The notes beneath the pieces were generated by a model. It had not been told where the DNA came from. It did not search any database and was given only the letters and a program-made list of their open reading frames with translations. Positions 1 to 64,000 of a DNA stretch of 64,000 nt are shown piece after piece; within the stretch, counting starts at the first letter, position 1; each line of letters starts with the position of its first letter. The position numbers and the translations under genes were made by a program. Source of the DNA: Hyphomonadaceae bacterium ML37. Its GTDB lineage: Bacteria > Pseudomonadota > Alphaproteobacteria > Caulobacterales > Maricaulaceae. The DNA lies in the NCBI GenBank assembly GCA_027627685.1, contig CP091241.1, positions 1,861,191 through 1,925,190 of the forward strand, given 5' to 3'.

Positions 1-838
1 CGCCGGGCATGCCGTCAACGCGGTATTCCTTCGGGATGCCGATGCGCAGGCCCTTGATCGGGCGATCCGCCGCCGCGGCAAAATCCGGAACCTCGCTGGC
101 CAGCGAGGTGGAATCCTTCGGGTCGTGGCTCGACATGACCTGGGTCAGCAGAGCCGCATCCTTCACCGTCTTGGCGAACGGGCCGGGATGGTCCAGCGAG
201 CTGGCGAACGCCACCACGCCCCAGCGCGAGCAGCGGCCGTAGGTCGGCTTCACGCCCACCAGGCCGGCGAACGCGGCGGGCTGGCGGATCGAGCCGCCCG
301 TGTCAGTGCCCGTGGCGCCATAGCTGATCCCGGCGGCGAGCGCCGCGGCCGACCCGCCCGAGGACCCGCCCGGCGTCAGCTTGGCGTCAGAGCCCTTTGC
401 CCGCCACGGATTGACCACCGGTCCGGTGGCCGCGGTCTCATTGGACGAGCCCATGGCGAACTCGTCCATGGCGGTCTTGGCGAAGTAAACTGCCCCAGCG
501 TCCCACAAATTCTGCGTAACGGTGGATTCGTACTCCGGCTTGAAACCTTTCAGGATATTGGACGAGGCCGTGGTCTCCACGCCCCTCACCGCGAACAGAT
601 CCTTGATCGCCACCGGCACGCCTTCCAGCGCCCCGCCCTCGCCCTTGGCCAGGCGCGCATCGCTGGCGCGCGCCATGTCCAGCGCGCGGTCCCCATCGAT
701 GGAGGTGAAGCAGTTGAGCGGCCCCTGCGCGGCCTCCGCCGCCGCCACCGTCGCTTCAGCCAGCTCCACAGCGGAGAATTTTTTGGCGCGCAGGCCCTCG
801 AAGGCCTCGTGCAGGGTGAGGGAGGAGAAATCGGTCAT
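1..838 (-). CDS. gatA: Asp-tRNA(Asn)/Glu-tRNA(Gln) amidotransferase subunit A, 5' part
   Basis: Catalytic amidase subunit of GatCAB. It hydrolyses glutamine and passes ammonia to mischarged Glu-tRNA(Gln) or Asp-tRNA(Asn) in the cytoplasm. The first ~279 residues lie in the window and the rest runs off the left edge. The amidase-signature triad is visible: Lys79 (VAIKD), cis-Ser159 (GGSSGGS) and nucleophile Ser183 (GGSIRQP). This is the Ser-cisSer-Lys arrangement of GatA. The ATG start lies 7 bases after the gatC stop, so the two are cotranscribed. Identification is firm; the C-terminus cannot be judged. Confidence 0.97.
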
Positions 839-844
839 GCGCGC

Positions 845-1132
845 CTACTCCACGCTCTTGGGAACGACGAAAAAGCCTTCTTCGGCTTTCGGCGCGTTTT
901 TCAGGATTGAGTCGCGCACGCCGCCATCGGTGACCGCGTCATCGCGCAGGGGCAGCGGCGTCTGGACCGCCGTGCTCATGGGCTCGACATCGGAAACATC
1001 GACCTCATCAAGCAGCTCCACCCATTTGAGAATGCCGTTGAGCTCGCCGGTCAGGGCGTCGATACGGTCGGCAGGCTCGGCGATGCGCGCCAGCTTGGCG
1101 ATGCGGCGCACGTCGTCAGGGGTCACCGGCAT
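845..1132 (-). CDS. gatC: Asp-tRNA(Asn)/Glu-tRNA(Gln) amidotransferase subunit C
   Basis: Small (95 aa) belt-like subunit that stabilises the GatA-GatB interface. It begins [17 protein letters not shown], the typical GatC N-terminal helix, and contains the conserved stretch ending [15 protein letters not shown] longer frame extends upstream to 1213, but the ATG at 1132 has a GGAG Shine-Dalgarno 8 bases upstream and gives the normal family length. It is the first gene of the gatCA operon. gatB is not in the window. Confidence 0.95.
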
Positions 1133-1357
1133 GGGCGGGTCTCCGGAAAAATCGGGGCGGACGTCAGTGAACAGGCTGACACGTCGAGTAGCAATCACCG
1201 TGTTGCGGCGCAAGGTGAAGGGGCGGCGGGGGCGGCACCATCAAGCCGCTTGTCCGGGCAGCGGCGTCCGGCGACAGTGTAAGAAGGGCGCGCGGGCGGC
1301 CAAAACCCGGGCCGGGGCCGACGGAACCGCGCGGCGCGGCGCGTAACAGACTCAGCC

Positions 1358-3229
1358 ATGACGGAGACGACGATGATCCGGCGCGCCATCGCCGCCTTCT
1401 GCCTCGCCGCGCCGCTGGCGGCTGCCAGCGCGCCCGCACAGGCGCAAGTGCGCCTCGCCGCGGCCACCCTGCCCACCACGCGGGCGGTGGAGGCGGGCGA
1501 GCCGGCCACCGTCTTCGCCACGCTGCTCAATTCAGGGAGCACGGACGCCACCGCCTGCCGGGTGGAGCTGGACACGGGCTATTCGGGCGCCGTGCCGGTG
1601 TCAGTGACGTTCCAGACCACGGGCGCCGCGAATGTCCTGACCGGATCGCCCGGCGCGCCCGTGGACATACCGGCCGGCGCCGCCCAGACCTTCCTCGTCA
1701 CCCTTGAAACCTCCGGCGTGATCGCCGCACGCGAGATCGGCCTGGCCTTTGTCTGCGCCGAGGGCCGCGCTCCGGTCACCGCCGGGGCTAATACCGTGCG
1801 CCTGACCGCCACCGCCGCGCCCGGCCCCGATGTCATCGCCATAGCGGCGACCGCCAGCGGCGACGGCGTGCTGCGCGCCGATTCCCCGGCGCGCCGGGGC
1901 GCCATGGCGGTCGCGGCGCTCAATATCGGAGCGCCCTCGCGCCTGATCGTGCGGCCCGGGACCGGCGTGTATCGATGGCCGGTGGAGCTGACGGTCTGCG
2001 AAACGGCGGCAGACGGGGGTTGCCTGCAGCCGGCATCGGCGGCGCTGGAGCTGGATTTCGATCCCGGCGCGGCGCGCACCTTCACCGTTTTCGCCCAGGG
2101 CGATGAGCGCCTGGGCACGCCGCTTCTGCCCGATATCGCCAGGGTCTTTCTGAGCTTCGAGACACTGGACGGAATTCCCGCCGGCGCCACCTCCGCAGCG
2201 CTGGCCGCGCCGGATCCGGACGCCGCGCCCCGCCCCCTGGACATCAGCGCCGCAGCGGCGCAGGCCTTCGCCTCGGGCGCCCGGGCCCTGCTGGTGATGC
2301 GCGACGGCGAGGTGCTGCACGAGGCCTATCAGGGTTTCGGCGCTGCAAACCGGCGCGAGGTGCTCAATTCGGGTACGAAGAGCTTTGCCTGTCTGCTGGC
2401 CGGCGCCGCGCGCGATGACGGCCTGTTCAACCCCGACGATTACGCCTTCGCCGGCATTGCCGCCTGGGCGCCGGACGGCAGCGATCCCGAAAGCTGGGTG
2501 AAGCAGGACATTCGCGGACGCGACCTGATCGCCCTGTCCCATGGCCTGCCGCCCGGCCAGCCCATGGGCGATCTGTCTGGCATCGACAGCTACAGCGAAG
2601 CCCTCGACGCCACGCCAATCTACCGCGCCGACCGCGACGCCCTCTATGGCCGCAGCGGGTTTCAGGCCTTCGCCGCGCTGTTCGAACTGCGCACCGGGGG
2701 CCTGCGCGGCCCTGACGGCGCGATCACGGGCGGGCTTGATCCAGCCGACTATCTCGACGCGCGCATTCTCGCGCCCATCGGCGCTGCGCCGGACTGGAAC
2801 CGCGACCGGAACGGCAATCCGAATTTCTCCGCCGGGGCCCGCATGACGGCGCGCGAATGGGCGCGCTTTGGCCAGCTCATGCTGGATGACGGCGTATTCG
2901 GCGGCCAGCGTCTCATGACGCGCGCGTCGGTCCGGCGCTGCCTGCACTACGCCACGCCCGCCTATCTGGGCTACGGCCTGGGCTTCTGGCTGAACCGTGA
3001 TGTGGAGGACAGCTTCAACGCCACGCGCGACGTGCTGCCAAACGAAGTGCTGGTTCACATGCCATCCACAGGCCGCGCCCTCCCCGCGGCGCCGCCGGAC
3101 CTGGTGGTGGCCTGGGGCGCGTTCAACATGCAAATGCACCTCATTCCGTCCGAAGGGCTGGTGATCGTGAAATTCGGCGGAACCGGCGACCAGAACGCCT
3201 TCTTCGCGGCGCTGTTCCCAGAAGGCTAG
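1358..3229 (+). CDS. secreted serine hydrolase of the beta-lactamase superfamily with an N-terminal beta-rich extension
   Basis: 623 aa. It has a signal peptide (cleavage near APAQA, residues 26-30) and a ~250-residue region that looks like two related beta-sandwich segments, each with paired cysteines. A serine-hydrolase domain follows from ~300 to the end. The nucleophile motif is S338-G-T-K341 (SxxK). The second motif, normally YxN, reads Y430-G-R-S. Family knowledge (class C beta-lactamase / penicillin-binding-like esterases) suggests a periplasmic hydrolase; the substrate is unknown. It is divergent from gatCA. The start could be M1 (MTETT) or M6. Confidence 0.8.
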   Translation: MTETTMIRRAIAAFCLAAPLAAASAPAQAQVRLAAATLPTTRAVEAGEPATVFATLLNSGSTDATACRVELDTGYSGAVPVSVTFQTTGAANVLTGSPGAPVDIPAGAAQTFLVTLETSGVIAAREIGLAFVCAEGRAPVTAGANTVRLTATAAPGPDVIAIAATASGDGVLRADSPARRGAMAVAALNIGAPSRLIVRPGTGVYRWPVELTVCETAADGGCLQPASAALELDFDPGAARTFTVFAQGDERLGTPLLPDIARVFLSFETLDGIPAGATSAALAAPDPDAAPRPLDISAAAAQAFASGARALLVMRDGEVLHEAYQGFGAANRREVLNSGTKSFACLLAGAARDDGLFNPDDYAFAGIAAWAPDGSDPESWVKQDIRGRDLIALSHGLPPGQPMGDLSGIDSYSEALDATPIYRADRDALYGRSGFQAFAALFELRTGGLRGPDGAITGGLDPADYLDARILAPIGAAPDWNRDRNGNPNFSAGARMTAREWARFGQLMLDDGVFGGQRLMTRASVRRCLHYATPAYLGYGLGFWLNRDVEDSFNATRDVLPNEVLVHMPSTGRALPAAPPDLVVAWGAFNMQMHLIPSEGLVIVKFGGTGDQNAFFAALFPEG

Positions 3230-3325
3230 CCAGACCCGCCCGGGCTTGGGCGGCGCCCCGCCCCGGCTGGACTCTCTGGCATGCGCACGCGAACATCACG
3301 CCCGGGTTTGGCAAAGGGGGACATC

Positions 3326-4087
3326 ATGGATCTGGGTTTGACAGGCAAGGTGGCGCTGGTCACCGGGGCCAGCCGGGGCATCGGGCTGGCGATCGCCAAA
3401 GGACTGGCCGAGGAAGGCGCGAAGCTCGTTCTGGCCGCACGCGGGGCTGACGCCCTGAACGCGGCGGCGCGCCAGATTGAAGACAGCGGCGCTGAAACGC
3501 TCGCCCATAGCTGCGACGTGGCGGACGATGCATCGGTGGCGGCGCTCGCCAAGGCGGCGCTGGCGCGCTTTGGCCGGGTGGATATCGTGATCAGCAACGC
3601 CTCCGCGCTCGCCGTCACGCCCGAGCGCTCCAGCTGGGACGCCAGCCTGTCAGTGGACCTGATGGGCGCCGTGCGCCTGGTGGACGCCTTCCTGCCCGGC
3701 ATGCGCCAACAGGGCGAAGGCGTGATCATCTTCACCTCGTCCATTTCGGGCATCGAGGCGGCCCCGATGGACGATTACGCCTACACCTCGGCCAAGGCGG
3801 CGCTCAACGCCTACGCCAAGAAACTGGCCGGCATCGAGGGGCCCAACGGCATCCGGGTCAACGCGCTCCTGCCCGGCTCCATCGAGTTTCCCGGCGGCGG
3901 ATGGGAGATGATCCGCCAGCACCAGCCCGCGCTCTACAACATGGTCAAGGCGGGCATTCCGTTCGGCCGGCTGGGCACGCCCGAGGAAGTGGCCGACGCC
4001 GCCGTCTGGCTCGCCTCGCGCCGCGCGCGCTGGGTCACCGGCGCCTCGCTGGTGGTGGATGGCGGCCAGTCCAAGGCGATCCAGTGA
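3326..4087 (+). CDS. SDR family NAD(P)-dependent oxidoreductase
   Basis: 253-aa classical short-chain dehydrogenase. The dinucleotide motif TGASRGIG is near the N-terminus, the NNAG position reads SNASA, and the catalytic residues are Ser (FTSSISG) and Tyr-Lys (YTSAK). It ends with the typical VTGASLVVDGGQS. A longer frame starts at 3281, but the ATG at 3326 follows a strong AAGGGGG Shine-Dalgarno and matches family length. The substrate cannot be predicted. The downstream crotonase-like gene may share a pathway, but a 218-base gap separates them. Confidence 0.9.
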   Translation: MDLGLTGKVALVTGASRGIGLAIAKGLAEEGAKLVLAARGADALNAAARQIEDSGAETLAHSCDVADDASVAALAKAALARFGRVDIVISNASALAVTPERSSWDASLSVDLMGAVRLVDAFLPGMRQQGEGVIIFTSSISGIEAAPMDDYAYTSAKAALNAYAKKLAGIEGPNGIRVNALLPGSIEFPGGGWEMIRQHQPALYNMVKAGIPFGRLGTPEEVADAAVWLASRRARWVTGASLVVDGGQSKAIQ

Positions 4088-4305
4088 CACTGCGGTCAAG
4101 GCGCGCCTCCTGACCCCGCAGGCCGGCCGTCTATCCCCCTTTTTCGCGCCCCCGCCCCGGCGCGCCTGTCCCCCGCCCTGTCCCGCCCGGCTGAATACCA
4201 CTATCCCCGCCCCTGCTGCGGCGCCGGACGGGTTTGCGCGGGCGCGTTCGCGCTCTAGGTTGGCGTCCCAACCAGACCACGACATGACACCTTAGGGGGG
4301 GTTGC

Positions 4306-5181
4306 ATGGGCCGTACGACCATCACCTTGAACCGCGACGGGCCGCTGGCGGTCATCACGCTGAACCGGCCAGAGGCGATGAACGCTTTCACGCTGGTGAT
4401 GGGCGAGGAATTGCGCGCCGCGTTTGACGAAACCGACGCAGATGCAGCCGTCCGCGCCGTCATCGTGACCGGCGCGGGCAAGGCGTTTTGCGCCGGGGCG
4501 GATTTGTCGACGGGGGCTGAAACCTTCAACGCCGTGTCCCAGGCCAATGCCAGCGGCACCCTGGACGACCGCGATCCGAAATGGCGTGATTCCGGCGGCA
4601 TGCTGAACCTGCGCATCTTTGACAGCCAGAAGCCGGTGGTGGCCGCCATCAACGGCGCGTCGGTGGGCATTGGCGCGACCATGATCCTGCCCATGGATGC
4701 GCGCATCGGGCTGAAGGGCGCCAAATTCGCCTACCCGTTCACAAAGCGCGGCATCGCCTGGGATGGCTGCGCCAGCTGGTTCCTGCCGCGCATTGTGGGG
4801 GTGGAGACGGCGCTGGACTGGGGCCTGTCGGGGCGTACCTTTATGGCCGAAGAGGCGCTGGAAACCGGCCTCGTCAGCGCGCTGGCCGATACGCCAGACG
4901 GCGTCATGGAACTGGCGCGCGAGCGCGCGCTTCGCTTTGTGAACGGCGCAGCGCCGGTGTCGGTGGCGATGAACCGGCGCCTGTTGTGGCGCATGCTGGG
5001 TGCGTCCCACCCCATGGAGGCGCACCGGCTGGAAAGCCGCGCCATATTGCACCGGGGCATGAGCCCGGACGCGGTGGAAGGCGTGATGAGCTTTCTTGAG
5101 AAACGCCCGGCGGCGTTTCCCGGTGCGATTCCAGAGGGCTACCCGCCGGGCTGGCCTTGGGACGGCGATCCGGACTACTGA
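4306..5181 (+). CDS. crotonase family protein (enoyl-CoA hydratase/isomerase-like)
   Basis: 291 aa. The N-terminal crotonase core shows NRPEAMNAF, TGAGKAFCAGADL (CoA-binding and oxyanion hole) and the second oxyanion segment INGASVGIGATMILPMD. In the subgroup this resembles, the single acidic catalytic residue sits in a PEA-type motif before SWFLPRIVG. Here that segment reads RGIAWDGCASWFLPR, so Asp replaces Glu. The glutamate that normally follows GGG is also absent, as in that subgroup. It probably acts on an acyl-CoA thioester; the exact reaction is unknown. The start at 4306 has a G-rich Shine-Dalgarno a few bases upstream. Confidence 0.85.
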   Translation: MGRTTITLNRDGPLAVITLNRPEAMNAFTLVMGEELRAAFDETDADAAVRAVIVTGAGKAFCAGADLSTGAETFNAVSQANASGTLDDRDPKWRDSGGMLNLRIFDSQKPVVAAINGASVGIGATMILPMDARIGLKGAKFAYPFTKRGIAWDGCASWFLPRIVGVETALDWGLSGRTFMAEEALETGLVSALADTPDGVMELARERALRFVNGAAPVSVAMNRRLLWRMLGASHPMEAHRLESRAILHRGMSPDAVEGVMSFLEKRPAAFPGAIPEGYPPGWPWDGDPDY

Positions 5182-5205
5182 CGCGCCGCATGGCGGACAG
5201 ACCAT

Positions 5206-5234
5206 TTGACTTGTTGTCATTGACGAAATGCATA
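5206..5234 (+). promoter_or_regulatory. possible housekeeping promoter for the efflux gene
   Basis: TTGACT, a 17-base spacer and TGCATA lie 59 bases before the likely GTG start of the Bcr/CflA gene. The -35 is good and the -10 is weak, so this is only a candidate. Confidence 0.3.
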
Positions 5235-5292
5235 CAACCTCACCAGCGCCCTCCCCTGTTTCTTGTGGCGCGCGACCGGAGGCCGCCAATCA

Positions 5293-6531
5293 GTGCGCCT
5301 GACCTCTCCTGATCCCAAGCGCCCGTCGCTGACGACGGTGGAGCTCATCGCCATGGTGGGCGGTCTGATGGCGCTGAACGCCCTGTCCATCGACATCATC
5401 CTGCCCGCCATGGGCGAGGTGGGCGCGGCGCTGGGTGCGCCGGGCAATGAACGCCAGCTGATCATCACGGCCTACATGCTGGGCTTTGGCGCGGCGCAGC
5501 TCGCTTTCGGCCCGCTGGCCGACTCACTGGGGCGCCGGCGCGTGCTGCTGGGCGCGCTGATCGCCTATCTCGCCGCCACCGCCCTGTGCATCGGCGCGCC
5601 GGACATGGGGCTGATGGTGGCCGCGCGCTTCCTTCAGGGCGTAGCCGCAGCCGCAACCCGCGTCGTCGCGGTGGCCGTGGTGCGTGATCTGGTGGCAGGA
5701 CGGCGCATGGCCGAGATCATGTCATTCGCCATGACCGTGTTCATGATCGCGCCCATTCTGGCGCCGGGCCTGGGCCAGCTCATCCTGTTCGTGGCGCCCT
5801 GGCAGGCGATTTTCGCCGCCCTGTTTGTGCTGGGCGGCGGGCTGATGCTTTGGATGGCGCTGCGCCTGCCGGAGACCCTGCGCGTCGAGCATCGCATCAC
5901 GCTGAGCTGGGCGTCGGCGGCGCGCAATTACGCTCTGGCCGCCCGCCACCGGGTGACGCTGGGATACATGCTGGCGGCGGCTTTGATTTTCGGGGCGCTG
6001 TTCGCCTTCATCGCCACATCCGAACAGGTGATGGCCGAGCTCTATGGCCTGGGCGCCTGGTTCCCGGTGGCGTTCGGCGCGGTGGCGCTGGGGCTGGCGG
6101 GCGCCAATATCATCAATGCCCGCATCGTGCGCCGGCTGGGCATGCGGCGTATTTCACACGTGGCGCTGGCGGCGTTCATCGTGATCAATCTGGTCCATCT
6201 CCTGATCGCCCTGGCCGGCCAGCCGCCTTTCTGGCTCTACTACACGCTGCTGGGCGGCGGGCTCATGCTGTTCGCCATGATGGGCGCCAATTTCTCCGCC
6301 CTGGTCATGGAGCCCGCCGGCGAACGCGCCGGCACGGTCGCTGCCCTTTACGGGGCCGTCACATCCATCTCCGGCGCCGTGCTGGGGACCATTATCGGGC
6401 GGCTGTATGACGGCACGGTCGTGCCGCTCCTGCTGGGGTTTGTGGTGATGGGAGCCGGCTCCCTCGCGCTGGTCGCCTGGACCGAGCGCGGGAAACTGTT
6501 CGGGGTGGGCGATACGCTGGGTGATGGGTAA
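5293..6531 (+). CDS. MFS multidrug efflux transporter, Bcr/CflA type
   Basis: 412 aa with about 12 hydrophobic segments. The first helix carries ALNALSIDIILPAMGEVG, which resembles the LS.DMYLPALP signature of the Bcr/CflA drug-efflux subfamily. MFS motif A appears as GPLADSLGRRRVLL between helices 2 and 3. The GTG at 5293 is preferred over the TTG at 5263 because a GGAGG lies about 10 bases before it. Predicted inner-membrane proton-coupled exporter of small toxic compounds; substrates are not inferable. It ends before a hairpin shared with the next, convergent gene. Confidence 0.88.
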   Translation: MRLTSPDPKRPSLTTVELIAMVGGLMALNALSIDIILPAMGEVGAALGAPGNERQLIITAYMLGFGAAQLAFGPLADSLGRRRVLLGALIAYLAATALCIGAPDMGLMVAARFLQGVAAAATRVVAVAVVRDLVAGRRMAEIMSFAMTVFMIAPILAPGLGQLILFVAPWQAIFAALFVLGGGLMLWMALRLPETLRVEHRITLSWASAARNYALAARHRVTLGYMLAAALIFGALFAFIATSEQVMAELYGLGAWFPVAFGAVALGLAGANIINARIVRRLGMRRISHVALAAFIVINLVHLLIALAGQPPFWLYYTLLGGGLMLFAMMGANFSALVMEPAGERAGTVAALYGAVTSISGAVLGTIIGRLYDGTVVPLLLGFVVMGAGSLALVAWTERGKLFGVGDTLGDG

Positions 6532-6570
6532 AAAAGAAGCGGTGCGCCGCCAGAGGCAACGCACCGCTTC
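6530..6570 (-). terminator. intrinsic terminator of the small lipoprotein gene
   Basis: An 11-bp perfect stem (GAAGCGGTGCG / CGCACCGCTTC, 6536-6546 with 6560-6570) has a 13-base loop. Read on the minus strand it is followed by a run of six T. It lies 23 bases beyond the lipoprotein stop and may also block plus-strand transcription from the efflux gene. Confidence 0.8.
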
Positions 6571-6592
6571 AAACTGGCGAAAGTAGCGCTGA

Positions 6593-6913
6593 CTAGCAGC
6601 CCTTGTTTTCGTATAGGCGGTTCAGGTGCTCGCGGCGGTCTTGGGCCGCTTCGATCGCTTCTTCGGTATTCATGTAGGTGCCAACCAGAGCCGGCCAGAA
6701 GAACACGGCCGCGGCAACATTCGTGGTGTTGACGCTGCGGTCATCACGGGCTGCTTCCTCGAACTGACGCGCTTCGTCGATCTGCTGCATGATTTCCGCG
6801 CAGCTGAGGTTGCGATCGCCCGCTTGCTGCGCTTCAACCACGCGCGGCGTGGCGCAAGCAGACACGAAGAGGGCCGCCGCGCCCGCGGCGGCGATTAGCT
6901 GGATATTTTTCAT
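6593..6913 (-). CDS. small predicted lipoprotein
   Basis: 106 aa, starting MKNIQLIAAAGAAALFVSAC. This is a signal peptide with a lipobox (VSAC), so Cys20 would be lipidated. The mature part contains one extra Cys pair (LSCAE and the C-terminal KGC), a mid-protein hydrophobic stretch (AAAVFFWPALVGTYM) and a charged C-terminal helix. The ATG at 6913 has a GGGGAA Shine-Dalgarno; the longer frame from 7000 has none and would bury the signal peptide. The function is unknown. It is monocistronic with its own terminator. Confidence 0.75.
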   Translation of the reverse strand: MKNIQLIAAAGAAALFVSACATPRVVEAQQAGDRNLSCAEIMQQIDEARQFEEAARDDRSVNTTNVAAAVFFWPALVGTYMNTEEAIEAAQDRREHLNRLYENKGC

Positions 6914-7009
6914 GTGATTCCCCAAATGTGATGTAACAGGCCGATAGCCTGCAACGAGGCCTAAACCACCTTGCCCGCACATACAACTTCTATGGCGCAA
7001 GAAATCTTG

Positions 7010-7032
7010 ATTTTTCCACCATTAGGAAAATT
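7010..7032 (-). terminator. weak hairpin downstream of rlmJ
   Basis: TTTTCC (7012-7017) pairs with GGAAAA (7025-7030) around a 7-base loop, in an AT-rich patch 22 bases past the rlmJ stop. It could act as a weak terminator for the operon. The stem is short. Confidence 0.3.
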
Positions 7033-7053
7033 TCGCACATTGCGCCGCCGCCC

Positions 7054-7953
7054 TCACCCCGCGTCTTCGTCCAGCTCCAGCGTCTCGTCGGTCACCGCGC
7101 CATCCAGGCGCCAGCCCGCGCCGTCGCCCTGCGCCAGCGTCTCGCTGAGCCAGGGCAAGAGCGCCAGCAGATCGCCCTCCAGCGTGTGGGGCGGATTGAC
7201 CACCACTACGCCCGCGCCCGCCAGCTTGCCCTCGCTCTCCAGATCACGCACCCAGAGATCGGCGCGCAGAACTTTCTCAGGCTCGAAATCCTGTTCGAAC
7301 AGAAGCCATTGGGCGAGCCCTGAATCAAACCGCTCGCTGGCCCATAAATCCTTGAGCGTACGCCAGAAAATATAAGTCCCGGTGGGCCAGCGCTCCAGCG
7401 CGGCGCGGGCCGCGCGCGCCATGGCTGCCATCTCGTCGCGCTGCTCGAACGGCGGGTCGATCATGACCAGGCCCCGCCGCTCGCGCGGCGGCAGGAGGGC
7501 GGACAGCGCCTTGTAGCCGTCGCGGCATTCAGCCTTCACCCGCGCATCGCGGATATAGCGCTTGTCCAGCGTGCGGCAGTCCGCCTCGTGCAGCTCGCAC
7601 AGATGCATGCGGTCATGAGGGCGCAGGACCGAGGCCGCGACATCCGGCGAGCCGGGATAGGCGGTGAGCGCGCCATCGGGATTGGCCGCGCGCACAGCGG
7701 AGAGCCAGGGCGCCAGCGCCGCCTCCACCGCCGCCGGCCGGACCGCGTCCAGCACGCGCGCCACCCCGCCCTGCCATTCGGGACTGCGCCTCGCCTCATC
7801 GCTGGTCAGGTCATAGCGCCCGATCCCGGCATGGGTGTCGATATAGCGCAGCGCCTTGTCCTTGCGGGTCAGATGCGTCAGGCACAGGGCGAGCACGGCG
7901 TGCTTGAGCACGTCCGCGAAATTGCCGGCATGGAAGGCGTGGCGATAATTCAT
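7054..7953 (-). CDS. rlmJ: 23S rRNA (adenine(2030)-N(6))-methyltransferase RlmJ
   Basis: 299 aa. Starts MNYRHAFHAGNFADVLKHAV, the very conserved RlmJ N-terminus, and has the SAM site around DTHAGIGRYDL and the catalytic DPPFEQ motif (D/NPPF-type N6-adenine methylase). It modifies A2030 of 23S rRNA. Its ATG overlaps the upstream kinase TGA (ATGA), making it the last gene of a VTT-oxidoreductase-kinase-rlmJ operon. Confidence 0.95.
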   Translation of the reverse strand: MNYRHAFHAGNFADVLKHAVLALCLTHLTRKDKALRYIDTHAGIGRYDLTSDEARRSPEWQGGVARVLDAVRPAAVEAALAPWLSAVRAANPDGALTAYPGSPDVAASVLRPHDRMHLCELHEADCRTLDKRYIRDARVKAECRDGYKALSALLPPRERRGLVMIDPPFEQRDEMAAMARAARAALERWPTGTYIFWRTLKDLWASERFDSGLAQWLLFEQDFEPEKVLRADLWVRDLESEGKLAGAGVVVVNPPHTLEGDLLALLPWLSETLAQGDGAGWRLDGAVTDETLELDEDAG

Positions 7954-9452
7954 GCCGGGCGGTTTAACGGCTCGGCGCGGCGTTGTGGAGCCTCTTGCGC
8001 GGCGCGCAGGCTGACCTCGAACACCGCGCCCGCGCCGCCGGTTTGCGCCAGAATGACCTCCCCGCCCATGGCGCGGGCCAGCTCGCGCGCGATGGACAGG
8101 CCGAGCCCGGATCCGCCCTTGGCGCCAGTGCGTCCAAAGGGCTCGAACAATGTTTCGCGCACATGGGCCGGCACGCCGGGCCCGGAATCGCGCACGGCGA
8201 TCACCACCGCGCCATCGCCGTCCCGCGCCAGCGACGCGCTCAGCGCCCCGCCCTCTCCCATGGCCTGGATGGCGTTGCGGAAGAGATTGAGGAAGATGCG
8301 GTGCACATGGTCGGGATCGGCCTGAACCGTCACCGCATCATCCACCTGATTGTCCCAGGCCGCCGCCCCCGACACCGCTATGGCGTCGCTCAGCGCTTCG
8401 TCGAGGGCTTGTTTGAGATTGACCGGGCCGAGCACCGGCGCGCGCTCTTGCGACCGTCCGAATTTCAGCGTGTCCTCACAGAGCCTTACGCCCCGGTCGA
8501 CGGCGCGCACCAGGCGCGCGCCCATATTGGCGACGCGCTCGTCCGCGCTCATGGCCAGGCGGTCGGAGATCAGCTGCGCGCTGGCCAGCACGTTGCGCAG
8601 GTCATGATTGATTCGCGCCACCGCCCCGCCCAGCGCCGCGAGCCGGTCCCTCTGGCGGAAGGCGGCGCGCACCTCGTCCTGCATGGCCGCCAGCGCGGTT
8701 TCGGCCTCGCCAATCTCATCGCGCCGCCCTGACGGGGTAAAGCCCAACGCCGGATTGCCCGGGTCCTGCTGGAAGGCGGTGATCGCCAGCGCCAGGCGGC
8801 GCATGGGGCGCACGAACATGAACATCAGCACCAAATAGAGCAGTGCGCCGGTGACGCCTGCAATGAACAGAGACAATCCGGCGATGCGCGCGGAGAAGGC
8901 CAGCAAGTCATTGCGCAACCCGGCCTCGGGCACGATGACGCTGATCTGCTCCTCCGGCCTTGTGCGCGGCGCGGCGACGATCCTGAGGTAGCGCTCCTCG
9001 GACGCGAACACCGTGCCCCACAGCGCCAGATGGCGCTCGATCAGGGTTTCACGGGTGAGGTCAGCGTCCACCATCTCGCTGTCGCCCACATCGCCGCCCA
9101 GCACCAGCTCGTTGAACCCGCCATACACACGCGCGACAGCAATGGCGTCCGCTCCGGCCAGCAATTCGCGCACCTGGTCTTCGTTCAGCCCGCCCGCATC
9201 GGCGGTCTCAGCGGCCAGCGCGGCCAGATGGGCGGATTCCGCGCGTGAGGTCAGCCATTCGGTGCGGAAATTGGACGCGGAGGGGAAGAAGATCATCACC
9301 TCGGCGACCAGCACAAACAGGAACGAGAAGATCAGCAGCTTGCCCGGCAGGGAGCGGATAGCGCGCACAATGCGCGATCCGCCCGCCTGAACCCAGGCGG
9401 CCGGGCCGGTCCCGCGGCGCTGGCCGTCACTGTCCAATCTCGTCCCCCGCAC
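7950..9452 (-). CDS. membrane sensor histidine kinase
   Basis: 500 aa. A transmembrane helix (~38-57) is followed by a periplasmic sensor region (~60-185), a second helix (~190-214) and a HAMP segment. The H-box is AVARINHDLRN with His283. The ATPase domain shows N-box FRNAIQAM, G1 DSGPGVP and G2 GGSGLGLSIA. No response regulator is adjacent, so the partner is unknown. The GTG start at 9452 is 6 bases after the oxidoreductase stop; a TTG at 9437 preceded by GGGGGAC is an alternative. Coexpression with a VTT protein and a flavin oxidoreductase hints at a membrane or redox signal. Confidence 0.88.
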   Translation of the reverse strand: MRGTRLDSDGQRRGTGPAAWVQAGGSRIVRAIRSLPGKLLIFSFLFVLVAEVMIFFPSASNFRTEWLTSRAESAHLAALAAETADAGGLNEDQVRELLAGADAIAVARVYGGFNELVLGGDVGDSEMVDADLTRETLIERHLALWGTVFASEERYLRIVAAPRTRPEEQISVIVPEAGLRNDLLAFSARIAGLSLFIAGVTGALLYLVLMFMFVRPMRRLALAITAFQQDPGNPALGFTPSGRRDEIGEAETALAAMQDEVRAAFRQRDRLAALGGAVARINHDLRNVLASAQLISDRLAMSADERVANMGARLVRAVDRGVRLCEDTLKFGRSQERAPVLGPVNLKQALDEALSDAIAVSGAAAWDNQVDDAVTVQADPDHVHRIFLNLFRNAIQAMGEGGALSASLARDGDGAVVIAVRDSGPGVPAHVRETLFEPFGRTGAKGGSGLGLSIARELARAMGGEVILAQTGGAGAVFEVSLRAAQEAPQRRAEPLNRPA

Positions 9453-9458
9453 CTCGCG

Positions 9459-10880
9459 TCAATGAAAGGCGGTCAAGATCCGCGCCAGCATTTTGGCCAG
9501 CGGTCCGAACACCGTGGGTTCATAATACTTGCTTGCGGCGCGTTTGAAGACCTCTCCGCGCGTCGGATACGGCGCCACGGCGCTCGTCAGGTCGCGCACC
9601 GTGCCGCCGCGCGCCATCACCGCGCCCGCAATCTGGATGAGATCATCGGCGCGCGCGCCCGCCGCATGGGCGCCCAGAAGCTTCGCGCCCTTGCCGATGA
9701 CCAGCTTGACGCCGCCGCGCGTATCGCCTTCGGCGATCGCCCGGTCGTTCTCGGAAAACGGCCAGCTCGACACTTTCACCGCATCGCCATGTTCCGCGCG
9801 CGCCTCGGCTTCCGTCAGACCGACACCCGCCAGCGGCGGATCGGTATAGACCGCCTGCGGGATGGGCTGGGAGGATTGGCCGGCCGGCAGGCCGAAATAC
9901 AGATTACGGATGATGACCGAGCCGTGCCAGCCGGCCAGATGGGTCAGCCCGCCCTTGCCTGCAATATCGCCCGCCGCCAGCACCCGCTTGTTGGAGGTGC
10001 GCAGCCGATCATCGACGATCAGCCCGCGCTCGTCGGTGTCGACACCCGCCGCCTCCAGATTGAGGCCGTCGAGCACTGGTTCGCGCCCGGCGGCCACCAG
10101 GAGATGGCTGCCGCTGACGGTCTGTCCGTCGGCGAGCGTCAGCGTGATCGCGCCCGGCCCACCGGACGCGCGCACGGCGGCCTGACCAATGCGGAGGCTG
10201 ACCCCGTCTTCCTTCAGCGCTTCCAGCGCCAGCGCAGCGTGTTCCGGCTCGAACCGCGCCAGCGGCGCGCCCGCCTCGATCACAGTGACTTTTGAGCCCA
10301 GCCGGACGAAGGCCTGGCCCAGCTCGGCGCCAATGGGACCGGCGCCCAGAATGATCAGGTGCTCGGGCAGTGTCTCCAGCGACCAGGTGGTTTCATTGGT
10401 GAGGTAGGGCAGGTCTTTCAGCCCCTCGATGCCCGGAATGCGCGCGCGCGTGCCGCTGGCGATGACGATGCGCTTGGCGGTGACCGACACAGTGTCGGAT
10501 TCCAGCGTGCGCGGCCCGGCGAAGCGGGCGCGCTCGCGCACCACGGTCACGCCCAGCCCCTCAAAGCGTTCCTGGCTGTCATTAGGCTCGATGGTGGCGA
10601 TGGCGTCAGCGATGGTCTGGCGCACCCGGGCGAAGTCCACGCGTTTCAATTCGGCCTCGACGCCCCAGCGGGCGGCCTCGCGCACGCCATGCGCCTTATG
10701 GGCGGCGGTGAGAATCGCCTTGGACGGCACGCAGCCATAGTTCAGACAGTCGCCGCCCATCTCGCCGGCCTCAAACAACACCACCTTGCGCCCGAGCGAC
10801 GCCGCGCCCGCGGCGGTCACCAGACCGGCCGCGCCGGCGCCGATAATGGCGATGTCGGCTTTGAGATGTCTGCGGCTCAT
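9459..10880 (-). CDS. FAD-dependent pyridine nucleotide-disulfide oxidoreductase (mercuric reductase-like)
   Basis: 473 aa. N-terminal FAD motif ADIAIIGAGAAGL, the redox disulfide GGDCLNYGCVPSK, the NAD(P)H motif ILGAGPIGAELGQAF, the second FAD motif VLAAGDIAGKGGLTH, and the C-terminal dimerisation domain. This is the lipoamide dehydrogenase/mercuric reductase fold. There is no N-terminal HMA domain and no C-terminal vicinal Cys pair, so mercury reduction is unlikely. The frame stays open upstream to 11378, but that part is antisense-like sequence inside the VTT gene. The ATG at 10880 overlaps the VTT stop (ATGA). Confidence 0.92.
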   Translation of the reverse strand: MSRRHLKADIAIIGAGAAGLVTAAGAASLGRKVVLFEAGEMGGDCLNYGCVPSKAILTAAHKAHGVREAARWGVEAELKRVDFARVRQTIADAIATIEPNDSQERFEGLGVTVVRERARFAGPRTLESDTVSVTAKRIVIASGTRARIPGIEGLKDLPYLTNETTWSLETLPEHLIILGAGPIGAELGQAFVRLGSKVTVIEAGAPLARFEPEHAALALEALKEDGVSLRIGQAAVRASGGPGAITLTLADGQTVSGSHLLVAAGREPVLDGLNLEAAGVDTDERGLIVDDRLRTSNKRVLAAGDIAGKGGLTHLAGWHGSVIIRNLYFGLPAGQSSQPIPQAVYTDPPLAGVGLTEAEARAEHGDAVKVSSWPFSENDRAIAEGDTRGGVKLVIGKGAKLLGAHAAGARADDLIQIAGAVMARGGTVRDLTSAVAPYPTRGEVFKRAASKYYEPTVFGPLAKMLARILTAFH

Positions 10881-11638
10881 GACGCGTCCCCGTTGGCGGC
10901 TGGCGGTTTCTGGCCGGTCAGGCGCTTGTAGATCAAAGGCATGAAGCCCACGAGGGCGAACACCGCCATGGCCGCGATCAGTTCCGGGGTGAGAAGATCC
11001 AGCAGGCTCGGCACGCCGCCCGCCGCCTGACCGATGGTCGAGCCCAGCGTGGCGTAGACATAGGCCAGCGGGATCACCCCGATCAGCGTGCCCAGCATGT
11101 AGGCGCGCAGCGGCACATTCAGCAGCGCGGTCGCCAGATTGACCCCGAAGAACGGCAGCACCGGAATCAGCCGCAGGATCAACACATAGGTGAAGGCGTC
11201 GCGCGAAAACCCCTTCTGCAGCCGCGCCACATAGGACGGGAAGCGCTCGCGCACCCAGTCGGCGAAGGCATAGCGCGCCGCCAGGAAAATGATGGTCGCG
11301 CCAATGGTCGAGCCGACCACCGCCACCGCCGTCCCGGCATAGGGACCGAACAGAAATCCCGCCCCGATGGTGAACCACACCGCGCCGGGCACCGAGATCG
11401 ACACCGCCAGCGCGTAGAACACGGCGTAGATCAAAATGGCAGACAGGAGATTGTCACTCACCCAGACATCCAGATCACGCAACAGCGCCTGCGCCGCCTC
11501 CGGGTTGAGATAGCGCCCTCCGCCGGCCAGCAGGAACGCCGCCAGGCCCGCCACCAGCACGGCCAGCGGGATGAGCCGGCGCCAGAGCGGCGTCTTGCGC
11601 CCAGGCTGGGCGGGTTCGGCGGGATCGATCTCGGCCAT
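10877..11638 (-). CDS. TVP38/TMEM64 (VTT/DedA-like) family membrane protein
   Basis: 253 aa with an N-terminal helix and 5-6 further hydrophobic segments. The VTT-domain signature is visible in the region GAVWFTIGAGFLFGPYAGTAVAVVG and in the later LRLIPVLPFFGVNL. Family members are linked to lipid scrambling or membrane homeostasis; the role here is unproven. The ATG at 11638 has AAGGA upstream; the longer frame from 11875 would overrun the rpmH promoter. First gene of the operon with the oxidoreductase, kinase and rlmJ. Confidence 0.88.
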   Translation of the reverse strand: MAEIDPAEPAQPGRKTPLWRRLIPLAVLVAGLAAFLLAGGGRYLNPEAAQALLRDLDVWVSDNLLSAILIYAVFYALAVSISVPGAVWFTIGAGFLFGPYAGTAVAVVGSTIGATIIFLAARYAFADWVRERFPSYVARLQKGFSRDAFTYVLILRLIPVLPFFGVNLATALLNVPLRAYMLGTLIGVIPLAYVYATLGSTIGQAAGGVPSLLDLLTPELIAAMAVFALVGFMPLIYKRLTGQKPPAANGDAS

Positions 11639-11758
11639 GGCGGTACGATTTCCTTGAGCAACACCTGAAAGCACGCTCGCATATAGAGCCCATCGGTGAC
11701 ACAAGAGAGTCACGCCCCGGCGCGCGGGCATCACCGTCGCGTGATGCACGCCTGCGTC

Positions 11759-11787
11759 TTGACTTGACGTGCGCCCGCCCGTATCAA
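11759..11787 (+). promoter_or_regulatory. sigma70-type promoter of rpmH
   Basis: TTGACT, a 17-base spacer and TATCAA sit 62 bases before the rpmH GTG. This is a near-consensus -35 and a reasonable -10, as expected for a ribosomal protein operon. Confidence 0.65.
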
Positions 11788-11849
11788 CCGCGGCTCGAAT
11801 TCGGACAGCCGCTGGCGAGATGGCGGCGTCCCTGAACGGAGCAAATCCC

Positions 11850-11984
11850 GTGAAACGTACTTTCCAGCCTTCCAAACTGGTGCGCGCGCGCCGTCACGGC
11901 TTCCGCGCCCGTATGGCCACCAAATCGGGCCGTCTGGTCATTGCGCGCCGCCGCACCAAGGGGCGCAAGCGGCTGTCCGCCTGA
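11850..11984 (+). CDS. rpmH: 50S ribosomal protein L34
   Basis: 44 aa, strongly basic, [21 protein letters not shown] through GRKRLSA, the universal L34 sequence. The start is the GTG at 11850, with GGAG 9 bases upstream; this yields the exact family length, whereas a longer frame from 11769 does not. First gene of the rpmH-rnpA-yidC-engB string. Confidence 0.98.
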
Positions 11985-12382
11985 GCGCGCTGAAACCAGT
12001 TGCAGCCTATCCCGATCGCGCCGCGCGGATCACCGTGCGGCGCGATTTTTTGCGCGCGCGCGACGGATTGCGCGCAGCGCGCCCCGGCGTGGTGGTTCAG
12101 GCGCTGAGCCGGCCGGACGATCCGGAGGGGCCGGCGCGCGCCGGATTCACCGCTACGAAAAAGATCGGCGGGGCTGTTGTTCGGAACCGCGCCAAGCGCC
12201 GGCTGCGTGAGGCGGCCCGGCTGCTTCTGCCCCTCCACGGCGCGCCGGGAACCGACTATGTGTTCATCGCGCGCGCCGAAACGCCTGCCCGGGCATGGAC
12301 GGCTTTGCTTGACGATGTGGAAAGCGCGTTGATAAGCCTCGCCCCGCGCGTGCGGGCCGGCCGGAGTTTCGATCCGGCCTGA
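11981..12382 (+). CDS. rnpA: ribonuclease P protein component
   Basis: Protein cofactor of RNase P (5' tRNA maturation). The core is recognisable: RRDFLRAR near the N-terminus and the RNR signature as [22 protein letters not shown]. The first standard start codon is GTG 12035 (115 aa), but it would remove the family's N-terminal leader and RL/RI residue. The frame is open and coding-like upstream ([15 protein letters not shown]) and contains only CTG at 11990 and 11981. The latter overlaps the rpmH stop as CTGA, the same geometry as yidC/engB. I place the start at 11981 (133 aa) with reservation. It is followed directly by yidC; no yidD lies between. Confidence 0.85.
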
Positions 12383-12418
12383 GGCGTCATATTGGCCTGG
12401 TGAAGGATGTCCGCACCC

Positions 12419-14485
12419 ATGGGTGACCCGAAGAACACGCGCAATCTGATTCTGTTTTTCGTCTGCGTCATGGGCATCCTGCTGCTCTACGACCTGCTCG
12501 TCATGCAGCCGCAGGCCCGGGAGCAGCGCGCCGCGCGCGAGGCCGCCCAGATGGCCGAGCAGGCGCCCCCGCCCGCCGATGCCGCGCCAGACGCCAGCGG
12601 CGTTGATTTCGGTGTGGAACGGCCCGCCGCCGGGCTGACACGGGAAAACGCGCTGGCGCGCTTTGAGCGCATCGAGATCGCCACCCCCGCCCTGTCGGGC
12701 ACGCTGGCGCTGACCGGCGCACGCCTCGATGATCTGCAGCTGCTGCGTTACGACACCGAAGTTGATAACGGCGTGCCGGTCACGCTGCTCCACCCCGAAG
12801 GATCGGCCAACGGCCACTACATGTTCTCCGGCTGGCTGGGCGGATCGGACGCGCCCGCTGGTCTGCCCGATCTCAGCACGCAGTGGCGCCTGGTCGAGGG
12901 CGGCCGCCTGACGCCGGAGACGCCGGTCGTGCTGGAGCATGAAGCCGGGCCGCTGGTGTTCCGCCGCACCATCTCGGTGGACGACAATTACCTGTTCACG
13001 GTCACTGACGCTGTGACCAATAACGGATCGGCCCCGGTGTCGCTGCGCCGCTTCGGCGCGGTGCGCCAGGAAGGCATTCCGCCCGACCTGCTCAATTTCT
13101 TCATCCTTCACGAAGGCGCTGTCGGGATTGTCGGCGACCGGCTGATCGACCGCGACTTCAAGAAAATGACCGAGGACCGCTTGCTGGAACGCACCGGCGC
13201 AGGCGGCTGGATGGGCTTCACGTCCAAATACTGGCTCGCCGCGGTCACGCCCCAGGGCATGCCGGAAATGCGCGGCCAGTTCCGCATGCTCGACCGCCCC
13301 GGCGCGCCGGTCTTCGAAGCCAATTACCTCGCCGCGCCCGTGGCCGTGGGGCCGGGCGAGACGGTGAGCGACACCAGCATGATGTATGCGGGCGCCAAGT
13401 CGTCCTCGCTGTTGTCGCAATATGAGGACGAAGCCGGGATCCCGCGCCTGTCCCAGGCCATCGACTGGGGCATGTTCTGGTTCCTGACCCGGCCCTTCTT
13501 TGCGATCATCCATTACCTCTACGGCGTGATCGGCAATTACGGCCTGGCGCTGATGCTGTTCGTGCTGCTGATCAAAATCCCGCTCTTCCCGCTGAACAAC
13601 CGCGCCTTCGCCTCCATGGCCAAGATGCGCGCCGTAGCGCCGAAGATGACCGAGATCCGCGAGCGCCACAAAGACAACCCCCAGGCCCAGCAGCAGGCCA
13701 TGCTGGCGCTGTACAAGCGCGAGAAGATCAATCCCATCGCCGGCTGCCTGCCGATCCTGCCGCAAATCCCGATCTTCTTTGCGGTGTACAAGACCGTGTT
13801 CATCTCGCTGGATGCGCGCCACGCGGCGTTCTTCGGCTGGATCCGGGACATGTCCGCGCCCGATCCCACGACGATCTGGAATCTGTTCGGCCTTCTGCCT
13901 TACGACCCGTCAGGCATTCCGCTCATCTCCAACCCCTATCTGGCCGTGGGCGTCTGGCCGATCATCATGGGCGTGACCATGTGGGCGCAGATGAGCCTGA
14001 ACCCGCCGCCGCCCGACAAGATCCAGCGCCAGATCTTCGCCTTCCTGCCGGTGGTGTTCACCTTCGTGCTGGCGCCCTTCGCCGCCGCGCTCGTAATCTA
14101 CTGGGCCTGGAACAACACGCTGACCGTCATCCAGCAATACATCATCATGCGCCGCCAGGGCGTCGAGACCGAGTTCGACAAGGGCATCGCCCGCCTGCGC
14201 GCCAAGCTGAAGGGCGAGCCTGCGCCGGACTTCTCCGAGCCTGACAAGGCCGGGGCGACGCTCGATGAAAAGGCCGCAGCCGCCACGCAGACAGCGCTCA
14301 AGAGCACCAAGCCCGCCAATACGCCGGCCGTTGACGGCGAAGCGGTGGACGCTGAGCCTGCAGACGGCGATGACGCGCCCAGGCCCGCCGCGCCGAAACC
14401 CGCCGGAACGCGCACGCGCTCCAACCCGGCGGCCAAGAAGAAGCGCTCGGGCCCGGCCCGGCGCAAACCGGGGGCCAAGCGCTGA
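12419..14485 (+). CDS. yidC: membrane protein insertase YidC
   Basis: 688 aa. N-terminal helix [20 protein letters not shown], a large periplasmic beta domain (~60-360), then the 5-helix insertase core with the conserved [35 protein letters not shown] and [14 protein letters not shown]. It inserts inner-membrane proteins alone or with SecYEG. The C-terminus is long, Ala/Pro rich and then very basic (ending [16 protein letters not shown]), longer than E. coli YidC. The ATG at 12419 is preferred over 12407, where the AAGG lies too close. Confidence 0.96.
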
Positions 14486-15150
14486 CCCATCCTGACGCGC
14501 CAGATCAGAGCCTCGAGGAGGCCGAGCGTATCGAGGCGGCCCGCAAGCTGTTCGCAGGCAATTGTGACTTCATGCTGGGCGTCACCGCGCTGGAATTCCT
14601 GCCGCCGCCCCATACGCCCGAAGTGGCGTTCGCCGGGCGCTCGAATGTGGGCAAGTCCTCGCTGATCAATGCGCTGACCGGGCGCAAGGCGCTGGCGCGC
14701 GCCTCCAACGAGCCCGGCCGTACGCGCGAGCTGAACTTCTTTGATCTCGCCTCGCGCCTGCGGATTGTCGACCTGCCCGGCTATGGCTTCGCCAAGGCGC
14801 CGAAGGATGTGGTGGAGCGCTGGACCGCCCTGACGCAGGACTATCTGCGCGGCCGGGTCAATCTCAAACGCGTGCTCTTGCTCATCGACGCGCGTCACGG
14901 CATCAAGCCTGTGGATGAGGGCGTGATGAAAGCGTTCGACAAGGCGGCGGTGATTTATCAGCTGGTGCTCACCAAGGCGGACAAGCTCAAGCCCGCCGAG
15001 GCTGAGGCGCGTCTGGCCGAAACCCTGAAACAGATCGAGCGCCGGCCCGCCGCCCACCCGCGCATCGCCCTCACCTCCAGCGCCAAGCAGGACGGCATTC
15101 CCGAGCTGCGCGCGGAGCTGGCCGATCTGGCCCTGGCGGCGCCGGCATGA
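14482..15150 (+). CDS. engB: ribosome biogenesis GTP-binding protein YsxC/EngB
   Basis: Essential GTPase of 50S assembly. G1 [12 protein letters not shown]2 region [10 protein letters not shown]3 DLPGYG, G4 TKAD and G5 SSAK are all present. The first standard start is ATG 14572, but it lies inside the conserved N-terminal strand (E. coli equivalent FVMSAPDIRHLP). The coding sequence continues upstream with a helix ([16 protein letters not shown]) typical of alphaproteobacterial EngB. No ATG, GTG or TTG exists in that extension; CTG 14482 overlaps the yidC stop as CTGA and gives MTHPDAPDQ as N-terminus (222 aa). Downstream junctions in this operon are ATGA overlaps. Confidence 0.9.
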
Positions 15151-16133
15151 GCGTGCGCGGGCTGCTGGCCGCAGTCTTCGGCGCCGCCGCCCTGACCGGA
15201 CCGGCGCTGGCCGGCGAGGTGTGCAACGAGACCAGCTTCATGCTGGACGTGGCCAAGGCCTGGCCCACACCCACCGGACTGGCGGCTGAAGGCTGGACGC
15301 GCATCGCCCCGGGCGCCTGCGCCCGTTTTGGTCCGGGCGCCGATACCGACCAGTATCTCTATGCCCGCTCCACCAGCGCCTATCCCGGCGGCGTGCGCGA
15401 ATGGCGCGGCGCGCTGGATGTGTGCGTCGACGAAACCGATTTCGCCTTCGAAGGCGTGGCCAATTGCGCATCCCTGGGCCTGCAGACCCGCCAGTTCCGG
15501 CGCCTCAACGAGGCCGAGCGCACGCGCGCCGTCCTCGTGGAGCTCGACGAGTTCGGTGATCGCGCCGAGGAGGCCGGCCTGCAGCGTCTGTTGCAGGCCA
15601 ATGGCTATGATATCCGCCTGATCGACGGCTTCGCCGGCCGGCGCACGCGCCGTCAGGTCGCGGCGTTCGAAGCCGAAGCCGGACGCGAGTTCGGCAATGA
15701 CCGGGCCGGTCTGATCGAGGCGCTGCATTCACGCGCGGTCGAGCGCAACGCCCGCACGGGCCTGCGCGTCTGCAACGACGCTGAAATGCCCATGGCGGCG
15801 GCTTTGGCGCGTGTACGCGAGGGCGAAACCCGGGTGCGCGGCTGGTGGCGCATCGAGCCCGGCGCGTGCATGCGCCTGGCGGCCGACCGGCTGGCGGCCG
15901 GTGAAGCCCATCTGCATGTCCGCCTGCTGACCGATCAGGGCGAGCGTCATCTCACAGGGGCCAACGCCTCCTTCTGCATCGCGCCGGGCCGTTTCATCAA
16001 CGACAATCCCGAAGGCTGCGAGCGCCACGGCTTCGTGCGCGCCAATTTCCGCGCCGCCCCGGCGCCGGACGCAGAGACAGCCGGCGTGACGATGCGTCTG
16101 ACCGCGCCGGACTTTGAGGAAATCGAGCAATGA
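15147..16133 (+). CDS. secreted protein with two DUF1036 domains around a peptidoglycan-binding-like segment
   Basis: 328 aa with a signal peptide (cleavage near ALA, ~22). Residues 25-112 and 207-300 are two diverged copies of a DUF1036-like unit ([17 protein letters not shown] and [19 protein letters not shown], each with further Cys). Between them, residues 143-178 ([24 protein letters not shown]..) resemble a PG_binding_1 repeat. The function is unknown; a periplasmic, disulfide-bonded cell-wall-associated protein is an inference. It is locked into the operon by ATGA overlaps on both sides (engB upstream, nucleotidase downstream), at the position often held by argB in related genomes. Confidence 0.75.
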
Positions 16134-16828
16134 GCGGCGCAGCGCGCTTCCACGCCATGGAGTCGTGGGTGTTTGATCTGGACAACACCCTCTATCCTGC
16201 CGACACGGCCGTGATGAGCCAAGTCGAACAGCGCATGACGCTGTACGTAATGCGCCTGCTGGACCTCGACCGCGAGAACGCGCGCCGGGTGCAGAAAACC
16301 TACTGGCGCGAATATGGCACGACGCTCAACGGCCTAATGAGCAATCACGACGTCAATATGGGCGATTTCCTCGATTTCGTGCACGATGTGGATCACTCGG
16401 TGATCACCCCCAACCCAGAGCTGGCCGGCCACATCACGGCGCTTCAGGGCAAGCGCGTGGTGTTCACCAATGGCTCGCGCAAGCACGCCGAGAAGGTGAT
16501 CGACCGGCTGGGCCTCAATGGCCTGTTTGATGATCTCTATGACATCGAGGCGGCGCAGTATTTGCCCAAGCCGCACCGGGCGAGCTTTGAGCGCTTCACC
16601 CGCCATTTCGACATCACGCCGCACAGCGCGGTGATGTTTGAAGATTCACCGGCCAATCTTGAAACGGCTGCGGATATGGGCTTCACCACCGTGCTCATCC
16701 GCGCCAGCGCGCACGACCCCGACGGCCATACCGCCGGACCGGGCGCTCACCCGCCCCATGTCCACTACGCCGCAGACTGTCTGACCGGTTTCCTGGGCGA
16801 AATGCGCGCCGCCAGCTCCAAGGCCTGA
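16130..16828 (+). CDS. HAD family pyrimidine 5'-nucleotidase
   Basis: 232 aa. HAD motif [12 protein letters not shown] (nucleophile Asp), motif [12 protein letters not shown], a Lys motif in LPKPHRASF and motif [11 protein letters not shown]. This matches the SDT1/YjjG-like pyrimidine 5'-nucleotidase group that lies beside dapD in many alphaproteobacteria. It dephosphorylates nucleoside monophosphates. The ATG overlaps the preceding stop (ATGA), and dapD begins 5 bases after its stop. Confidence 0.9.
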
Positions 16829-16832
16829 TCCC

Positions 16833-17663
16833 ATGACCCACGCCGCCCTCAAAGACGCCATCGACGCCGCCTGGGAGGGCCGCGCCGAGCTGACCCCGCA
16901 GAGCCAAGGCCCTGTTGGCGAGGCGGTGGAGACGGCGCTGGCCCTGCTCGACAGCGGCGCGGCGCGCGTGGCCTCCCCCGACGGCCAAGGCGGCTGGACG
17001 GTGCATGAGTGGCTCAAGAAAGCCGTGCTCCTGTCCTTCCGCCTGAACTCCAACACGCTCATCGCCGGCGGCCCGGGCGAGGGGCCGTGGTGGGACAAGG
17101 TCCCGTCCAAGTTTGAAGGCTGGGGCGAAGCCGAATTCACCGCTGCGGGCTTTCGCGCCGTGCCCCCCGCCGCCGTGCGCCGGGGCGCCCATATCGCCCG
17201 CAACGCGGTGCTGATGCCCTCCTTCGTCAATATCGGCGCCTATGTGGACGAAGGCGCGATGATCGACACCTGGGCCACGGTCGGCTCGTGCGCCCAGATC
17301 GGCAAGAACGTGCACATCTCCGGCGGCGCCGGGATTGGCGGTGTGCTCGAGCCGCTGCAGGCGAGCCCGGTGATCATCGAGGACAACTGCTTCATCGGCG
17401 CGCGCGCCGAGGTGGCCGAAGGCGTCATCGTGCGCGAGGGCGCGGTCTTGTCCATGGGCGTCTATATCGGCGCCTCCACCAAGATCGTGGACCGCGCCAC
17501 CGGCGAGGTGATGCGCGGCGAAGTTCCGGCCTACGCCGTGGTGGTGCCCGGCGCCCTGCCCGATCCAAAGGGCGGGCCGTCACTCTACTGCGCCGTCATC
17601 GTCAAACGCGTCGACGCCCAGACCCGATCCAAGACAAGCATCAACGTCTTGCTGCGCGATTGA
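16833..17663 (+). CDS. dapD: 2,3,4,5-tetrahydropyridine-2,6-dicarboxylate N-succinyltransferase
   Basis: 276 aa. N-terminal helical domain, then a left-handed beta-helix built from hexapeptide repeats ([34 protein letters not shown]-type turns, [16 protein letters not shown]). It succinylates tetrahydrodipicolinate in the DAP/lysine pathway and feeds peptidoglycan synthesis. The partner desuccinylase dapE lies downstream but is separated by an unrelated lipoprotein gene. Confidence 0.97.
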
Positions 17664-17745
17664 CCGGGGCGCTGGCGGGCTAGCGCGGCCAACACACAAC
17701 CCTAACCAAGAATGCGCTTGACCGCTCCCTTTGAGGGGGTGTTTT

Positions 17746-19041
17746 ATGCGCGTGTTAACTTCTTTTGCTGGGGCCGGGGTTATGAAATTCAGATCATGCA
17801 TGCTGCTGTTGTTGTCTGCTGCGCTGGTAAGCGGCTGTCAGTCTCTGAACAATGCAGGGAGGGCGGTGAGCGTATATTCCGGGGACTTCAGGACCCTTTC
17901 AGAAGGCTTTCTCATAAATCCGATTAATGCAACAGAGTACCGATCAGATTTCGGTCCGACGATAAATTACTACTTGTTCGGGTCAAATGAAGTCAGTGAC
18001 GGAAACTTGAGTTCGAATACGCTCAATTCGGCATGGGAACGAAGTCAGTATTGCTTGAGATTCTATGGTCGCCAATCCGGCATCTATATCGCATATGACG
18101 CTGCTGGCTCCATTGTTTCGGGCACGGGCAGCACAGCGATCCTGGCGTCGGGCGGTGCCGCGGCCTCCTCGACAAATGCGATTCTGGCAGGGATCACATT
18201 GGGACCCGCTGTGCTGCGCGACGTCGCCAATCTCGACCCGCAGCAAGCGAACGCTTTCCAGGCGCTCCGGGCCGTCTCCCTGGCTCAGTGCGAAACGCTG
18301 GCCCTCCGCGCCGCCAGGCTGGAGCAGACCGACTCTTTCGCGGCCCGGCGCCGCGATCTCGCTCGAGCGCGCCAAGCCGCTCTGGAGACGCGCGGCCGGA
18401 TTGCGGCGGAATTCGAGCGCGAAGCCAGAATACAGCGGCCCGAACTGTCTGGCGCAGAAGCGCAGACGCCTCGCTCGGACATGTCTGAAGTCGCCGTACG
18501 CGACCGCCTGCGCGAACTGGACCGTCAGCTGGCGCTCAGCATCGCAGACTCTGATCGGGTGTTGCGGGTGATGGACCGTATCTTCCAAACAACCTCGCCA
18601 GACCGCCTTGCGCTGCGTCTGCAGACCGAACTTCAAGCGATCAATCTTGTGTGGGGTGAAATGGCCGCCTCCCTGGCGCCGACCCCGGAGCAGACCTTCC
18701 GGCACTTGCTTGCGGCACCTCTGACCCTGGCCTCGCGGCTTGTCTCGGGCGAATCCGACAAGGAAGTGATTCCGCCACAAGTGGCTGCCGTGCGGTTTGA
18801 CTATAGCCGCACGCGCATCCCTCTGAACCTTACGATCGATACGGTTCCTCAAAGGGAATATATTGACATGATGCGAGCTGCCGATGACAGCCCTGCTGCA
18901 CGGCTAATGTATACGGCCGCCGGCCATTTTAACGATCTCAATGAGCACACCACCAATTCAGTTTCGGCTGCGGAATGGATTGCTCAGGCGCCTCAGCAAT
19001 GTAGGTTTTACTCGTCGACCAATACGGCAGGAGGCGCCTAG
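17746..19041 (+). CDS. predicted lipoprotein of unknown function inserted between dapD and dapE
   Basis: 431 aa. The ATG at 17746 has a strong GAGGGGG Shine-Dalgarno 7-8 bases away. The signal sequence ends LLLLSAALVSGC (lipobox VSGC); an inner ATG at 17782 would also retain it. A mildly hydrophobic, Gly/Ala/Ser-rich stretch (~95-135) is followed by a long charged, probably coiled-coil part (~165-260). The 5' third is visibly richer in A/T than its neighbours, with less common codons (TTG, ATA, AGG), which suggests later acquisition. No family was recognised. Confidence 0.75.
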   Translation: MRVLTSFAGAGVMKFRSCMLLLLSAALVSGCQSLNNAGRAVSVYSGDFRTLSEGFLINPINATEYRSDFGPTINYYLFGSNEVSDGNLSSNTLNSAWERSQYCLRFYGRQSGIYIAYDAAGSIVSGTGSTAILASGGAAASSTNAILAGITLGPAVLRDVANLDPQQANAFQALRAVSLAQCETLALRAARLEQTDSFAARRRDLARARQAALETRGRIAAEFEREARIQRPELSGAEAQTPRSDMSEVAVRDRLRELDRQLALSIADSDRVLRVMDRIFQTTSPDRLALRLQTELQAINLVWGEMAASLAPTPEQTFRHLLAAPLTLASRLVSGESDKEVIPPQVAAVRFDYSRTRIPLNLTIDTVPQREYIDMMRAADDSPAARLMYTAAGHFNDLNEHTTNSVSAAEWIAQAPQQCRFYSSTNTAGGA

Positions 19042-19154
19042 CTCGGCCAGGTTAGGGGCAGGCGGCCTCGATTGTCCCGTTGTACTGGGCAAATGCAGGA
19101 TGGCGTTTGATCTGGCCCAGCTGGGGCCTTGCCTGACAGGACGGTCAGCGGACC

Positions 19155-19183
19155 TTGGCACAGACTCGCATTTCGCCCTAAGT
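19155..19183 (+). promoter_or_regulatory. possible dapE promoter
   Basis: TTGGCA, a 17-base spacer and CTAAGT end 9 bases before the dapE ATG. If real, the leader would be very short. It would let dapE be expressed independently of the upstream lipoprotein gene. Confidence 0.3.
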
Positions 19184-19191
19184 CTGCTGCC

Positions 19192-20355
19192 ATGGCACAC
19201 TTACCCGCCCTGCTCGACCCCATCGCCCTCGCCCGCCGCCTGATCCAGGCGCCGTCTGTCACGCCGGCTGATGCGGGCGCGCTGGACGTGCTGGAACAGG
19301 CGCTGACCGCGCTGGGCTTTGCCTGCACGCGCTATCCTTTTGGCGAGGTGGACAATCTCTACGCCCGGCTGGGCACTGCCGCGCCGGTGTTCTGTTTTGC
19401 CGGACATACAGACGTGGTGCCCCCCGGACCGGAAGCCGCCTGGTCCCATCCGCCCTTCGCCGCCGACATCGCCCAGGACCAGATCTGGGGACGCGGCGCG
19501 GCGGACATGAAGGGCTCCATCGCGGCCATGGTGGCGGCGGTGGGCGCCCATATCGCCCGCCACGGCCCGCCCAAAGGCTCTATCGCCTTCCTGATTACGG
19601 GTGACGAAGAAGGCCCGGCGGTCAACGGCACGAAAAGGCTCCTTGAAGCCGTGTATGCGCGCGGCGAGCGGTTTGATCATTGCCTGGTGGGCGAGCCGAC
19701 CAATCCCGCCCATATCGGCGACACCATCAAGGTAGGCCGGCGCGGCTCGCTTAACGGCGTCATCAATGTGACCGGGCGACAGGGTCATGTCGCCTATCCT
19801 GACAAGGCGGAAAACCCGATCCCGCCCCTGCTGGCGCTCTTGAGCAAGCTCTCCGCCCGGCGCCTGGATGACGGCGCGCCGCATTTCCAGCCCTCCAATC
19901 TGGAGGTCACCAGCATCGATGTGGGCAATGCGCCCCACAATGTGATCCCGGCTGTAGCGCAGGCGAAATTCAATATCCGCTTCAACATCGCCCATACCGG
20001 CGATGACCTGAAACGCTGGGTCGAGGATGAGGCGGCGGGCGTGGGCGCAGGCTTCAACGGGCAGATCAAGCTGGACCTGACCGTCACAGGCGAAGCCTTC
20101 CTGACCGACAATCCCGCCTTCACCGATCTGCTCAGGAACGCCGTGATCGAGGTGACCGGCAAGGCCCCGGCCCTCACCACCGGCGGCGGCACGTCGGATG
20201 CCCGCTTCATAAAAGACTATTGTCCTGTGGCCGAGTTCGGCCTGGTCGGCGCGACCATGCACCAGATCGACGAGCGCGTGCCGGTGGCCGACATCACCCT
20301 TCTCACCGCCATCTATACCCGCATCCTGGACCGGTATTTCGAGGCCTTCGCCTGA
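19192..20355 (+). CDS. dapE: succinyl-diaminopimelate desuccinylase
   Basis: 387 aa M20 metallopeptidase-fold enzyme. Metal ligands and catalytic residues are in [25 protein letters not shown] (bridging Asp) and TGDEEGPA (general base Glu). The lid domain contains [23 protein letters not shown], and the C-terminal [12 protein letters not shown] is typical of DapE. It releases succinate from N-succinyl-LL-DAP. The ATG at 19192 is chosen for family alignment; a longer frame starts at 19129. Confidence 0.95.
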
Positions 20356-20933
20356 TGCGGCGCATGCTGGCCGACGCCAGTCTGCGGGTGCGCGGCGTAT
20401 TCGCCATGCTGGCCTTCCGGCCTGGTTGGCGCGGGCATTTCGACGTGACGCCCCTGGGCGTCGGCCGGTCGTTCAATGGCGTGATCCTGGCCCTGCCCGC
20501 CTTTTATCTGACGGTGGCGGGCTTCAATGCACTGGCCGCCGACAATCCGGCGCTCTACGGGCCGGACGCTGCGACAACCAGCTTTGGCGAGGCGGCGGGC
20601 GCATGGCTGCGCATCTGGGGCCTGTTCCCGCTCACCGCCTTCCTCACGGTCGCCATTTTGGGGATACGCGAGCGTCTGGGCGCATGGCTGGCGGTGCATA
20701 ACTGGGCGGTGTTCGTCCTGCTGCACGTGCAGGCCCTGATCTGGGCGCTATACCTCGCCGGGCTGGCCAATGCCACTGCGGTCCAGGGCCTGCTCAGCCT
20801 CTACATGCTGGCGCGCTATTTCGTGCATTGGCGCGTCGCCCATGGTGCGCTGGGCCTGCCGCCGGTGCTGGCGGGCGCGGCCGCGGCCATCCCGCTGGTC
20901 ATCGAGGCGATTGTGATCGCGCTGCTGGCCTAG
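20355..20933 (+). CDS. hypothetical integral membrane protein
   Basis: 192 aa with about five hydrophobic helices after an N-terminal amphipathic part (RRMLADASLRVRGVFAMLAFRP). Its ATG overlaps the dapE stop by one base (TGATG), so it is translated with dapE. Its own stop shares the tetranucleotide CTAG with the stop of the convergent truA. No family is recognised. Position next to dapE is common for small membrane proteins of this kind in alphaproteobacteria, but no function follows from that. Confidence 0.7.
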   Translation: MRRMLADASLRVRGVFAMLAFRPGWRGHFDVTPLGVGRSFNGVILALPAFYLTVAGFNALAADNPALYGPDAATTSFGEAAGAWLRIWGLFPLTAFLTVAILGIRERLGAWLAVHNWAVFVLLHVQALIWALYLAGLANATAVQGLLSLYMLARYFVHWRVAHGALGLPPVLAGAAAAIPLVIEAIVIALLA

Positions 20934-21670
20934 GCGTAGCGCACAAACGCCAGATACAGCCCGTCGGGCGGCGCCACGGGTCCGCAGCGTGTGCGGTCAG
21001 CGGCGGCCAGCGCATCGGCGAAATCAATGACCGACCATTTGCCATTGCCCACCTCCACCAGCGAGCCGGTGATGGAGCGCACCTGTCGGTGCAGGAAGCT
21101 GATCGCTTCGACGGTGATGCGCACCTCGCCGTCCGTCTCGCGCACGGCGATGGCGTCGATGGATTTGACCGGCGTCTCCGCCTGGCAGCGCGCATCGCGG
21201 AAGGTGGTGAAGTCATGCATCCCCACCAGCGCCTGCGCCGCCTCATGCATGGCGGCGACGTTCAGGGCGCGCGGCGTGCGCCAGGCCCTGCCCGCCTCCA
21301 GCGCTAGGCGCGCCCGGCGCGGGATGATGCGGTAGACATAACCGCGCTTCACCGCCGAGAAGCGCGCATGGAACCGGTCATCGACGCGCCGCGCCGAGAG
21401 GACCGCAATCGGGTCGCGTCCCAGATGGTGATTGAGCGCATCGCGCACCTTGCCCGGCGCCAGGTCCTTTTCCAGGTCCACATGGGCGCTCTGGGCCAGG
21501 GCGTGCACGCCTGAATCGGTGCGCCCCGCGCCATAGACTTCGCGCGGGGCCCCGTCGAGCGCTGCAACGGCCCGCTCCAGCGCCGCCTGAACCGACGGGC
21601 CATTATCCTGACGCTGCCAGCCCACGAAGGGCCGCCCGTCATACTCGATGGTGAGATGGTAGCGGGGCAT
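20930..21670 (-). CDS. truA: tRNA pseudouridine(38-40) synthase
   Basis: 246 aa. Starts MPRYHLTIEYDGRPFVGWQRQ and carries the catalytic Asp in GAGRTDSGVHALAQ, both diagnostic of TruA. It makes pseudouridine at positions 38-40 of the anticodon arm. It begins one base after the fmt stop. def, which is often in this cluster, is absent here. Confidence 0.97.
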   Translation of the reverse strand: MPRYHLTIEYDGRPFVGWQRQDNGPSVQAALERAVAALDGAPREVYGAGRTDSGVHALAQSAHVDLEKDLAPGKVRDALNHHLGRDPIAVLSARRVDDRFHARFSAVKRGYVYRIIPRRARLALEAGRAWRTPRALNVAAMHEAAQALVGMHDFTTFRDARCQAETPVKSIDAIAVRETDGEVRITVEAISFLHRQVRSITGSLVEVGNGKWSVIDFADALAAADRTRCGPVAPPDGLYLAFVRYA

Positions 21671-21671
21671 G

Positions 21672-22604
21672 TCAGCTCAGGCGCGTTCCGGCGGGCGCCT
21701 GCGTACCGCGAAGGAACTCATCCGCCTCCATCACGCCGCGTCCCTCGCGCTGCAGCCTTGTCAGGCGCACCGCGCCGCGCCCGCAGGCGATCAGCAGCGC
21801 GTCATCCAGCACCTCGCCCGGCTCGCCCTCGCCGCGTTCGGGAACCGCGAAATGGACCTTCACGCGCACCTCCCCCCTGGGCCCTTGCAGTGCGAACCAG
21901 GCGCCGGGAAAGGGCGACAGGCCGCGTATCCTGTCGGCCACCTCGCCGGCAGGCCGCGTCCAGTCGATCCGGGCCTCCTCGCGCGTGATCTTGCGCGCAT
22001 AAGTGACGCCGTCCTCAGACTGCGGCGTGGCGCTCAAACTGCCCCGCTCCAGCGCCGCCAGCGTGCGCGGCCACAGGAGGGCGCCCACCTGCATCAGACG
22101 GTCGTGCAGCGAACCGGCGGTGTCGGTTTCGTGGATGGGCACGCTCTCGCTCATCAGGACCGGGCCGGTGTCGAGCCCGGCCTCCATCTGCATGATCTGC
22201 ACCCCGGTCATCTCGTCGCCCGCCATGATGGCGCGCTGGATCGGCGCCGCCCCGCGCCAACGCGGCAGAAGCGAAGCGTGCAGGTTGAGACAGCCCAGGC
22301 GCGGCGCATCCAGCGCGCGCTGCGGCAGGATCTGGCCATAGGCGACGACGCAGGCGGCATCGAGGTTGAGCGCCTCGAACGCCCCCAGCACATCGGGATC
22401 GCGAAAGCTCTCCGGCGTGAAAACCGGCAGGCCCAATTGCTCAGCCAGCTCATGCACCGGCGTCTTCGCGCTGGCCTGACCGCGCCCGCGCGGACGCTCG
22501 GGCTGGGTGTAGACCGCTGCGATTTCGTGGCCTGCCCCTGCGATCTCGGCCAGCGAGGCGGCGGCGAAGGCGGGCGTTCCCATGAAGGCGAGGCGAAGGC
22601 TCAT
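21672..22604 (-). CDS. fmt: methionyl-tRNA formyltransferase
   Basis: 310 aa. [18 protein letters not shown] at the N-terminus and the formyl-folate site in [19 protein letters not shown] with the downstream [13 protein letters not shown] are standard Fmt motifs. The C-terminal OB-like domain is complete. It formylates initiator Met-tRNA. The ATG at 22604 fits the family; the frame extends to 22682 without a supported start. Confidence 0.97.
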
Positions 22605-22784
22605 GACCTGTGATGTCCTGGCGCTGGAGGCATGCGCACCTGATAGCCGCGCGCGCCCGGTTTGGCCACCGGATCGCGCCACCGGGGCTGCACGCCCAAT
22701 TTCCGCCCAATATGATGGGTGTTGTCAGTTGCCGGTGACGGGCTGATTTGCCACCATCCACCGACTCAACAAGGGGGGACACCC

Positions 22785-23807
22785 ATGTCATTCATCCATT
22801 CGGCGGTCGCCGCCTCGATCCTTCTCGCCGCGCCCGGCGCAGCGCTGGCCCTGAGCTCTGACGGGTCACAGAACGTTCACCGCGCCGGGGCGGCCAAGAG
22901 CCTCGCCGCCAGCCTGGCGCAGCCTGACTACTCGCTGGAACCCGAATACGGCTCCGTGGCGCTGACCGCCGGATTCACGCCGGATCCCTATGTGATCGAG
23001 ATGCTGGCAGGTGGCGAAGTTGACGCAAATTCAGCGCTGTCGCGCTACGCCATCGGACAGGGCGGCGATGGCCGGTGCCGGGGCAATATCGCGCAGGCGC
23101 CCGATTTCCGTCTGCACTACGAAGCGGACGGCTATTTACCGCTGATCATCCGCGCCGCCGCGGCGTTCGACACCACGCTGGTGGTGAATGGTCCCGACGG
23201 GACCTGGTACTGCGACGATGACAGCGGCGCAGGCGTCCAGGCCATGCTGCAGTGGGATCTGCCCGCCTCCGGCCAGTATGACATCTGGGTCGGCGCCTAC
23301 TCTGCGAACAATAATTACGAGCCGGCCCGCATCGAAATTTCGGAACTTTTGAGCGGATCGAACAACGGCGGTGGCGACGCCCTCAACTTCATGCTGACGG
23401 CGGTGCATGGCGTCATCGATCTGGCATCCGGGTTCACGCCCGATCCGCGCATTGTCAATGTGTTTGCGCGCGGTGAGGTCGCGGTGCGGAACGATCTGTC
23501 CACCAACGCTTATGCCGGCGACGGCCGCTGCCGCGGCTATACCGGGTCCGCGCCGGACCTGTCGGTACGGTATACGGCCGGCAGCATTTTCCCGTTCGTC
23601 GTGCGCGCCATCGCTGACTTCGATACGACCCTGGTGATCAACGCCCCGGACGGCAGCTGGCACTGTGACGACGACAGCGGCGACAGCGTGCAGGCCCAAC
23701 TGGTGTTCCGTCAGCCGGCCACCGGCCGGTACGATATCTGGTTCGGATCCTACGGCTCGGGCCGTGACGGGCAGCGCGGCCGCATCGAAATCTCCGAGTT
23801 CGAGTAG
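22785..23807 (+). CDS. secreted protein with two tandem beta domains (GDGRCRG...DTTLV.N.PDG.W.CDDDSG...YDIW.G)
   Basis: 340 aa. The signal peptide ends near ALA (~22). Two diverged copies of a ~135-residue unit follow (~55-187 and ~205-339). Each contains GDGRCRG, FDTTLV.N.PDG, a C-DDDSG acidic turn, YDIW.G.Y and a final RIEISE. The units resemble the extracytoplasmic beta-sandwich (PPC-like) domains found repeatedly in alphaproteobacterial proteins often labelled peptidase S1, but no protease triad is present. The DDDSG turns could bind Ca2+ (inference). ATG at 22785 with an AAGGGGGG Shine-Dalgarno. Confidence 0.75.
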   Translation: MSFIHSAVAASILLAAPGAALALSSDGSQNVHRAGAAKSLAASLAQPDYSLEPEYGSVALTAGFTPDPYVIEMLAGGEVDANSALSRYAIGQGGDGRCRGNIAQAPDFRLHYEADGYLPLIIRAAAAFDTTLVVNGPDGTWYCDDDSGAGVQAMLQWDLPASGQYDIWVGAYSANNNYEPARIEISELLSGSNNGGGDALNFMLTAVHGVIDLASGFTPDPRIVNVFARGEVAVRNDLSTNAYAGDGRCRGYTGSAPDLSVRYTAGSIFPFVVRAIADFDTTLVINAPDGSWHCDDDSGDSVQAQLVFRQPATGRYDIWFGSYGSGRDGQRGRIEISEFE

Positions 23808-23826
23808 GCGCACCTGACAGCGCGAA

Positions 23827-23845
23827 GCGGGCCCTCAAGGCCCGC
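23827..23845. terminator. short GC hairpin after the tandem-domain gene
   Basis: GCGGGCC and GGCCCGC (7-bp stem, 5-base loop) lie 19 bases after the stop. There is no T-run; it probably works with the larger hairpin that follows. Confidence 0.35.
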
Positions 23846-23867
23846 CGGGTGCTCAAGACACGATCTG

Positions 23868-23908
23868 ACGGGGCCGGGCGCATGACAGCGCGCCCGGCCC
23901 CGTTTGCC
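23868..23908 (+). terminator. strong hairpin terminator
   Basis: A perfect 14-bp stem (23868-23881 with 23890-23903) and an 8-base loop are followed by TTTGCCTT. It sits between the tandem-domain protein and the hydrolase gene and should separate them transcriptionally. Confidence 0.7.
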
Positions 23909-23969
23909 TTGACGCAGGGGCGCCCAGACGGCCAACTGGAGCTCTCATGTCTCGGGGAGGGGCTTAATC

Positions 23970-26093
23970 GTGATTCACTTTATCGCTCTGGCCAGCGCGG
24001 CCGCATCGCTGTTGGCGGCGGCCCAGGACGCACCCGATCAGGCGGCTTTGTCACAAGACGCCACGTCTGTGACCCATGAGGACCCGGTTTCGTCACATGA
24101 GGACCCGGCTTCGACACGTGACGCGGTGTTTACGACACCGGATTCCAGCCTCAACCCCCGCCTGACACCGCTGGTCTGTCCCTTCAAGGGCGAGATCGAC
24201 TACGAGCCGGGCGAGGTCTCCTGCGGCATGATCACGGTGCCGGAGAACCGCGAGCGGGACGGTACGCGCCTGATTCAATTGCACTATGTGCGCATCGCCC
24301 CCACCGGCGAGGACGAGGCCGCGCACCGCGAGGATCCGGTCATCTATCTGACCGGCGGACCCGGCGTGGGCGTGGATGCTTATGTGGGTCGGCTCAATGA
24401 TCACCCCATCGCCGAGACGCGCGCGCTCTACATTCTGGAACAGCGCGGCATTGGCGCCAGCACGTCTTTCTGCCCGCAATTCAATACCATAGACCCGGGT
24501 CTGAACGCCGCGGCCAGCCTTGACGAAATGATGGTCGCCTCGGCCGAGCGCAACGCGCTGTGCTTCCGCGAGGCCGCCGAGCAGGGGATAGACCTCACCG
24601 GCTACAACACGGTGGAGAATGCCCGCGACGTGCGCGCCCTGCGCGAGGCGCTGGGTTACGAGCAGTGGAATGTCTGGGGGATTTCATACGGTTCACATCT
24701 CGGCCAGATGCTGCTGCGTCAGGACCCCGGCGGCGTGCGCGCCATCGTGCTCGACGCCATCGTGCCCAACGATCTCGTCGATCTGTTTGATCTGTCGCGC
24801 ATTTTCGATCTTCTGATCGCCAACTTCACCGGGGACTGCGAGGGCGCACGCGCCTGCAATGATCTGGAAGCGCGCCTGTTCGCGGCCATGGAATCACTTC
24901 GCGATGATCCGGTGATCCTGCCCGGCGCCGATTCCGAAGCGACTCCCGGGGGCGAGGTCTGGCTGCCGCCGGCCCTGCTGGCCTATCTACCCTTCTCGCT
25001 GGCCTACGAACAGGACAGCTACCCCTTCATTCCGGCGGTAATGTCCAATCTCGCCGATGCTCTGGAGCGTCGCGACCCGGTGGTTCTTGAGGGATTGGCC
25101 GTGGCGCTGTCCGGCGGCATGGGGCCGGGCGGCGGCATGACCATGTCGCCGGGCATGTCGGCCGCAGTGCAGTGCAATGACGGTTATGTCCAGGCCGAGC
25201 TGGCCGCCGCGCAGGCGAGCGCCGGAAGCCGCTGGCATGGCCTGGCTGTGTCTCTGCCCGGCTCGCAGCGCGCCGCTGAGGTGTGCGAGGAGGCCGGCCT
25301 CACCCTGCGCGACCGGGCCGACTATGCGCTGGTCCAGACCGGTGTCCCGACCCTGATCGTCAACGGCGCCTGGGACCCCATCACCCCGCCCTGGCTGGCG
25401 GTGTACATCCATGAAGCCATGCCCGGCTCGCGCTATGTGGAAGTCCCCTATGCGGGCCACGGCCCCACCCGCTCCATGCCCGAATGCGGCGGCCAGGTGA
25501 TGCGCGACTTCTTTGACGACCTCGATCTGGACGGTCTGGACGTCAGCTGCCTGGCAGAGGGCGCGGGCGCGCCCGACTACGAGGACCTGATGTGGACCAC
25601 CAGCGTCTACCGCGCCCTGGCCCTCACCCCTGACGCGCCGCAAGCCTTTGTCGTCCCGATGGTGTGGGCGGGCGTATGCGTGCTGATCCTTGTCCTCGGC
25701 GTGTTCATTCTGCCGCTGTCTGTCCTCGCCCGCATCATCGACCGGCGCCCCGCCGCCGAACTCGCAGCCCTCACCGGCGGCGCGCGCCTGACCGCCTGGC
25801 TCGCTGGCGTCAGCGGGCTGACGGGCCTCACCCTGATCGGCGTGGGCGCCGCGCGGCTGATGGAGGACGCGGATGCGGCCATCATCGCCGGACTGGCCGC
25901 GCCAGCCGGCGCCGGGACCTGGCTCATGCTGGTCTCGGGCGTTCTGGGTCTCCTCACCCTTGTCCTGCTGGCGCGTACGCTGGCGTCGGGCGAGCGGGTG
26001 CGGTTCGGCACGCTGACCGGCATCACGCTTATGGGCCTCGCCGCGGCGGCGCTGACCGCATTCGCCTTCGTCTGGGATCTCGCGCCGTTCTAG
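23970..26093 (+). CDS. alpha/beta hydrolase (TAP-like) with a C-terminal membrane domain
   Basis: 707 aa. It begins GTG with a GGGGAGGGG Shine-Dalgarno and has a signal-like N-terminus. Next comes a short region encoded by 21-bp tandem repeats (HEDPVSS/HEDPAST). The alpha/beta hydrolase fold has the oxyanion GGPG (129-132), nucleophile Ser239 in WGISYGSHLG, the acid in GAWDPITPP and His in YAGHGPTRSM, in the order of proline-iminopeptidase/TAP-like peptidases. The last ~155 residues form about four transmembrane helices, so the enzyme is probably periplasmic and membrane-anchored. The substrate is unknown. Confidence 0.82.
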   Translation: MIHFIALASAAASLLAAAQDAPDQAALSQDATSVTHEDPVSSHEDPASTRDAVFTTPDSSLNPRLTPLVCPFKGEIDYEPGEVSCGMITVPENRERDGTRLIQLHYVRIAPTGEDEAAHREDPVIYLTGGPGVGVDAYVGRLNDHPIAETRALYILEQRGIGASTSFCPQFNTIDPGLNAAASLDEMMVASAERNALCFREAAEQGIDLTGYNTVENARDVRALREALGYEQWNVWGISYGSHLGQMLLRQDPGGVRAIVLDAIVPNDLVDLFDLSRIFDLLIANFTGDCEGARACNDLEARLFAAMESLRDDPVILPGADSEATPGGEVWLPPALLAYLPFSLAYEQDSYPFIPAVMSNLADALERRDPVVLEGLAVALSGGMGPGGGMTMSPGMSAAVQCNDGYVQAELAAAQASAGSRWHGLAVSLPGSQRAAEVCEEAGLTLRDRADYALVQTGVPTLIVNGAWDPITPPWLAVYIHEAMPGSRYVEVPYAGHGPTRSMPECGGQVMRDFFDDLDLDGLDVSCLAEGAGAPDYEDLMWTTSVYRALALTPDAPQAFVVPMVWAGVCVLILVLGVFILPLSVLARIIDRRPAAELAALTGGARLTAWLAGVSGLTGLTLIGVGAARLMEDADAAIIAGLAAPAGAGTWLMLVSGVLGLLTLVLLARTLASGERVRFGTLTGITLMGLAAAALTAFAFVWDLAPF
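24075..24116 (+). repeat. two 21-bp tandem repeats inside the hydrolase gene
   Basis: Two copies of a 21-base unit (24075-24095 and 24096-24116) differ at two positions and encode HEDPVSS / HEDPAST in the linker after the signal sequence. The repeat is in frame, so length changes would be tolerated. Confidence 0.8.
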
Positions 26094-26109
26094 CGGCGGC
26101 GCCGAGGTC

Positions 26110-26901
26110 TCAATCGGGACGGTTGAGCGCCCAGTCATACGTGTGGCCCGCAATGCGCGGATTGGCCCTGATCGCCTGCGCCAGCTGCGGCTGCGCGTAG
26201 GCGAGAAGGTGCGCGATGACCCCTGCATCATTGCCGCCGAAATCCTCCTGATACCATTTGTAGATCCGCGAGATCACCAGCCCGCGGTCCGTCACCGTGA
26301 CGCCGCGCGGATGGTTCACATAGGCGCGCGCCGCGGCGTCCAGGTCTTCATCCAGAGTATCCGCCCGCCAGGCGCGGGTGCGGATATCCGGGCAACCGAT
26401 GGACGCGCAATTGACCGCGTAGTGCACCAGAGGCGCGTCAAATTGTGGGCGCATGATTCCGTGCTCGATATCGTCCAGCGACAGCGCCCGCCCTTCCACG
26501 GTTACGCGTTCGGCGGCCCAAGGGCCGATGGAGAACAGGCTGGGACGTATCTGCATGATGGAACGCGACGGGTTCTCCTCCACGATCAGGCGTACGGTCA
26601 CCGCGTTGTACAGATTGGCCCAGAGCGCGAACTGCGCATCGGGCGCCAGCGTGCTGACCGGCTGGGCCTCCAGCGAAGCGATATAGTCAACCAGCGCGGC
26701 GCGATCATCCGCGTGAGCGCGCAGGCGGTCATAATCGACCCGGTCCACGCCGTCTGATCCTTCAATGACATACATGCCCAGCAGCTGGTCCCAGGCATCA
26801 TGCAGATCGTCCGTGGCATGGGCGGAAGGGGCGACAATGCCCGCCAGCGCGATCAGTATCAGGGCAAGGCTGCGGGCGGCAATGGGAGATCTCCTGTTCA
26901 A
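26110..26901 (-). CDS. DUF547 domain-containing secreted protein
   Basis: 263 aa from the TTG at 26901. After the signal peptide (ends AHA), the DUF547 core is recognisable: DYDRLRAHADDRAALVDYIASL, FALWANLYNAVTVRLIV, DDIEHGIMRPQF, VHYAVNCASIGCPDIR and VSRIYKWYQEDFGG. The family is widespread, secreted and of unknown function. The TTG lacks a Shine-Dalgarno, while AGGAG sits 7 bases before an in-frame ATT at 26883 that would start exactly at the signal peptide (AARSLALILIALAG). The start is therefore uncertain. Confidence 0.85.
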   Translation of the reverse strand: MNRRSPIAARSLALILIALAGIVAPSAHATDDLHDAWDQLLGMYVIEGSDGVDRVDYDRLRAHADDRAALVDYIASLEAQPVSTLAPDAQFALWANLYNAVTVRLIVEENPSRSIMQIRPSLFSIGPWAAERVTVEGRALSLDDIEHGIMRPQFDAPLVHYAVNCASIGCPDIRTRAWRADTLDEDLDAAARAYVNHPRGVTVTDRGLVISRIYKWYQEDFGGNDAGVIAHLLAYAQPQLAQAIRANPRIAGHTYDWALNRPD

Positions 26902-27011
26902 GGGCGTGTGACATAAACTAGCCCATCGGCGCCGCCAGACCTTGCCCGGCCGCGTGAACTCGCCAGTTTGTGCAGCGCGCTCACGCCCGCGTCAGCCGGA
27001 GGCAAGGCCCT

Positions 27012-27878
27012 GTGACCACCGAACCGACCCGCCTGACCATCCCCGCGCCGGACGGCGATATCGCGGCGCTGGCCTGGCCGGCGCCCGGACGTCCGCGCCT
27101 GGTCGCCGCCCACGGCAATGGCTTCAACGCCATGAGCCTGAAACCCATGCTCGCGACGCTGGCGGGACGGTTCGACATCATCGCGGTGGATCTGCGGGGT
27201 CATGGCCGCACGACCCTGCCCGCTGATCCCAGAACCCATGACAGTTGGGATATTTACGCCAATGACCTCCTGCATGTTCTGGCCACGCTGGACCGCCCGG
27301 CGGACCTGCTGGCGGGCCATTCCATGGGGGCGGTCAGCCTGTTGCTGGCGGCCGGCCGCTTGGACGCCCCGCCGCCGCTGGCGCTGATCGAGCCGGTGGT
27401 ATTGCCGCCGACGGTTTACATCGCCGCGCGCACGCCGTTCTGGCCCCTGTTTCGCGCCCGCATCGGCCTGGGCGACCGTGCCCGGCGGCGCGCCAATGCA
27501 TGGACGGCGCCGCAGGAGGCGCTGGCGCGTTACCGCGGCAAGCCCGCCATGGCCGCCTGGCCGGCCGGCGTACTGGACGCCTATCTCGAAGACGGACTGA
27601 TTGAGGGGCCGGACGGCTGGCGCCTCGCCTGCGACCCGGCGTGGGAAGGCGCCAATTTCGAAGCCTGCCGCCATGACCTCATGAAGGCGGCGGCGCACGT
27701 CGGCGCGGGCGTGCACGTTCTCAAAGCAAAACACGGCTCCACGGTCATTAATGCGCGCGGGCTGGAACGGCGCGGCGCGTCGATCAGCACTCTGGACGGG
27801 GTCAGCCATTTGGCGCCGATGGAAGCGCCGGAGCGGGTGGCGGAGTGGGTGGCGGGTGTGGGGCTTAGTGTGCGTTGA
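27012..27878 (+). CDS. alpha/beta fold hydrolase
   Basis: 288 aa, cytoplasmic (no signal peptide). Oxyanion region AAHGNGFNA, conserved DLRGHGRT, nucleophile elbow AGHSMGAVS and the C-terminal His in VSHLAPMEAPE, the usual esterase/lipase-like fold with the Asp between. The substrate is unknown. The GTG at 27012 has GGAGG 9 bases upstream, preferred over 26970. It ends at the edge of an intergenic repeat. Confidence 0.85.
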   Translation: MTTEPTRLTIPAPDGDIAALAWPAPGRPRLVAAHGNGFNAMSLKPMLATLAGRFDIIAVDLRGHGRTTLPADPRTHDSWDIYANDLLHVLATLDRPADLLAGHSMGAVSLLLAAGRLDAPPPLALIEPVVLPPTVYIAARTPFWPLFRARIGLGDRARRRANAWTAPQEALARYRGKPAMAAWPAGVLDAYLEDGLIEGPDGWRLACDPAWEGANFEACRHDLMKAAAHVGAGVHVLKAKHGSTVINARGLERRGASISTLDGVSHLAPMEAPERVAEWVAGVGLSVR

Positions 27879-27891
27879 TAAGGTAAAACTG

Positions 27892-28003
27892 CCTTCCCGG
27901 ACGGCGTAACCGATCCGGGATCCGTCCCGGCCATTCTGAACCCCGGCGCGGGCGAAAAACATAAATGGATGGGTCCCGGGGCTCCCTGCGGTCGGCCGGG
28001 AAA
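27892..28003. repeat. hairpin-rich intergenic repeat-like element
   Basis: Between two convergent genes, the motif TCCCGG and its complement CCGGGA recur: TCCCGGA/TCCGGGA (27895-27901 with 27914-27920), another TCCCGG at 27925, and TCCCGG/CCGGGA (27974-27979 with 27996-28001) flanking a G/C-rich loop. The pattern looks like the dispersed palindromic intergenic repeats seen in many GC-rich alphaproteobacteria. No second full copy was found in this window. Confidence 0.45.
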
Positions 28004-28050
28004 ACAAGTGAAGTCACCCCGCCTCATACGCCGGAGAATGCAGCTCCCCC

Positions 28051-28836
28051 CTACCCCTCCGGCGGCTTGTTCCAGCCGGTTTGGCGGCGCACCAGGGCGA
28101 TGTGCCAGGCGCGCGGCAGGGCGTATATGGCCTTGAGCATGAGGGTGAAGCGGCGCGGGAAGGTAATCTCGAACCGGCTTGATTTCAGGCCCGAGGCAAT
28201 GCGCCGGGCGGCCTCGTCGGCGCTGATCATGAAGGGTTTGGGGAATTCATTATCGTCTTGGGCCGGGGTCTCCACAAAGCCTGGCGTTACCACTTGGATA
28301 TGCACGTCATAGCGGTGCAGCTCGATGGCCAGGCATTCGGCCATGTTGATCAACGCCGCCTTGGAGGCGCCATAGGCTGACGCCGTGGGCATCCCGCCAA
28401 ACCCCGTGGCGGACGAGACAATTGCGATCTGGCCCTTGCGCCGTTTGGCCATGCGCCCGGTCAGCGCGCTGACGCACGCCGCCGTACCGTTGAGATTGAC
28501 CGCGAAGGTCTTGGCGTAGGCCTGATAGTCGGGTTCCTCGGCGTGCACGGGAATGTAGATGCCCGCATTGAGCACTGCGCAGGCGATGAGGCCATGATCG
28601 CGCTCAATCCTGTCCACCGCCGCCATGACGGCGTCTGCGTCGGTGATGTCGAGCGGAACCGGGATGATGCGGCCTTCATGCCCGGCGGCCAGCGCGTTGA
28701 GGTCATCTTCGCCGCGTGCGGATACGACGACGGTCCAGCCCTCACCCGCCATACGCCGGGCCAGCGCGGCGCCAATGCCGGAGCTTGCGCCGGTGATCCA
28801 GACAAGGCCGTCTGACTTGGTCACTGGCTCGGTCAT
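28051..28836 (-). CDS. SDR family oxidoreductase, last gene of the photolyase operon
   Basis: 261 aa. TGASSGIG, NAG (VLNAGIYIPV), Ser in SSATGFGGMPTASAYGASK with Tyr-x3-Lys. The C-terminus (SSRFEITFPRRFTLMLKAIYALPRAWHIALV) is hydrophobic and basic, resembling SDRs that act on lipids or at the membrane. Its ATG overlaps the photolyase stop (ATGA). Short-chain dehydrogenases occur in ECF RpoE/ChrR (singlet oxygen) regulons, which fits this neighbourhood, but that is inference. Confidence 0.88.
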   Translation of the reverse strand: MTEPVTKSDGLVWITGASSGIGAALARRMAGEGWTVVVSARGEDDLNALAAGHEGRIIPVPLDITDADAVMAAVDRIERDHGLIACAVLNAGIYIPVHAEEPDYQAYAKTFAVNLNGTAACVSALTGRMAKRRKGQIAIVSSATGFGGMPTASAYGASKAALINMAECLAIELHRYDVHIQVVTPGFVETPAQDDNEFPKPFMISADEAARRIASGLKSSRFEITFPRRFTLMLKAIYALPRAWHIALVRRQTGWNKPPEG

Positions 28837-30377
28837 GCGGATTTCCTTTCCTGTTCGATGCCGATGCGCGCGAAAAACCGCGCGCTGTCGGCGCGCACGG
28901 CTGTGCGCTTGTCATCGTCCATGCGATCCAGCGTCTTGTAGATCATGGCCAGACGCTGATTGCCCTTCAGACGATCCTCATTCTCCATCAGGAAATTCCA
29001 GTAGAGATAGTTGAACGGGCAGGCTTGCGGTCCGTTCTTGAGGCTGACCTTATAGCGGCAGGTCTTGCAGTGGTCGCTCATCTTGTTGATGTAAGCGCCT
29101 GATGCGGCATAGGGTTTGGTCGCCATCAAACCGCCGTCGGCATACAGCGCCATGCCATGGGTGTTGGGCGCCTCCACCCATTCATAGGCGTCGGCGTAGA
29201 CGGCGAGATACCACTCATTGACCGGCTTTGGGTCGATCCCGGCGATCAGGGCGAAATTTCCGGTGATCATCAGGCGCTGGATATGGTGGGCGTAGGCGTG
29301 GCGTTTGGTGGTCAATACGGCGTCGCGCACGCAGGCCATTTCCGTCTCACCGGTCCAGTAAAACTCGGGCAGCGGGCGGCGCGCGTCGAGGGCGTTGCGG
29401 GTGAGGTATTCAGGCATGAACCGCCAGTAGATCCCGCGCACATATTCGCGCCAGCCGAGGATCTGCCGCACAAACCCCTCCACCGCGTTGAGCGGTGCGG
29501 CGCCCGACCGCCAGGCAGCTTCGGCCTTGCGGCAGGCGATCATCGGATCGAGCAAGCCGCAATTGAAATAGAGCGCGATGACCGAGTGAAACAGGTAGGC
29601 CTCGCCGGTCTTCATGGCGTCCTGATAGTCGCCGAAATCAGGCAGCGCATGATCGATGAACCAGTCGAGCTGGCGGGCGGCGTCTTCTGCTGTGACCGCG
29701 TACCAGAAGCCCTCCAGGTCGCCGAAATGATGGGCAAAGCGCGCGGCCACCAGATCGAGCACTTCGCGCGTCACATCATCCGGCTCGATGCGCAGGCGCG
29801 CCGGAATGGTCACGCTGTCGGGCAGGCGCTTGCGGTTGTCATGGTCGAAATTCCACTGGCCGCCGGCCGGCTCGTCGCCCTCCATCAACAAGCCAGTCTC
29901 CCGGCGCATCTCGCGATAGAAGAATTCCATGGTCAGGCGCTTGCGCCCCTGCGCCCAGGCATCGAACCGGTCACGCGAGCAAATGAAGCGATCGTCGCGC
30001 CGAATTTCCACTGGAACACCAAGGCATTCCGGCCAGGTCTTCATCACCTCCATGAGGCGATGCTCACCCGGCTCCACCACGATCACACGATCATGGCCGC
30101 CCGCCGCCAGCGCCCGCCTCACCTCGCCCTCGAGAGACCCGGCATTGCCCGCGTCATCGAGGCGCGTGTAGCGCACGTCGAGGCCATCGGCCTCCAGCAC
30201 GCTTGCGAAATGGCGCATGGCGGAAAACAGAAAGGCGATCTTCTTCTTGTGGTGCGGGACGTAGCCGGCCTCTTCGGCGACTTCGGCCATCAGCACGATG
30301 TCGCCCCTCACATAGTCACGCAAAGAGGCCAGCGACCGCGTCAGCTGGTCGCCCAGAACCAGCCGCAGCGCAGACAT
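28833..30377 (-). CDS. phrB: FeS-containing bacterial cryptochrome/photolyase (PhrB type)
   Basis: 514 aa. Begins LRLVLGDQLTRSLASL, the N-terminal antenna domain of the FeS-BCP family. The C-terminal FAD domain has GWREYVRGIYW and NTHGMALYADGG. Four cysteines positioned as [4Fe-4S] ligands are present: one in EMACVRDAV, two in HCKTCRYK, one in QACPFNYLYW. Members such as Agrobacterium PhrB repair (6-4) photoproducts with FAD and a lumazine cofactor. Start and end overlap with its operon neighbours. Photolyase is an established target of RpoE/ChrR in Rhodobacter. Confidence 0.92.
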   Translation of the reverse strand: MSALRLVLGDQLTRSLASLRDYVRGDIVLMAEVAEEAGYVPHHKKKIAFLFSAMRHFASVLEADGLDVRYTRLDDAGNAGSLEGEVRRALAAGGHDRVIVVEPGEHRLMEVMKTWPECLGVPVEIRRDDRFICSRDRFDAWAQGRKRLTMEFFYREMRRETGLLMEGDEPAGGQWNFDHDNRKRLPDSVTIPARLRIEPDDVTREVLDLVAARFAHHFGDLEGFWYAVTAEDAARQLDWFIDHALPDFGDYQDAMKTGEAYLFHSVIALYFNCGLLDPMIACRKAEAAWRSGAAPLNAVEGFVRQILGWREYVRGIYWRFMPEYLTRNALDARRPLPEFYWTGETEMACVRDAVLTTKRHAYAHHIQRLMITGNFALIAGIDPKPVNEWYLAVYADAYEWVEAPNTHGMALYADGGLMATKPYAASGAYINKMSDHCKTCRYKVSLKNGPQACPFNYLYWNFLMENEDRLKGNQRLAMIYKTLDRMDDDKRTAVRADSARFFARIGIEQERKSA

Positions 30378-31060
30378 CAGCCCGTCACGGGATTGGCGCG
30401 CCGGACATAGGTCACGCTCTGGCCGCGGGCCTCGAACTCGCTACGGGCCCAGCGCCCGTTCTCGTCATACCAAAGGTCCAGAGTCAGCGAGGCGACGAGC
30501 CGATACCGGCGCGCCTGAATGGTCCCGCCATCGGCCTCGATCTCTTCTTCGCCCAAGAACTCGACATTGGTCTCCATCAACGTGCCGTGCTCGGTGTTCA
30601 GCACCTGATCCTCACCGGGCGGATAGCGATGCCAGTGCGACGACGGCAGGATGTCGGCGTCCATCGCCGCCTCCACAGCCTCGCCTGCAGGATCGCGGCC
30701 CGTGACTTCCAGCCCGTCGCCATTGGCGCGCGCGGCCACCTCGAACGTCTCGCCGTCTTTCAGCGTGCGGCCTTCAAAGGCAACCAGGCGGCCCTCCTCC
30801 CAGCGCTCAGTGGAATCGTGCTCGTAACGGAACACCGTCACCGGCCCGAGCCCGGCGCGCAGGCGCACGGTCACCTCGGCGATCAGGGCGTCGCCGTCTT
30901 CAGAAAAGCGCACTTCATGGGAGCCGAAGGATGTGCCATTGCCCCTGAACACATCAAAGATGATCGTCTCGCCAGCACTGGCGGCGAGGTCGGCCGCCGC
31001 GAGGGCGGACGGGACAGGCGCGGCCAGAAGGGCCACAAGGGCGGCGGTGAGGCGAAGCAT
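30377..31060 (-). CDS. DUF6134-like secreted protein
   Basis: 227 aa with a signal peptide ending ALAAA. The mature protein is beta-rich: FDVFRGNGTSFGSHEVRF, VTVFRYEHDSTERWEEGRLVAFEGRTL, then SSHWHRYPPGEDQVLNTEHGTL and a C-terminal ARRYRLVASLTLDLWYDENGRW. This pattern matches DUF6134/DUF3108-like periplasmic proteins of unknown function. Two ATGs are possible; 31060 has GGAG at 8 bases, while 31066 would leave only 2. It overlaps the photolyase start by one base and follows the ChrR-like gene by 22 bases. Confidence 0.8.
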   Translation of the reverse strand: MLRLTAALVALLAAPVPSALAAADLAASAGETIIFDVFRGNGTSFGSHEVRFSEDGDALIAEVTVRLRAGLGPVTVFRYEHDSTERWEEGRLVAFEGRTLKDGETFEVAARANGDGLEVTGRDPAGEAVEAAMDADILPSSHWHRYPPGEDQVLNTEHGTLMETNVEFLGEEEIEADGGTIQARRYRLVASLTLDLWYDENGRWARSEFEARGQSVTYVRRANPVTG

Positions 31061-31082
31061 CAACATGTCTCCTGTTTGCAGA

Positions 31083-31733
31083 TCAAAGGCGCTGGGCCAG
31101 GCGGTTGAGCCGGTCAATGCCCGCATAGACCGGGTTGGTCAGACGCACGCCGCCCAGCTCCACCACGAAGCAGATGCAAGTCTCGGCGCTGTCCACGCGC
31201 GGATGATGCACATCGCCGGGCGATACAGCACAAACATCGCCGCGACCGAAGGCGGCGCGGCCGTCGTGAAACGAACCCGTGAGCACCAGGGTTAGTTCCT
31301 CCCCGGAATGGTCGTGGCGGGGCGCGCCCTTGCCCGGCGGGATGGAGATAAGGCGCGCGTCCACGCCGTCCCCGCTGAGGCTGGCCACGGGAATTTCGCT
31401 GTAGCCGCCCAAGCGCCGGCGCCAGCTGCGGTTCTCCTGACCTTCCAGCGCCAGCGCCAGCGGAAGCGGCAGCAGTCCCGGCTGCGGTCCGGCGAGGTGC
31501 GGGCGGCCGCCCGGGTCGGCCGGCAGTTGTTCCAGCGTGCGCGCCAGCGCATCGGCGCCCAGCGGCGCGCCCGGCAAGGCCTCGAGCAAAGCGCCAAACG
31601 CCGTTTCAACCGGCGCGGCCCGTCGCGCGGCCTCCGGGCGCATCACGCCCTGACACGCCGCCAGCACGCGCACCGCTTCGGGCGCTGCGCCTGACGCACA
31701 ATCGAGTATCCAGCCTTCGTCCAGCATCGTCAT
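31083..31733 (-). CDS. ChrR-like cupin protein (putative anti-sigma factor homologue)
   Basis: 216 aa. The N-terminal ~90 residues align in style with the ChrR anti-sigma domain (LDEGWILDCASGAAPEAVRVLA...ETAFGALLEAL), but the zinc ligands His and CxxC are missing (AACQGVMRPEAARR). The C-terminal cupin is intact: APRHDHSGEELTLVLTGSF with the metal-ligand pattern H-x-H-x3-E and a later His in SPGDVHHP. In Rhodobacter ChrR the cupin senses singlet oxygen and the N-terminal domain holds RpoE. No sigma gene is adjacent. First gene of the operon, behind an RpoE-like promoter. Confidence 0.75.
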   Translation of the reverse strand: MTMLDEGWILDCASGAAPEAVRVLAACQGVMRPEAARRAAPVETAFGALLEALPGAPLGADALARTLEQLPADPGGRPHLAGPQPGLLPLPLALALEGQENRSWRRRLGGYSEIPVASLSGDGVDARLISIPPGKGAPRHDHSGEELTLVLTGSFHDGRAAFGRGDVCAVSPGDVHHPRVDSAETCICFVVELGGVRLTNPVYAGIDRLNRLAQRL

Positions 31734-31761
31734 GTGTTACGCCGTAAATTGCTCTTTTCAT

Positions 31762-31791
31762 TGCATACGCACGTCTTGAGCGGGCGGATCA
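31762..31791 (-). promoter_or_regulatory. candidate ECF (RpoE/ChrR-type) promoter
   Basis: Read on the minus strand: TGATCC (31791-31786), exactly 18 bases, then TATGCA (31767-31762), 29 bases before the ATG of the ChrR-like gene. TGATCC-N18-TA is the element known for the Rhodobacter RpoE regulon. The match is exact in the -35 and partial in the -10. Confidence 0.6.
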
Positions 31792-31850
31792 CTGCGGCTC
31801 CAGCACTGACGGTCAGATGCACCGAGTGCGGCGCAGCCCGAAAAATCAAA

Positions 31851-31878
31851 TTGTCACAAACTCTCCTCACGATAGACT
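31851..31878 (+). promoter_or_regulatory. possible promoter of the S9 peptidase gene
   Basis: TTGTCA, 16 bases, TAGACT, 52 bases before the GTG start. It is divergent from the photolyase operon. Confidence 0.35.
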
Positions 31879-31929
31879 GACGCAAAGCGCTCGCCACACC
31901 GGCGTGTAATCATGCCGTGGAGTGGTGAC

Positions 31930-33939
31930 GTGACCGCTATCCGCTTTTGTCTGATTTGCCTTTCCGCCTGGTTCGTGGCGATCACGGCCACTGCTGCCGG
32001 CAGTGCGACTGAATCGGTCTCGCGCCTGGCTGTCATGTTTGGACAGGAGGCGAATCTGACCTACCCGGCCCTGTCGGCGGACGGCTCGCGCATCGCCTTT
32101 ATCACCCGCAGCGAAGGACGCAGCCTGCTGGTGGTCATGTCGCTGGAGGGCGATCCCAACACGCGCTCGGTGGATATCACCGGCAACAAGATCCGCGAGC
32201 TGTTCTGGCTGGACGACCGGTTCGTCATAACCACGATCAGCACGTTCTCCGGCAATGTCCAGGTGGGCGGTCCGGGAAACCTGTTCGAGCAATGGCTGTC
32301 GGATACCGAATACTTCGCGCTCTTCGCGCTGGACACCTCGAACATGCAAACCGCGCAGATGCTGGGCCGCGAGCCGTCCCTGCTGCCGCAGAGCTCGCTG
32401 GCGCGCTTTGCCGGCGTGCGCGACGGACGGGTGCTCATGCCGGCCTACCGCCTCGGCGGCGGCGGCGGGCGGCCCATGCTGGAATCGACCCTGTTCGGCG
32501 TGGACCCCGCCAGCGGGACCGGACGGGTTTTTGAAACTGCGCGCCTGCGTTCGGCTGAAGTGCCGATCACAAGATGGATCGTTGACGCCCAGGGTAACGC
32601 CGTGGCGCGGCTGAGATTTGACAACGCCAATGACCGCTCCACGCTGGAGCTTCGCCAAGGCAGTAACTGGCGCGCGCATCCCCATTGGGACAATCTGTCT
32701 CCCGCCGGAGGCGTGGCCGCCGTAGACGCTGACGGATCAGGTTTCTACGCCATCAACTGGTCGGGAGGCTTCCGCACAGTCGTGCGCTTTCCCGCCGATG
32801 GCGGCGAACCCCATGGCGCGATGAGCGCCCCGCTGGGCCGGGACGTATCGGACGTGATCATTGATCCGGTCACACGCACGCCCCTGGGCGCGGCCTATAT
32901 CGACGGCGCCCCGCGCCAGGTTTTCCTCGACGCCAATCTGGCCGCCCTTCATGACATGGTCGCGGCGCGCGCGCCGGGTCTGATCATCACTGTCAGCAGC
33001 TGGAATGCGGCGCGCACGCGCGCGCTGGTGCACATTGCGGCGCCCGGCGAGGCGGGAAGCTTCCTGCTGGCCGACCTGCCCAGCGGCGAGCTTGCGCCGA
33101 TTGGCGAGGTGCGCCCGGAAATCGCGGATGCGGGCCTGGTCAGCACGCGCCGCCTGATCACCTACCGCACGCGCGACGGGGCCACGCTGGAGGCCATCAT
33201 CACCGATCCGCCAGGCGCCGCGCCGGGCGAAGTGCGCCCGCTCGTGCTGCTGCCTCATGGCGGCCCGGCGAGCCAGGACCATCTGGGCGATGACTATATC
33301 GCGGGCTTCATCGCCGCGCTGGGCTATCGCGTGGCCCAGCCCAATTTCCGCGGCTCGGAGGGCTATGGCCGCGCGTTCGAACGGGCCGGATGGGGCGAAT
33401 GGGGCGGCCGCATGCAGGACGACGTCACCGACGTTCTGACCCATCTTGTTGCCGAGGGCGCCGCTGACCCGCAGCGGGTGTGCATCGCGGGAGCCAGCTA
33501 TGGCGGGTATGCGGCGCTTGCGGGGGCCGCCTTTACGCCAGACCTCTACCGCTGTGCGGCGGCCATCGCGCCGGTCACCGATCTGTGGGTATTCGCCGGC
33601 GATATCGGCGCGCGCAGCAGCCGCCGCAGCCGCGAGCGCGACTACTGGCGCGATTCCATTGACGATCCGACGCGCGAGCGCGCCACGCTTGAAGCGCGCT
33701 CGCCTGCCCGCCATGCCTCACAGGTGCAGGCGCCGGTCCTCTTGATCCATCCGGTAGAGGACACCGTGGTGCCTATCAGCCAGAGCGAGCTGATGCATCG
33801 CGCCCTCGCCGGCGCCGGCAAGGATGTGCGCCTGGTGCGGCTGGACGGCGAGGACCACTGGCTGAGCCTGCCCGAAACCCGCATCGCCATGCTTGAGGAG
33901 CTGGGCGTGTTCCTGACCACCCATATGAGTGCCCCGTAA
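31930..33939 (+). CDS. S9 family prolyl oligopeptidase-like peptidase, secreted
   Basis: 669 aa. A signal peptide (ends near TATAA) precedes an N-terminal beta-propeller (~35-385) and a C-terminal alpha/beta hydrolase domain. The catalytic triad is Ser in AGASYGGYAAL, Asp in HPVEDTVVP and His in GEDHWLS, as in dipeptidyl/acylaminoacyl peptidases of family S9. Probably a periplasmic peptide-degrading enzyme. The GTG at 31930 has GGAG 7 bases upstream; an ATG at 31912 lacks one. Confidence 0.92.
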   Translation: MTAIRFCLICLSAWFVAITATAAGSATESVSRLAVMFGQEANLTYPALSADGSRIAFITRSEGRSLLVVMSLEGDPNTRSVDITGNKIRELFWLDDRFVITTISTFSGNVQVGGPGNLFEQWLSDTEYFALFALDTSNMQTAQMLGREPSLLPQSSLARFAGVRDGRVLMPAYRLGGGGGRPMLESTLFGVDPASGTGRVFETARLRSAEVPITRWIVDAQGNAVARLRFDNANDRSTLELRQGSNWRAHPHWDNLSPAGGVAAVDADGSGFYAINWSGGFRTVVRFPADGGEPHGAMSAPLGRDVSDVIIDPVTRTPLGAAYIDGAPRQVFLDANLAALHDMVAARAPGLIITVSSWNAARTRALVHIAAPGEAGSFLLADLPSGELAPIGEVRPEIADAGLVSTRRLITYRTRDGATLEAIITDPPGAAPGEVRPLVLLPHGGPASQDHLGDDYIAGFIAALGYRVAQPNFRGSEGYGRAFERAGWGEWGGRMQDDVTDVLTHLVAEGAADPQRVCIAGASYGGYAALAGAAFTPDLYRCAAAIAPVTDLWVFAGDIGARSSRRSRERDYWRDSIDDPTRERATLEARSPARHASQVQAPVLLIHPVEDTVVPISQSELMHRALAGAGKDVRLVRLDGEDHWLSLPETRIAMLEELGVFLTTHMSAP

Positions 33940-33943
33940 GGGG

Positions 33944-34894
33944 TCAGCCTTCGGCGAGGAACCGCTCGCTCAGGGTCCACAACCGCTCTGCGAGCTCGGG
34001 GTCGACGGCATAGGGACGCACGCCTGACCAGCCGCGTTCCTGCGCCGGCTCGGCGATATTGCAGTCCTCGCAATAGGCGCCGCCGCGCCCGGTCAGCAGG
34101 GGCGACACCGCCGCCCACGCCGTGGTCGCGGCGCCCTCCTCCACCGACTTGAAGCGCGCATTCACCGACCCGTCCGCTTCGATCCAGCCGAGCGCACGCA
34201 TCTCCGCCTGGTCCATATCGCGCTGCAGGCCGGTCATGATGCCGCCGGGATGGACCGAAAACGCCTCCACCCCCTGCCCGGCGTGCCGTGCATTGAATCC
34301 CAGCGCAAACAGGGCGTTGGCGGTCTTGGATTGGCCATAGGCGGTCCACTTCTCATAGTCGCGCTTGGTAAAGTCCGGATCATCGAAATCTACTTGCGAC
34401 ACCATGTGGGCCACCGAAGACAGCATGACCAGGCGCGCGCCCGGACGCCCCGCCATCAGAGCGCCGAGCCCGTTGGCCAGCACAAAATGACCCAGATGAT
34501 TGGTGGCGAACTGCAGCTCGCGCCCGGCCGGCGTGCGCTGTTCGGGGCAGGCCATGATGCCGGCATTGCAGATCAGAAGGTCCAGCGCCTCGACACGCTC
34601 GCGCACCACATCCGCGCAGCCTGCAGCGCTCGCCGGATCGGCCAGATCCAGCGCCAGCACCTCTACTCGCTCAAAGCCGGCCAGCGCCGCCTTGGCCCGG
34701 GCCGCATCGCGCGCCGGGACCAGCACACGCGCTCCGGCCCCGACGAGCGCGCGCACCGTCTCCAGCCCGATCCCGGAATAGCCGCCGGTGACCAGCGCCG
34801 TGCGACCGGTCAGGTCGTGACCATTCATCACCTGCGCGGCGGTGGAGCGGGCGCCGAACGGGCTGTCGACGCGGCGCTGGTTTTCGATGGACAT
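33944..34894 (-). CDS. SDR family oxidoreductase (retinol dehydrogenase/WW-oxidoreductase-like)
   Basis: 316 aa. TGGYSGIG, CNAGIMACP, SSVAHMVSQVDFDDPDF before Tyr-x3-Lys in YGQSK, and the long C-terminal part with HPGGIMTGLQRD. These features mark the extended SDR group often annotated as retinol dehydrogenase or daunorubicin ketoreductase-like. The substrate is unknown. Convergent with the S9 peptidase (stops 5 bases apart). Confidence 0.9.
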   Translation of the reverse strand: MSIENQRRVDSPFGARSTAAQVMNGHDLTGRTALVTGGYSGIGLETVRALVGAGARVLVPARDAARAKAALAGFERVEVLALDLADPASAAGCADVVRERVEALDLLICNAGIMACPEQRTPAGRELQFATNHLGHFVLANGLGALMAGRPGARLVMLSSVAHMVSQVDFDDPDFTKRDYEKWTAYGQSKTANALFALGFNARHAGQGVEAFSVHPGGIMTGLQRDMDQAEMRALGWIEADGSVNARFKSVEEGAATTAWAAVSPLLTGRGGAYCEDCNIAEPAQERGWSGVRPYAVDPELAERLWTLSERFLAEG

Positions 34895-35038
34895 GAGAGA
34901 GCTCCAATGGATGTTACAAACTTTCCGACGGCCAAAGTGCGCCGGTCAGGCTCGATTGCCAACCCGCCGCTTGACGCCATTCTTGCCCGCGACTATCACC
35001 CCGCCCGCTCCCGCTTCGTGCGGAGGAGGACCCTGACG

Positions 35039-35062
35039 ATGAACACGACCCGCCAGAGCTGA
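35039..35062 (+). CDS. possible 7-codon leader peptide upstream of the SDR gene
   Basis: An ATG preceded at 9 bases by a perfect AGGAGG (35024-35029) opens a frame encoding MNTTRQS and a stop. It lies 74 bases before the SDR start and is followed by a strong hairpin. It may be a regulatory leader ORF or the remnant of a lost gene start. No translation evidence exists. Confidence 0.35.
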
Positions 35063-35094
35063 CTTCGCGCCGCGCTTCAACGCGCAGCCCTGTA

Positions 35095-35131
35095 GCGCCG
35101 GAGCTTCCGGCGCGCCTCTTCGCGGATTTTT
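35095..35131 (+). promoter_or_regulatory. leader hairpin with downstream T-run
   Basis: GCGCCGGA and TCCGGCGC form an 8-bp stem with a 3-base loop (35095-35113), and TTTTTC follows at 35127. With the short ORF upstream this resembles an attenuator, although the T-run is 13 bases beyond the stem. Confidence 0.35.
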
Positions 35132-35135
35132 CATC

Positions 35136-35942
35136 ATGACATCACTCAACCATCGCATCGCGCTGGTGACCGGCGCTGGCCGGGGCATTGGCGAAGCCAT
35201 CGCGCGCGCTTTTCATCGCGAAGGCGCCCATGTCCTCATCACCGACATCGACGCCGACAGCGCCAACGCGCTCGCCGCAGAGCTGGGCGCGCGGGCCGAG
35301 AGCCTGCCCCTGGACGTGGGTGCGGAAGACGACTGGCGCGCGGCGCAGGCGCATGTCCGCACCCGCCATGGCGGGCTGGACGTTCTGGTCAATAATGCGG
35401 GCATCACGGGATTTCTGGAGACCGAAGGTCCCCATGATCCCGAGCACTTTCAGCTGGCCAGCTGGCGGGCGGTGCACCGGGTCAATCTGGACGGGCTGGC
35501 GCTGGGCTGCCGCGCCGCCATCGCGCTGATGAAGGGCCGGCGCGCCGGGTCCATCATCAATCTCTCCTCACGCTCAGGCGTGGTGGGGATACCGGGCGCG
35601 GCGGCCTACGCCTCGTCCAAGGCGGCGGTGCGCAACCATACCCGCACCGTGGCGCTTTACTGCGCGCAGCAGGGCTATCCCATACGCTGCAACGCGCTCC
35701 TGCCCGCGGCCATCCTGACCCCGATGTGGGACGCCATGCTCGGCGACGGCCCGCAGCGCGACACGATTCTGAACGACATCGCGAGCGGCGTGCCCATGGG
35801 CCGGTTCGGCACGCCGCAGGAAGTCGCCGAGGCGGCGGTGTTCCTGGCGGGCGACGCGTCGAGCTATATGACGGGCGCCGGCCTCGATCTCGACGGCGGG
35901 ATACTGGCGGGCGCGGAGGCGGCGCCGGGGCGGCGGGGGTGA
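35136..35942 (+). CDS. SDR family oxidoreductase (3-beta-hydroxysteroid dehydrogenase-like)
   Basis: 268 aa. [16 protein letters not shown], catalytic Ser in [10 protein letters not shown], Tyr-x3-Lys in YASSK, and C-terminal [12 protein letters not shown]. The layout ([27 protein letters not shown]) is like glucose/3-beta-hydroxysteroid dehydrogenases. The substrate is unknown. Its 5' region holds a short leader ORF and a hairpin. Convergent with mazF; the stops are 5 bases apart. Confidence 0.9.
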
Positions 35943-35946
35943 GGGA

Positions 35947-36309
35947 TCAGGCGGGTGAAGGGGGGTCGGGAAGCTCGAAGAGTGTGGCTACCAGTTGAGC
36001 CATCCGCAGGAGCGTCCCTGATCCTACTTTTCCCGCTAGCTTCGCGTGTCTTGCGCGGGGGTCAACCGTGCGGATTTGGTCGCACAACACCCACCCATGC
36101 ACCGGCGCCTCATCGGTCAGTGCGGTCTTGAATGGCCAAGGCTTTGGATTTGTCGTCACCGGACAGACCAGCACAAAGCTAGAAGCAGCGTTGTATTGAC
36201 GGGTCGATATCACCACAGCGGGGCGCCGCCCGCTTTGCCCATGGCCAAACGCAGGATCAAACTCCAGCCAGATCACGTCGCCACGGTCGAAAACCGCTGG
36301 CGCGCTCAC
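35947..36309 (-). CDS. mazF: type II toxin-antitoxin toxin, MazF/PemK family endoribonuclease
   Basis: 120 aa. The MazF core is clear: RGDVIWLEFDPAFGHGQSGRRPAVVIST, VLVCPVTTNPKPWPF, VLCDQIRTVDPRAR. These proteins cut mRNA at short sequence motifs. The GTG at 36309 overlaps the antitoxin stop (GTGA), the usual coupled arrangement; a longer frame from 36339 would run into the antitoxin gene. No inactivating change is seen. Confidence 0.92.
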   Translation of the reverse strand: MSAPAVFDRGDVIWLEFDPAFGHGQSGRRPAVVISTRQYNAASSFVLVCPVTTNPKPWPFKTALTDEAPVHGWVLCDQIRTVDPRARHAKLAGKVGSGTLLRMAQLVATLFELPDPPSPA

Positions 36310-36545
36310 CAGATTTCTCGTCCCGCTAGCGGTCCCCATTCCATCAGTTCGGGTGGCTCCTTGTCAGCCATCGCCGCAAATATCGCCTCTCGATCCAGGG
36401 GTGGCCGCGCGGGGGTTAGAATGACCTTTCCATCCTGCACACTCAGTTCCACCGCATCGCCGACAGCGAGGCGCGTACGATCAAGAATGTCCTTGGGTAT
36501 CCGCAGCCCGGCTGACTGCCCCCACTTTCCAATCAAAGCTTTCAT
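36306..36545 (-). CDS. mazE: type II antitoxin, MazE/AbrB family
   Basis: 79 aa. AbrB/SpoVT swapped-hairpin DNA-binding domain (KALIGKWGQSAGLRIPKDIL..AVGDAVELSVQDGKVILTP) and a short acidic, flexible C-terminal tail (LDREAIFAAMADKEPPE) that would wrap the toxin. GAGG lies 6 bases before the ATG. An operator-like palindrome overlaps the promoter region directly upstream, consistent with autorepression. Confidence 0.93.
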   Translation of the reverse strand: MKALIGKWGQSAGLRIPKDILDRTRLAVGDAVELSVQDGKVILTPARPPLDREAIFAAMADKEPPELMEWGPLAGREIW

Positions 36546-36560
36546 GGTCGCCTCACGAAT

Positions 36561-36579
36561 TGATATCTTAAAAATATCA
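36561..36579 (-). promoter_or_regulatory. mazEF operator/-10 region
   Basis: TGATAT and ATATCA (6-bp arms, 7-base centre) lie 16 bases before the mazE ATG. A TATGAT -10-like hexamer on the minus strand (36581-36576) overlaps one arm. The patch is strikingly AT-rich for this window. Confidence 0.55.
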
Positions 36580-36698
36580 TAGATGCTTGCACGACGCCAA
36601 CACTCGCTACCCGACGCACACCCTGCCCCCTGCCTTCACCGCGCCCGCGTGCTAGTTTCGTTCTCTTGTTCGAATCGCCGCTTGCCTCAGGTGCGTCC

Positions 36699-38987
36699 AT
36701 GTCCACCCTTCCGCTGTCCCAGCAGGCCGCTGCGCGTCCGCCGCGCACTGAGGCCGCGTATCTTGACGGGCTGAACGCTGACCAGCGCGCGGCGGTGGAG
36801 GCCACTGAAGGCCCGGTTCTGGTGCTGGCGGGGGCCGGGACCGGCAAGACGCGGGTGCTGACCACGCGCCTCGCGCACATATTGGCCACGGGCAAGGCCT
36901 GGCCCTCCCAGATCCTGGCGGTGACCTTCACAAACAAGGCCGCGCGCGAGATGAAGCATCGCGTCAGCGCGAGCATGGGCGAGCATGTGGAGGGCCTGCC
37001 GTGGCTCGGCACTTTCCACTCTGTGGCCGCCCAGATTTTGCGCCGCCACGCCGAACTGGCGGGTCTGAAATCCAGCTTCACCATTCTGGATACCGACGAT
37101 CAGCTGCGCCTGATCAAGCAGATCCTCGAAGCCGAAGGCATCGACATCAAGCGCTGGACTCCGCGCTATTTCGCCAGCCTGGTGGACGGGTGGAAGAACC
37201 GCGCACTGACGCCCGAACGCATCCCGGAAGAAGACAAGTGGAGCTTCGCCGACGGACAGGCCGGCGCGCTCTACCGGCTTTATCAGGAACGCCTGTCGGT
37301 TCTGAACGCCTGCGATTTCGGCGATCTCCTGCTGCACGTCATCACCATCTTCCAGGCCCACCCCGACGTGCTGGCCGAGTTCCACCGCCGCTTCCGCTAT
37401 GTGCTGGTGGACGAGTATCAGGACACCAACGTCGCACAGTATCTGTGGCTGCGCCTGCTGGCGCGCGGATCGGGCAATCTGTGCTGCGTGGGTGATGACG
37501 ACCAGTCCATCTATGGCTGGCGAGGCGCGGAGGTGGACAACATTCTGCGCTTCGAGACCGATTTTCCCGGCGCGAAAGTCATACGGCTGGAGCGCAATTA
37601 CCGATCTACCGGACATATTCTGGGCGCCGCCGCCGGCCTGATCGCCGCCAACAAGGCGCGCCTGGGCAAGACGCTGTGGACCGAGGACGATCCCGGCCAG
37701 CCTGTGCAGGTCAGCGGTTTGTGGGATGGCGAGGCCGAAGCGCGCTTTGTCGCCGACACGGTGGAAGCCCATGTGCGGGGCGGCGGCAAGCACAGCGATA
37801 TCGCGGTGCTGGTGCGCGCCTCATGGCAGATGCGCGCCTTTGAAGAGCGTTTCATCATGCTGGGCCTGCCCTACAAGGTGGTCGGCGGACCCAGATTCTT
37901 CGAGCGCGCCGAGATCCGCGACGCCTTGGCCTATATGCGCCTTGTACGCTCCATCGATGATGATCTGGCGTTCGAGCGCGTGGTCAACACGCCCAAGCGG
38001 GGCATCGGCGACACCACCGTGCAGCGGCTCGCCGCGGCGGCGCGCAGCGCGCGCACCTCCATCGCCGAGGCCGCGCGCCTGATCGTCCGGACCGACGAGA
38101 TTCGCGGCAAGGCTCGCACGGCCTTGCAGGTCTTTTTGCGCGATATCGACCGCTGGGCGGGTCAGGCCGAGAGCATGCGCCATGACGAGCTGGCCGAGAT
38201 CGTGCTCGATGAAAGCGGCTACACGTCCATGTGGCGCGAGGACAAGAGCCCGCAGGCGGCCGGCCGTCTCGATAACCTGAAGGAGCTGGTGCGCTCCATG
38301 GGGGAGTTCGACACGCTGGACGCCTTCCTAGAACACATCGCTCTCGTCTCCGACGTGGACCGCGCTGAGGATGGCGAAGAGGTCTCGCTGATGACGCTGC
38401 ACGCCGCGAAGGGGCTGGAATTTCCGCTGGTCTTCCTGCCGGGCTGGGAAGAAACGGTCTTCCCCTCCCAGCGCGCGCTGGACGAAAGCGGCGCAGCCGC
38501 GCTGGAGGAAGAGCGGCGCCTGGCCTATGTGGGCCTCACCCGGGCGCGCGAGCGCGCGATCATCAGCTTCACCGCCAACCGCATGATTTACGGGCGCTGG
38601 CAATCGGTGCTGCCCTCGCGCTTCATCGATGAATTGCCGCCCGAGCACTGCGAGGCCCAGTCGGAAACCGGATATTACGACGCCGGGCCGGGCTTCCAGG
38701 AGAGCGCCGGACCGTCGGACGCGTTCCGCTCCTCCTATGAGAGCCCCGGCTGGCGGCGCTATCAGGAGAGCCAGGCCTCGGGCCGGCGCGCCAATCCCGG
38801 CGTGATCGAGGGCCAGGCCACGCTCATCACCAGCGGGAAGCCGAGTAAATTCGCCCGCGGTCAACGCGTCTTCCACCAGAAATTCGGCTATGGCCAGATC
38901 ATCGAAGCCGACGGTGACAAACTCACCGTGGCGTTTGAAAAAGCCGGCACGAAGAAGGTGGTGGCTGGGTTTGTGGAGGCGGTTTGA
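36699..38987 (+). CDS. uvrD: ATP-dependent DNA helicase, UvrD/PcrA type
   Basis: 762 aa SF1A helicase. Q-motif LNADQRAAV, Walker A AGAGTGKT, motif Ia VTFTNKAAREM, Walker B VLVDEYQDTN, motif III VGDDDQSIYGWRGA, motif IV LERNYRST, motif V HAAKGLEFP and motif VI AYVGLTRARER. The C-terminus carries the Tudor-like segment GQRVFHQKFGYGQIIEADGDKL seen in PcrA/UvrD, used to contact RNA polymerase. Role: nucleotide excision and mismatch repair, transcription-coupled repair. The ATG at 36699 is preferred to 36666. Confidence 0.95.
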   Translation: MSTLPLSQQAAARPPRTEAAYLDGLNADQRAAVEATEGPVLVLAGAGTGKTRVLTTRLAHILATGKAWPSQILAVTFTNKAAREMKHRVSASMGEHVEGLPWLGTFHSVAAQILRRHAELAGLKSSFTILDTDDQLRLIKQILEAEGIDIKRWTPRYFASLVDGWKNRALTPERIPEEDKWSFADGQAGALYRLYQERLSVLNACDFGDLLLHVITIFQAHPDVLAEFHRRFRYVLVDEYQDTNVAQYLWLRLLARGSGNLCCVGDDDQSIYGWRGAEVDNILRFETDFPGAKVIRLERNYRSTGHILGAAAGLIAANKARLGKTLWTEDDPGQPVQVSGLWDGEAEARFVADTVEAHVRGGGKHSDIAVLVRASWQMRAFEERFIMLGLPYKVVGGPRFFERAEIRDALAYMRLVRSIDDDLAFERVVNTPKRGIGDTTVQRLAAAARSARTSIAEAARLIVRTDEIRGKARTALQVFLRDIDRWAGQAESMRHDELAEIVLDESGYTSMWREDKSPQAAGRLDNLKELVRSMGEFDTLDAFLEHIALVSDVDRAEDGEEVSLMTLHAAKGLEFPLVFLPGWEETVFPSQRALDESGAAALEEERRLAYVGLTRARERAIISFTANRMIYGRWQSVLPSRFIDELPPEHCEAQSETGYYDAGPGFQESAGPSDAFRSSYESPGWRRYQESQASGRRANPGVIEGQATLITSGKPSKFARGQRVFHQKFGYGQIIEADGDKLTVAFEKAGTKKVVAGFVEAV

Positions 38988-39033
38988 GGCCGCCCCAACC
39001 CCTCCGCCCGCTGACAATCACGCGCACCGGCCT

Positions 39034-39061
39034 TTGCGCCCCGGGCAGGCTCTGCTATCAG
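39034..39061 (+). promoter_or_regulatory. likely promoter of prs
   Basis: TTGCGC, 16 bases, TATCAG, 34 bases before the prs ATG. Confidence 0.45.
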
Positions 39062-39095
39062 GCGCACGGGGATTGGGTCTCGAGGGTGATGCGTC

Positions 39096-40028
39096 ATGAA
39101 GCTGATCTGCGGCAACGCCAACCGGCCATTGGCGAAAGCCATCGCGGACTATCTCGACGCCCCCCTGTCCAACGTGGAGATCGAACGCTTCGCCGATGAC
39201 GAGCTGTTCGTGCGCATTGATGAGAACATGCGCGGACAGGACGTCTTCATGATCCAGTCCACCTCCAAGCCCGCCAACGACAATCTTATGGAATTGCTGA
39301 TCTGCATGGACGCGCTCACACGGGCGAGCGCACGGCGGATAACAGCGGTCATCCCCTATTTCGGCTATGCCCGCCAGGACCGCAAAGTTGGCGGGCGCAC
39401 GCCCATCACCGCCAAGCTGGTGGCCAATCTGATCGCCGGCTCCGGGGCCCACCGCGTGCTGACGCTGGACCTGCATGCCGGCCAGATACAGGGCTTTTTC
39501 GACATCCCCACCGACAATCTGTTCGCCACGCCGGTGTTCGAGCGCGACATCCGCCAGAGCTATGACGTGAAGGATCTAATGATCGTGTCGCCGGACGTAG
39601 GCGGGGTGGTGCGCGCGCGCGCTCTGGCCAGCCGCTTGGGCGCCGACATCGCCATCGTGGACAAGCGCCGTCCGCGTGCGGGCGTCAGCGAAGTGATGAA
39701 CATCATCGGCGATGTGGAAGGCCGGCGCTGCATCATCTTTGACGACATCATCGATTCAGGCGGCACGCTGTGCAACGCCGCCGCCGCCATCAAGGACGCC
39801 GGCGCCGCCGAGGTCTCGGCCTACATCACCCACGGCGTTCTGTCGGGCAAAGCGATCGAGCGCATCGACGCTTCGGTGCTGAGCGAACTGGTGGTCACCG
39901 ATTCCATCAATGTGACCGACAAGACGGCGGCGTCTGCCAAGGTGCGCGCGCTCTCGGTTGCGCCGCTGCTGGGCGAAGCCATCCGGCGCATCGCCAATGA
40001 TGAGTCCGTGTCCAAACTGTTCGACTAG
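39096..40028 (+). CDS. prs: ribose-phosphate pyrophosphokinase
   Basis: 310 aa. [17 protein letters not shown] at the N-terminus, the ATP/Mg loop [11 protein letters not shown], the flexible loop with DKRRPRAG, and the PRPP signature [17 protein letters not shown]. It makes PRPP from ribose-5-phosphate and ATP for nucleotide, histidine and tryptophan synthesis. The start has GAGGGTG nearby. It ends in front of a bidirectional hairpin facing the convergent exchanger gene. Confidence 0.97.
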
Positions 40029-40047
40029 ACGCCCGCCCCGGTCTGCT

Positions 40048-40070
40048 CGGGTCCGGTCGGCCCGGACCCG
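40048..40070. terminator. bidirectional hairpin between prs and the exchanger gene
   Basis: CGGGTCCGG and CCGGACCCG form a perfect 9-bp stem with a 5-base loop in the 44-base gap between two convergent genes. There is no T-run on either side. Confidence 0.5.
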
Positions 40071-40072
40071 TC

Positions 40073-41803
40073 CTATCCGGGAATGTCTCTCTGCTCCTCG
40101 GCGTCCTCGATAGGATCGAGCCGCTCGATATTCAGGTCCGACCGCCCGCTGATCAGGTCCACCGCCCGGTCCGCCGCGTCCTGGAAGGGCTGCAACACCA
40201 GATCGGCGCCCGCCTCCGTCAATTCGTCAATGCGCGTGCCATGCTGGCTGGTGACGGCGATCTTCCCCTTGAAGCCGAGCTGGCGCAGCGTCTTGATCAT
40301 AGCGATGCGGCTGTCCTCGTGGGCGACGCCGGTTTCACGGTCCGTAGCGGTGGAAATCACCCACTGCACGCCCTTCAGCGGCAGATGGGAGATGAATTCC
40401 TGATCGGACAGATCGCCATAGATTGTATCCAGCCCACGATCGCGCCAGGTCCGCACGGCCGCCGGATTGAAGTCCGCGCCCAGCGCTGAAATCTCGTTCT
40501 TGATCAGGCGCTGCGCAATCGCGCCGCCATACCGGCCCAGCCCCAGAAGGATCACGTCATGACGCCGTTTGGCGGCGTCGCCCTCTCCGTTCTCGGCTGG
40601 CTGGAGCGTCTTGCGCTCGAACACGCCCAGGATCGGCTCCAGCAGCGGGTATATGCGGTGGGAGTAGGTGATCATGTAGGTCGATGCGCCGATGGTGATG
40701 AGCCCCACCAGGGTCACCAGGCCCAGCGCCCGCTCGTCGACATGGCCTATGGTCAGGCCCATCGCCATGAAGATAAGCGAAAACTCGGAGATTTGCGCCA
40801 CGGTGAGACCGGCGAGGAAACCGGTGCGCTTGCGATAGCCCATCACCCCCATGATCACCATGACGATGAGCGGATTGCCGATGAGGACGAAGAGCGAAAA
40901 GATCACCGCCGCCGGGATGTTCTGCCCGATCAGGGACAGGTCAAGCTGGGACCCCAGCGCCACGAAAAAGAACAGCAGCAGGAAATCACGCAGCGAGGCG
41001 AGGCGGGCCGAGATGGCGTCGCGGTAGGGCGTCGAGGCCAGCGCCACCCCCGCCAGCAGACCGCCCAGCTCCTTGCCCAGGCCGAATACATCGCCAATGG
41101 CCGCGAACGCGGCGGCCATGGCGATGGAGAAGGTAATCAGCAGCTCGGGCGATCCGGCCAGCCGCGATGTTAGCGGCGTGGCGGCGAAGCGGATGAACAG
41201 GACCACGAGGACCACCATCACCAGGCCCGCGCCCAGCACCGTCAGGACGTCCTGTACGCCCGCGCCGTCCTGTCCGCCGACGCCCAGCGCGCTCAGCGCG
41301 ATCATGGCGACCACCACCACAATGTCCTGAACAATCAAGAAGCCCAGCGCGATGCGGCCGTGAAGCGAGTCGATCTCGCGCTTGTCGCTGAGCAGCTTCA
41401 CGATAATGATCGTGGATGAGAAGGTCAGCGCCACCGCGATATACACGCTGGTGATGGGGTCGAAGCCAAGGCCGAGGGCGATCAGGAAGCCGAAGATCGA
41501 CGTAAAGGCGACCTGTCCAAGACCCGTCAGCAGGGACACCGGGCCGAGCGATTGGATCAGCTTGATGTCCAGCTTGATGCCCACCAGGAACAGCAGCAGC
41601 GCGATGCCCAGCTCGGCCAGCACGCCGACGCTGTCATCAGACCGGATCAGGTCCAGCACGGAGGGGCCGGCGATGATGCCCACCACGATGAAACTGACGA
41701 TCAGGGGCTGGCGCAGGATATGGCCGACCAATCCGATGGCCGCAGCGACCGTGAGCAGCACTGCGATCTCGTAAAAGATCGAGTGGGTGATCACGTCTTC
41801 CAT
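40073..41803 (-). CDS. KefB/RosB-type monovalent cation:proton antiporter (CPA2) with RCK domain
   Basis: 576 aa. About 12 transmembrane helices of the Na_H_exchanger fold (~1-385; signatures LLLFLVGIKLDIKL and ALTFSSTIIIVKLL), then a TrkA-N/RCK domain (~415-530) with the Rossmann motif VILLGLGRYGGAIAQRL. Predicted K+ (or Na+)/H+ exchange gated by a nucleotide-type ligand at the RCK domain. No KefF/KefG ancillary subunit is adjacent. The ATG at 41803 (MEDVITHSIFYEIAVLL) fits the family; the longer frame from 41878 does not. Confidence 0.9.
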   Translation of the reverse strand: MEDVITHSIFYEIAVLLTVAAAIGLVGHILRQPLIVSFIVVGIIAGPSVLDLIRSDDSVGVLAELGIALLLFLVGIKLDIKLIQSLGPVSLLTGLGQVAFTSIFGFLIALGLGFDPITSVYIAVALTFSSTIIIVKLLSDKREIDSLHGRIALGFLIVQDIVVVVAMIALSALGVGGQDGAGVQDVLTVLGAGLVMVVLVVLFIRFAATPLTSRLAGSPELLITFSIAMAAAFAAIGDVFGLGKELGGLLAGVALASTPYRDAISARLASLRDFLLLFFFVALGSQLDLSLIGQNIPAAVIFSLFVLIGNPLIVMVIMGVMGYRKRTGFLAGLTVAQISEFSLIFMAMGLTIGHVDERALGLVTLVGLITIGASTYMITYSHRIYPLLEPILGVFERKTLQPAENGEGDAAKRRHDVILLGLGRYGGAIAQRLIKNEISALGADFNPAAVRTWRDRGLDTIYGDLSDQEFISHLPLKGVQWVISTATDRETGVAHEDSRIAMIKTLRQLGFKGKIAVTSQHGTRIDELTEAGADLVLQPFQDAADRAVDLISGRSDLNIERLDPIEDAEEQRDIPG

Positions 41804-42010
41804 GGCTGTGCGCCCCCTGGCAAAACAGCGCCGCGCCCGGTGCGCGCGCGCACCGGGCCTGCCGCCTGAAATAAACAAGTTACCGAGTGTGCGGCGACTC
41901 AGCCTGCCGCGTCAAAGAAAAAGGCGGTGTGATGCAGGCCGGGCGGTGGGTCTGGACGCCGCTCGCGCATCACGGCAGGGTCTGTTCGGCTTAACTGACC
42001 GGGGACGCGC

Positions 42011-42994
42011 ATGAAGGATCTTGATCACGCCATGGCCGAGCTTGGCCCGTGGCTGTCGCAGCATGAATCGCGCCGCAAGGCGGCCGTGTCCCGGCTGGTG
42101 GTGGGCATTGTGGCCGCTGTCGCCGCGGCGATCGTCATCGGCGCCGGTCTGGGCTTTGCGGGCGTGCCCACGCCCTTCGTGATTTTCGCAGGCGTAGCCG
42201 CAGCGATGGGCGTCATGGCGTGGGCGGGCTATCCGCTTCAGCAGCTGCGCACCGAAGTCAAACACGGCCTGAACACCCGCATGGCGCAGGCATTCGGCCT
42301 GACCTACAGCCCCAGGCCGCCCAGCCCCGCCCGCTTTGACGCCTTCCTCTCTCATGGCCTGATCACCAGCTCGGACCGGCAAGCGTTCGAAGACCATTTC
42401 GCCGGCGAATCTCACGGCGCCGATTTCGAGCTGTACGAAGCCCATCTCCAACAGCGCCGACGCAGCAAGGACCGCACCTATTACGTCACTGTGTTTCACG
42501 GTGTTCTGATCCGCATCACCTTCCCGCTCACCATCGAGGGCGTGACCCTGGTGACGCGCGACAAGGGTCTGTTCAACGGCATCGAAGCGTTCTCGCGGCG
42601 CCATCTCGCGGGGCGCAAGCTGGAGCGTATCGGCCTGGTCGATCTCCGGTTCGACCGTCTGTTCGAGGTGTACGGCACCGACCAGGTGATGGCGCGCTAT
42701 CTGCTGACCCCCTCGTTCATGGAGCGCCTGCTCAGGCTGGAAGAAGTGCTCGCGGGCAAGAACGTGCGCTGTGTGTTCGACGAGGACCTCGTCCCCGAAA
42801 GCGGGCGCGGCGAGCTTCTGATTGCGGCCGAGACTGGCAACAAGTTCGAGCCCGGCTCACTGTTCACGCCGCTGGATGACCGCAAGCGCGTCGCCAAGCT
42901 GCATGAAGAGTTCCGGCTGATCGAGGACATCATGGAAACGCTGCTGCAACCGCCCGCTCAAGGCGGCGGTGTGGGCGCCAGCGTGGTGGCGTAG
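42011..42994 (+). CDS. DUF3137 domain-containing membrane protein
   Basis: 327 aa. Two transmembrane helices near the N-terminus (~27-50 and ~52-72), followed by a large soluble domain with FELYEAHLQQRRRSKDRTYYVTVFHGVLIRITFP and ELLIAAETGNKFEPGSLFTP, characteristic of DUF3137. The function of the family is unknown. It is divergent from the exchanger gene, and the 207-base gap shows no obvious gene. Confidence 0.8.
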   Translation: MKDLDHAMAELGPWLSQHESRRKAAVSRLVVGIVAAVAAAIVIGAGLGFAGVPTPFVIFAGVAAAMGVMAWAGYPLQQLRTEVKHGLNTRMAQAFGLTYSPRPPSPARFDAFLSHGLITSSDRQAFEDHFAGESHGADFELYEAHLQQRRRSKDRTYYVTVFHGVLIRITFPLTIEGVTLVTRDKGLFNGIEAFSRRHLAGRKLERIGLVDLRFDRLFEVYGTDQVMARYLLTPSFMERLLRLEEVLAGKNVRCVFDEDLVPESGRGELLIAAETGNKFEPGSLFTPLDDRKRVAKLHEEFRLIEDIMETLLQPPAQGGGVGASVVA

Positions 42995-43068
42995 CCTGAG
43001 GGTGAGGATTGCCGGGCAAACCGGACATGTCTGCGCTCCAGGCTGCAGCAATACGCGCACCGCGCGCC

Positions 43069-43097
43069 TTGCGCGGGTTTGGCGGATCGGCTATAGC
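43069..43097 (+). promoter_or_regulatory. sigma70-type promoter of rplY
   Basis: TTGCGC, exactly 17 bases, TATAGC, 102 bases before the rplY start, leaving a ~95-base leader that contains a strong hairpin. Confidence 0.55.
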
Positions 43098-43146
43098 CCG
43101 CCGCTCGAATTGCGGTGCTGCGCTCAAGGCGCGTCGCCGCGCGCCG

Positions 43147-43170
43147 TGCGCCGCCGGTTTGGGCGGCGCA
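43147..43170 (+). promoter_or_regulatory. 5' leader hairpin of rplY
   Basis: TGCGCCGCC and GGCGGCGCA form a perfect 9-bp stem with a 6-base loop, ending 28 bases before the rplY ATG and just upstream of its GAGGAA Shine-Dalgarno. This is a position where a ribosomal protein could feed back on its own translation. Confidence 0.4.
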
Positions 43171-43198
43171 TGCATTTGAACCCTGAGGAACCGGTCTG

Positions 43199-43852
43199 AT
43201 GAGCGATATTGTTCTTTCCGTCGAAGTGCGCGAGCGCACCGGCAAGGGCGGCGCCCGCGAAGCGCGCCGCGGCGGCCTTGTGCCGGGCGTGCTGTATGGC
43301 GGCGATCGCGGCCCGGTCGCCATCACGCTGAAAAACAATGAGCTGATCAAGGCGATCAATTCGGGCAAGTTTCTGTCCCAGATGATCACCATCAACCACA
43401 AGGGCGAGACGCAAACTGTGCTGACGCGCGATGTGCAGTTCGATCCGGTGCGCGATTTCCCGCTGCACGTGGACTTTCAGCGCGTGGACGAAAATTCGGT
43501 CATCTCGGTGGAAGTGCCTGTGCGCTTCCTCAATGAAGAGAAGGCCCCGGGCATCAAGCGCGGCGGCGTGGTCAACGTGGTGCGCCACACCATCGAAGTG
43601 TACTGCCCGGCCGGCCAGATCCCGGAAGCGATCGAGATCGATATCGAGCACATGAATATCGGGGACTCGCTGCACATCTCCGAAGTCACCCTGCCCGAAG
43701 GCGTGAAGCCGACCATCACCGACCGCGACTTCACCATTGCGACCATGCAAGGCTCGCGTGCGGTGATCGAAGGCGAAGATGGCGACGCGGAGGACGCAGA
43801 GTCCGATGACGACGCCGAGGTCCAAGCCGAGGACGAAACCAGCGAGGACTAG
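43199..43852 (+). CDS. rplY: 50S ribosomal protein L25/general stress protein Ctc
   Basis: 217 aa, the long Ctc form. The N-terminal L25 5S rRNA-binding domain (EVRERTGKGGAREARRGGLVPGVLYGG) is followed by the C-terminal beta domain (VPVRFLNEEKAPGIKRGGVVNVVRHTIEVYCPA) and an acidic tail. It is placed directly before pth, the order found in most bacteria. A GAGGAACC Shine-Dalgarno precedes the ATG. Confidence 0.96.
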   Translation: MSDIVLSVEVRERTGKGGAREARRGGLVPGVLYGGDRGPVAITLKNNELIKAINSGKFLSQMITINHKGETQTVLTRDVQFDPVRDFPLHVDFQRVDENSVISVEVPVRFLNEEKAPGIKRGGVVNVVRHTIEVYCPAGQIPEAIEIDIEHMNIGDSLHISEVTLPEGVKPTITDRDFTIATMQGSRAVIEGEDGDAEDAESDDDAEVQAEDETSED

Positions 43853-43887
43853 TCCTGCTGGCCCCTAGCCCGGCCCTGAACCGTATC

Positions 43888-43930
43888 AAGGGCGGCGCGC
43901 CGGAGCCTGGCTCCAGCCGCCGCCCTTTCC
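43888..43930 (+). terminator. hairpin between rplY and pth
   Basis: AAGGGCGGCG (43888-43897) pairs with CGCCGCCCTT (43918-43927), with a second inner stem GGAGCC/GGCTCC inside the loop. Only TTTCC follows, so it may be a leaky terminator or a processing/stability hairpin within the rplY-pth operon. Confidence 0.5.
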
Positions 43931-43946
43931 ATGTGCGGAGCACGCC

Positions 43947-44540
43947 ATGCACCTGATCACGGGCCTCGGCAATCCCGGCGCGAAATACGCCGCCAACCGC
44001 CATAATGCCGGTTTCATGGCTGTCGACGCGATCGCCGCGCAATGGTCGCTGGGCCCCTGGCGCAAGCGCTTCCACGGCGAGGCGTGCGAAGGGGTGATCG
44101 CGACGGCGGACGGTCCCGCGCGCGTGCTGCTGCTGAAACCCCAGACCTTCTACAATGAAGCGGGCCGCGCCGTGGCCGAGGCGATGAATTTCTACCGTCT
44201 CGACGCCTCCGATCTGACCGTTTTTCATGATGAGCTGGATCTGGCGCCGGGCAAGTTCCGCCTGAAGCGCGGCGGCGGACATGCGGGCAATAATGGCCTG
44301 CGCTCCATCATCGCCCATGTCCCCGGAGACTTCCGTCGCGGACGCATCGGGATCGGCCATCCAGGCGACAAGAACCGCGTCACCGCCTGGGTCTTGGCCG
44401 ACGTGCCCAAGGCTGACCAGGACTGGTTTGGTACGCTGCTGGACGCCATCGCGCGCAGCGCGCCCTTGCTGCTGACGCAAGGCGGCGACGACGCCTTCCA
44501 GACCCGCGTCACCCATCTGGCGCCCGCCCCGCCGGGCTGA
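43947..44540 (+). CDS. pth: peptidyl-tRNA hydrolase
   Basis: 197 aa. MHLITGLGNPGAKYAANRHNAGFM holds the catalytic His; KPQTFYNEAGRAV and FHDELDLAPGKFRLKRGGGHAGNNGLRS are Pth signatures. It recycles peptidyl-tRNA released prematurely from ribosomes. It follows rplY by 94 bases. Confidence 0.97.
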   Translation: MHLITGLGNPGAKYAANRHNAGFMAVDAIAAQWSLGPWRKRFHGEACEGVIATADGPARVLLLKPQTFYNEAGRAVAEAMNFYRLDASDLTVFHDELDLAPGKFRLKRGGGHAGNNGLRSIIAHVPGDFRRGRIGIGHPGDKNRVTAWVLADVPKADQDWFGTLLDAIARSAPLLLTQGGDDAFQTRVTHLAPAPPG

Positions 44541-44606
44541 GGCCGGTTTGACATCCCGCCGGACGGCCCCAAGTTTCATGGCTCAGTCAGCCAGACAGGA
44601 ACGCCC

Positions 44607-45833
44607 ATGTTGGATGCACTCGCCCCCTCCCCCGCAGACCAGGTGCGCAAGCGCATGGACCAGCTCGCCCAGGCCGACGGCGCGGCCCGGCTGATCGCCG
44701 CCGCAGACAGCCTGGCCAAGCCAAGCCAGTGTCTGGAGCGCACGCTGGATGTCGAGGGCTTGGGCCAGCTGGAAGCGTTCCGGGTGCGCTTTGCGCAAGG
44801 CGGCGAACCGACCAAGGGCGGCATTCGTTTCGATGCAGACGCCGACGCCCACGAGGTCGAACGCCTGGCTCTGCTGATGGCGCTGAAATGTGCTTTGTCC
44901 GGCCTGCCCTATGGCGGCGCCAAAGGTGCGGTGAAGGTGGATGCGCGCACGCTGGACCGCAGCCAGCGCGATCAGGTCGCCCGCGCCTATGCCCGCGCCT
45001 TCAGCGACATCATCGGCCCGGACACCGACGTGCCCGCCCCCGACATCGCCACCGGCGCCGACGAGATGGACGCCATACGCCGCGAGCTCGGGTATGAGAA
45101 GGGCGCCAGCCGCGCACCCATCACCGGCCTGCCGCCCGAGCATGGCGGACTGAAACTGCGCAAAGGCGCCACCGGTCTGGGCGCGTGGCGGGTCTATCAG
45201 CGCCTGTGCAAGGAGGGCCTGTGCGTGGCCCGGCCGCGCATCGCCGTTCAGGGCTTCGGCAATGCCGGGACCGCGTTTGCGCGCGCCGCCTGCGCCAAGG
45301 GCGCCGTGATCGTAGCGGCGTCCGATTCCCGCTCGCTGGCCCATGACCGCGACGGTCTGGACCTCGACGCGCTGGATGCGCGCAAGTCCGATACCGGCAA
45401 GGTCGGCCAGTCCGGGGACACGGAGTCCATCTTCGCCATTGATTGCGACGTGCTGGTGCTGGCCGCCAAGGGCGACGCCGTGACGGGCGAAACGGCACGC
45501 CAGATCAAGGCGGGCCGCCTGGTGGAGATCGCCAACGCGCCGGTGACCGGCGAAGGTTATCAGGTGCTGGACGCGCGCGGGATCCAGAGCCTGCCCGACA
45601 TCCTGGCCAATGCCGGCGGGGTGGTCGGGTCCTATTTCGAATGGCGTGAATTTGCGCGGAGCGAGCAGCCCGACAATGACGCGCTTCAGGCAGAATGGGA
45701 GGCAGTTATGGATGCGGCCGCCGACCGGGTCAGCGCGCGCGTGGACCAAACCGGTTTGCCGGTGCATTCAGCCGCTCTGGTGGAGGCGCTGCACCAGCTG
45801 GACCCGGGTTCACGCCAGCTGCTGGTCAGTTGA
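44607..45833 (+). CDS. Glu/Leu/Phe/Val family dehydrogenase (probable glutamate dehydrogenase)
   Basis: 408 aa. The catalytic domain shows GGEPTKGGIRF and the Lys motif GLPYGGAKGAVKVD; then PAPDIATGADEMDAI and the NAD(P) Rossmann domain VQGFGNAGTAFARAACAKG. The length and TKGGIR motif are those of the ~420-aa glutamate dehydrogenase branch. It interconverts glutamate and 2-oxoglutarate plus ammonia. Leucine/phenylalanine dehydrogenase activity is less likely but not excluded. Its stop codon lies in a 13-base palindrome shared with the convergent gene. Confidence 0.88.
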   Translation: MLDALAPSPADQVRKRMDQLAQADGAARLIAAADSLAKPSQCLERTLDVEGLGQLEAFRVRFAQGGEPTKGGIRFDADADAHEVERLALLMALKCALSGLPYGGAKGAVKVDARTLDRSQRDQVARAYARAFSDIIGPDTDVPAPDIATGADEMDAIRRELGYEKGASRAPITGLPPEHGGLKLRKGATGLGAWRVYQRLCKEGLCVARPRIAVQGFGNAGTAFARAACAKGAVIVAASDSRSLAHDRDGLDLDALDARKSDTGKVGQSGDTESIFAIDCDVLVLAAKGDAVTGETARQIKAGRLVEIANAPVTGEGYQVLDARGIQSLPDILANAGGVVGSYFEWREFARSEQPDNDALQAEWEAVMDAAADRVSARVDQTGLPVHSAALVEALHQLDPGSRQLLVS

Positions 45834-45843
45834 CACAGTGTCA
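45831..45843. other. palindrome spanning two convergent stop codons
   Basis: TGACACAGTGTCA. The first three bases are the TGA of the dehydrogenase and the last three are the complement of the TGA of the convergent lipoprotein gene. The arms are 5 bases with a 3-base centre, too short alone for a terminator. Confidence 0.4.
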
Positions 45844-46728
45844 GCGGGCGCGGTCCAGCTGGCTGATCGAGATCGCGCCGGTGCCGCACACATCATAGGC
45901 CAGCGCGCCCGCCGGGCGGCCGCTGGCGTCATGAACCGCCTCATATAGATAACAGCCCTCGCCATCATCGGGCATGGCGCCGGGGATAAAGACCGGGTCA
46001 GCCTCGCCCGGCGCTGGCTCGGCGCGGTCGCTGACCACTGAAAACTCCGGCCCGCGCTCCCCGATCAGGCAGTCCCACCGCCCGGATTCGCCAAAGCGCA
46101 TGCGCACCCGCGTGCCTGCCCGCTCGCGCGCCGCATAAAGCACGTGGGCCTGCCCGCTGCCGCGCACGAAGGCCATGGAGGAATTGCGCGCCGCACTGAC
46201 GCACTGGCCGATATCGGTCATCAGGGCGGGAAGGTGTTCAGTCCAGCTCGGATTGGGACCCGTTTCGCGCGCACAGCCGTGATAGCCCAGACGCCCGACC
46301 AGAACGGACGCCTCGCGCGCCCAGACGCCATCTGACGCAGTGCATGGCCGCGCACGCATGGACACTCGCACCCGGTCCAGCAGTGAGCCTTCAGTGTAGA
46401 CCCGCTCGCCATCGCTGACCCAGGGCTGGGTCAGGTCGAATTCTGTCTCCACCGGGCCCGTCCGGAAACCATGGCCGCTGAACAGCGCGGCCACCCGGCC
46501 GTCGATCTCACGAAAGGTGATGACGGCGTGGAAGTTCTCGCCTTCGATTTCGAACCCGGCGGTCTCGGGGTCGCGCGGGGCGGGCGCCAGCGTGGTGGAC
46601 ACATCCTGTTGGGCGGAGAAACCGGACGGGGACAGCGACGGCGGCGCCGTCACGCAGGCCGAAGCCAGACAGGCCAGCCCGGCCGCCGCCATACCGCGCA
46701 TCCAGCCCGAAATCGTTCCTGCATTCAT
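45841..46728 (-). CDS. predicted lipoprotein, unknown function
   Basis: 295 aa. The signal peptide ends GLACLASAC (lipobox ASAC, Cys25). The mature protein contains AGFEIEGENFHAVITFREIDGRVAALF, several cysteines in pairs (RPCTAS, YHGCARE, GQCVSA, WDCLIG, EGCYLYE, YDVCGT) and a probable beta-rich fold stabilised by disulfides. No family is recognised with confidence. A GAGGGGGG Shine-Dalgarno precedes the ATG at 46728. It lies downstream of alaS by 91 bases and may be its own unit. Confidence 0.75.
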   Translation of the reverse strand: MNAGTISGWMRGMAAAGLACLASACVTAPPSLSPSGFSAQQDVSTTLAPAPRDPETAGFEIEGENFHAVITFREIDGRVAALFSGHGFRTGPVETEFDLTQPWVSDGERVYTEGSLLDRVRVSMRARPCTASDGVWAREASVLVGRLGYHGCARETGPNPSWTEHLPALMTDIGQCVSAARNSSMAFVRGSGQAHVLYAARERAGTRVRMRFGESGRWDCLIGERGPEFSVVSDRAEPAPGEADPVFIPGAMPDDGEGCYLYEAVHDASGRPAGALAYDVCGTGAISISQLDRAR

Positions 46729-46819
46729 CGCCCGCCCCCCTCTTCGTGAGCGCACTTTACACCGCCCGCGTGACAAACGGGAGGCGTTGCGGGCAGGCCA
46801 TTGAGCCATCGGCGAAAAA

Positions 46820-49486
46820 TCAGCCGGACGCCGCCGCGCGCACCGCCTCGCGGATCGCCGCCAGCGCGGCTTCCGCGCCGGCGCCGTCCGGTCCGCCCGC
46901 CTGGGCCAGATCCGGCTTGCCGCCCCCGCCCTTGCCACCCACCAGCTCGGCGCCCGCGCGCACCAGCGCCACGGCGTCGATCCGGCCGGCGAGGTCCGGC
47001 GTCACCGCCACCGCCACCGCGGCCTTGCCGTCATCCACGCCCACGAAGGCCGCGACGCCGCTGGTCAATTGCTGGCGCGCCTCATGGACCATGTCGCGCA
47101 CATCCTTGCCGCCCACGCCTTCGAGAATGCGGCCAAGGAACTGGAGCGAACCCAGCGCCTCGGGCGCCGCGCTGGCGCCGCCGGACGCCCCGCCCATGGC
47201 CAGCTGCTTCTTGGCGTCGGCCAGCTGCCGGTCGAGGCTCTTGCGCTCGTCCTGCAGGGCGGCGATGCGCGCCACCAGGTCCTGGGTCGGGATCTTCAAT
47301 TGTCCCGCCGCAGCACGCGCGATGCCCGCTTCGGTTTCCAGCCATTGGCGCGCGGCCTCACCCGTCAACGCCTCGATGCGGCGCACCCCGGCGCTCACCG
47401 CGCCTTCGCCGACAATCTTGAACAGGGCGATATCGCCGGTGCGCGCCACATGCAGGCCGCCGCACAGCTCCACCGAATAGCTCTTGCCCTCGCCGTCCAG
47501 CGCATTGCCCATGGCCAGCACGCGCACGCGCTCGCCATATTTCTCGCCAAACAGAGCCAGCGCGCCTTTCTCGATGGCCTCCGCCGGGGTCATCTCGGCG
47601 ATCTGCGCGGGCGCATTCTGGCGGATGACCGCATTCACCTGCGCCTCGATCGCCGCGATCTCTTCGGCGGTGACGGCACGGCCATGGGAAAAGTCAAAGC
47701 GCAGCCGGTCCGGGCCCACATAGGAGCCTTTCTGGGTCACATGCAGCCCCAGCACCGAGCGCAGCGCGGCGTGCATCAGGTGGGTGGCCGAGTGATTGGA
47801 CCGGGTCTGGCGCCGGCGCGCATCATCGGCGCACAGGGTCGCGGTGTCGCCGGTCTTGATCACGCCTTCGGTCAGCGTGCCGATATGGGCGTAGAGCGAA
47901 CCGGCGCGCTTTTGCACATCACGCACGGCAAAGCGCGCGCCGTTGTCGAATACGATCTGCCCGCTATCGCCGATCTGGCCGCCGCCCTCGGCGTAGAACG
48001 GGGTCTGGTCGAACACCAGCTCGGCAGTCTCGCCGGCTTTGAGCGCGTCAGCTTCAGCGCCATTTGCGATGATCGCCTGCAGGGTTCCAGTCCCGTCATA
48101 GGCGCCGTGGCCGGTGAACCGGGTCTCGCCGGCGCGGTCGCGCAGGGTGAACCAGAGCCCGTCCGTCGCGGCGTCGCCGGATCCGGCCCAGTGGGCGCGG
48201 GCCTGGGCGCGCTGGCGCTCCATGGCGGTCTCGAACCCGGCCTCGTCCACCGTCAGCCCGCGCGCGCGCAGGGCGTCCTGTGTGAGGTCGAGCGGGAAGC
48301 CATATGTGTCGTAGAGCTTGAACGCGGTCTCACCTGCCAGCGCTTCACCCGGCTTGAGATTGGCCGCAGCGTCCTCGAGCAGGCCCAGCCCCCGGCCGAG
48401 CGTGCGCTGGAAGCGCTCTTCCTCGCCGCGCAGGGTCTCCTCGATGGCGGGCAAAGCGCGGGTGAGGTCGGGATAGGCAGCGCCCATCTCATCGGCCAGC
48501 GTGCGCGCCAGCGAATACAGCACCGGCTCCTGCGCGCCCAGCATGTGGGCGTGGCGCATGGCGCGGCGCATGATCCGGCGCAGCACATAGCCGCGGCCCT
48601 CATTGGACGGCGTCACGCCATCGGCAATCAGGAAGCTGGTGGCGCGCATATGGTCCGCGATCACCCGGTGGCTGGCCAGCGCGTCGCCCTGCGCCTTGAC
48701 CTTCAGCGCGTCTTCCTGCGCCGCGATCAGGGTGCGGAACAGGTCGATATCGTAGTTATTATGCACGCCTTGCAGCACCGCGGCGATGCGCTCCAGCCCC
48801 ATGCCGGTGTCGATGGAGGGTTTGGGCAGATTGCGCCGCTCGCCACCGGCCAGCTGCTCGAACTGCATGAAGACGAGATTCCAGATCTCGATGAAGCGGT
48901 CGCCATCCTCGTCCGGGCTGCCCGGAGGACCGCCGGGCACATCCGCGCCATGGTCATAGAAGATTTCCGAACACGGCCCGCACGGACCGGTATCGCCCAT
49001 GGACCAGAAATTGTCCGAAGTCGCGATACGCAGGATCTTCGAATCGGGCAGGCCCGCCACCTTGCGCCAGATGGCCGCCGCTTCTTCATCCTCGGCATAG
49101 ACCGTTACCAGAAGACGGTCAGGATCGAGCCCGAACTCGCGGGTGACCACGGTCCAGGCAAAATCGATCGCCTCGTCCTTGAAATAGTCGCCGAAGGAGA
49201 AATTCCCCAGCATTTCAAAGAAGGTGTGGTGGCGCGCGGTATAGCCCACATTGTCGAGATCATTGTGCTTGCCGCCCGCGCGCACGCATTTCTGCGACGA
49301 GACCGCGCGCGGCTTGGCCCGCGTCTCGGTCCCGGTGAAGGCGTTCTTGAACGGCACCATGCCGGCATTGACGAACAGCAAGGTGGGATCGTCCTGGGGC
49401 ACCAGCGGCGCGGAGGCGACCACTTCATGATCCCGGGATGCAAAAAAGCCCAGAAACTGGCTGCGAATATCGGCCAAGGCTGTCAT
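46820..49486 (-). CDS. alaS: alanyl-tRNA synthetase
   Basis: 888 aa class II synthetase. Motif 1 region [45 protein letters not shown] (motif 2), the editing domain zinc site [11 protein letters not shown] plus [10 protein letters not shown], and the C-terminal DHHA1-type domain ([12 protein letters not shown]). It charges tRNA(Ala) and edits Ser/Gly mischarging. GGAG lies 7-8 bases before the ATG. Downstream of recA, as in Caulobacter. Confidence 0.98.
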
Positions 49487-49560
49487 CGATCACTCCGGGC
49501 GCGCGGCGCGCCATAGCGCAGGGGGCGGCCGGCGCCGGACGCGCCAGCCAGTTGAGCGCC

Positions 49561-49590
49561 CATATACGTGCGGGCGCCCGGCTTCGCCAA
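49561..49590 (-). promoter_or_regulatory. possible alaS promoter
   Basis: On the minus strand: TTGGCG (49590-49585), 18 bases, TATATG (49566-49561), 75 bases before the alaS ATG. It overlaps the hairpin described next. Confidence 0.35.
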
Positions 49591-49598
49591 GCGCCCGC
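49570..49598 (-). terminator. hairpin downstream of recA
   Basis: GCGGGCGC and GCGCCCGC form an 8-bp stem with a 13-base loop, 51 bases past the recA stop. There is no T-run. It may end recA transcripts or be incidental to the alaS promoter. Confidence 0.35.
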
Positions 49599-49648
49599 TG
49601 TAGATTGTGCAGCCAGCTTAGGGTGATGCACGGCGCGCGCGGCCCTTA

Positions 49649-50734
<1,086 letters not shown>

Positions 50735-50813
50735 GATCATGTCTCCTTCTGGCATGCCCGCCCGAGTCGGGCAATGCAGGGCTCATGGCCAAAAAGTACA
50801 CATTTTGTTCCCG

Positions 50814-50828
50814 GAACGCAAGTAGAAC
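50814..50828 (-). promoter_or_regulatory. LexA (SOS) box of recA
   Basis: GAAC-GCAAGTA-GAAC on the plus strand, that is GTTC-N7-GTTC on the recA strand: a perfect alphaproteobacterial LexA operator. It overlaps a plausible promoter (TTGCGT, 17 bases, TACTTT) reading towards recA. Confidence 0.88.
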
Positions 50829-50856
50829 AAATTGGCCCGCCGGAAGGCGTCCCGGG

Positions 50857-53439
50857 CTAGCGTCCGGCTTCGGCCAGTTCCTGCTTCACGCGTTCGGCCA
50901 GGTCGGTGATCTCGAACGGCTTGGGCAGGAAGGAGATGGCCAGATCCGCCGATAGCGTGTCGGAGAAATCCTCTTCGGCATAGCCGGAGATGAACACGAT
51001 GCGCGCCGACCCCAGAAGGTGGCGCGCGTTGGTGAGCAGTTTGGGGCCTGACATGCCGGGCATCACCACATCCGACAAGAGAAGATCAAAGCTTTCCGGA
51101 TCGGCTTCGAGGATCTCCAGCGCCTCCTCGCCATCGCAGGCTTCAACCACGTCATAGCCCTTGCGGCGCAACGTGCTGGCGGCGACAGAGCGCAGCATCT
51201 GCTCGTCCTCGACGAACAGGATGCGGCCATGGCCGGCCTGATCGCGCGGCTCGGGTTTGGTCTCCGCGGCGGCGGCTTCGACCACCAGCGTCTCGGCCTC
51301 CTGCACGCTGGGCTCATGACCCGGCAGATAGATGTGGAACACCGTGCCCTTGCCCGGCTTGGAATCCACAAACAGGAAACCTCCCGACTGCTTGATGATG
51401 CCGTAGACCGTGGACAGGCCAAGGCCCGTTCCGCCCTGATGGGCCTTGGTCGTGAAGAAGGGCTCGAAAATCTTCGCCCGCGTCGCCTCGTCCATGCCGG
51501 TGCCGGTATCGGCCACATGGATCGCCGCCCACGGCCCCTCGGCAGGCTCGGGCGCCCCGGCGCGGCGCACATGGGCGGCGTCCACCGCCTCGGTGGTGAT
51601 GGTCAGCACGCCGCCGCCCTGGGCTTTCATGGCGTCGCGGGCATTGGTGGCGAGATTGACCAGAATATTGTCGATCTGCACCCGGTCGGCGCGCACCAGC
51701 GGCAGATCGCGGCCATGCCGGATGTCCAGCCGGACGGTCTCTTCGAGCACCTGATTGAGCATGTGGCTGCAGTCCGACAGCACTTCGGACAGATCGAACA
51801 CGGTCATGCGGAAGGTCTGCTTGCGCGAGAACGCCAGCAGCTGGCGCACCAGGCCGGCCTGACGCGCGCTGACCGAGCGCAATTGCTGCAGATCATAATA
51901 GCTGGGATCGCCCACCGGATGGCGCGCCAGCAATTCGCCCAAATGGAACTTCACCACGGTCAGCATGTTGTTGAAATCATGGGCGACGCCGCTGGCCAGC
52001 TGGCCCACCGCCTGCATCTTGCCAGCCTGATCGACCTGCTGTTCCAGCTCTTTCCAGCTGGTGACGTCCATGAAGTACGCCGCGCGCTTGCCCGCGCGCA
52101 CCGGCGCCAGGAACACATGCACCGCCCGCACGCCGTCACCGCAGATCAGGCAGGCCTCGCTGGGCTCGCCGCGCCCGGCCAGCGCGTTTGTGAACACCAG
52201 GTCGGGCGTATCTCCGCCGGTGATCCGGAACAGGTCGAGAAAGCGTTTGCCTGGAATGGCCACACCGCCCGACAGCTCAATGAGTGTGGGATTGGCGTCT
52301 TCGATCACCGCGTCTTCCAGCGCCATGCCGTCCAGCCGCGCCACGCCGAAGGGGGCGGTGGTGAACATGTCGTCAAACGTGCGCCCGCCCTTGGCCGCCC
52401 CGCCTGCCTCAGCCAGCTGGGCGATGCCCGGCGGCGTGCCTGCCGGCGACAGGCCATAGACCACTACCCGCGCGCACGCGGGGGTCGCCCCGCTCCAGTC
52501 CAGTGCGAGGACGACCGGCGTCTCCACCCCGCCGCGCGCCTTGAGAGACGCTTCAAGGCGCGTCACCGCGCCGGCGCCGCGCGCACGCACAATGGCGCCA
52601 GCGCTCTCAGCGGACAGGAAATCTTTGACCTTCAGCGCCTTGCCTGCATCGACACCCAGCCAGCCGCGCAAGGTCGCGTTGGCGCCCAGCACGCGCCCCT
52701 CCCCGTCGGCGAGGAACAGACCCACGGGCGCATGTTCGGCCCAGTCAGGCGCGCCCGGCGCATCAAGGGCCTCGGGCGCACGCAGCGGCGCAAACCGCCA
52801 CAATGCTGCGCCCGTGCTCATCGGGCTGACATCGGCCTGGTACAGCGCATCAGCGTCGAGACCTGGAGACGGCATGGACAGGGTTTCGCGCGCCGCCTCG
52901 CCGCGCGCACCGGCACGCGCCAGCCGGTACACCGCCGCCGCGCTGTCGCCGGCGAACAGGCGCTCGGGTCCCGGCGCGCCGAACATGTCCGATACGCCGG
53001 CCTCGCGCGCCAGCGCCTTGTAGGCTGAGTTGGCCCAGACCGTGCGGCCAGCAGCGCCCGTAATCAGCAGCGGATCAGGCGAGGCTTCCAGCGCCGCTTC
53101 GGCCAGGCTCGTGCGCGCGCCCTCGCCGCCGCGCAGGGCGCGGCCCGCCGCGTCGCCCGCGGCCAGCGCGTACAGGACCAGCATGGCGGCGGCGGCCAGA
53201 CCGCCCAGCAGCACCACGCCATGCCACCCGGCCGCAGCGCCGGCGATGATCGCCACGCCCGCCGCGCTCAGCGCGCCCAGCCCAGCCGTCCACAGCACCA
53301 GCCGGATCAGCGGACGCACGAGTGGACCGGTCCGGCCCGCCGCCAGTGGCGCGTTATCCATTGCTGGGCTCGGCGTCTCGGCGGCGGTTGGCGCCAATGC
53401 AGCGGAGCGCACAGGTTGGGCGATGGGGGCGTCGGTCAT
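50857..53439 (-). CDS. cckA: hybrid sensor histidine kinase/response regulator CckA
   Basis: 860 aa. Two transmembrane helices (~44-68, ~72-94), PAS-like sensor regions (~112-220, ~233-330 and ~355-465), the H-box GQLASGVAHDFNNML with His487, an HATPase domain (NLATNARDAM, DTGTGMD, GTGLGLSTVYGI) and a C-terminal receiver (ILFVEDEQ...LLLSDVVMPGMSG...KPF). The CckA identity rests on the H-box, architecture and location between flhB and recA. It feeds phosphate through ChpT to CtrA and controls the cell cycle and motility. It is longer than Caulobacter CckA (691 aa). Confidence 0.92.
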   Translation of the reverse strand: MTDAPIAQPVRSAALAPTAAETPSPAMDNAPLAAGRTGPLVRPLIRLVLWTAGLGALSAAGVAIIAGAAAGWHGVVLLGGLAAAAMLVLYALAAGDAAGRALRGGEGARTSLAEAALEASPDPLLITGAAGRTVWANSAYKALAREAGVSDMFGAPGPERLFAGDSAAAVYRLARAGARGEAARETLSMPSPGLDADALYQADVSPMSTGAALWRFAPLRAPEALDAPGAPDWAEHAPVGLFLADGEGRVLGANATLRGWLGVDAGKALKVKDFLSAESAGAIVRARGAGAVTRLEASLKARGGVETPVVLALDWSGATPACARVVVYGLSPAGTPPGIAQLAEAGGAAKGGRTFDDMFTTAPFGVARLDGMALEDAVIEDANPTLIELSGGVAIPGKRFLDLFRITGGDTPDLVFTNALAGRGEPSEACLICGDGVRAVHVFLAPVRAGKRAAYFMDVTSWKELEQQVDQAGKMQAVGQLASGVAHDFNNMLTVVKFHLGELLARHPVGDPSYYDLQQLRSVSARQAGLVRQLLAFSRKQTFRMTVFDLSEVLSDCSHMLNQVLEETVRLDIRHGRDLPLVRADRVQIDNILVNLATNARDAMKAQGGGVLTITTEAVDAAHVRRAGAPEPAEGPWAAIHVADTGTGMDEATRAKIFEPFFTTKAHQGGTGLGLSTVYGIIKQSGGFLFVDSKPGKGTVFHIYLPGHEPSVQEAETLVVEAAAAETKPEPRDQAGHGRILFVEDEQMLRSVAASTLRRKGYDVVEACDGEEALEILEADPESFDLLLSDVVMPGMSGPKLLTNARHLLGSARIVFISGYAEEDFSDTLSADLAISFLPKPFEITDLAERVKQELAEAGR

Positions 53440-53545
53440 GGCGGGCTCCGTGGAGGCGGGAAGCGATTCGGCCCTTGAGCATCACGGATCAAGGTTAACC
53501 GTGTTTGCAGCCGGGCGAAATCGAATGATTGATTCGCCCCGCCCC

Positions 53546-54619
53546 TCACCGCCGCCGCTTGTCCGACAGGCTCAGCACATAGCCGATCACTTTGGCCACG
53601 GCAGCGTAGTGCTCGGGGTCGATAGGCTCGTCCAGATCGGAGGTGGCGAACAGCGCACGCGCCAGCGGCGGGTCCTCCACGATGGGAATATCAAGCTCTT
53701 CGGCCCGCTCGCGGATGCGCAGCGCGACGGCGTCGACGCCCTTGGCGATGCAGATCGGCGCGGGCGTGCGGCCCTGCTCGTATTCCAGCGCGATGGCGTA
53801 GTGGGTCGGGTTGGTGATCACCACCGCCGCGTCGGGCACCCGGCTCATCATGCGCTTCTGGGCGCGCTCCTGGCGGATCTGGCGCAGCTTGGCGCGCACC
53901 ATGGGATCGCCCTCGGTCTCCTTGTACTCGTCGCGCAGCTCCTTGCGGCTCATCTTGTTGCGCTGGATGAACTCGCGACGCTGAAACACGAGGTCCAGCG
54001 CGGCGATGACGGCGTAGGCGATCAGCGCCGCGATCAGCAGAAGAATTGCCGCCTCATGAACCTCGCCCAGCATGCGCGCCGGGCTGACCATGGGGAAGCT
54101 CGCCAGATCATGGCGGCGCGGCCAGAGGACCAGTGTAATGGCGACGCTCACCAGAATGATCTTGCCCACGCCCTTGAGGAAATTCACCCAGCCCTGCGGG
54201 CCGAACATGCGCTTGAGCCCTTCGACCGGGTTCAGCTTGTCAAGTTTGGGGGCGATCTTCTTGGGCGTCCACAACAGGCCGTGCTGGACCAGATTGCCGG
54301 ACGCCGCCGCGACCATCAGCAGCGCGTAGGCGAGGCCGAGTATCAAGGCCATGTCCACCAGAGAGCGCGCCAGCAACGCCATCGCCGCGCCGGGGTCAAG
54401 GCTGAGCTGGTGGGGTTGTTCGAGAAACACGGTCATCGCCTCGCTCAGCGCGCGGGTGAAACCCGGCGCCATGAAGGCGATCACGGCGAGCCCGGCGGCC
54501 AGCGTGAACCAGCCGGAAATTTCCTGGGACTTGGCGACATCGCCCTCCTCGCGCGCCTTTTGAAGTTTGCGCTCGGTCGGCTCCTCGGTCTTTTCAGATT
54601 TGTCTTCGCCTTCAGCCAT
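53546..54619 (-). CDS. flhB: flagellar type III export protein FlhB
   Basis: 357 aa. N-terminal EDKSEKTEEPTERKLQKAREEGDVAKS, four transmembrane segments and the autocleavage motif N270-P-T-H-Y in the cytoplasmic domain. It switches substrate specificity from rod/hook to filament. It follows fliR by 4 bases. Last gene of the fliQ-fliR-flhB group; cckA begins 106 bases downstream. Confidence 0.97.
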   Translation of the reverse strand: MAEGEDKSEKTEEPTERKLQKAREEGDVAKSQEISGWFTLAAGLAVIAFMAPGFTRALSEAMTVFLEQPHQLSLDPGAAMALLARSLVDMALILGLAYALLMVAAASGNLVQHGLLWTPKKIAPKLDKLNPVEGLKRMFGPQGWVNFLKGVGKIILVSVAITLVLWPRRHDLASFPMVSPARMLGEVHEAAILLLIAALIAYAVIAALDLVFQRREFIQRNKMSRKELRDEYKETEGDPMVRAKLRQIRQERAQKRMMSRVPDAAVVITNPTHYAIALEYEQGRTPAPICIAKGVDAVALRIRERAEELDIPIVEDPPLARALFATSDLDEPIDPEHYAAVAKVIGYVLSLSDKRRR

Positions 54620-54623
54620 GGCG

Positions 54624-55382
54624 CTATCCCAGCGTCGCGGCGAAGGATTCCAGGCGCTCGGTCCAGATCATCGCCATTGTACCCAGCGAGATCGCGAGAA
54701 TGGCGAACCCGATCATGATGTTGAGCGGCATGGCGATGAAGAAGATCTGCGCCTGGGGCATCAGGCGCGAGAGCACGCCCAGCCCGAGATAGAAAATCAG
54801 GCCAAAAGCAATCAGCGGCGAGGCAATGCGCACGGCGATCACGAAACTGTCGACAAACAGGCCCAGCGCCCATTGCGCCGCATCACCCCAGATCGGCGCC
54901 TCGCCCGCCGGCATCAGCGCATAGGAGCCGGCGGCCGCCTGCAACAGCATGTGATGCAGATTGGTGGCGAAGATCAGCACCAGGAAGAGGAGATTGAAGA
55001 ACTGCGCCGGCAGCGCGCCGGATTGACCCTGAATGGGGTCGAAGGCCTGCGCCATCGCCAGGCCCGTTTGATAGGCGATGATCTGGCCGGCGGTCGCCGC
55101 CGCCGCCATCAGGAAACGCGCGCCCGCGCCGATCATCAGCCCGATGACGATTTCCACCGTGATCAGGCCGGCCAGCCCCGCCATCGTTTCAGGCGCGGGC
55201 GGCAATTGCGGGGCGATCATCGGCCCCACCGCCAGCGAGAAGGCCAGCGCGAAAGCCAGCCGGATCCGGCCCGGCACCGCCATCTCGCCAATGCCCGGCA
55301 GCAACATGAGGATCGCGCCCATGCGCGCGAAAACCAGAGCCGCGGCGAACAGGCTGACGCCCGGATCGAACGCGGCGATCAT
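54624..55382 (-). CDS. fliR: flagellar biosynthetic protein FliR
   Basis: 252 aa with six hydrophobic helices. FARMGAILMLLPGIGEMAVPGRIRLAFALAFS at the N-terminus and LGLGVLSRLMPQAQIFFIAMPLNIMIGF near the C-terminus are FliR signatures. Component of the export gate with FliP and FliQ. The ATG at 55382 starts 4 bases after the fliQ stop. Confidence 0.96.
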   Translation of the reverse strand: MIAAFDPGVSLFAAALVFARMGAILMLLPGIGEMAVPGRIRLAFALAFSLAVGPMIAPQLPPAPETMAGLAGLITVEIVIGLMIGAGARFLMAAAATAGQIIAYQTGLAMAQAFDPIQGQSGALPAQFFNLLFLVLIFATNLHHMLLQAAAGSYALMPAGEAPIWGDAAQWALGLFVDSFVIAVRIASPLIAFGLIFYLGLGVLSRLMPQAQIFFIAMPLNIMIGFAILAISLGTMAMIWTERLESFAATLG

Positions 55383-55386
55383 CGCG

Positions 55387-55650
55387 TCAACCCGCCACGA
55401 TCCGGTCGACAATCATGTCCATATAGCCCGAGAGCAGCGCCCCCATGAGCGGCAGGAATACGATCAGCGCCAGGAAGATCGCCACGATCTTGGGCACGAA
55501 GACCAGCGTCATTTCCTGAACCTGGGTCAGCGCCTGGAACAGCGCGATCATCAGGCCCACAGCCAGACCGATCAGCATGACGGGTGCCGCCATGCCCAGC
55601 AGGGTCCAGATCGCCTGGGTCGCGATGTCGAGCACTTCACCGGGCGTCAT
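55387..55650 (-). CDS. fliQ: flagellar biosynthetic protein FliQ
   Basis: 87 aa, two transmembrane helices, with PVMLIGLAVGLMIALFQALTQVQEMTLVFVPKI, the FliQ signature. Export gate subunit. Start at 55650; a longer frame adds 5 residues. First gene of the operon. No TTAA-N7-TTAA CtrA box was found in the 161 bases upstream. Confidence 0.96.
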   Translation of the reverse strand: MTPGEVLDIATQAIWTLLGMAAPVMLIGLAVGLMIALFQALTQVQEMTLVFVPKIVAIFLALIVFLPLMGALLSGYMDMIVDRIVAG

Positions 55651-55811
55651 GGGCGCAGCTCCCAAGCTTTTCGATCATCTTTCATGACGGGATTCTGCCG
55701 CAGCCCAAACCTCAACCGTCAGGCGGACGGCAAACGGCCCCCGGATTGACGCGCCGGCGGCCATATCACAGCTTTCACGCCGGCGCGCACGCCCCTATAC
55801 CCTTGAGCATC

Positions 55812-57812
55812 ATGCAGACGTCCGACCTCATCCTTCTGGCTGCCGCCGGGCTTGTGCTGCTGGCCATTGCCGGCGCCGCCGCCACGCGGCAGGCGGGGGC
55901 GCCGCTTTTGCTGATCTTCCTGGCGATCGGCATGCTGGCCGGCGAAGAAGGTCCGGGCGGGATCGTGTTCCACGATCACAACTCGGCCTATCTGCTGGGC
56001 TCGCTGGCGCTGGCGCTGATCCTGTTCGATGGCGGGTTGGGCACCAAGCTGCGGCGGCTCAAGGGCGTGCTGCGCCCGGCTTTGAGTCTGGCCACCGTCG
56101 GCGTGCTGATTACAGCGGGCGTGACGGCGGCGGCGGCCAAATACCTGTTCGATCTGGGCTGGGTTGAGGCCTTCCTGCTGGGCGCGATCGTGTCGTCCAC
56201 CGACGCCGCCGCCGTGCTGATGCTGATTGCGGGCCGGGACCTGAAAGCGCGCCCGCGCGTGGCCACGACGCTGGAGGCCGAATCCGGTTTCAACGATCCC
56301 ATGGCGGTGATCCTGGTGGTCACAGCGGTGACCTGGCTGTCGGAAGGCGGCGCGCCGGAGCCATTTGCGGCCGCCCTGTCTATCGTCTGGGCCCTAGTTG
56401 CGGGCGGGCTGATCGGCTGGTTTGGCGGGCGGCTGATCGGCTGGATGGAGCGCAAAGTGCGCCTGCCCATCGGCCTCTATCCGATCTTTGGCGTCGCCGC
56501 CGCGGTCTTCCTTTTCGCCTTCGCCCAGGTCATCGGCGCGTCCGGGTTCCTGGCCGCCTATCTCGCAGGCGTGGCGCTGGCCGCCTCCCCACGCCGGGCG
56601 GCGGAGGCGACGGACCGCTTTTCCGACGGGCTGGCCTGGCTGGCCCAGATCGGGATGTTTCTCATGCTGGGTCTGCTGATCACGCCCAGCCACGCCGCTG
56701 AAGTGGCCCTGCCTGCGCTTGGCGTGGCGCTGATCCTGATCCTGGTGGCGCGCCCTCTGGCCGTGCTGATCTGTCTGGCGCCCGAGCGCTTCCGCCTGAA
56801 CGAGCGCGCTTTCATCGCCTGGATGGGGCTGCGTGGCGCCGTGCCGATCTTCCTGGGCGCATATCCGGTGATCGCGGGCGTCGAGAACGCCAACCTCTAT
56901 TTCTCTGCAGCCTTCGCCGTGGTGATCGCCTCGCTGGTCATCCAGGGCTGGACCGCAGGGCCGGTGGCGCGCCTGTTCGGCGTGGCGCCGCCTTTGCCGC
57001 GCGGCGGGCGCTGGGCCAATGCCGGCATGGTCGCCGTGGTGATCAGCGGGTTTTCCTTCATGAGCCTCGCCGTCTCCTTGACTGTGACGCGCGAGACGCC
57101 TCAAGAGCGCCTGATGGCGGCCGGCTCGATCGAGGAATTGCGCCAGGCCATGGCGCCGCTGGACCCGTCCACGGGCACTATGCGGCTTGAAGCGCTCCCC
57201 GCCGACTGGACCGATCTGGAAGCAGGCGAACGGCGCGACACGTTTGCGCGGATCGCCTCGGGCCTGATCGCGGCGCAGAACGCCCGTATCCTGAATGACC
57301 GCGCCGCGCTGCTTCAGATGCGCGCCATCGAGGAGGCGGACCAGCCCCTGCTCCTGTCCCAGCAGGCCAGGCGCGACACGCTCGCCCGCCGCTACGGGGT
57401 TCGCTACGAGGATCTGGACGGATTGCTGGAGCGGGTCGACATCATCCCGCCCTCAATGGGCGCAGCGCAGGCCATCCTCGCCACGGGCTGGGGCGACAGC
57501 GACGCAGCGCGCAACCGCAACGCCCTGTTCGGCCGCATGCCGGCCGGTCTGGACGGCTTCCCCAGCCTGCTGGCCTCGGCGGGTGATTATGTCGACCTGC
57601 TCAATACGCACCCGGATTTCGCGCCTTTGCGGGCGGCGCGCGCCGAGCTGCGCGCCCGGCAAGCGCCTGTGACGGGCCTGGATCTGGCGGCGCATATCGG
57701 CCCGTATGCGGCCAGCGGCGACGCCTACGCAGACCAGGTCCGCGCGCTCATCGTCAGCGCCAATCTCGACCGCTTTGATCCGGCGCCGGCGCCGGATCCT
57801 GCCCAGAGCTAG
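55812..57812 (+). CDS. CvrA/NhaP2-type K+/H+ antiporter fused to a Bax-like glucosaminidase domain without catalytic Glu
   Basis: 666 aa. Residues 1-395 are a CPA1 antiporter closely resembling E. coli CvrA/NhaP2 ([50 protein letters not shown]). The usual TrkA-C/CorC tail is absent. Instead there is an extra transmembrane helix (~403-424), a helical linker (~430-525) and a C-terminal domain (~526-655) resembling E. coli Bax: [64 protein letters not shown]. The family's catalytic Glu (ESGWG) is Ala557 here. Likely an ion exchanger with a periplasmic wall-facing module; the function of the module is unknown. Confidence 0.85.
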
Positions 57813-58339
57813 TGACCGTCGAAGGCGACCAGCGAGACGCACGGCACGCCCATCGCAGACACTTTCGCGGCGCCGCCCAAGTCCGGCAGGTCGATAACGA
57901 AACTCGCGCCAATAACCTCGGCCCCGGCCTTGCGAAGCAAGGTGATGGCCGCTTCCGCCGTACCGCCGGTGGCGATCAGGTCATCGATGAGCAGCACGGT
58001 CTCGCCCGGCGCGATGGCGTCCGCATGGATCTCCACCTCGTCGACGCCGTATTCGAGCTCATAGGTCTGGCTCAGCGTCTTGTGGGGCAGCTTGCCCTTC
58101 TTGCGCACCGGCACGAAGCCGACCGACAGCTGGTGGGCCACCGCGCCGCCGAGAATAAAGCCGCGCGCCTCGATGCCCGCCACCTTGTCGATCTTGGCGC
58201 CGGCATGAGGCTGGACCATCGCATCGATCGCGCTGCGAAACGCGCGCGCATCGCCCAGCAGCGTGGTGACATCGCGAAACTGGATGCCCGGCTTGGGATA
58301 GTCCGCAATGGTGCGGATGGCGGATTTGAGAGAGTCCAT
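57809..58339 (-). CDS. apt: adenine phosphoribosyltransferase
   Basis: 176 aa. [27 protein letters not shown] at the N-terminus, [28 protein letters not shown] and the PRPP-binding [17 protein letters not shown]. It salvages adenine to AMP. The ATG at 58339 fits the family; the frame stays open to 58705 through the upstream gene without coding meaning. Its stop shares CTAG with the antiporter stop. Confidence 0.97.
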
Positions 58340-58410
58340 GAAACGGTCCCGGCCTGAGCGCTGAAGATTGGCGCGAGCATTCGCGCGCCCCGCCTGCGCG
58401 TCAAGGCCGC

Positions 58411-59625
58411 TTAAACGCTGACGGCGCCCAATAACACCACCGCCGTCAGGCCGAGCAGGATCAAACACCCGTAAGCGACATCCAGCGCCGCCACGCGCAT
58501 CACGGCCTGAAGGCGTCCGGTGGAATAGACCACCCTGAGCAGGCGGTAGAGATAGGCATGGGCGTAGATGAAAAACGCCAGCACCACCCAGCCGGGCGTG
58601 ATGACCAGGCCCAGAGCCATCGCCAGGAGCATGGCGATGAAGATCGCCGCATGAAACTGCAGCGCGGTGACCAGATGGTCGAAGTACAAAAATCCGCGCC
58701 GCCATGCATACGCGAGACCCAGAAGGCCGGCGAAAAGGGGCACCATCACGAACATGATGCGCGGCGCCCAGGCGAGGCTCTCCGCCGCCCAGCGGTCAGG
58801 GCGGCTCGCCAGACGCTCGATCCGGTCGGCGATGAACGCGCGGGCGGTTCTCGACCCCGTGACCGTCTCGGTCGAGGCGCCGAACTCTTCGGGCACGATG
58901 ACTCGCCGCATGGCCTGAGCCGCCTCAGGCGACAAACCACGACTGAAGTCCATAATGACTGGCGCCTCGCCCTCGCCATCCGCCGGAGCATCCCCGGCCC
59001 CGGCGCCAGCGTCGGCTTCGTCCGCCGGCTCCGGCGCCGGGTCGACGGCGAAAGCGACTTCGGGGTCAAACACCGCCAGCGTTTCGAGGGCCGCGATGGC
59101 AGCGCGATAATTGTCTTCGGTGATCTCACCTGAGGCCAGAGCTTCGTCCAGGCGTTCGCGCGACGCGGCGGCGGCGCCCGCATCATTGCCGATCATGCTG
59201 TCTGACGGACTGACCAGCGGCAGGATCAGGAAAAAGGCCAGCGAGGCGATGAGATAAAGCCGGAAGGGCGGAATGTACCGCCCCCGCCTGCCCTTGAGAT
59301 AGTCGCGGGTTACCCGGCCGGGAAATGCCATGAGCGCGACAAGCGTGCGCACCACACGGCCGTCCAGCGCGAACATGTCTGAGACGCTGTCGCCAATCAG
59401 ACGCCACACCGGACGCTTGTAAAGATCGGCATGCTGGCCGCAGGCATGGCAGACCGGCCCCATCAGCGTGGCGCCGCAATTGGCGCACACGCCTTCCGGG
59501 GTGTCGGGACGCAAGGCGCCGGGGCGCGAGGGGCGCACCCTGGGGCGCGTCCCTTCCGCCGCAGCCACTGCGGCCACGTGCTCGGCCGCCGTGCGGGCGG
59601 CGGCTTCCAGATCGGGTTCCGACAT
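58411..59625 (-). CDS. DUF3667 domain-containing membrane protein with N-terminal zinc ribbon
   Basis: 404 aa. A zinc ribbon ([19 protein letters not shown], two CxxC) is followed by [29 protein letters not shown] and [29 protein letters not shown], which are typical of DUF3667. The hydrophobic helices are one near 125-140 and a cluster in the last ~120 residues. A long acidic, Ala-rich periplasmic or cytosolic insert lies between. The function is unknown. It sits between oppA and apt, transcribed with them in the same direction. Confidence 0.85.
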
Positions 59626-59663
59626 GGTGAAGCCGCCTCCCCGGCTTCAGCCGCCGCCTGCCC

Positions 59664-61298
59664 TTACTGCTCGGCGCCGCCTTGGTCGGCGAAGCACAGA
59701 TAGCGGGTGCGGTGGATGTGGTTGGCGTTATCCACCCAGCCGGTGACCTGCGGGCTGACCAGCGCGCGGTTCACCAGATAGTGGATAGGCATGATGGGCT
59801 GTTCGTCGAGCAGGATTTGCTCGGCTTCTGCCATCATGCGCCCGCGCGTTTCCAGATCAAGCTGCTGATTGGCCTGCGTCACCATGGTGTCGAACGCCTC
59901 GTTGGTGAAGCGCGAGTAGTTCATCGGGATTGAGCGGCTCTCCCCCAGGAAGAGGAAGTTGTAGACATCGTTATAGTCCGCGATCCAGCCGCCATCGCCG
60001 ACCTGGAAGTCGCCGGCGCGCATGTTCGCGTAGTGGATCTGGGCCTCGGCCCCGACGATGTCTGCGCGCACCCACGGTGCGATCTCCGCCCAGTCACGCT
60101 GGACCACCGGCGCCACGCGCGGATTGTCGCCCGAGGTGCGGTAGCCGAAGGTGAAGCGCAGCGGATTGTCCGGTCCATAACCGGCCTCCTGCAGCAGCTC
60201 ACGCGCACGCTCGCGGCGCTGATCCATCGACAGGTCCGCCCAGCTCATCCGCGCGGTCGAGGGATAGTCTGCAATGGTCGGCGGCACGAAGCTGTAGGCG
60301 GGGTCCTCGCCTGAACGGCGGATTTCGTTGACGATGAAATCGCGGTCGATGGCCATGGAGAGAGCGTTGCGCACGCGCGCATCATCGAACGGAGCGTTGG
60401 CCGTGTTGAAGGAGAAATAGGTCAGGCCCATGTACGGGTGGACGCGCACATAATCAGGGATCTGCTCGCGCAGGAACTGAAGGTTCTGGCCGGCGAAGTC
60501 GGCGTTGATGTCGAGCTCGCCATTGCGGACGCGGCGCTCGGCGGCGGCGTTGTCCACCATGGGGTAGAAGAACACCTCGTCGACGCAGACATTCTCATTG
60601 TCCCAGAAATTGGTGTTGCGGCGCAGGTGGACAAAGTCGTTCGCACGCCAGTTCACCAGAATGTACGGGCCGTTGGTCTGGATGTTCTGGGGCTGGATCC
60701 AGGCATCTCCGAACCGCTCCACCACATGGGAGGGCAGCGGGAAGGTGGTGTAGTGCGTCAGCAAGCCCGGCAGGTAGGGCGCCGGAAATTCCAGATCAAT
60801 GCGCAGCGTGCGGTCGTCCAGCGCGCTCACGCCCAGCGTTTCGGGCGGATTGTTCTCGGGATCGAAATTTACGTTGCGCGCATTGCGGATCGGGTAGAGG
60901 ACCTTGGAATACTCAGACAGGGTCAGCGGATTGAGGATGCGGCGGAAACCGTAGACGAAGTCCTGCGCCGTCACCGGCTCGCCATCGCTCCACTGGGCTT
61001 CGCGCAAGGTGAAGGTCCAGCTCATGCCGTCTTCGGACGTCTCCCAGCTTTCCGCCATGCCCGGCACGGGCGACCCGTCGGCCGCTTCGGTAAACAGGCC
61101 GATGAACATGTCGCCGATGATGTTGTTTTCCCAGACGCCCTGAGCCTTGTGCGGATCCAGCGACAGCGGCTCGGCGTTATTGCCGCGATGCAGCACCACC
61201 GAATCCGGGTCGGCCGCAGGCCGGTCCCCGCAGGCGGCGAGGGTCAGCGCGGCGGCGCCGGCGGCCGTCATGAGCATCAGGCGTCGGGTCAGGGTCAT
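59664..61298 (-). CDS. oppA: oligopeptide ABC transporter substrate-binding lipoprotein, OppA-like
   Basis: 544 aa. The signal peptide has the lipobox LAAC (LTLAACGDRP). Family SBP_bac_5 signatures are LHRGNNAEPLSLDPHKAQG, GMAESWETSEDGMSWTFTLRE, and the interior VRNALSMAIDRDFIVNEI. It binds oligopeptides in the periplasm. The ATG at 61298 has GGAG at 9 bases; the upstream ATG at 61316 lies within that leader. oppB and oppC lie further along, separated by an opposite-strand gene. Confidence 0.92.
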   Translation of the reverse strand: MTLTRRLMLMTAAGAAALTLAACGDRPAADPDSVVLHRGNNAEPLSLDPHKAQGVWENNIIGDMFIGLFTEAADGSPVPGMAESWETSEDGMSWTFTLREAQWSDGEPVTAQDFVYGFRRILNPLTLSEYSKVLYPIRNARNVNFDPENNPPETLGVSALDDRTLRIDLEFPAPYLPGLLTHYTTFPLPSHVVERFGDAWIQPQNIQTNGPYILVNWRANDFVHLRRNTNFWDNENVCVDEVFFYPMVDNAAAERRVRNGELDINADFAGQNLQFLREQIPDYVRVHPYMGLTYFSFNTANAPFDDARVRNALSMAIDRDFIVNEIRRSGEDPAYSFVPPTIADYPSTARMSWADLSMDQRRERARELLQEAGYGPDNPLRFTFGYRTSGDNPRVAPVVQRDWAEIAPWVRADIVGAEAQIHYANMRAGDFQVGDGGWIADYNDVYNFLFLGESRSIPMNYSRFTNEAFDTMVTQANQQLDLETRGRMMAEAEQILLDEQPIMPIHYLVNRALVSPQVTGWVDNANHIHRTRYLCFADQGGAEQ

Positions 61299-61559
61299 CG
61301 AAGCAGTCTCCTTCATGGATGGTCCGGTGCGCATTGCGCCGGGTCCGCGCCGGGCGCGGGGGTGGTGATGCTGCGCACGCCTGCCATCGTGGCCGGACAT
61401 TGCACATTACCGTCAAGTCATAGCGTGACCCGTCCCGGAACACGACTCCGAAGCGATGGCCACATCGGGCTGACGCCGTATCATGACGGCCAGCCCTTGA
61501 CGGCGCGACAATGTCCTAGAGAACTATACCTGAACGCAAGCAAAACCGGTGACAAGACC

Positions 61560-62171
61560 ATGGCCGCTACCCGTTTCGCCGCCGCCCTGATGCTGGGCGC
61601 CCTCGCCATACCGCCCGCACAGGCCCAGGACGACCCGCCCGCACCGGCCTATCAGGCCCTCATGGCGTGCCGCAGCGTGGAGCCCGAGGCCGAGCGCATG
61701 GCCTGTCTCGACCGGGAGCTCGCCCGCTTCGCCGCCGCGGTTGAAACCGGCCGCGTCGTGGTGATCGAGCGCGAGGCGGTGCGGGCGCTGGAGCGCGAGA
61801 GCTTCGGCATCGACATGCCGGGCATCCAGCGGCTCACCGGACTGCTGCGCCGCAGCGGCTCCCAGACCAGCGAAACAGACACCGAAACGCTGGAGGATGG
61901 CAGCCAGATTGTCTACCGCGCCGATGGCGGCGTTGAGGAAATGCGCGCCATGCCGGTTACCCGCGTGACCTATGACAGGGTTGGCATGGCGATGGTGACG
62001 CTGGCGAATGGTCAGGTTTGGGTGCAGACCGATTCAACGAATTTCGGACGCGTCACGCGCAGCCGGATCGAGGACGGGCTGACGGCCGATCTGTATCCGG
62101 GCGCGCTTGGATCGCATTTCATGGCGCTGAGCCATCATCCGCGCCGCTTCCGCGCGCGGCGTCTGGAGTAG
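61560..62171 (+). CDS. small secreted protein of unknown function inside the opp locus
   Basis: 203 aa with a signal peptide (ends AQAQ, ~22). The mature protein starts with YQALMACRSVEPEAERMACLDRELARFA, a paired-Cys helical motif (C-x10-ER-x2-CLDRE) that recurs at the N-terminus of many uncharacterised alphaproteobacterial secreted proteins. A beta-rich C-terminal half (VTYDRVGMAMVTLANGQVWVQTDS) follows. It lies on the plus strand between oppA and oppC, ending 5 bases from the oppC stop. The role is unknown. Confidence 0.75.
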   Translation: MAATRFAAALMLGALAIPPAQAQDDPPAPAYQALMACRSVEPEAERMACLDRELARFAAAVETGRVVVIEREAVRALERESFGIDMPGIQRLTGLLRRSGSQTSETDTETLEDGSQIVYRADGGVEEMRAMPVTRVTYDRVGMAMVTLANGQVWVQTDSTNFGRVTRSRIEDGLTADLYPGALGSHFMALSHHPRRFRARRLE

Positions 62172-62176
62172 CGCGC

Positions 62177-63082
62177 CTAGCGATCCTTCGGATCGATCGC
62201 GTCTCTCAGGCCGTCGCCGATGAAGTTGAAGCAGAACAGCGTCAGCATCATCGTCGCCGCCGGGAATAGCAGCGTCCAGTTGGCGATTTCCATGTCCCGC
62301 GCGCCATTGGCGATGAGATTGCCCAGCGAGGTCAGCGGCTCCTGCACGCCCAGTCCGAGGAAGCTCAGGAAGCTTTCGGCGAGAATCACCACGGGGATCG
62401 TCAGCGTGACGTAGACAACGACCGGTCCAAGCACGTTCGGCACGATGTGGCGCCGGATAATGGCGACCTGGCTGACGCCGGCGGCCTGAGCCGCTTCCAC
62501 GAACTCCATGGACCGCAGGGAAATGGTCTGGCCGCGCACGATGCGCGCCATGGTCAGCCACTCCACCGCGCCAATGGCGACGAAGATCAGGATGATGTTC
62601 CGCCCGAACACCACCATGAGAATGATCACAAAGAAGATGAAGGGCAGCGAGTACAAGACGTCGACGATCCGCATCATGATCTGATCCACGCGCCCGCCCA
62701 GGAAACCGGCCGTCGCGCCCCACGCCACGCCGATCACCAGCGACACTGCGGTCGCCACAACGCCGACCAGCAAGGACATGCGCAGGCCCACCAGCGTGCG
62801 CGCGAACAAGTCGCGCCCCTGCGCATCGGTGCCGAAAATGTGCCAGTGCTCGAACGTGGGCGGGATCTGGACCCGATCGCGATAGATCTCGCCGCTGTCG
62901 TGGATCCAGAGATACGGACCCAAAAAGGCCAGCAGCACGAGCACCGCCAACAGGATCATGCTGAATACGGCCGCCCTGTTGCGCAGCAGGCGCGCCAGCG
63001 CGTCCTGCCACAGGGACCGGCCCTGAATGGCGCTCTTTTCAAGCAGCTCGGTTTTTTCCGATGGGGTGGAGGTGAACACCAT
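62177..63082 (-). CDS. oppC: oligopeptide ABC transporter permease, OppC-like
   Basis: 301 aa. The N-terminal segment LARLLRNRAAVFSMILLAVLVLLAFLGPYLW is typical of OppC/DppC. The permease EAA loop is EFVEAAQAAGVSQVAIIRRHIVPN, and the C-terminus reads FNFIGDGLRDAIDPKDR. Forms the heterodimeric channel with OppB. Its ATG overlaps the oppB stop by one base (TGATG). Confidence 0.95.
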   Translation of the reverse strand: MVFTSTPSEKTELLEKSAIQGRSLWQDALARLLRNRAAVFSMILLAVLVLLAFLGPYLWIHDSGEIYRDRVQIPPTFEHWHIFGTDAQGRDLFARTLVGLRMSLLVGVVATAVSLVIGVAWGATAGFLGGRVDQIMMRIVDVLYSLPFIFFVIILMVVFGRNIILIFVAIGAVEWLTMARIVRGQTISLRSMEFVEAAQAAGVSQVAIIRRHIVPNVLGPVVVYVTLTIPVVILAESFLSFLGLGVQEPLTSLGNLIANGARDMEIANWTLLFPAATMMLTLFCFNFIGDGLRDAIDPKDR

Positions 63083-64000
63083 CAGTCGTACTTCACTTTC
63101 GGATTGAGCGCAGCGTAGAGCAGGTCAGCGACCAGATTAAGCAGGATGATCAGGCTGGCGTACAGGATCACAACCCCCATCACGACCGTGTAGTCGCGCT
63201 GCAATGCGGCGAAGACAAACTGACGTCCAATGCCGGGCAGCGAGAACACCTGCTCGATGACGATGGAGCCGGTCAACAGGGCCGCCGCCGCCGGGCCGAT
63301 ATAGCTGACCAGGGGCAAAATCGCGCTGCGCATGGCGTGGCGTACGATGACCGAAGGTCCGGACAGACCTTTGGCGCGTGCCGTGCGGATATAGTTGGAC
63401 CGGATCACCTCGATCATGGACGCGCGCATGAGCCGCGAGATGATGGCGATCTGTGGCAGGGCCAGTGTCGCCACCGGCAGGATCAGCCGGTCGACGGTCA
63501 TGCCCAGGCGTGGATCCAGTCCGCCCGATGGCAGCCAGCCCAGATAGATTCCGACCACAAGTGAAAGAACGGGCCCTACGACAAATGGCGGAATCACGAT
63601 GCCTATGGTGGCGAAGCCGACGACGGCGAAATCAGCGGACGAATTCTGACGCAGAGCGGCGATGGAGCCGAGCACTGATCCGACCATCAGGGCCAGCGCG
63701 ATGGACAACAAACCGATCGTGGCGGACACCGGAAAGCCCTCGGCGATGATGTCGGCGACGTCCTTGTCGCGGAACTTCAGCGACGGCCCCAGATCGCCGC
63801 GCACCAAACCTGCCAGGTAGTCGAGATACTGCTTCCACACCGGCTGATCCATGCCGTAGGCGGCAAGGATGTTCTGGCGGATCTGCTCGGGCATGGGCTG
63901 TTCGAGATCGAACGGCCCGCCCGGCGCAATGCGCATCATGAAAAACGCCACCGTGATGACGACCAGCACCGTGGGCACGGCGACAAGCAGGCGGCGGGCG
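63082..64000 (-). CDS. oppB: oligopeptide ABC transporter permease, OppB-like, 3' part
   Basis: At least 306 aa are visible; the frame is open to the window edge. A GTG at 63978 lies inside the usual first helix (RRLLVAVPTVLVVITVAFFMMRIAPGGPF), so the true start is beyond 64000. EAA loop IEVIRSNYIRTARAKGLSGPSVIVRHAMRSA and the C-terminal DLLYAALNPKVKYD are standard. ATP-binding subunits oppD/oppF are not in view. Confidence 0.94.
   Translation of the reverse strand, partial: ARRLLVAVPTVLVVITVAFFMMRIAPGGPFDLEQPMPEQIRQNILAAYGMDQPVWKQYLDYLAGLVRGDLGPSLKFRDKDVADIIAEGFPVSATIGLLSIALALMVGSVLGSIAALRQNSSADFAVVGFATIGIVIPPFVVGPVLSLVVGIYLGWLPSGGLDPRLGMTVDRLILPVATLALPQIAIISRLMRASMIEVIRSNYIRTARAKGLSGPSVIVRHAMRSAILPLVSYIGPAAAALLTGSIVIEQVFSLPGIGRQFVFAALQRDYTVVMGVVILYASLIILLNLVADLLYAALNPKVKYD

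Follow-up and report, generated by a model that had tools for sequence, protein, structure and literature searches.

The gene at positions 55812–57812 (plus strand) of the window, a 64,000-nucleotide stretch of contig CP091241.1 from Hyphomonadaceae bacterium ML37, joins a CvrA/YcgO-type CPA1 antiporter to an added transmembrane helix and a pseudo-glucosaminidase ectodomain. The same architecture was recovered in 30 genomes, including this one. This module on a K+/H+ antiporter is thus real and conserved; it appears to be periplasmic and is very probably non-catalytic. The gene is translated without interruption into 666 amino acids from an ATG at 55812, where the family alignment begins, with the frame open back to an in-frame GTG at 55584. 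Pfam assigns Na_H_Exchanger to residues 15–386 (E 1.7e-53) and Glucosaminidase to residues 545–651 (35.7 bits, passing the cut-off of 30.2). Together with NCBIfam matches to both parts, these assignments bear out a preliminary description, made from the sequence alone, of an antiporter fused to a Bax-like domain. A single antiporter match (E ≤ 1e-30) and a single PF01832 match were found in the window genome, both of them in the fused gene. At its 3' end, the stop codon overlaps that of a convergent ORF (57809–58705, minus strand; apt-like, judging by its translation) in the palindrome CTAG at 57809–57812.

The antiporter part comprises residues 1–395 (55812–56996). Over this stretch, the NCBIfam K/H antiporter model NF003715 scored 485.8 bits against a cut-off of 309, in agreement with the CvrA-type CPA1 identity initially proposed for these 395 residues. 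Of the sister models, NF003716 was passed (417.1 against 355) and NF003714 was not (381.6 against 471). Residues D131, E155, E157, N161, D162, and R341 are invariant in 30/30 fusions. The acidic vestibule of YcgO is formed by D133, E155, E157, and D162 (PMC11808508); three of these residue numbers are shared by the fused protein, and the pairing of D131 with YcgO D133 is one of unaligned numbering. Because the six key residues are retained in every fusion, ion exchange by the fused antiporter is probably intact. No Pfam match to RCK, TrkA_C, or CorC was obtained in the window protein at E ≤ 1, with Glucosaminidase present there instead; the regulatory cytoplasmic TrkA-C/CorC tail is therefore missing, as had been suggested. 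In YcgO, the equivalent portion is a 195-residue cytoplasmic region with putative RCK and CorC domains that is bound by PtsN (PMC11808508). Among five non-fused antiporters from the same order, L026 and L027 end in a tail that matches CorC weakly, short of the Pfam cut-off, and L028–L030 have no C-terminal tail.

The preliminary description assigned a Bax/FlgJ-like layout to the C-terminal ~130 residues. This holds for the GH73 core, represented by the Pfam match at 545–651 (57444–57764); the homology itself is larger, with stand-alone homologs aligning across nearly the whole ectodomain of ~225 residues (~432–656; 57105–57779), which consists of a helical N-terminal part followed by the GH73-like core. 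The NCBIfam model for protein Bax, NF007681, matched residues 460–645 with 79.2 bits, short of its equivalog cut-off of 193. When searched against PDB sequences, profile A4 (20 fused and 29 stand-alone rows) matched FlgJ (5dn5) at E 6.6e-8, as well as AtlA and Auto. The AlphaFold2 model of the ectodomain, built from 49 sequences (pLDDT 93.2, pTM 0.89), contains helices only, with no strand of three or more residues. On the structural similarity to GH73 folds raised at the outset, the region matches GH73 proteins by sequence and glucosaminidase proteins head the Foldseek results, but the search of the model against PDB returned no match at E ≤ 0.001. Its top six matches (probability 0.72–1.00) comprise five glucosaminidase-domain entries and 5t1q, which is titled an amidase and was also matched by profile A4; the best is Auto 3fi7 (E 0.0058, TM 0.42/0.55). 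Scaffold residues P463, R474, N490, R497, P546, Q553, G559, W560, G561, N570, G574, and R607 are kept in 30/30 fusions. Two further residues, L515 and R526 (the latter at 57387–57389, 30/30), are invariant in fusions and vary in stand-alone relatives; both precede the Pfam GH73 core and belong to the helical N-terminal part. In the stand-alone relative L045, the N-terminus is hydrophobic and, on reading the sequence, resembles a signal or anchor.

Turning to catalysis, GH73 enzymes possess an invariant glutamate, the likely general acid, exemplified by E184 in Salmonella FlgJ (PMC4752226) and E212 in AtlA (PMC9108991). At this site, the window protein has Ala557 (codon GCC, 57480–57482), as originally read. 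Glutamate is absent from this column in all 30 fusions (28 alanine, one threonine, and one serine), whereas it is present in all 29 stand-alone alphaproteobacterial relatives, which were the best-scoring loci of the class search and were chosen by score. In some GH73 clusters, though not all, a second glutamate is located on a mobile beta-hairpin (PMC4752226, PMC9108991). The corresponding region in the window protein is a short loop (residues 575–585; 57534–57566): the segment following the N-x-L-F-G motif spans 6–20 residues in the fusions, with at most 11 in 27/30, against 13–33 residues in the stand-alone relatives, with at least 26 in 24/29 and a few short as well. Other positions have diverged too. 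Position 564 is Arg in 26/29 stand-alone relatives and Asp or Glu in 19/30 fusions; position 575 is Gln in 26/29 and, among the 30 fusions, Arg in 20 and Gly in seven; position 596 is Asn in 27/29 and Leu or Val in 25/30. Y632, which aligns with the tyrosine of the GH73 YATD motif, is Tyr in 27 and Phe in three of the fusions, and the motif itself reads YAAS in the window ectodomain. Docking of substrate into AtlA assigns contacts to the hairpin residues W245 and E246, among others, and has T312 and D313 making theirs through the backbone (PMC9108991), so the change from YATD to YAAS says less. Taken together, the alignments strongly indicate that the ectodomain is very probably unable to cleave glycan.

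The additional helix (residues 400–428; 57009–57095) follows TM13. An AlphaFold2 model from 20 fused sequences (mean pLDDT 82.3, pTM 0.67) places a helix at 360–388 and then this one, close to the ~403–424 first noted. Its best 19-residue hydropathy is 2.10 in the window protein, at least 1.36 in 30/30 fusions, and at least 1.6 in 26/30. With loop borders taken from the AlphaFold2 model and the YcgO orientation, the seven predicted inner loops are net positive across the 30 fusions and the six predicted outer loops are net negative, one by only −0.07. The net charge is +1.47 for the loop before the extra helix and −1.10 for the stretch after it. YcgO is itself N-out/C-in, with residue 386 cytoplasmic (PMC11808508). 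The modeled helix, the positive-inside loop charges, and the YcgO topology together provide good support for a predicted periplasmic ectodomain, with the C-terminus turned outward by the extra helix; a cytoplasmic location, which would have spoken against the original proposal, is not what these data suggest.

To define how widely the fusion occurs, the earlier suggestion of a search within the order was taken up using profile A2. The fusion was found in 20/137 genomes of the window's family, which the named records identify as Maricaulaceae (Maricaulales), on the basis of two species looked up; a weak match, G016 (E 7.9e-4, 51 positions, 226-aa frame), was left out of this count. It was found in 28/398 genomes of the order (18 in the same family, nine in family f5, and one in family f2), in a search that, like those of the class and phylum samples, scored part of the first-look candidates in each genome, so that absences in all three are not proof. 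Pooling the family and order searches gives 30 distinct fused genomes in three families, 10 of them outside the window's family. The 11 named fusion records (where a genus is given, Oceanicaulis, Alkalicaulis, Glycocaulis, Marinicauda, or Euryhalocaulis) are copies of members of this set and add no further cases. With the C-terminal part as query, 12/61 relatives had the fusion; an additional match in one of these, L013, lies on reading antisense to a peptidase-like gene and was not counted as a fusion. Among the 61 relatives, every ectodomain-bearing genome has the antiporter (12/12), and close antiporters (at least 52% identity) always come with the ectodomain (12/12); five other genomes have a more distant antiporter and no ectodomain. 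Of the 398 genomes in the phylum sample, 97 contained a match to the antiporter at E ≤ 1e-60; the window gene was the one match among them to span the fusion. In the class sample of 385 genomes, 167 matched the ectodomain; among the matches listed, leaving aside the window gene, frames ranged from 283 to 750 aa, with those of 480–590 aa read in part only and the longest, as read, not an antiporter fusion.

Some observations on individual loci accompany this survey. The fusions L132, L138, and L141 of family f5 score 30.0, 29.3, and 20.0 bits with PF01832, below the cut-off of 30.2, and therefore the fusion could escape routine annotation there. The fused homolog L101:1486-3477 lacks an ATG at the conserved start and seems likely to use TTG. 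Some alphaproteobacterial genomes have Bax-like domain matches without a fusion-length frame, arranged as neighboring pairs (G255:C1:3142258 with 3143268; G061:C52:10117 with 11109; G141:C9:132502 with 133518; G347:C14:4211 with 5185).

Both halves of the protein form single groups in phylogenetic trees. In the ectodomain tree (30 fused, 29 stand-alone), the fusions lie on one side of a branch with support of 100/100; in the antiporter tree (30 fused, 12 non-fused), they do so with support of 100/99. These trees include few non-fused rows, stand-alone rows picked by score, and some flagged long branches. This pattern fits a single fusion event followed by vertical spread and loss. L010, L011, and L012, the three fusions in which the residual loop is longest, are the earliest branches of the ectodomain tree under midpoint rooting, at weakly supported forks, whereas in the antiporter tree they cluster with the f2/f5 fusions (80/64). 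By a simple Nei–Gojobori count, with some pairs near silent-site saturation, ectodomain omega was 0.06–0.20 in 8/9 pairs and 0.56 in the ninth (L008–L102), and antiporter omega (0.025–0.153) was lower than that of the ectodomain in 9/9 pairs. The ectodomain thus appears to be under purifying selection in eight of the nine pairs.

The gene neighborhood was also considered. Divergently upstream of the fused gene lie fliQ, fliR, and flhB, named by reading their translations (53546–55665, minus strand). Only 4/11 named loci share this layout, and a flagellar link was rejected as a functional clue. Beyond these genes, at 50857–53439 (minus strand), is a large PAS/histidine-kinase/receiver hybrid protein, which by eye we take to be CckA-like. 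No RNA element was detected within 53500–58700 at E ≤ 0.1. An operon link between Bax-like and antiporter genes was dropped, as no antiporter match was present at 20 non-fused Bax-like loci inspected over ~6 kb on either side (less at two contig ends). Regulation of an active paralog in the same cell was likewise set aside: all 12 PF01832 matches in the 61 genomes are fused genes, and 28/28 order genomes with a profile A2 match carry the fused form. Because all of these matches are to the fused form, a local active Bax-like partner seems unlikely, in a check that scored part of the candidates per genome at first look and used a PF01832 model insensitive enough to place three f5 fusions below its cut-off.

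From these data we propose, tentatively and at somewhat less than even probability, that the protein is a K+/H+ (or Na+/H+) antiporter of the CvrA/YcgO type whose RCK/CorC tail has given way to a periplasmic, non-catalytic domain of Bax/GH73 descent, and that this domain anchors to or senses peptidoglycan and sets exchange. The ectodomain would use its remodeled cleft to anchor the transporter to peptidoglycan or to sense it, whether as a glycan strand or as a turnover product. Strain or occupancy would then be passed through the added helix 400–428, which adjoins TM13 in sequence, to set ion exchange. A peptidoglycan-contacting ectodomain signaling through this helix would place control of exchange on the wall side rather than in the cytoplasm. 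A precedent is offered by MotB/PomB, in which a wall-binding periplasmic domain regulates ion conductance (PMC9093738). The more specific form of the proposal, a wall-gated antiporter whose periplasmic pseudo-glucosaminidase grips or reads peptidoglycan and directly sets K+/H+ exchange, we consider unlikely, if worth entertaining.

Several other explanations bear on this proposal. The prospect that sequencing, assembly, or gene calling has joined two adjacent genes is practically nil: nothing was found in its favor, and independent genomes already contradict it, as antiporter and ectodomain share a single open frame in each of the 30. The window gene sits in a one-contig assembly, and none of the 20 stand-alone Bax-like loci has an adjoining antiporter gene. 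In fusion G954, a lone TGA falls just beyond the end of the frame and is therefore the gene's own stop. It is also improbable, though less so, that the ectodomain survives passively from an old fusion, its role limited to stability or folding. Its omega does exceed that of the antiporter in every pair and reaches 0.56 in L008–L102, which such a relic might display; against this are the low values in the other eight pairs, the many scaffold positions invariant in 30/30, the retention of the domain in frame across three families, and its presence with every close antiporter among the 61 relatives. Far less probable is an ectodomain that still cuts peptidoglycan using another acid. An Asp or Glu occurs at position 564 in 19/30 fusions, and the second catalytic group varies among GH73 enzymes (PMC4752226), yet the invariant general acid is gone in 30/30 and the hairpin segment is shortened. 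No acidic column is found among those with at least 28/30 identical fused residues, and neither a glutamate at the catalytic position nor an invariant substitute acid was seen in any fusion.

The strongest competitor is a protein-interaction or assembly module that no longer binds the wall, acting as a dimer clamp or as a dock for a periplasmic or division protein; we regard this as a real possibility, albeit one below even chances. Degenerate M23 folds, such as those of EnvC and NlpD, mostly serve protein–protein contacts (PMC9662197), and a glucosaminidase-type domain drives multimerization of the PlyCYU endolysin, where some activity is thought to be kept (PMC12442389). The AtlA-type hairpin that bears the docked contacts W245 and E246 is absent from the window ectodomain, which counts against the wall reading; with the hairpin contacts of GH73 enzymes gone, wall binding is therefore one possibility among several. 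The fusion-only invariants L515 and R526, in the helical N-terminal part, would fit protein contact equally well. Against a purely protein-contact role, Y632 is kept (Y27/F3), as are W560, G559, G561, and N570 in 30/30, though these may be scaffold residues. Nor does the gene neighborhood offer a partner, since the window's neighbors recur in only 4/11 named loci; those of the other seven were compared with the window's only, not with each other. Wall sensing or anchoring is the reading we infer for the ectodomain, with a protein-contact role nearly as likely.

The periplasmic domain of MotB/PomB is OmpA-like and unrelated to the GH73-derived ectodomain, and EnvC and NlpD are not known to be fused to a transporter. 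The fused protein can be placed among known systems. It resembles YcgO/CvrA (PRK05326) in its CPA1 transmembrane domain over residues 1–395 and its conserved acidic residues (PMC11808508), but the ~195-aa PtsN-binding cytoplasmic region of YcgO is replaced here by the extra helix and the predicted periplasmic ectodomain. It resembles Bax-like glucosaminidases (NF007681, PF01832, GH73) in homology over ~225 residues and common scaffold residues, and departs from them in its fusion to a transporter, the missing catalytic glutamate, and the shortened hairpin segment. As proposed here, it would resemble MotB/PomB in that a membrane complex conducting ions bears a periplasmic domain that binds the wall, with conductance controlled from that side (PMC9093738), although those proteins form a channel-type stator and this one would be a secondary antiporter with a GH73-derived domain. 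The degenerate LytM factors EnvC and NlpD have a wall-hydrolase fold that has lost catalysis and kept a role (PMC9662197), a course that the ectodomain would share; unlike it, these have an M23 peptidase fold and activate amidases.

How bacterial ion content and turgor are kept in step with the wall is, to our knowledge, still an open question. In YcgO and KefC, both regulated antiporters for K+ efflux, control is exerted by way of cytoplasmic domains (PMC11808508). Both parts of the protein described here belong to known families; the combination of an antiporter with a pseudo-glucosaminidase is new to us, and no account of an antiporter–glucosaminidase fusion was present among the best-ranked literature matches, a search whose scope mostly excluded subscription papers. 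The loss of the glutamate in 30 fusions and its retention in the 29 stand-alone relatives compared provide a clade-wide pseudoenzyme case for GH73. A conserved antiporter in which a periplasmic pseudo-wall-enzyme replaces the cytoplasmic domain allows a direct connection between wall and transporter to be tested within one protein; a wall-gated antiporter, if true, would tie wall state or turgor to cytoplasmic K+ and pH through a single protein.
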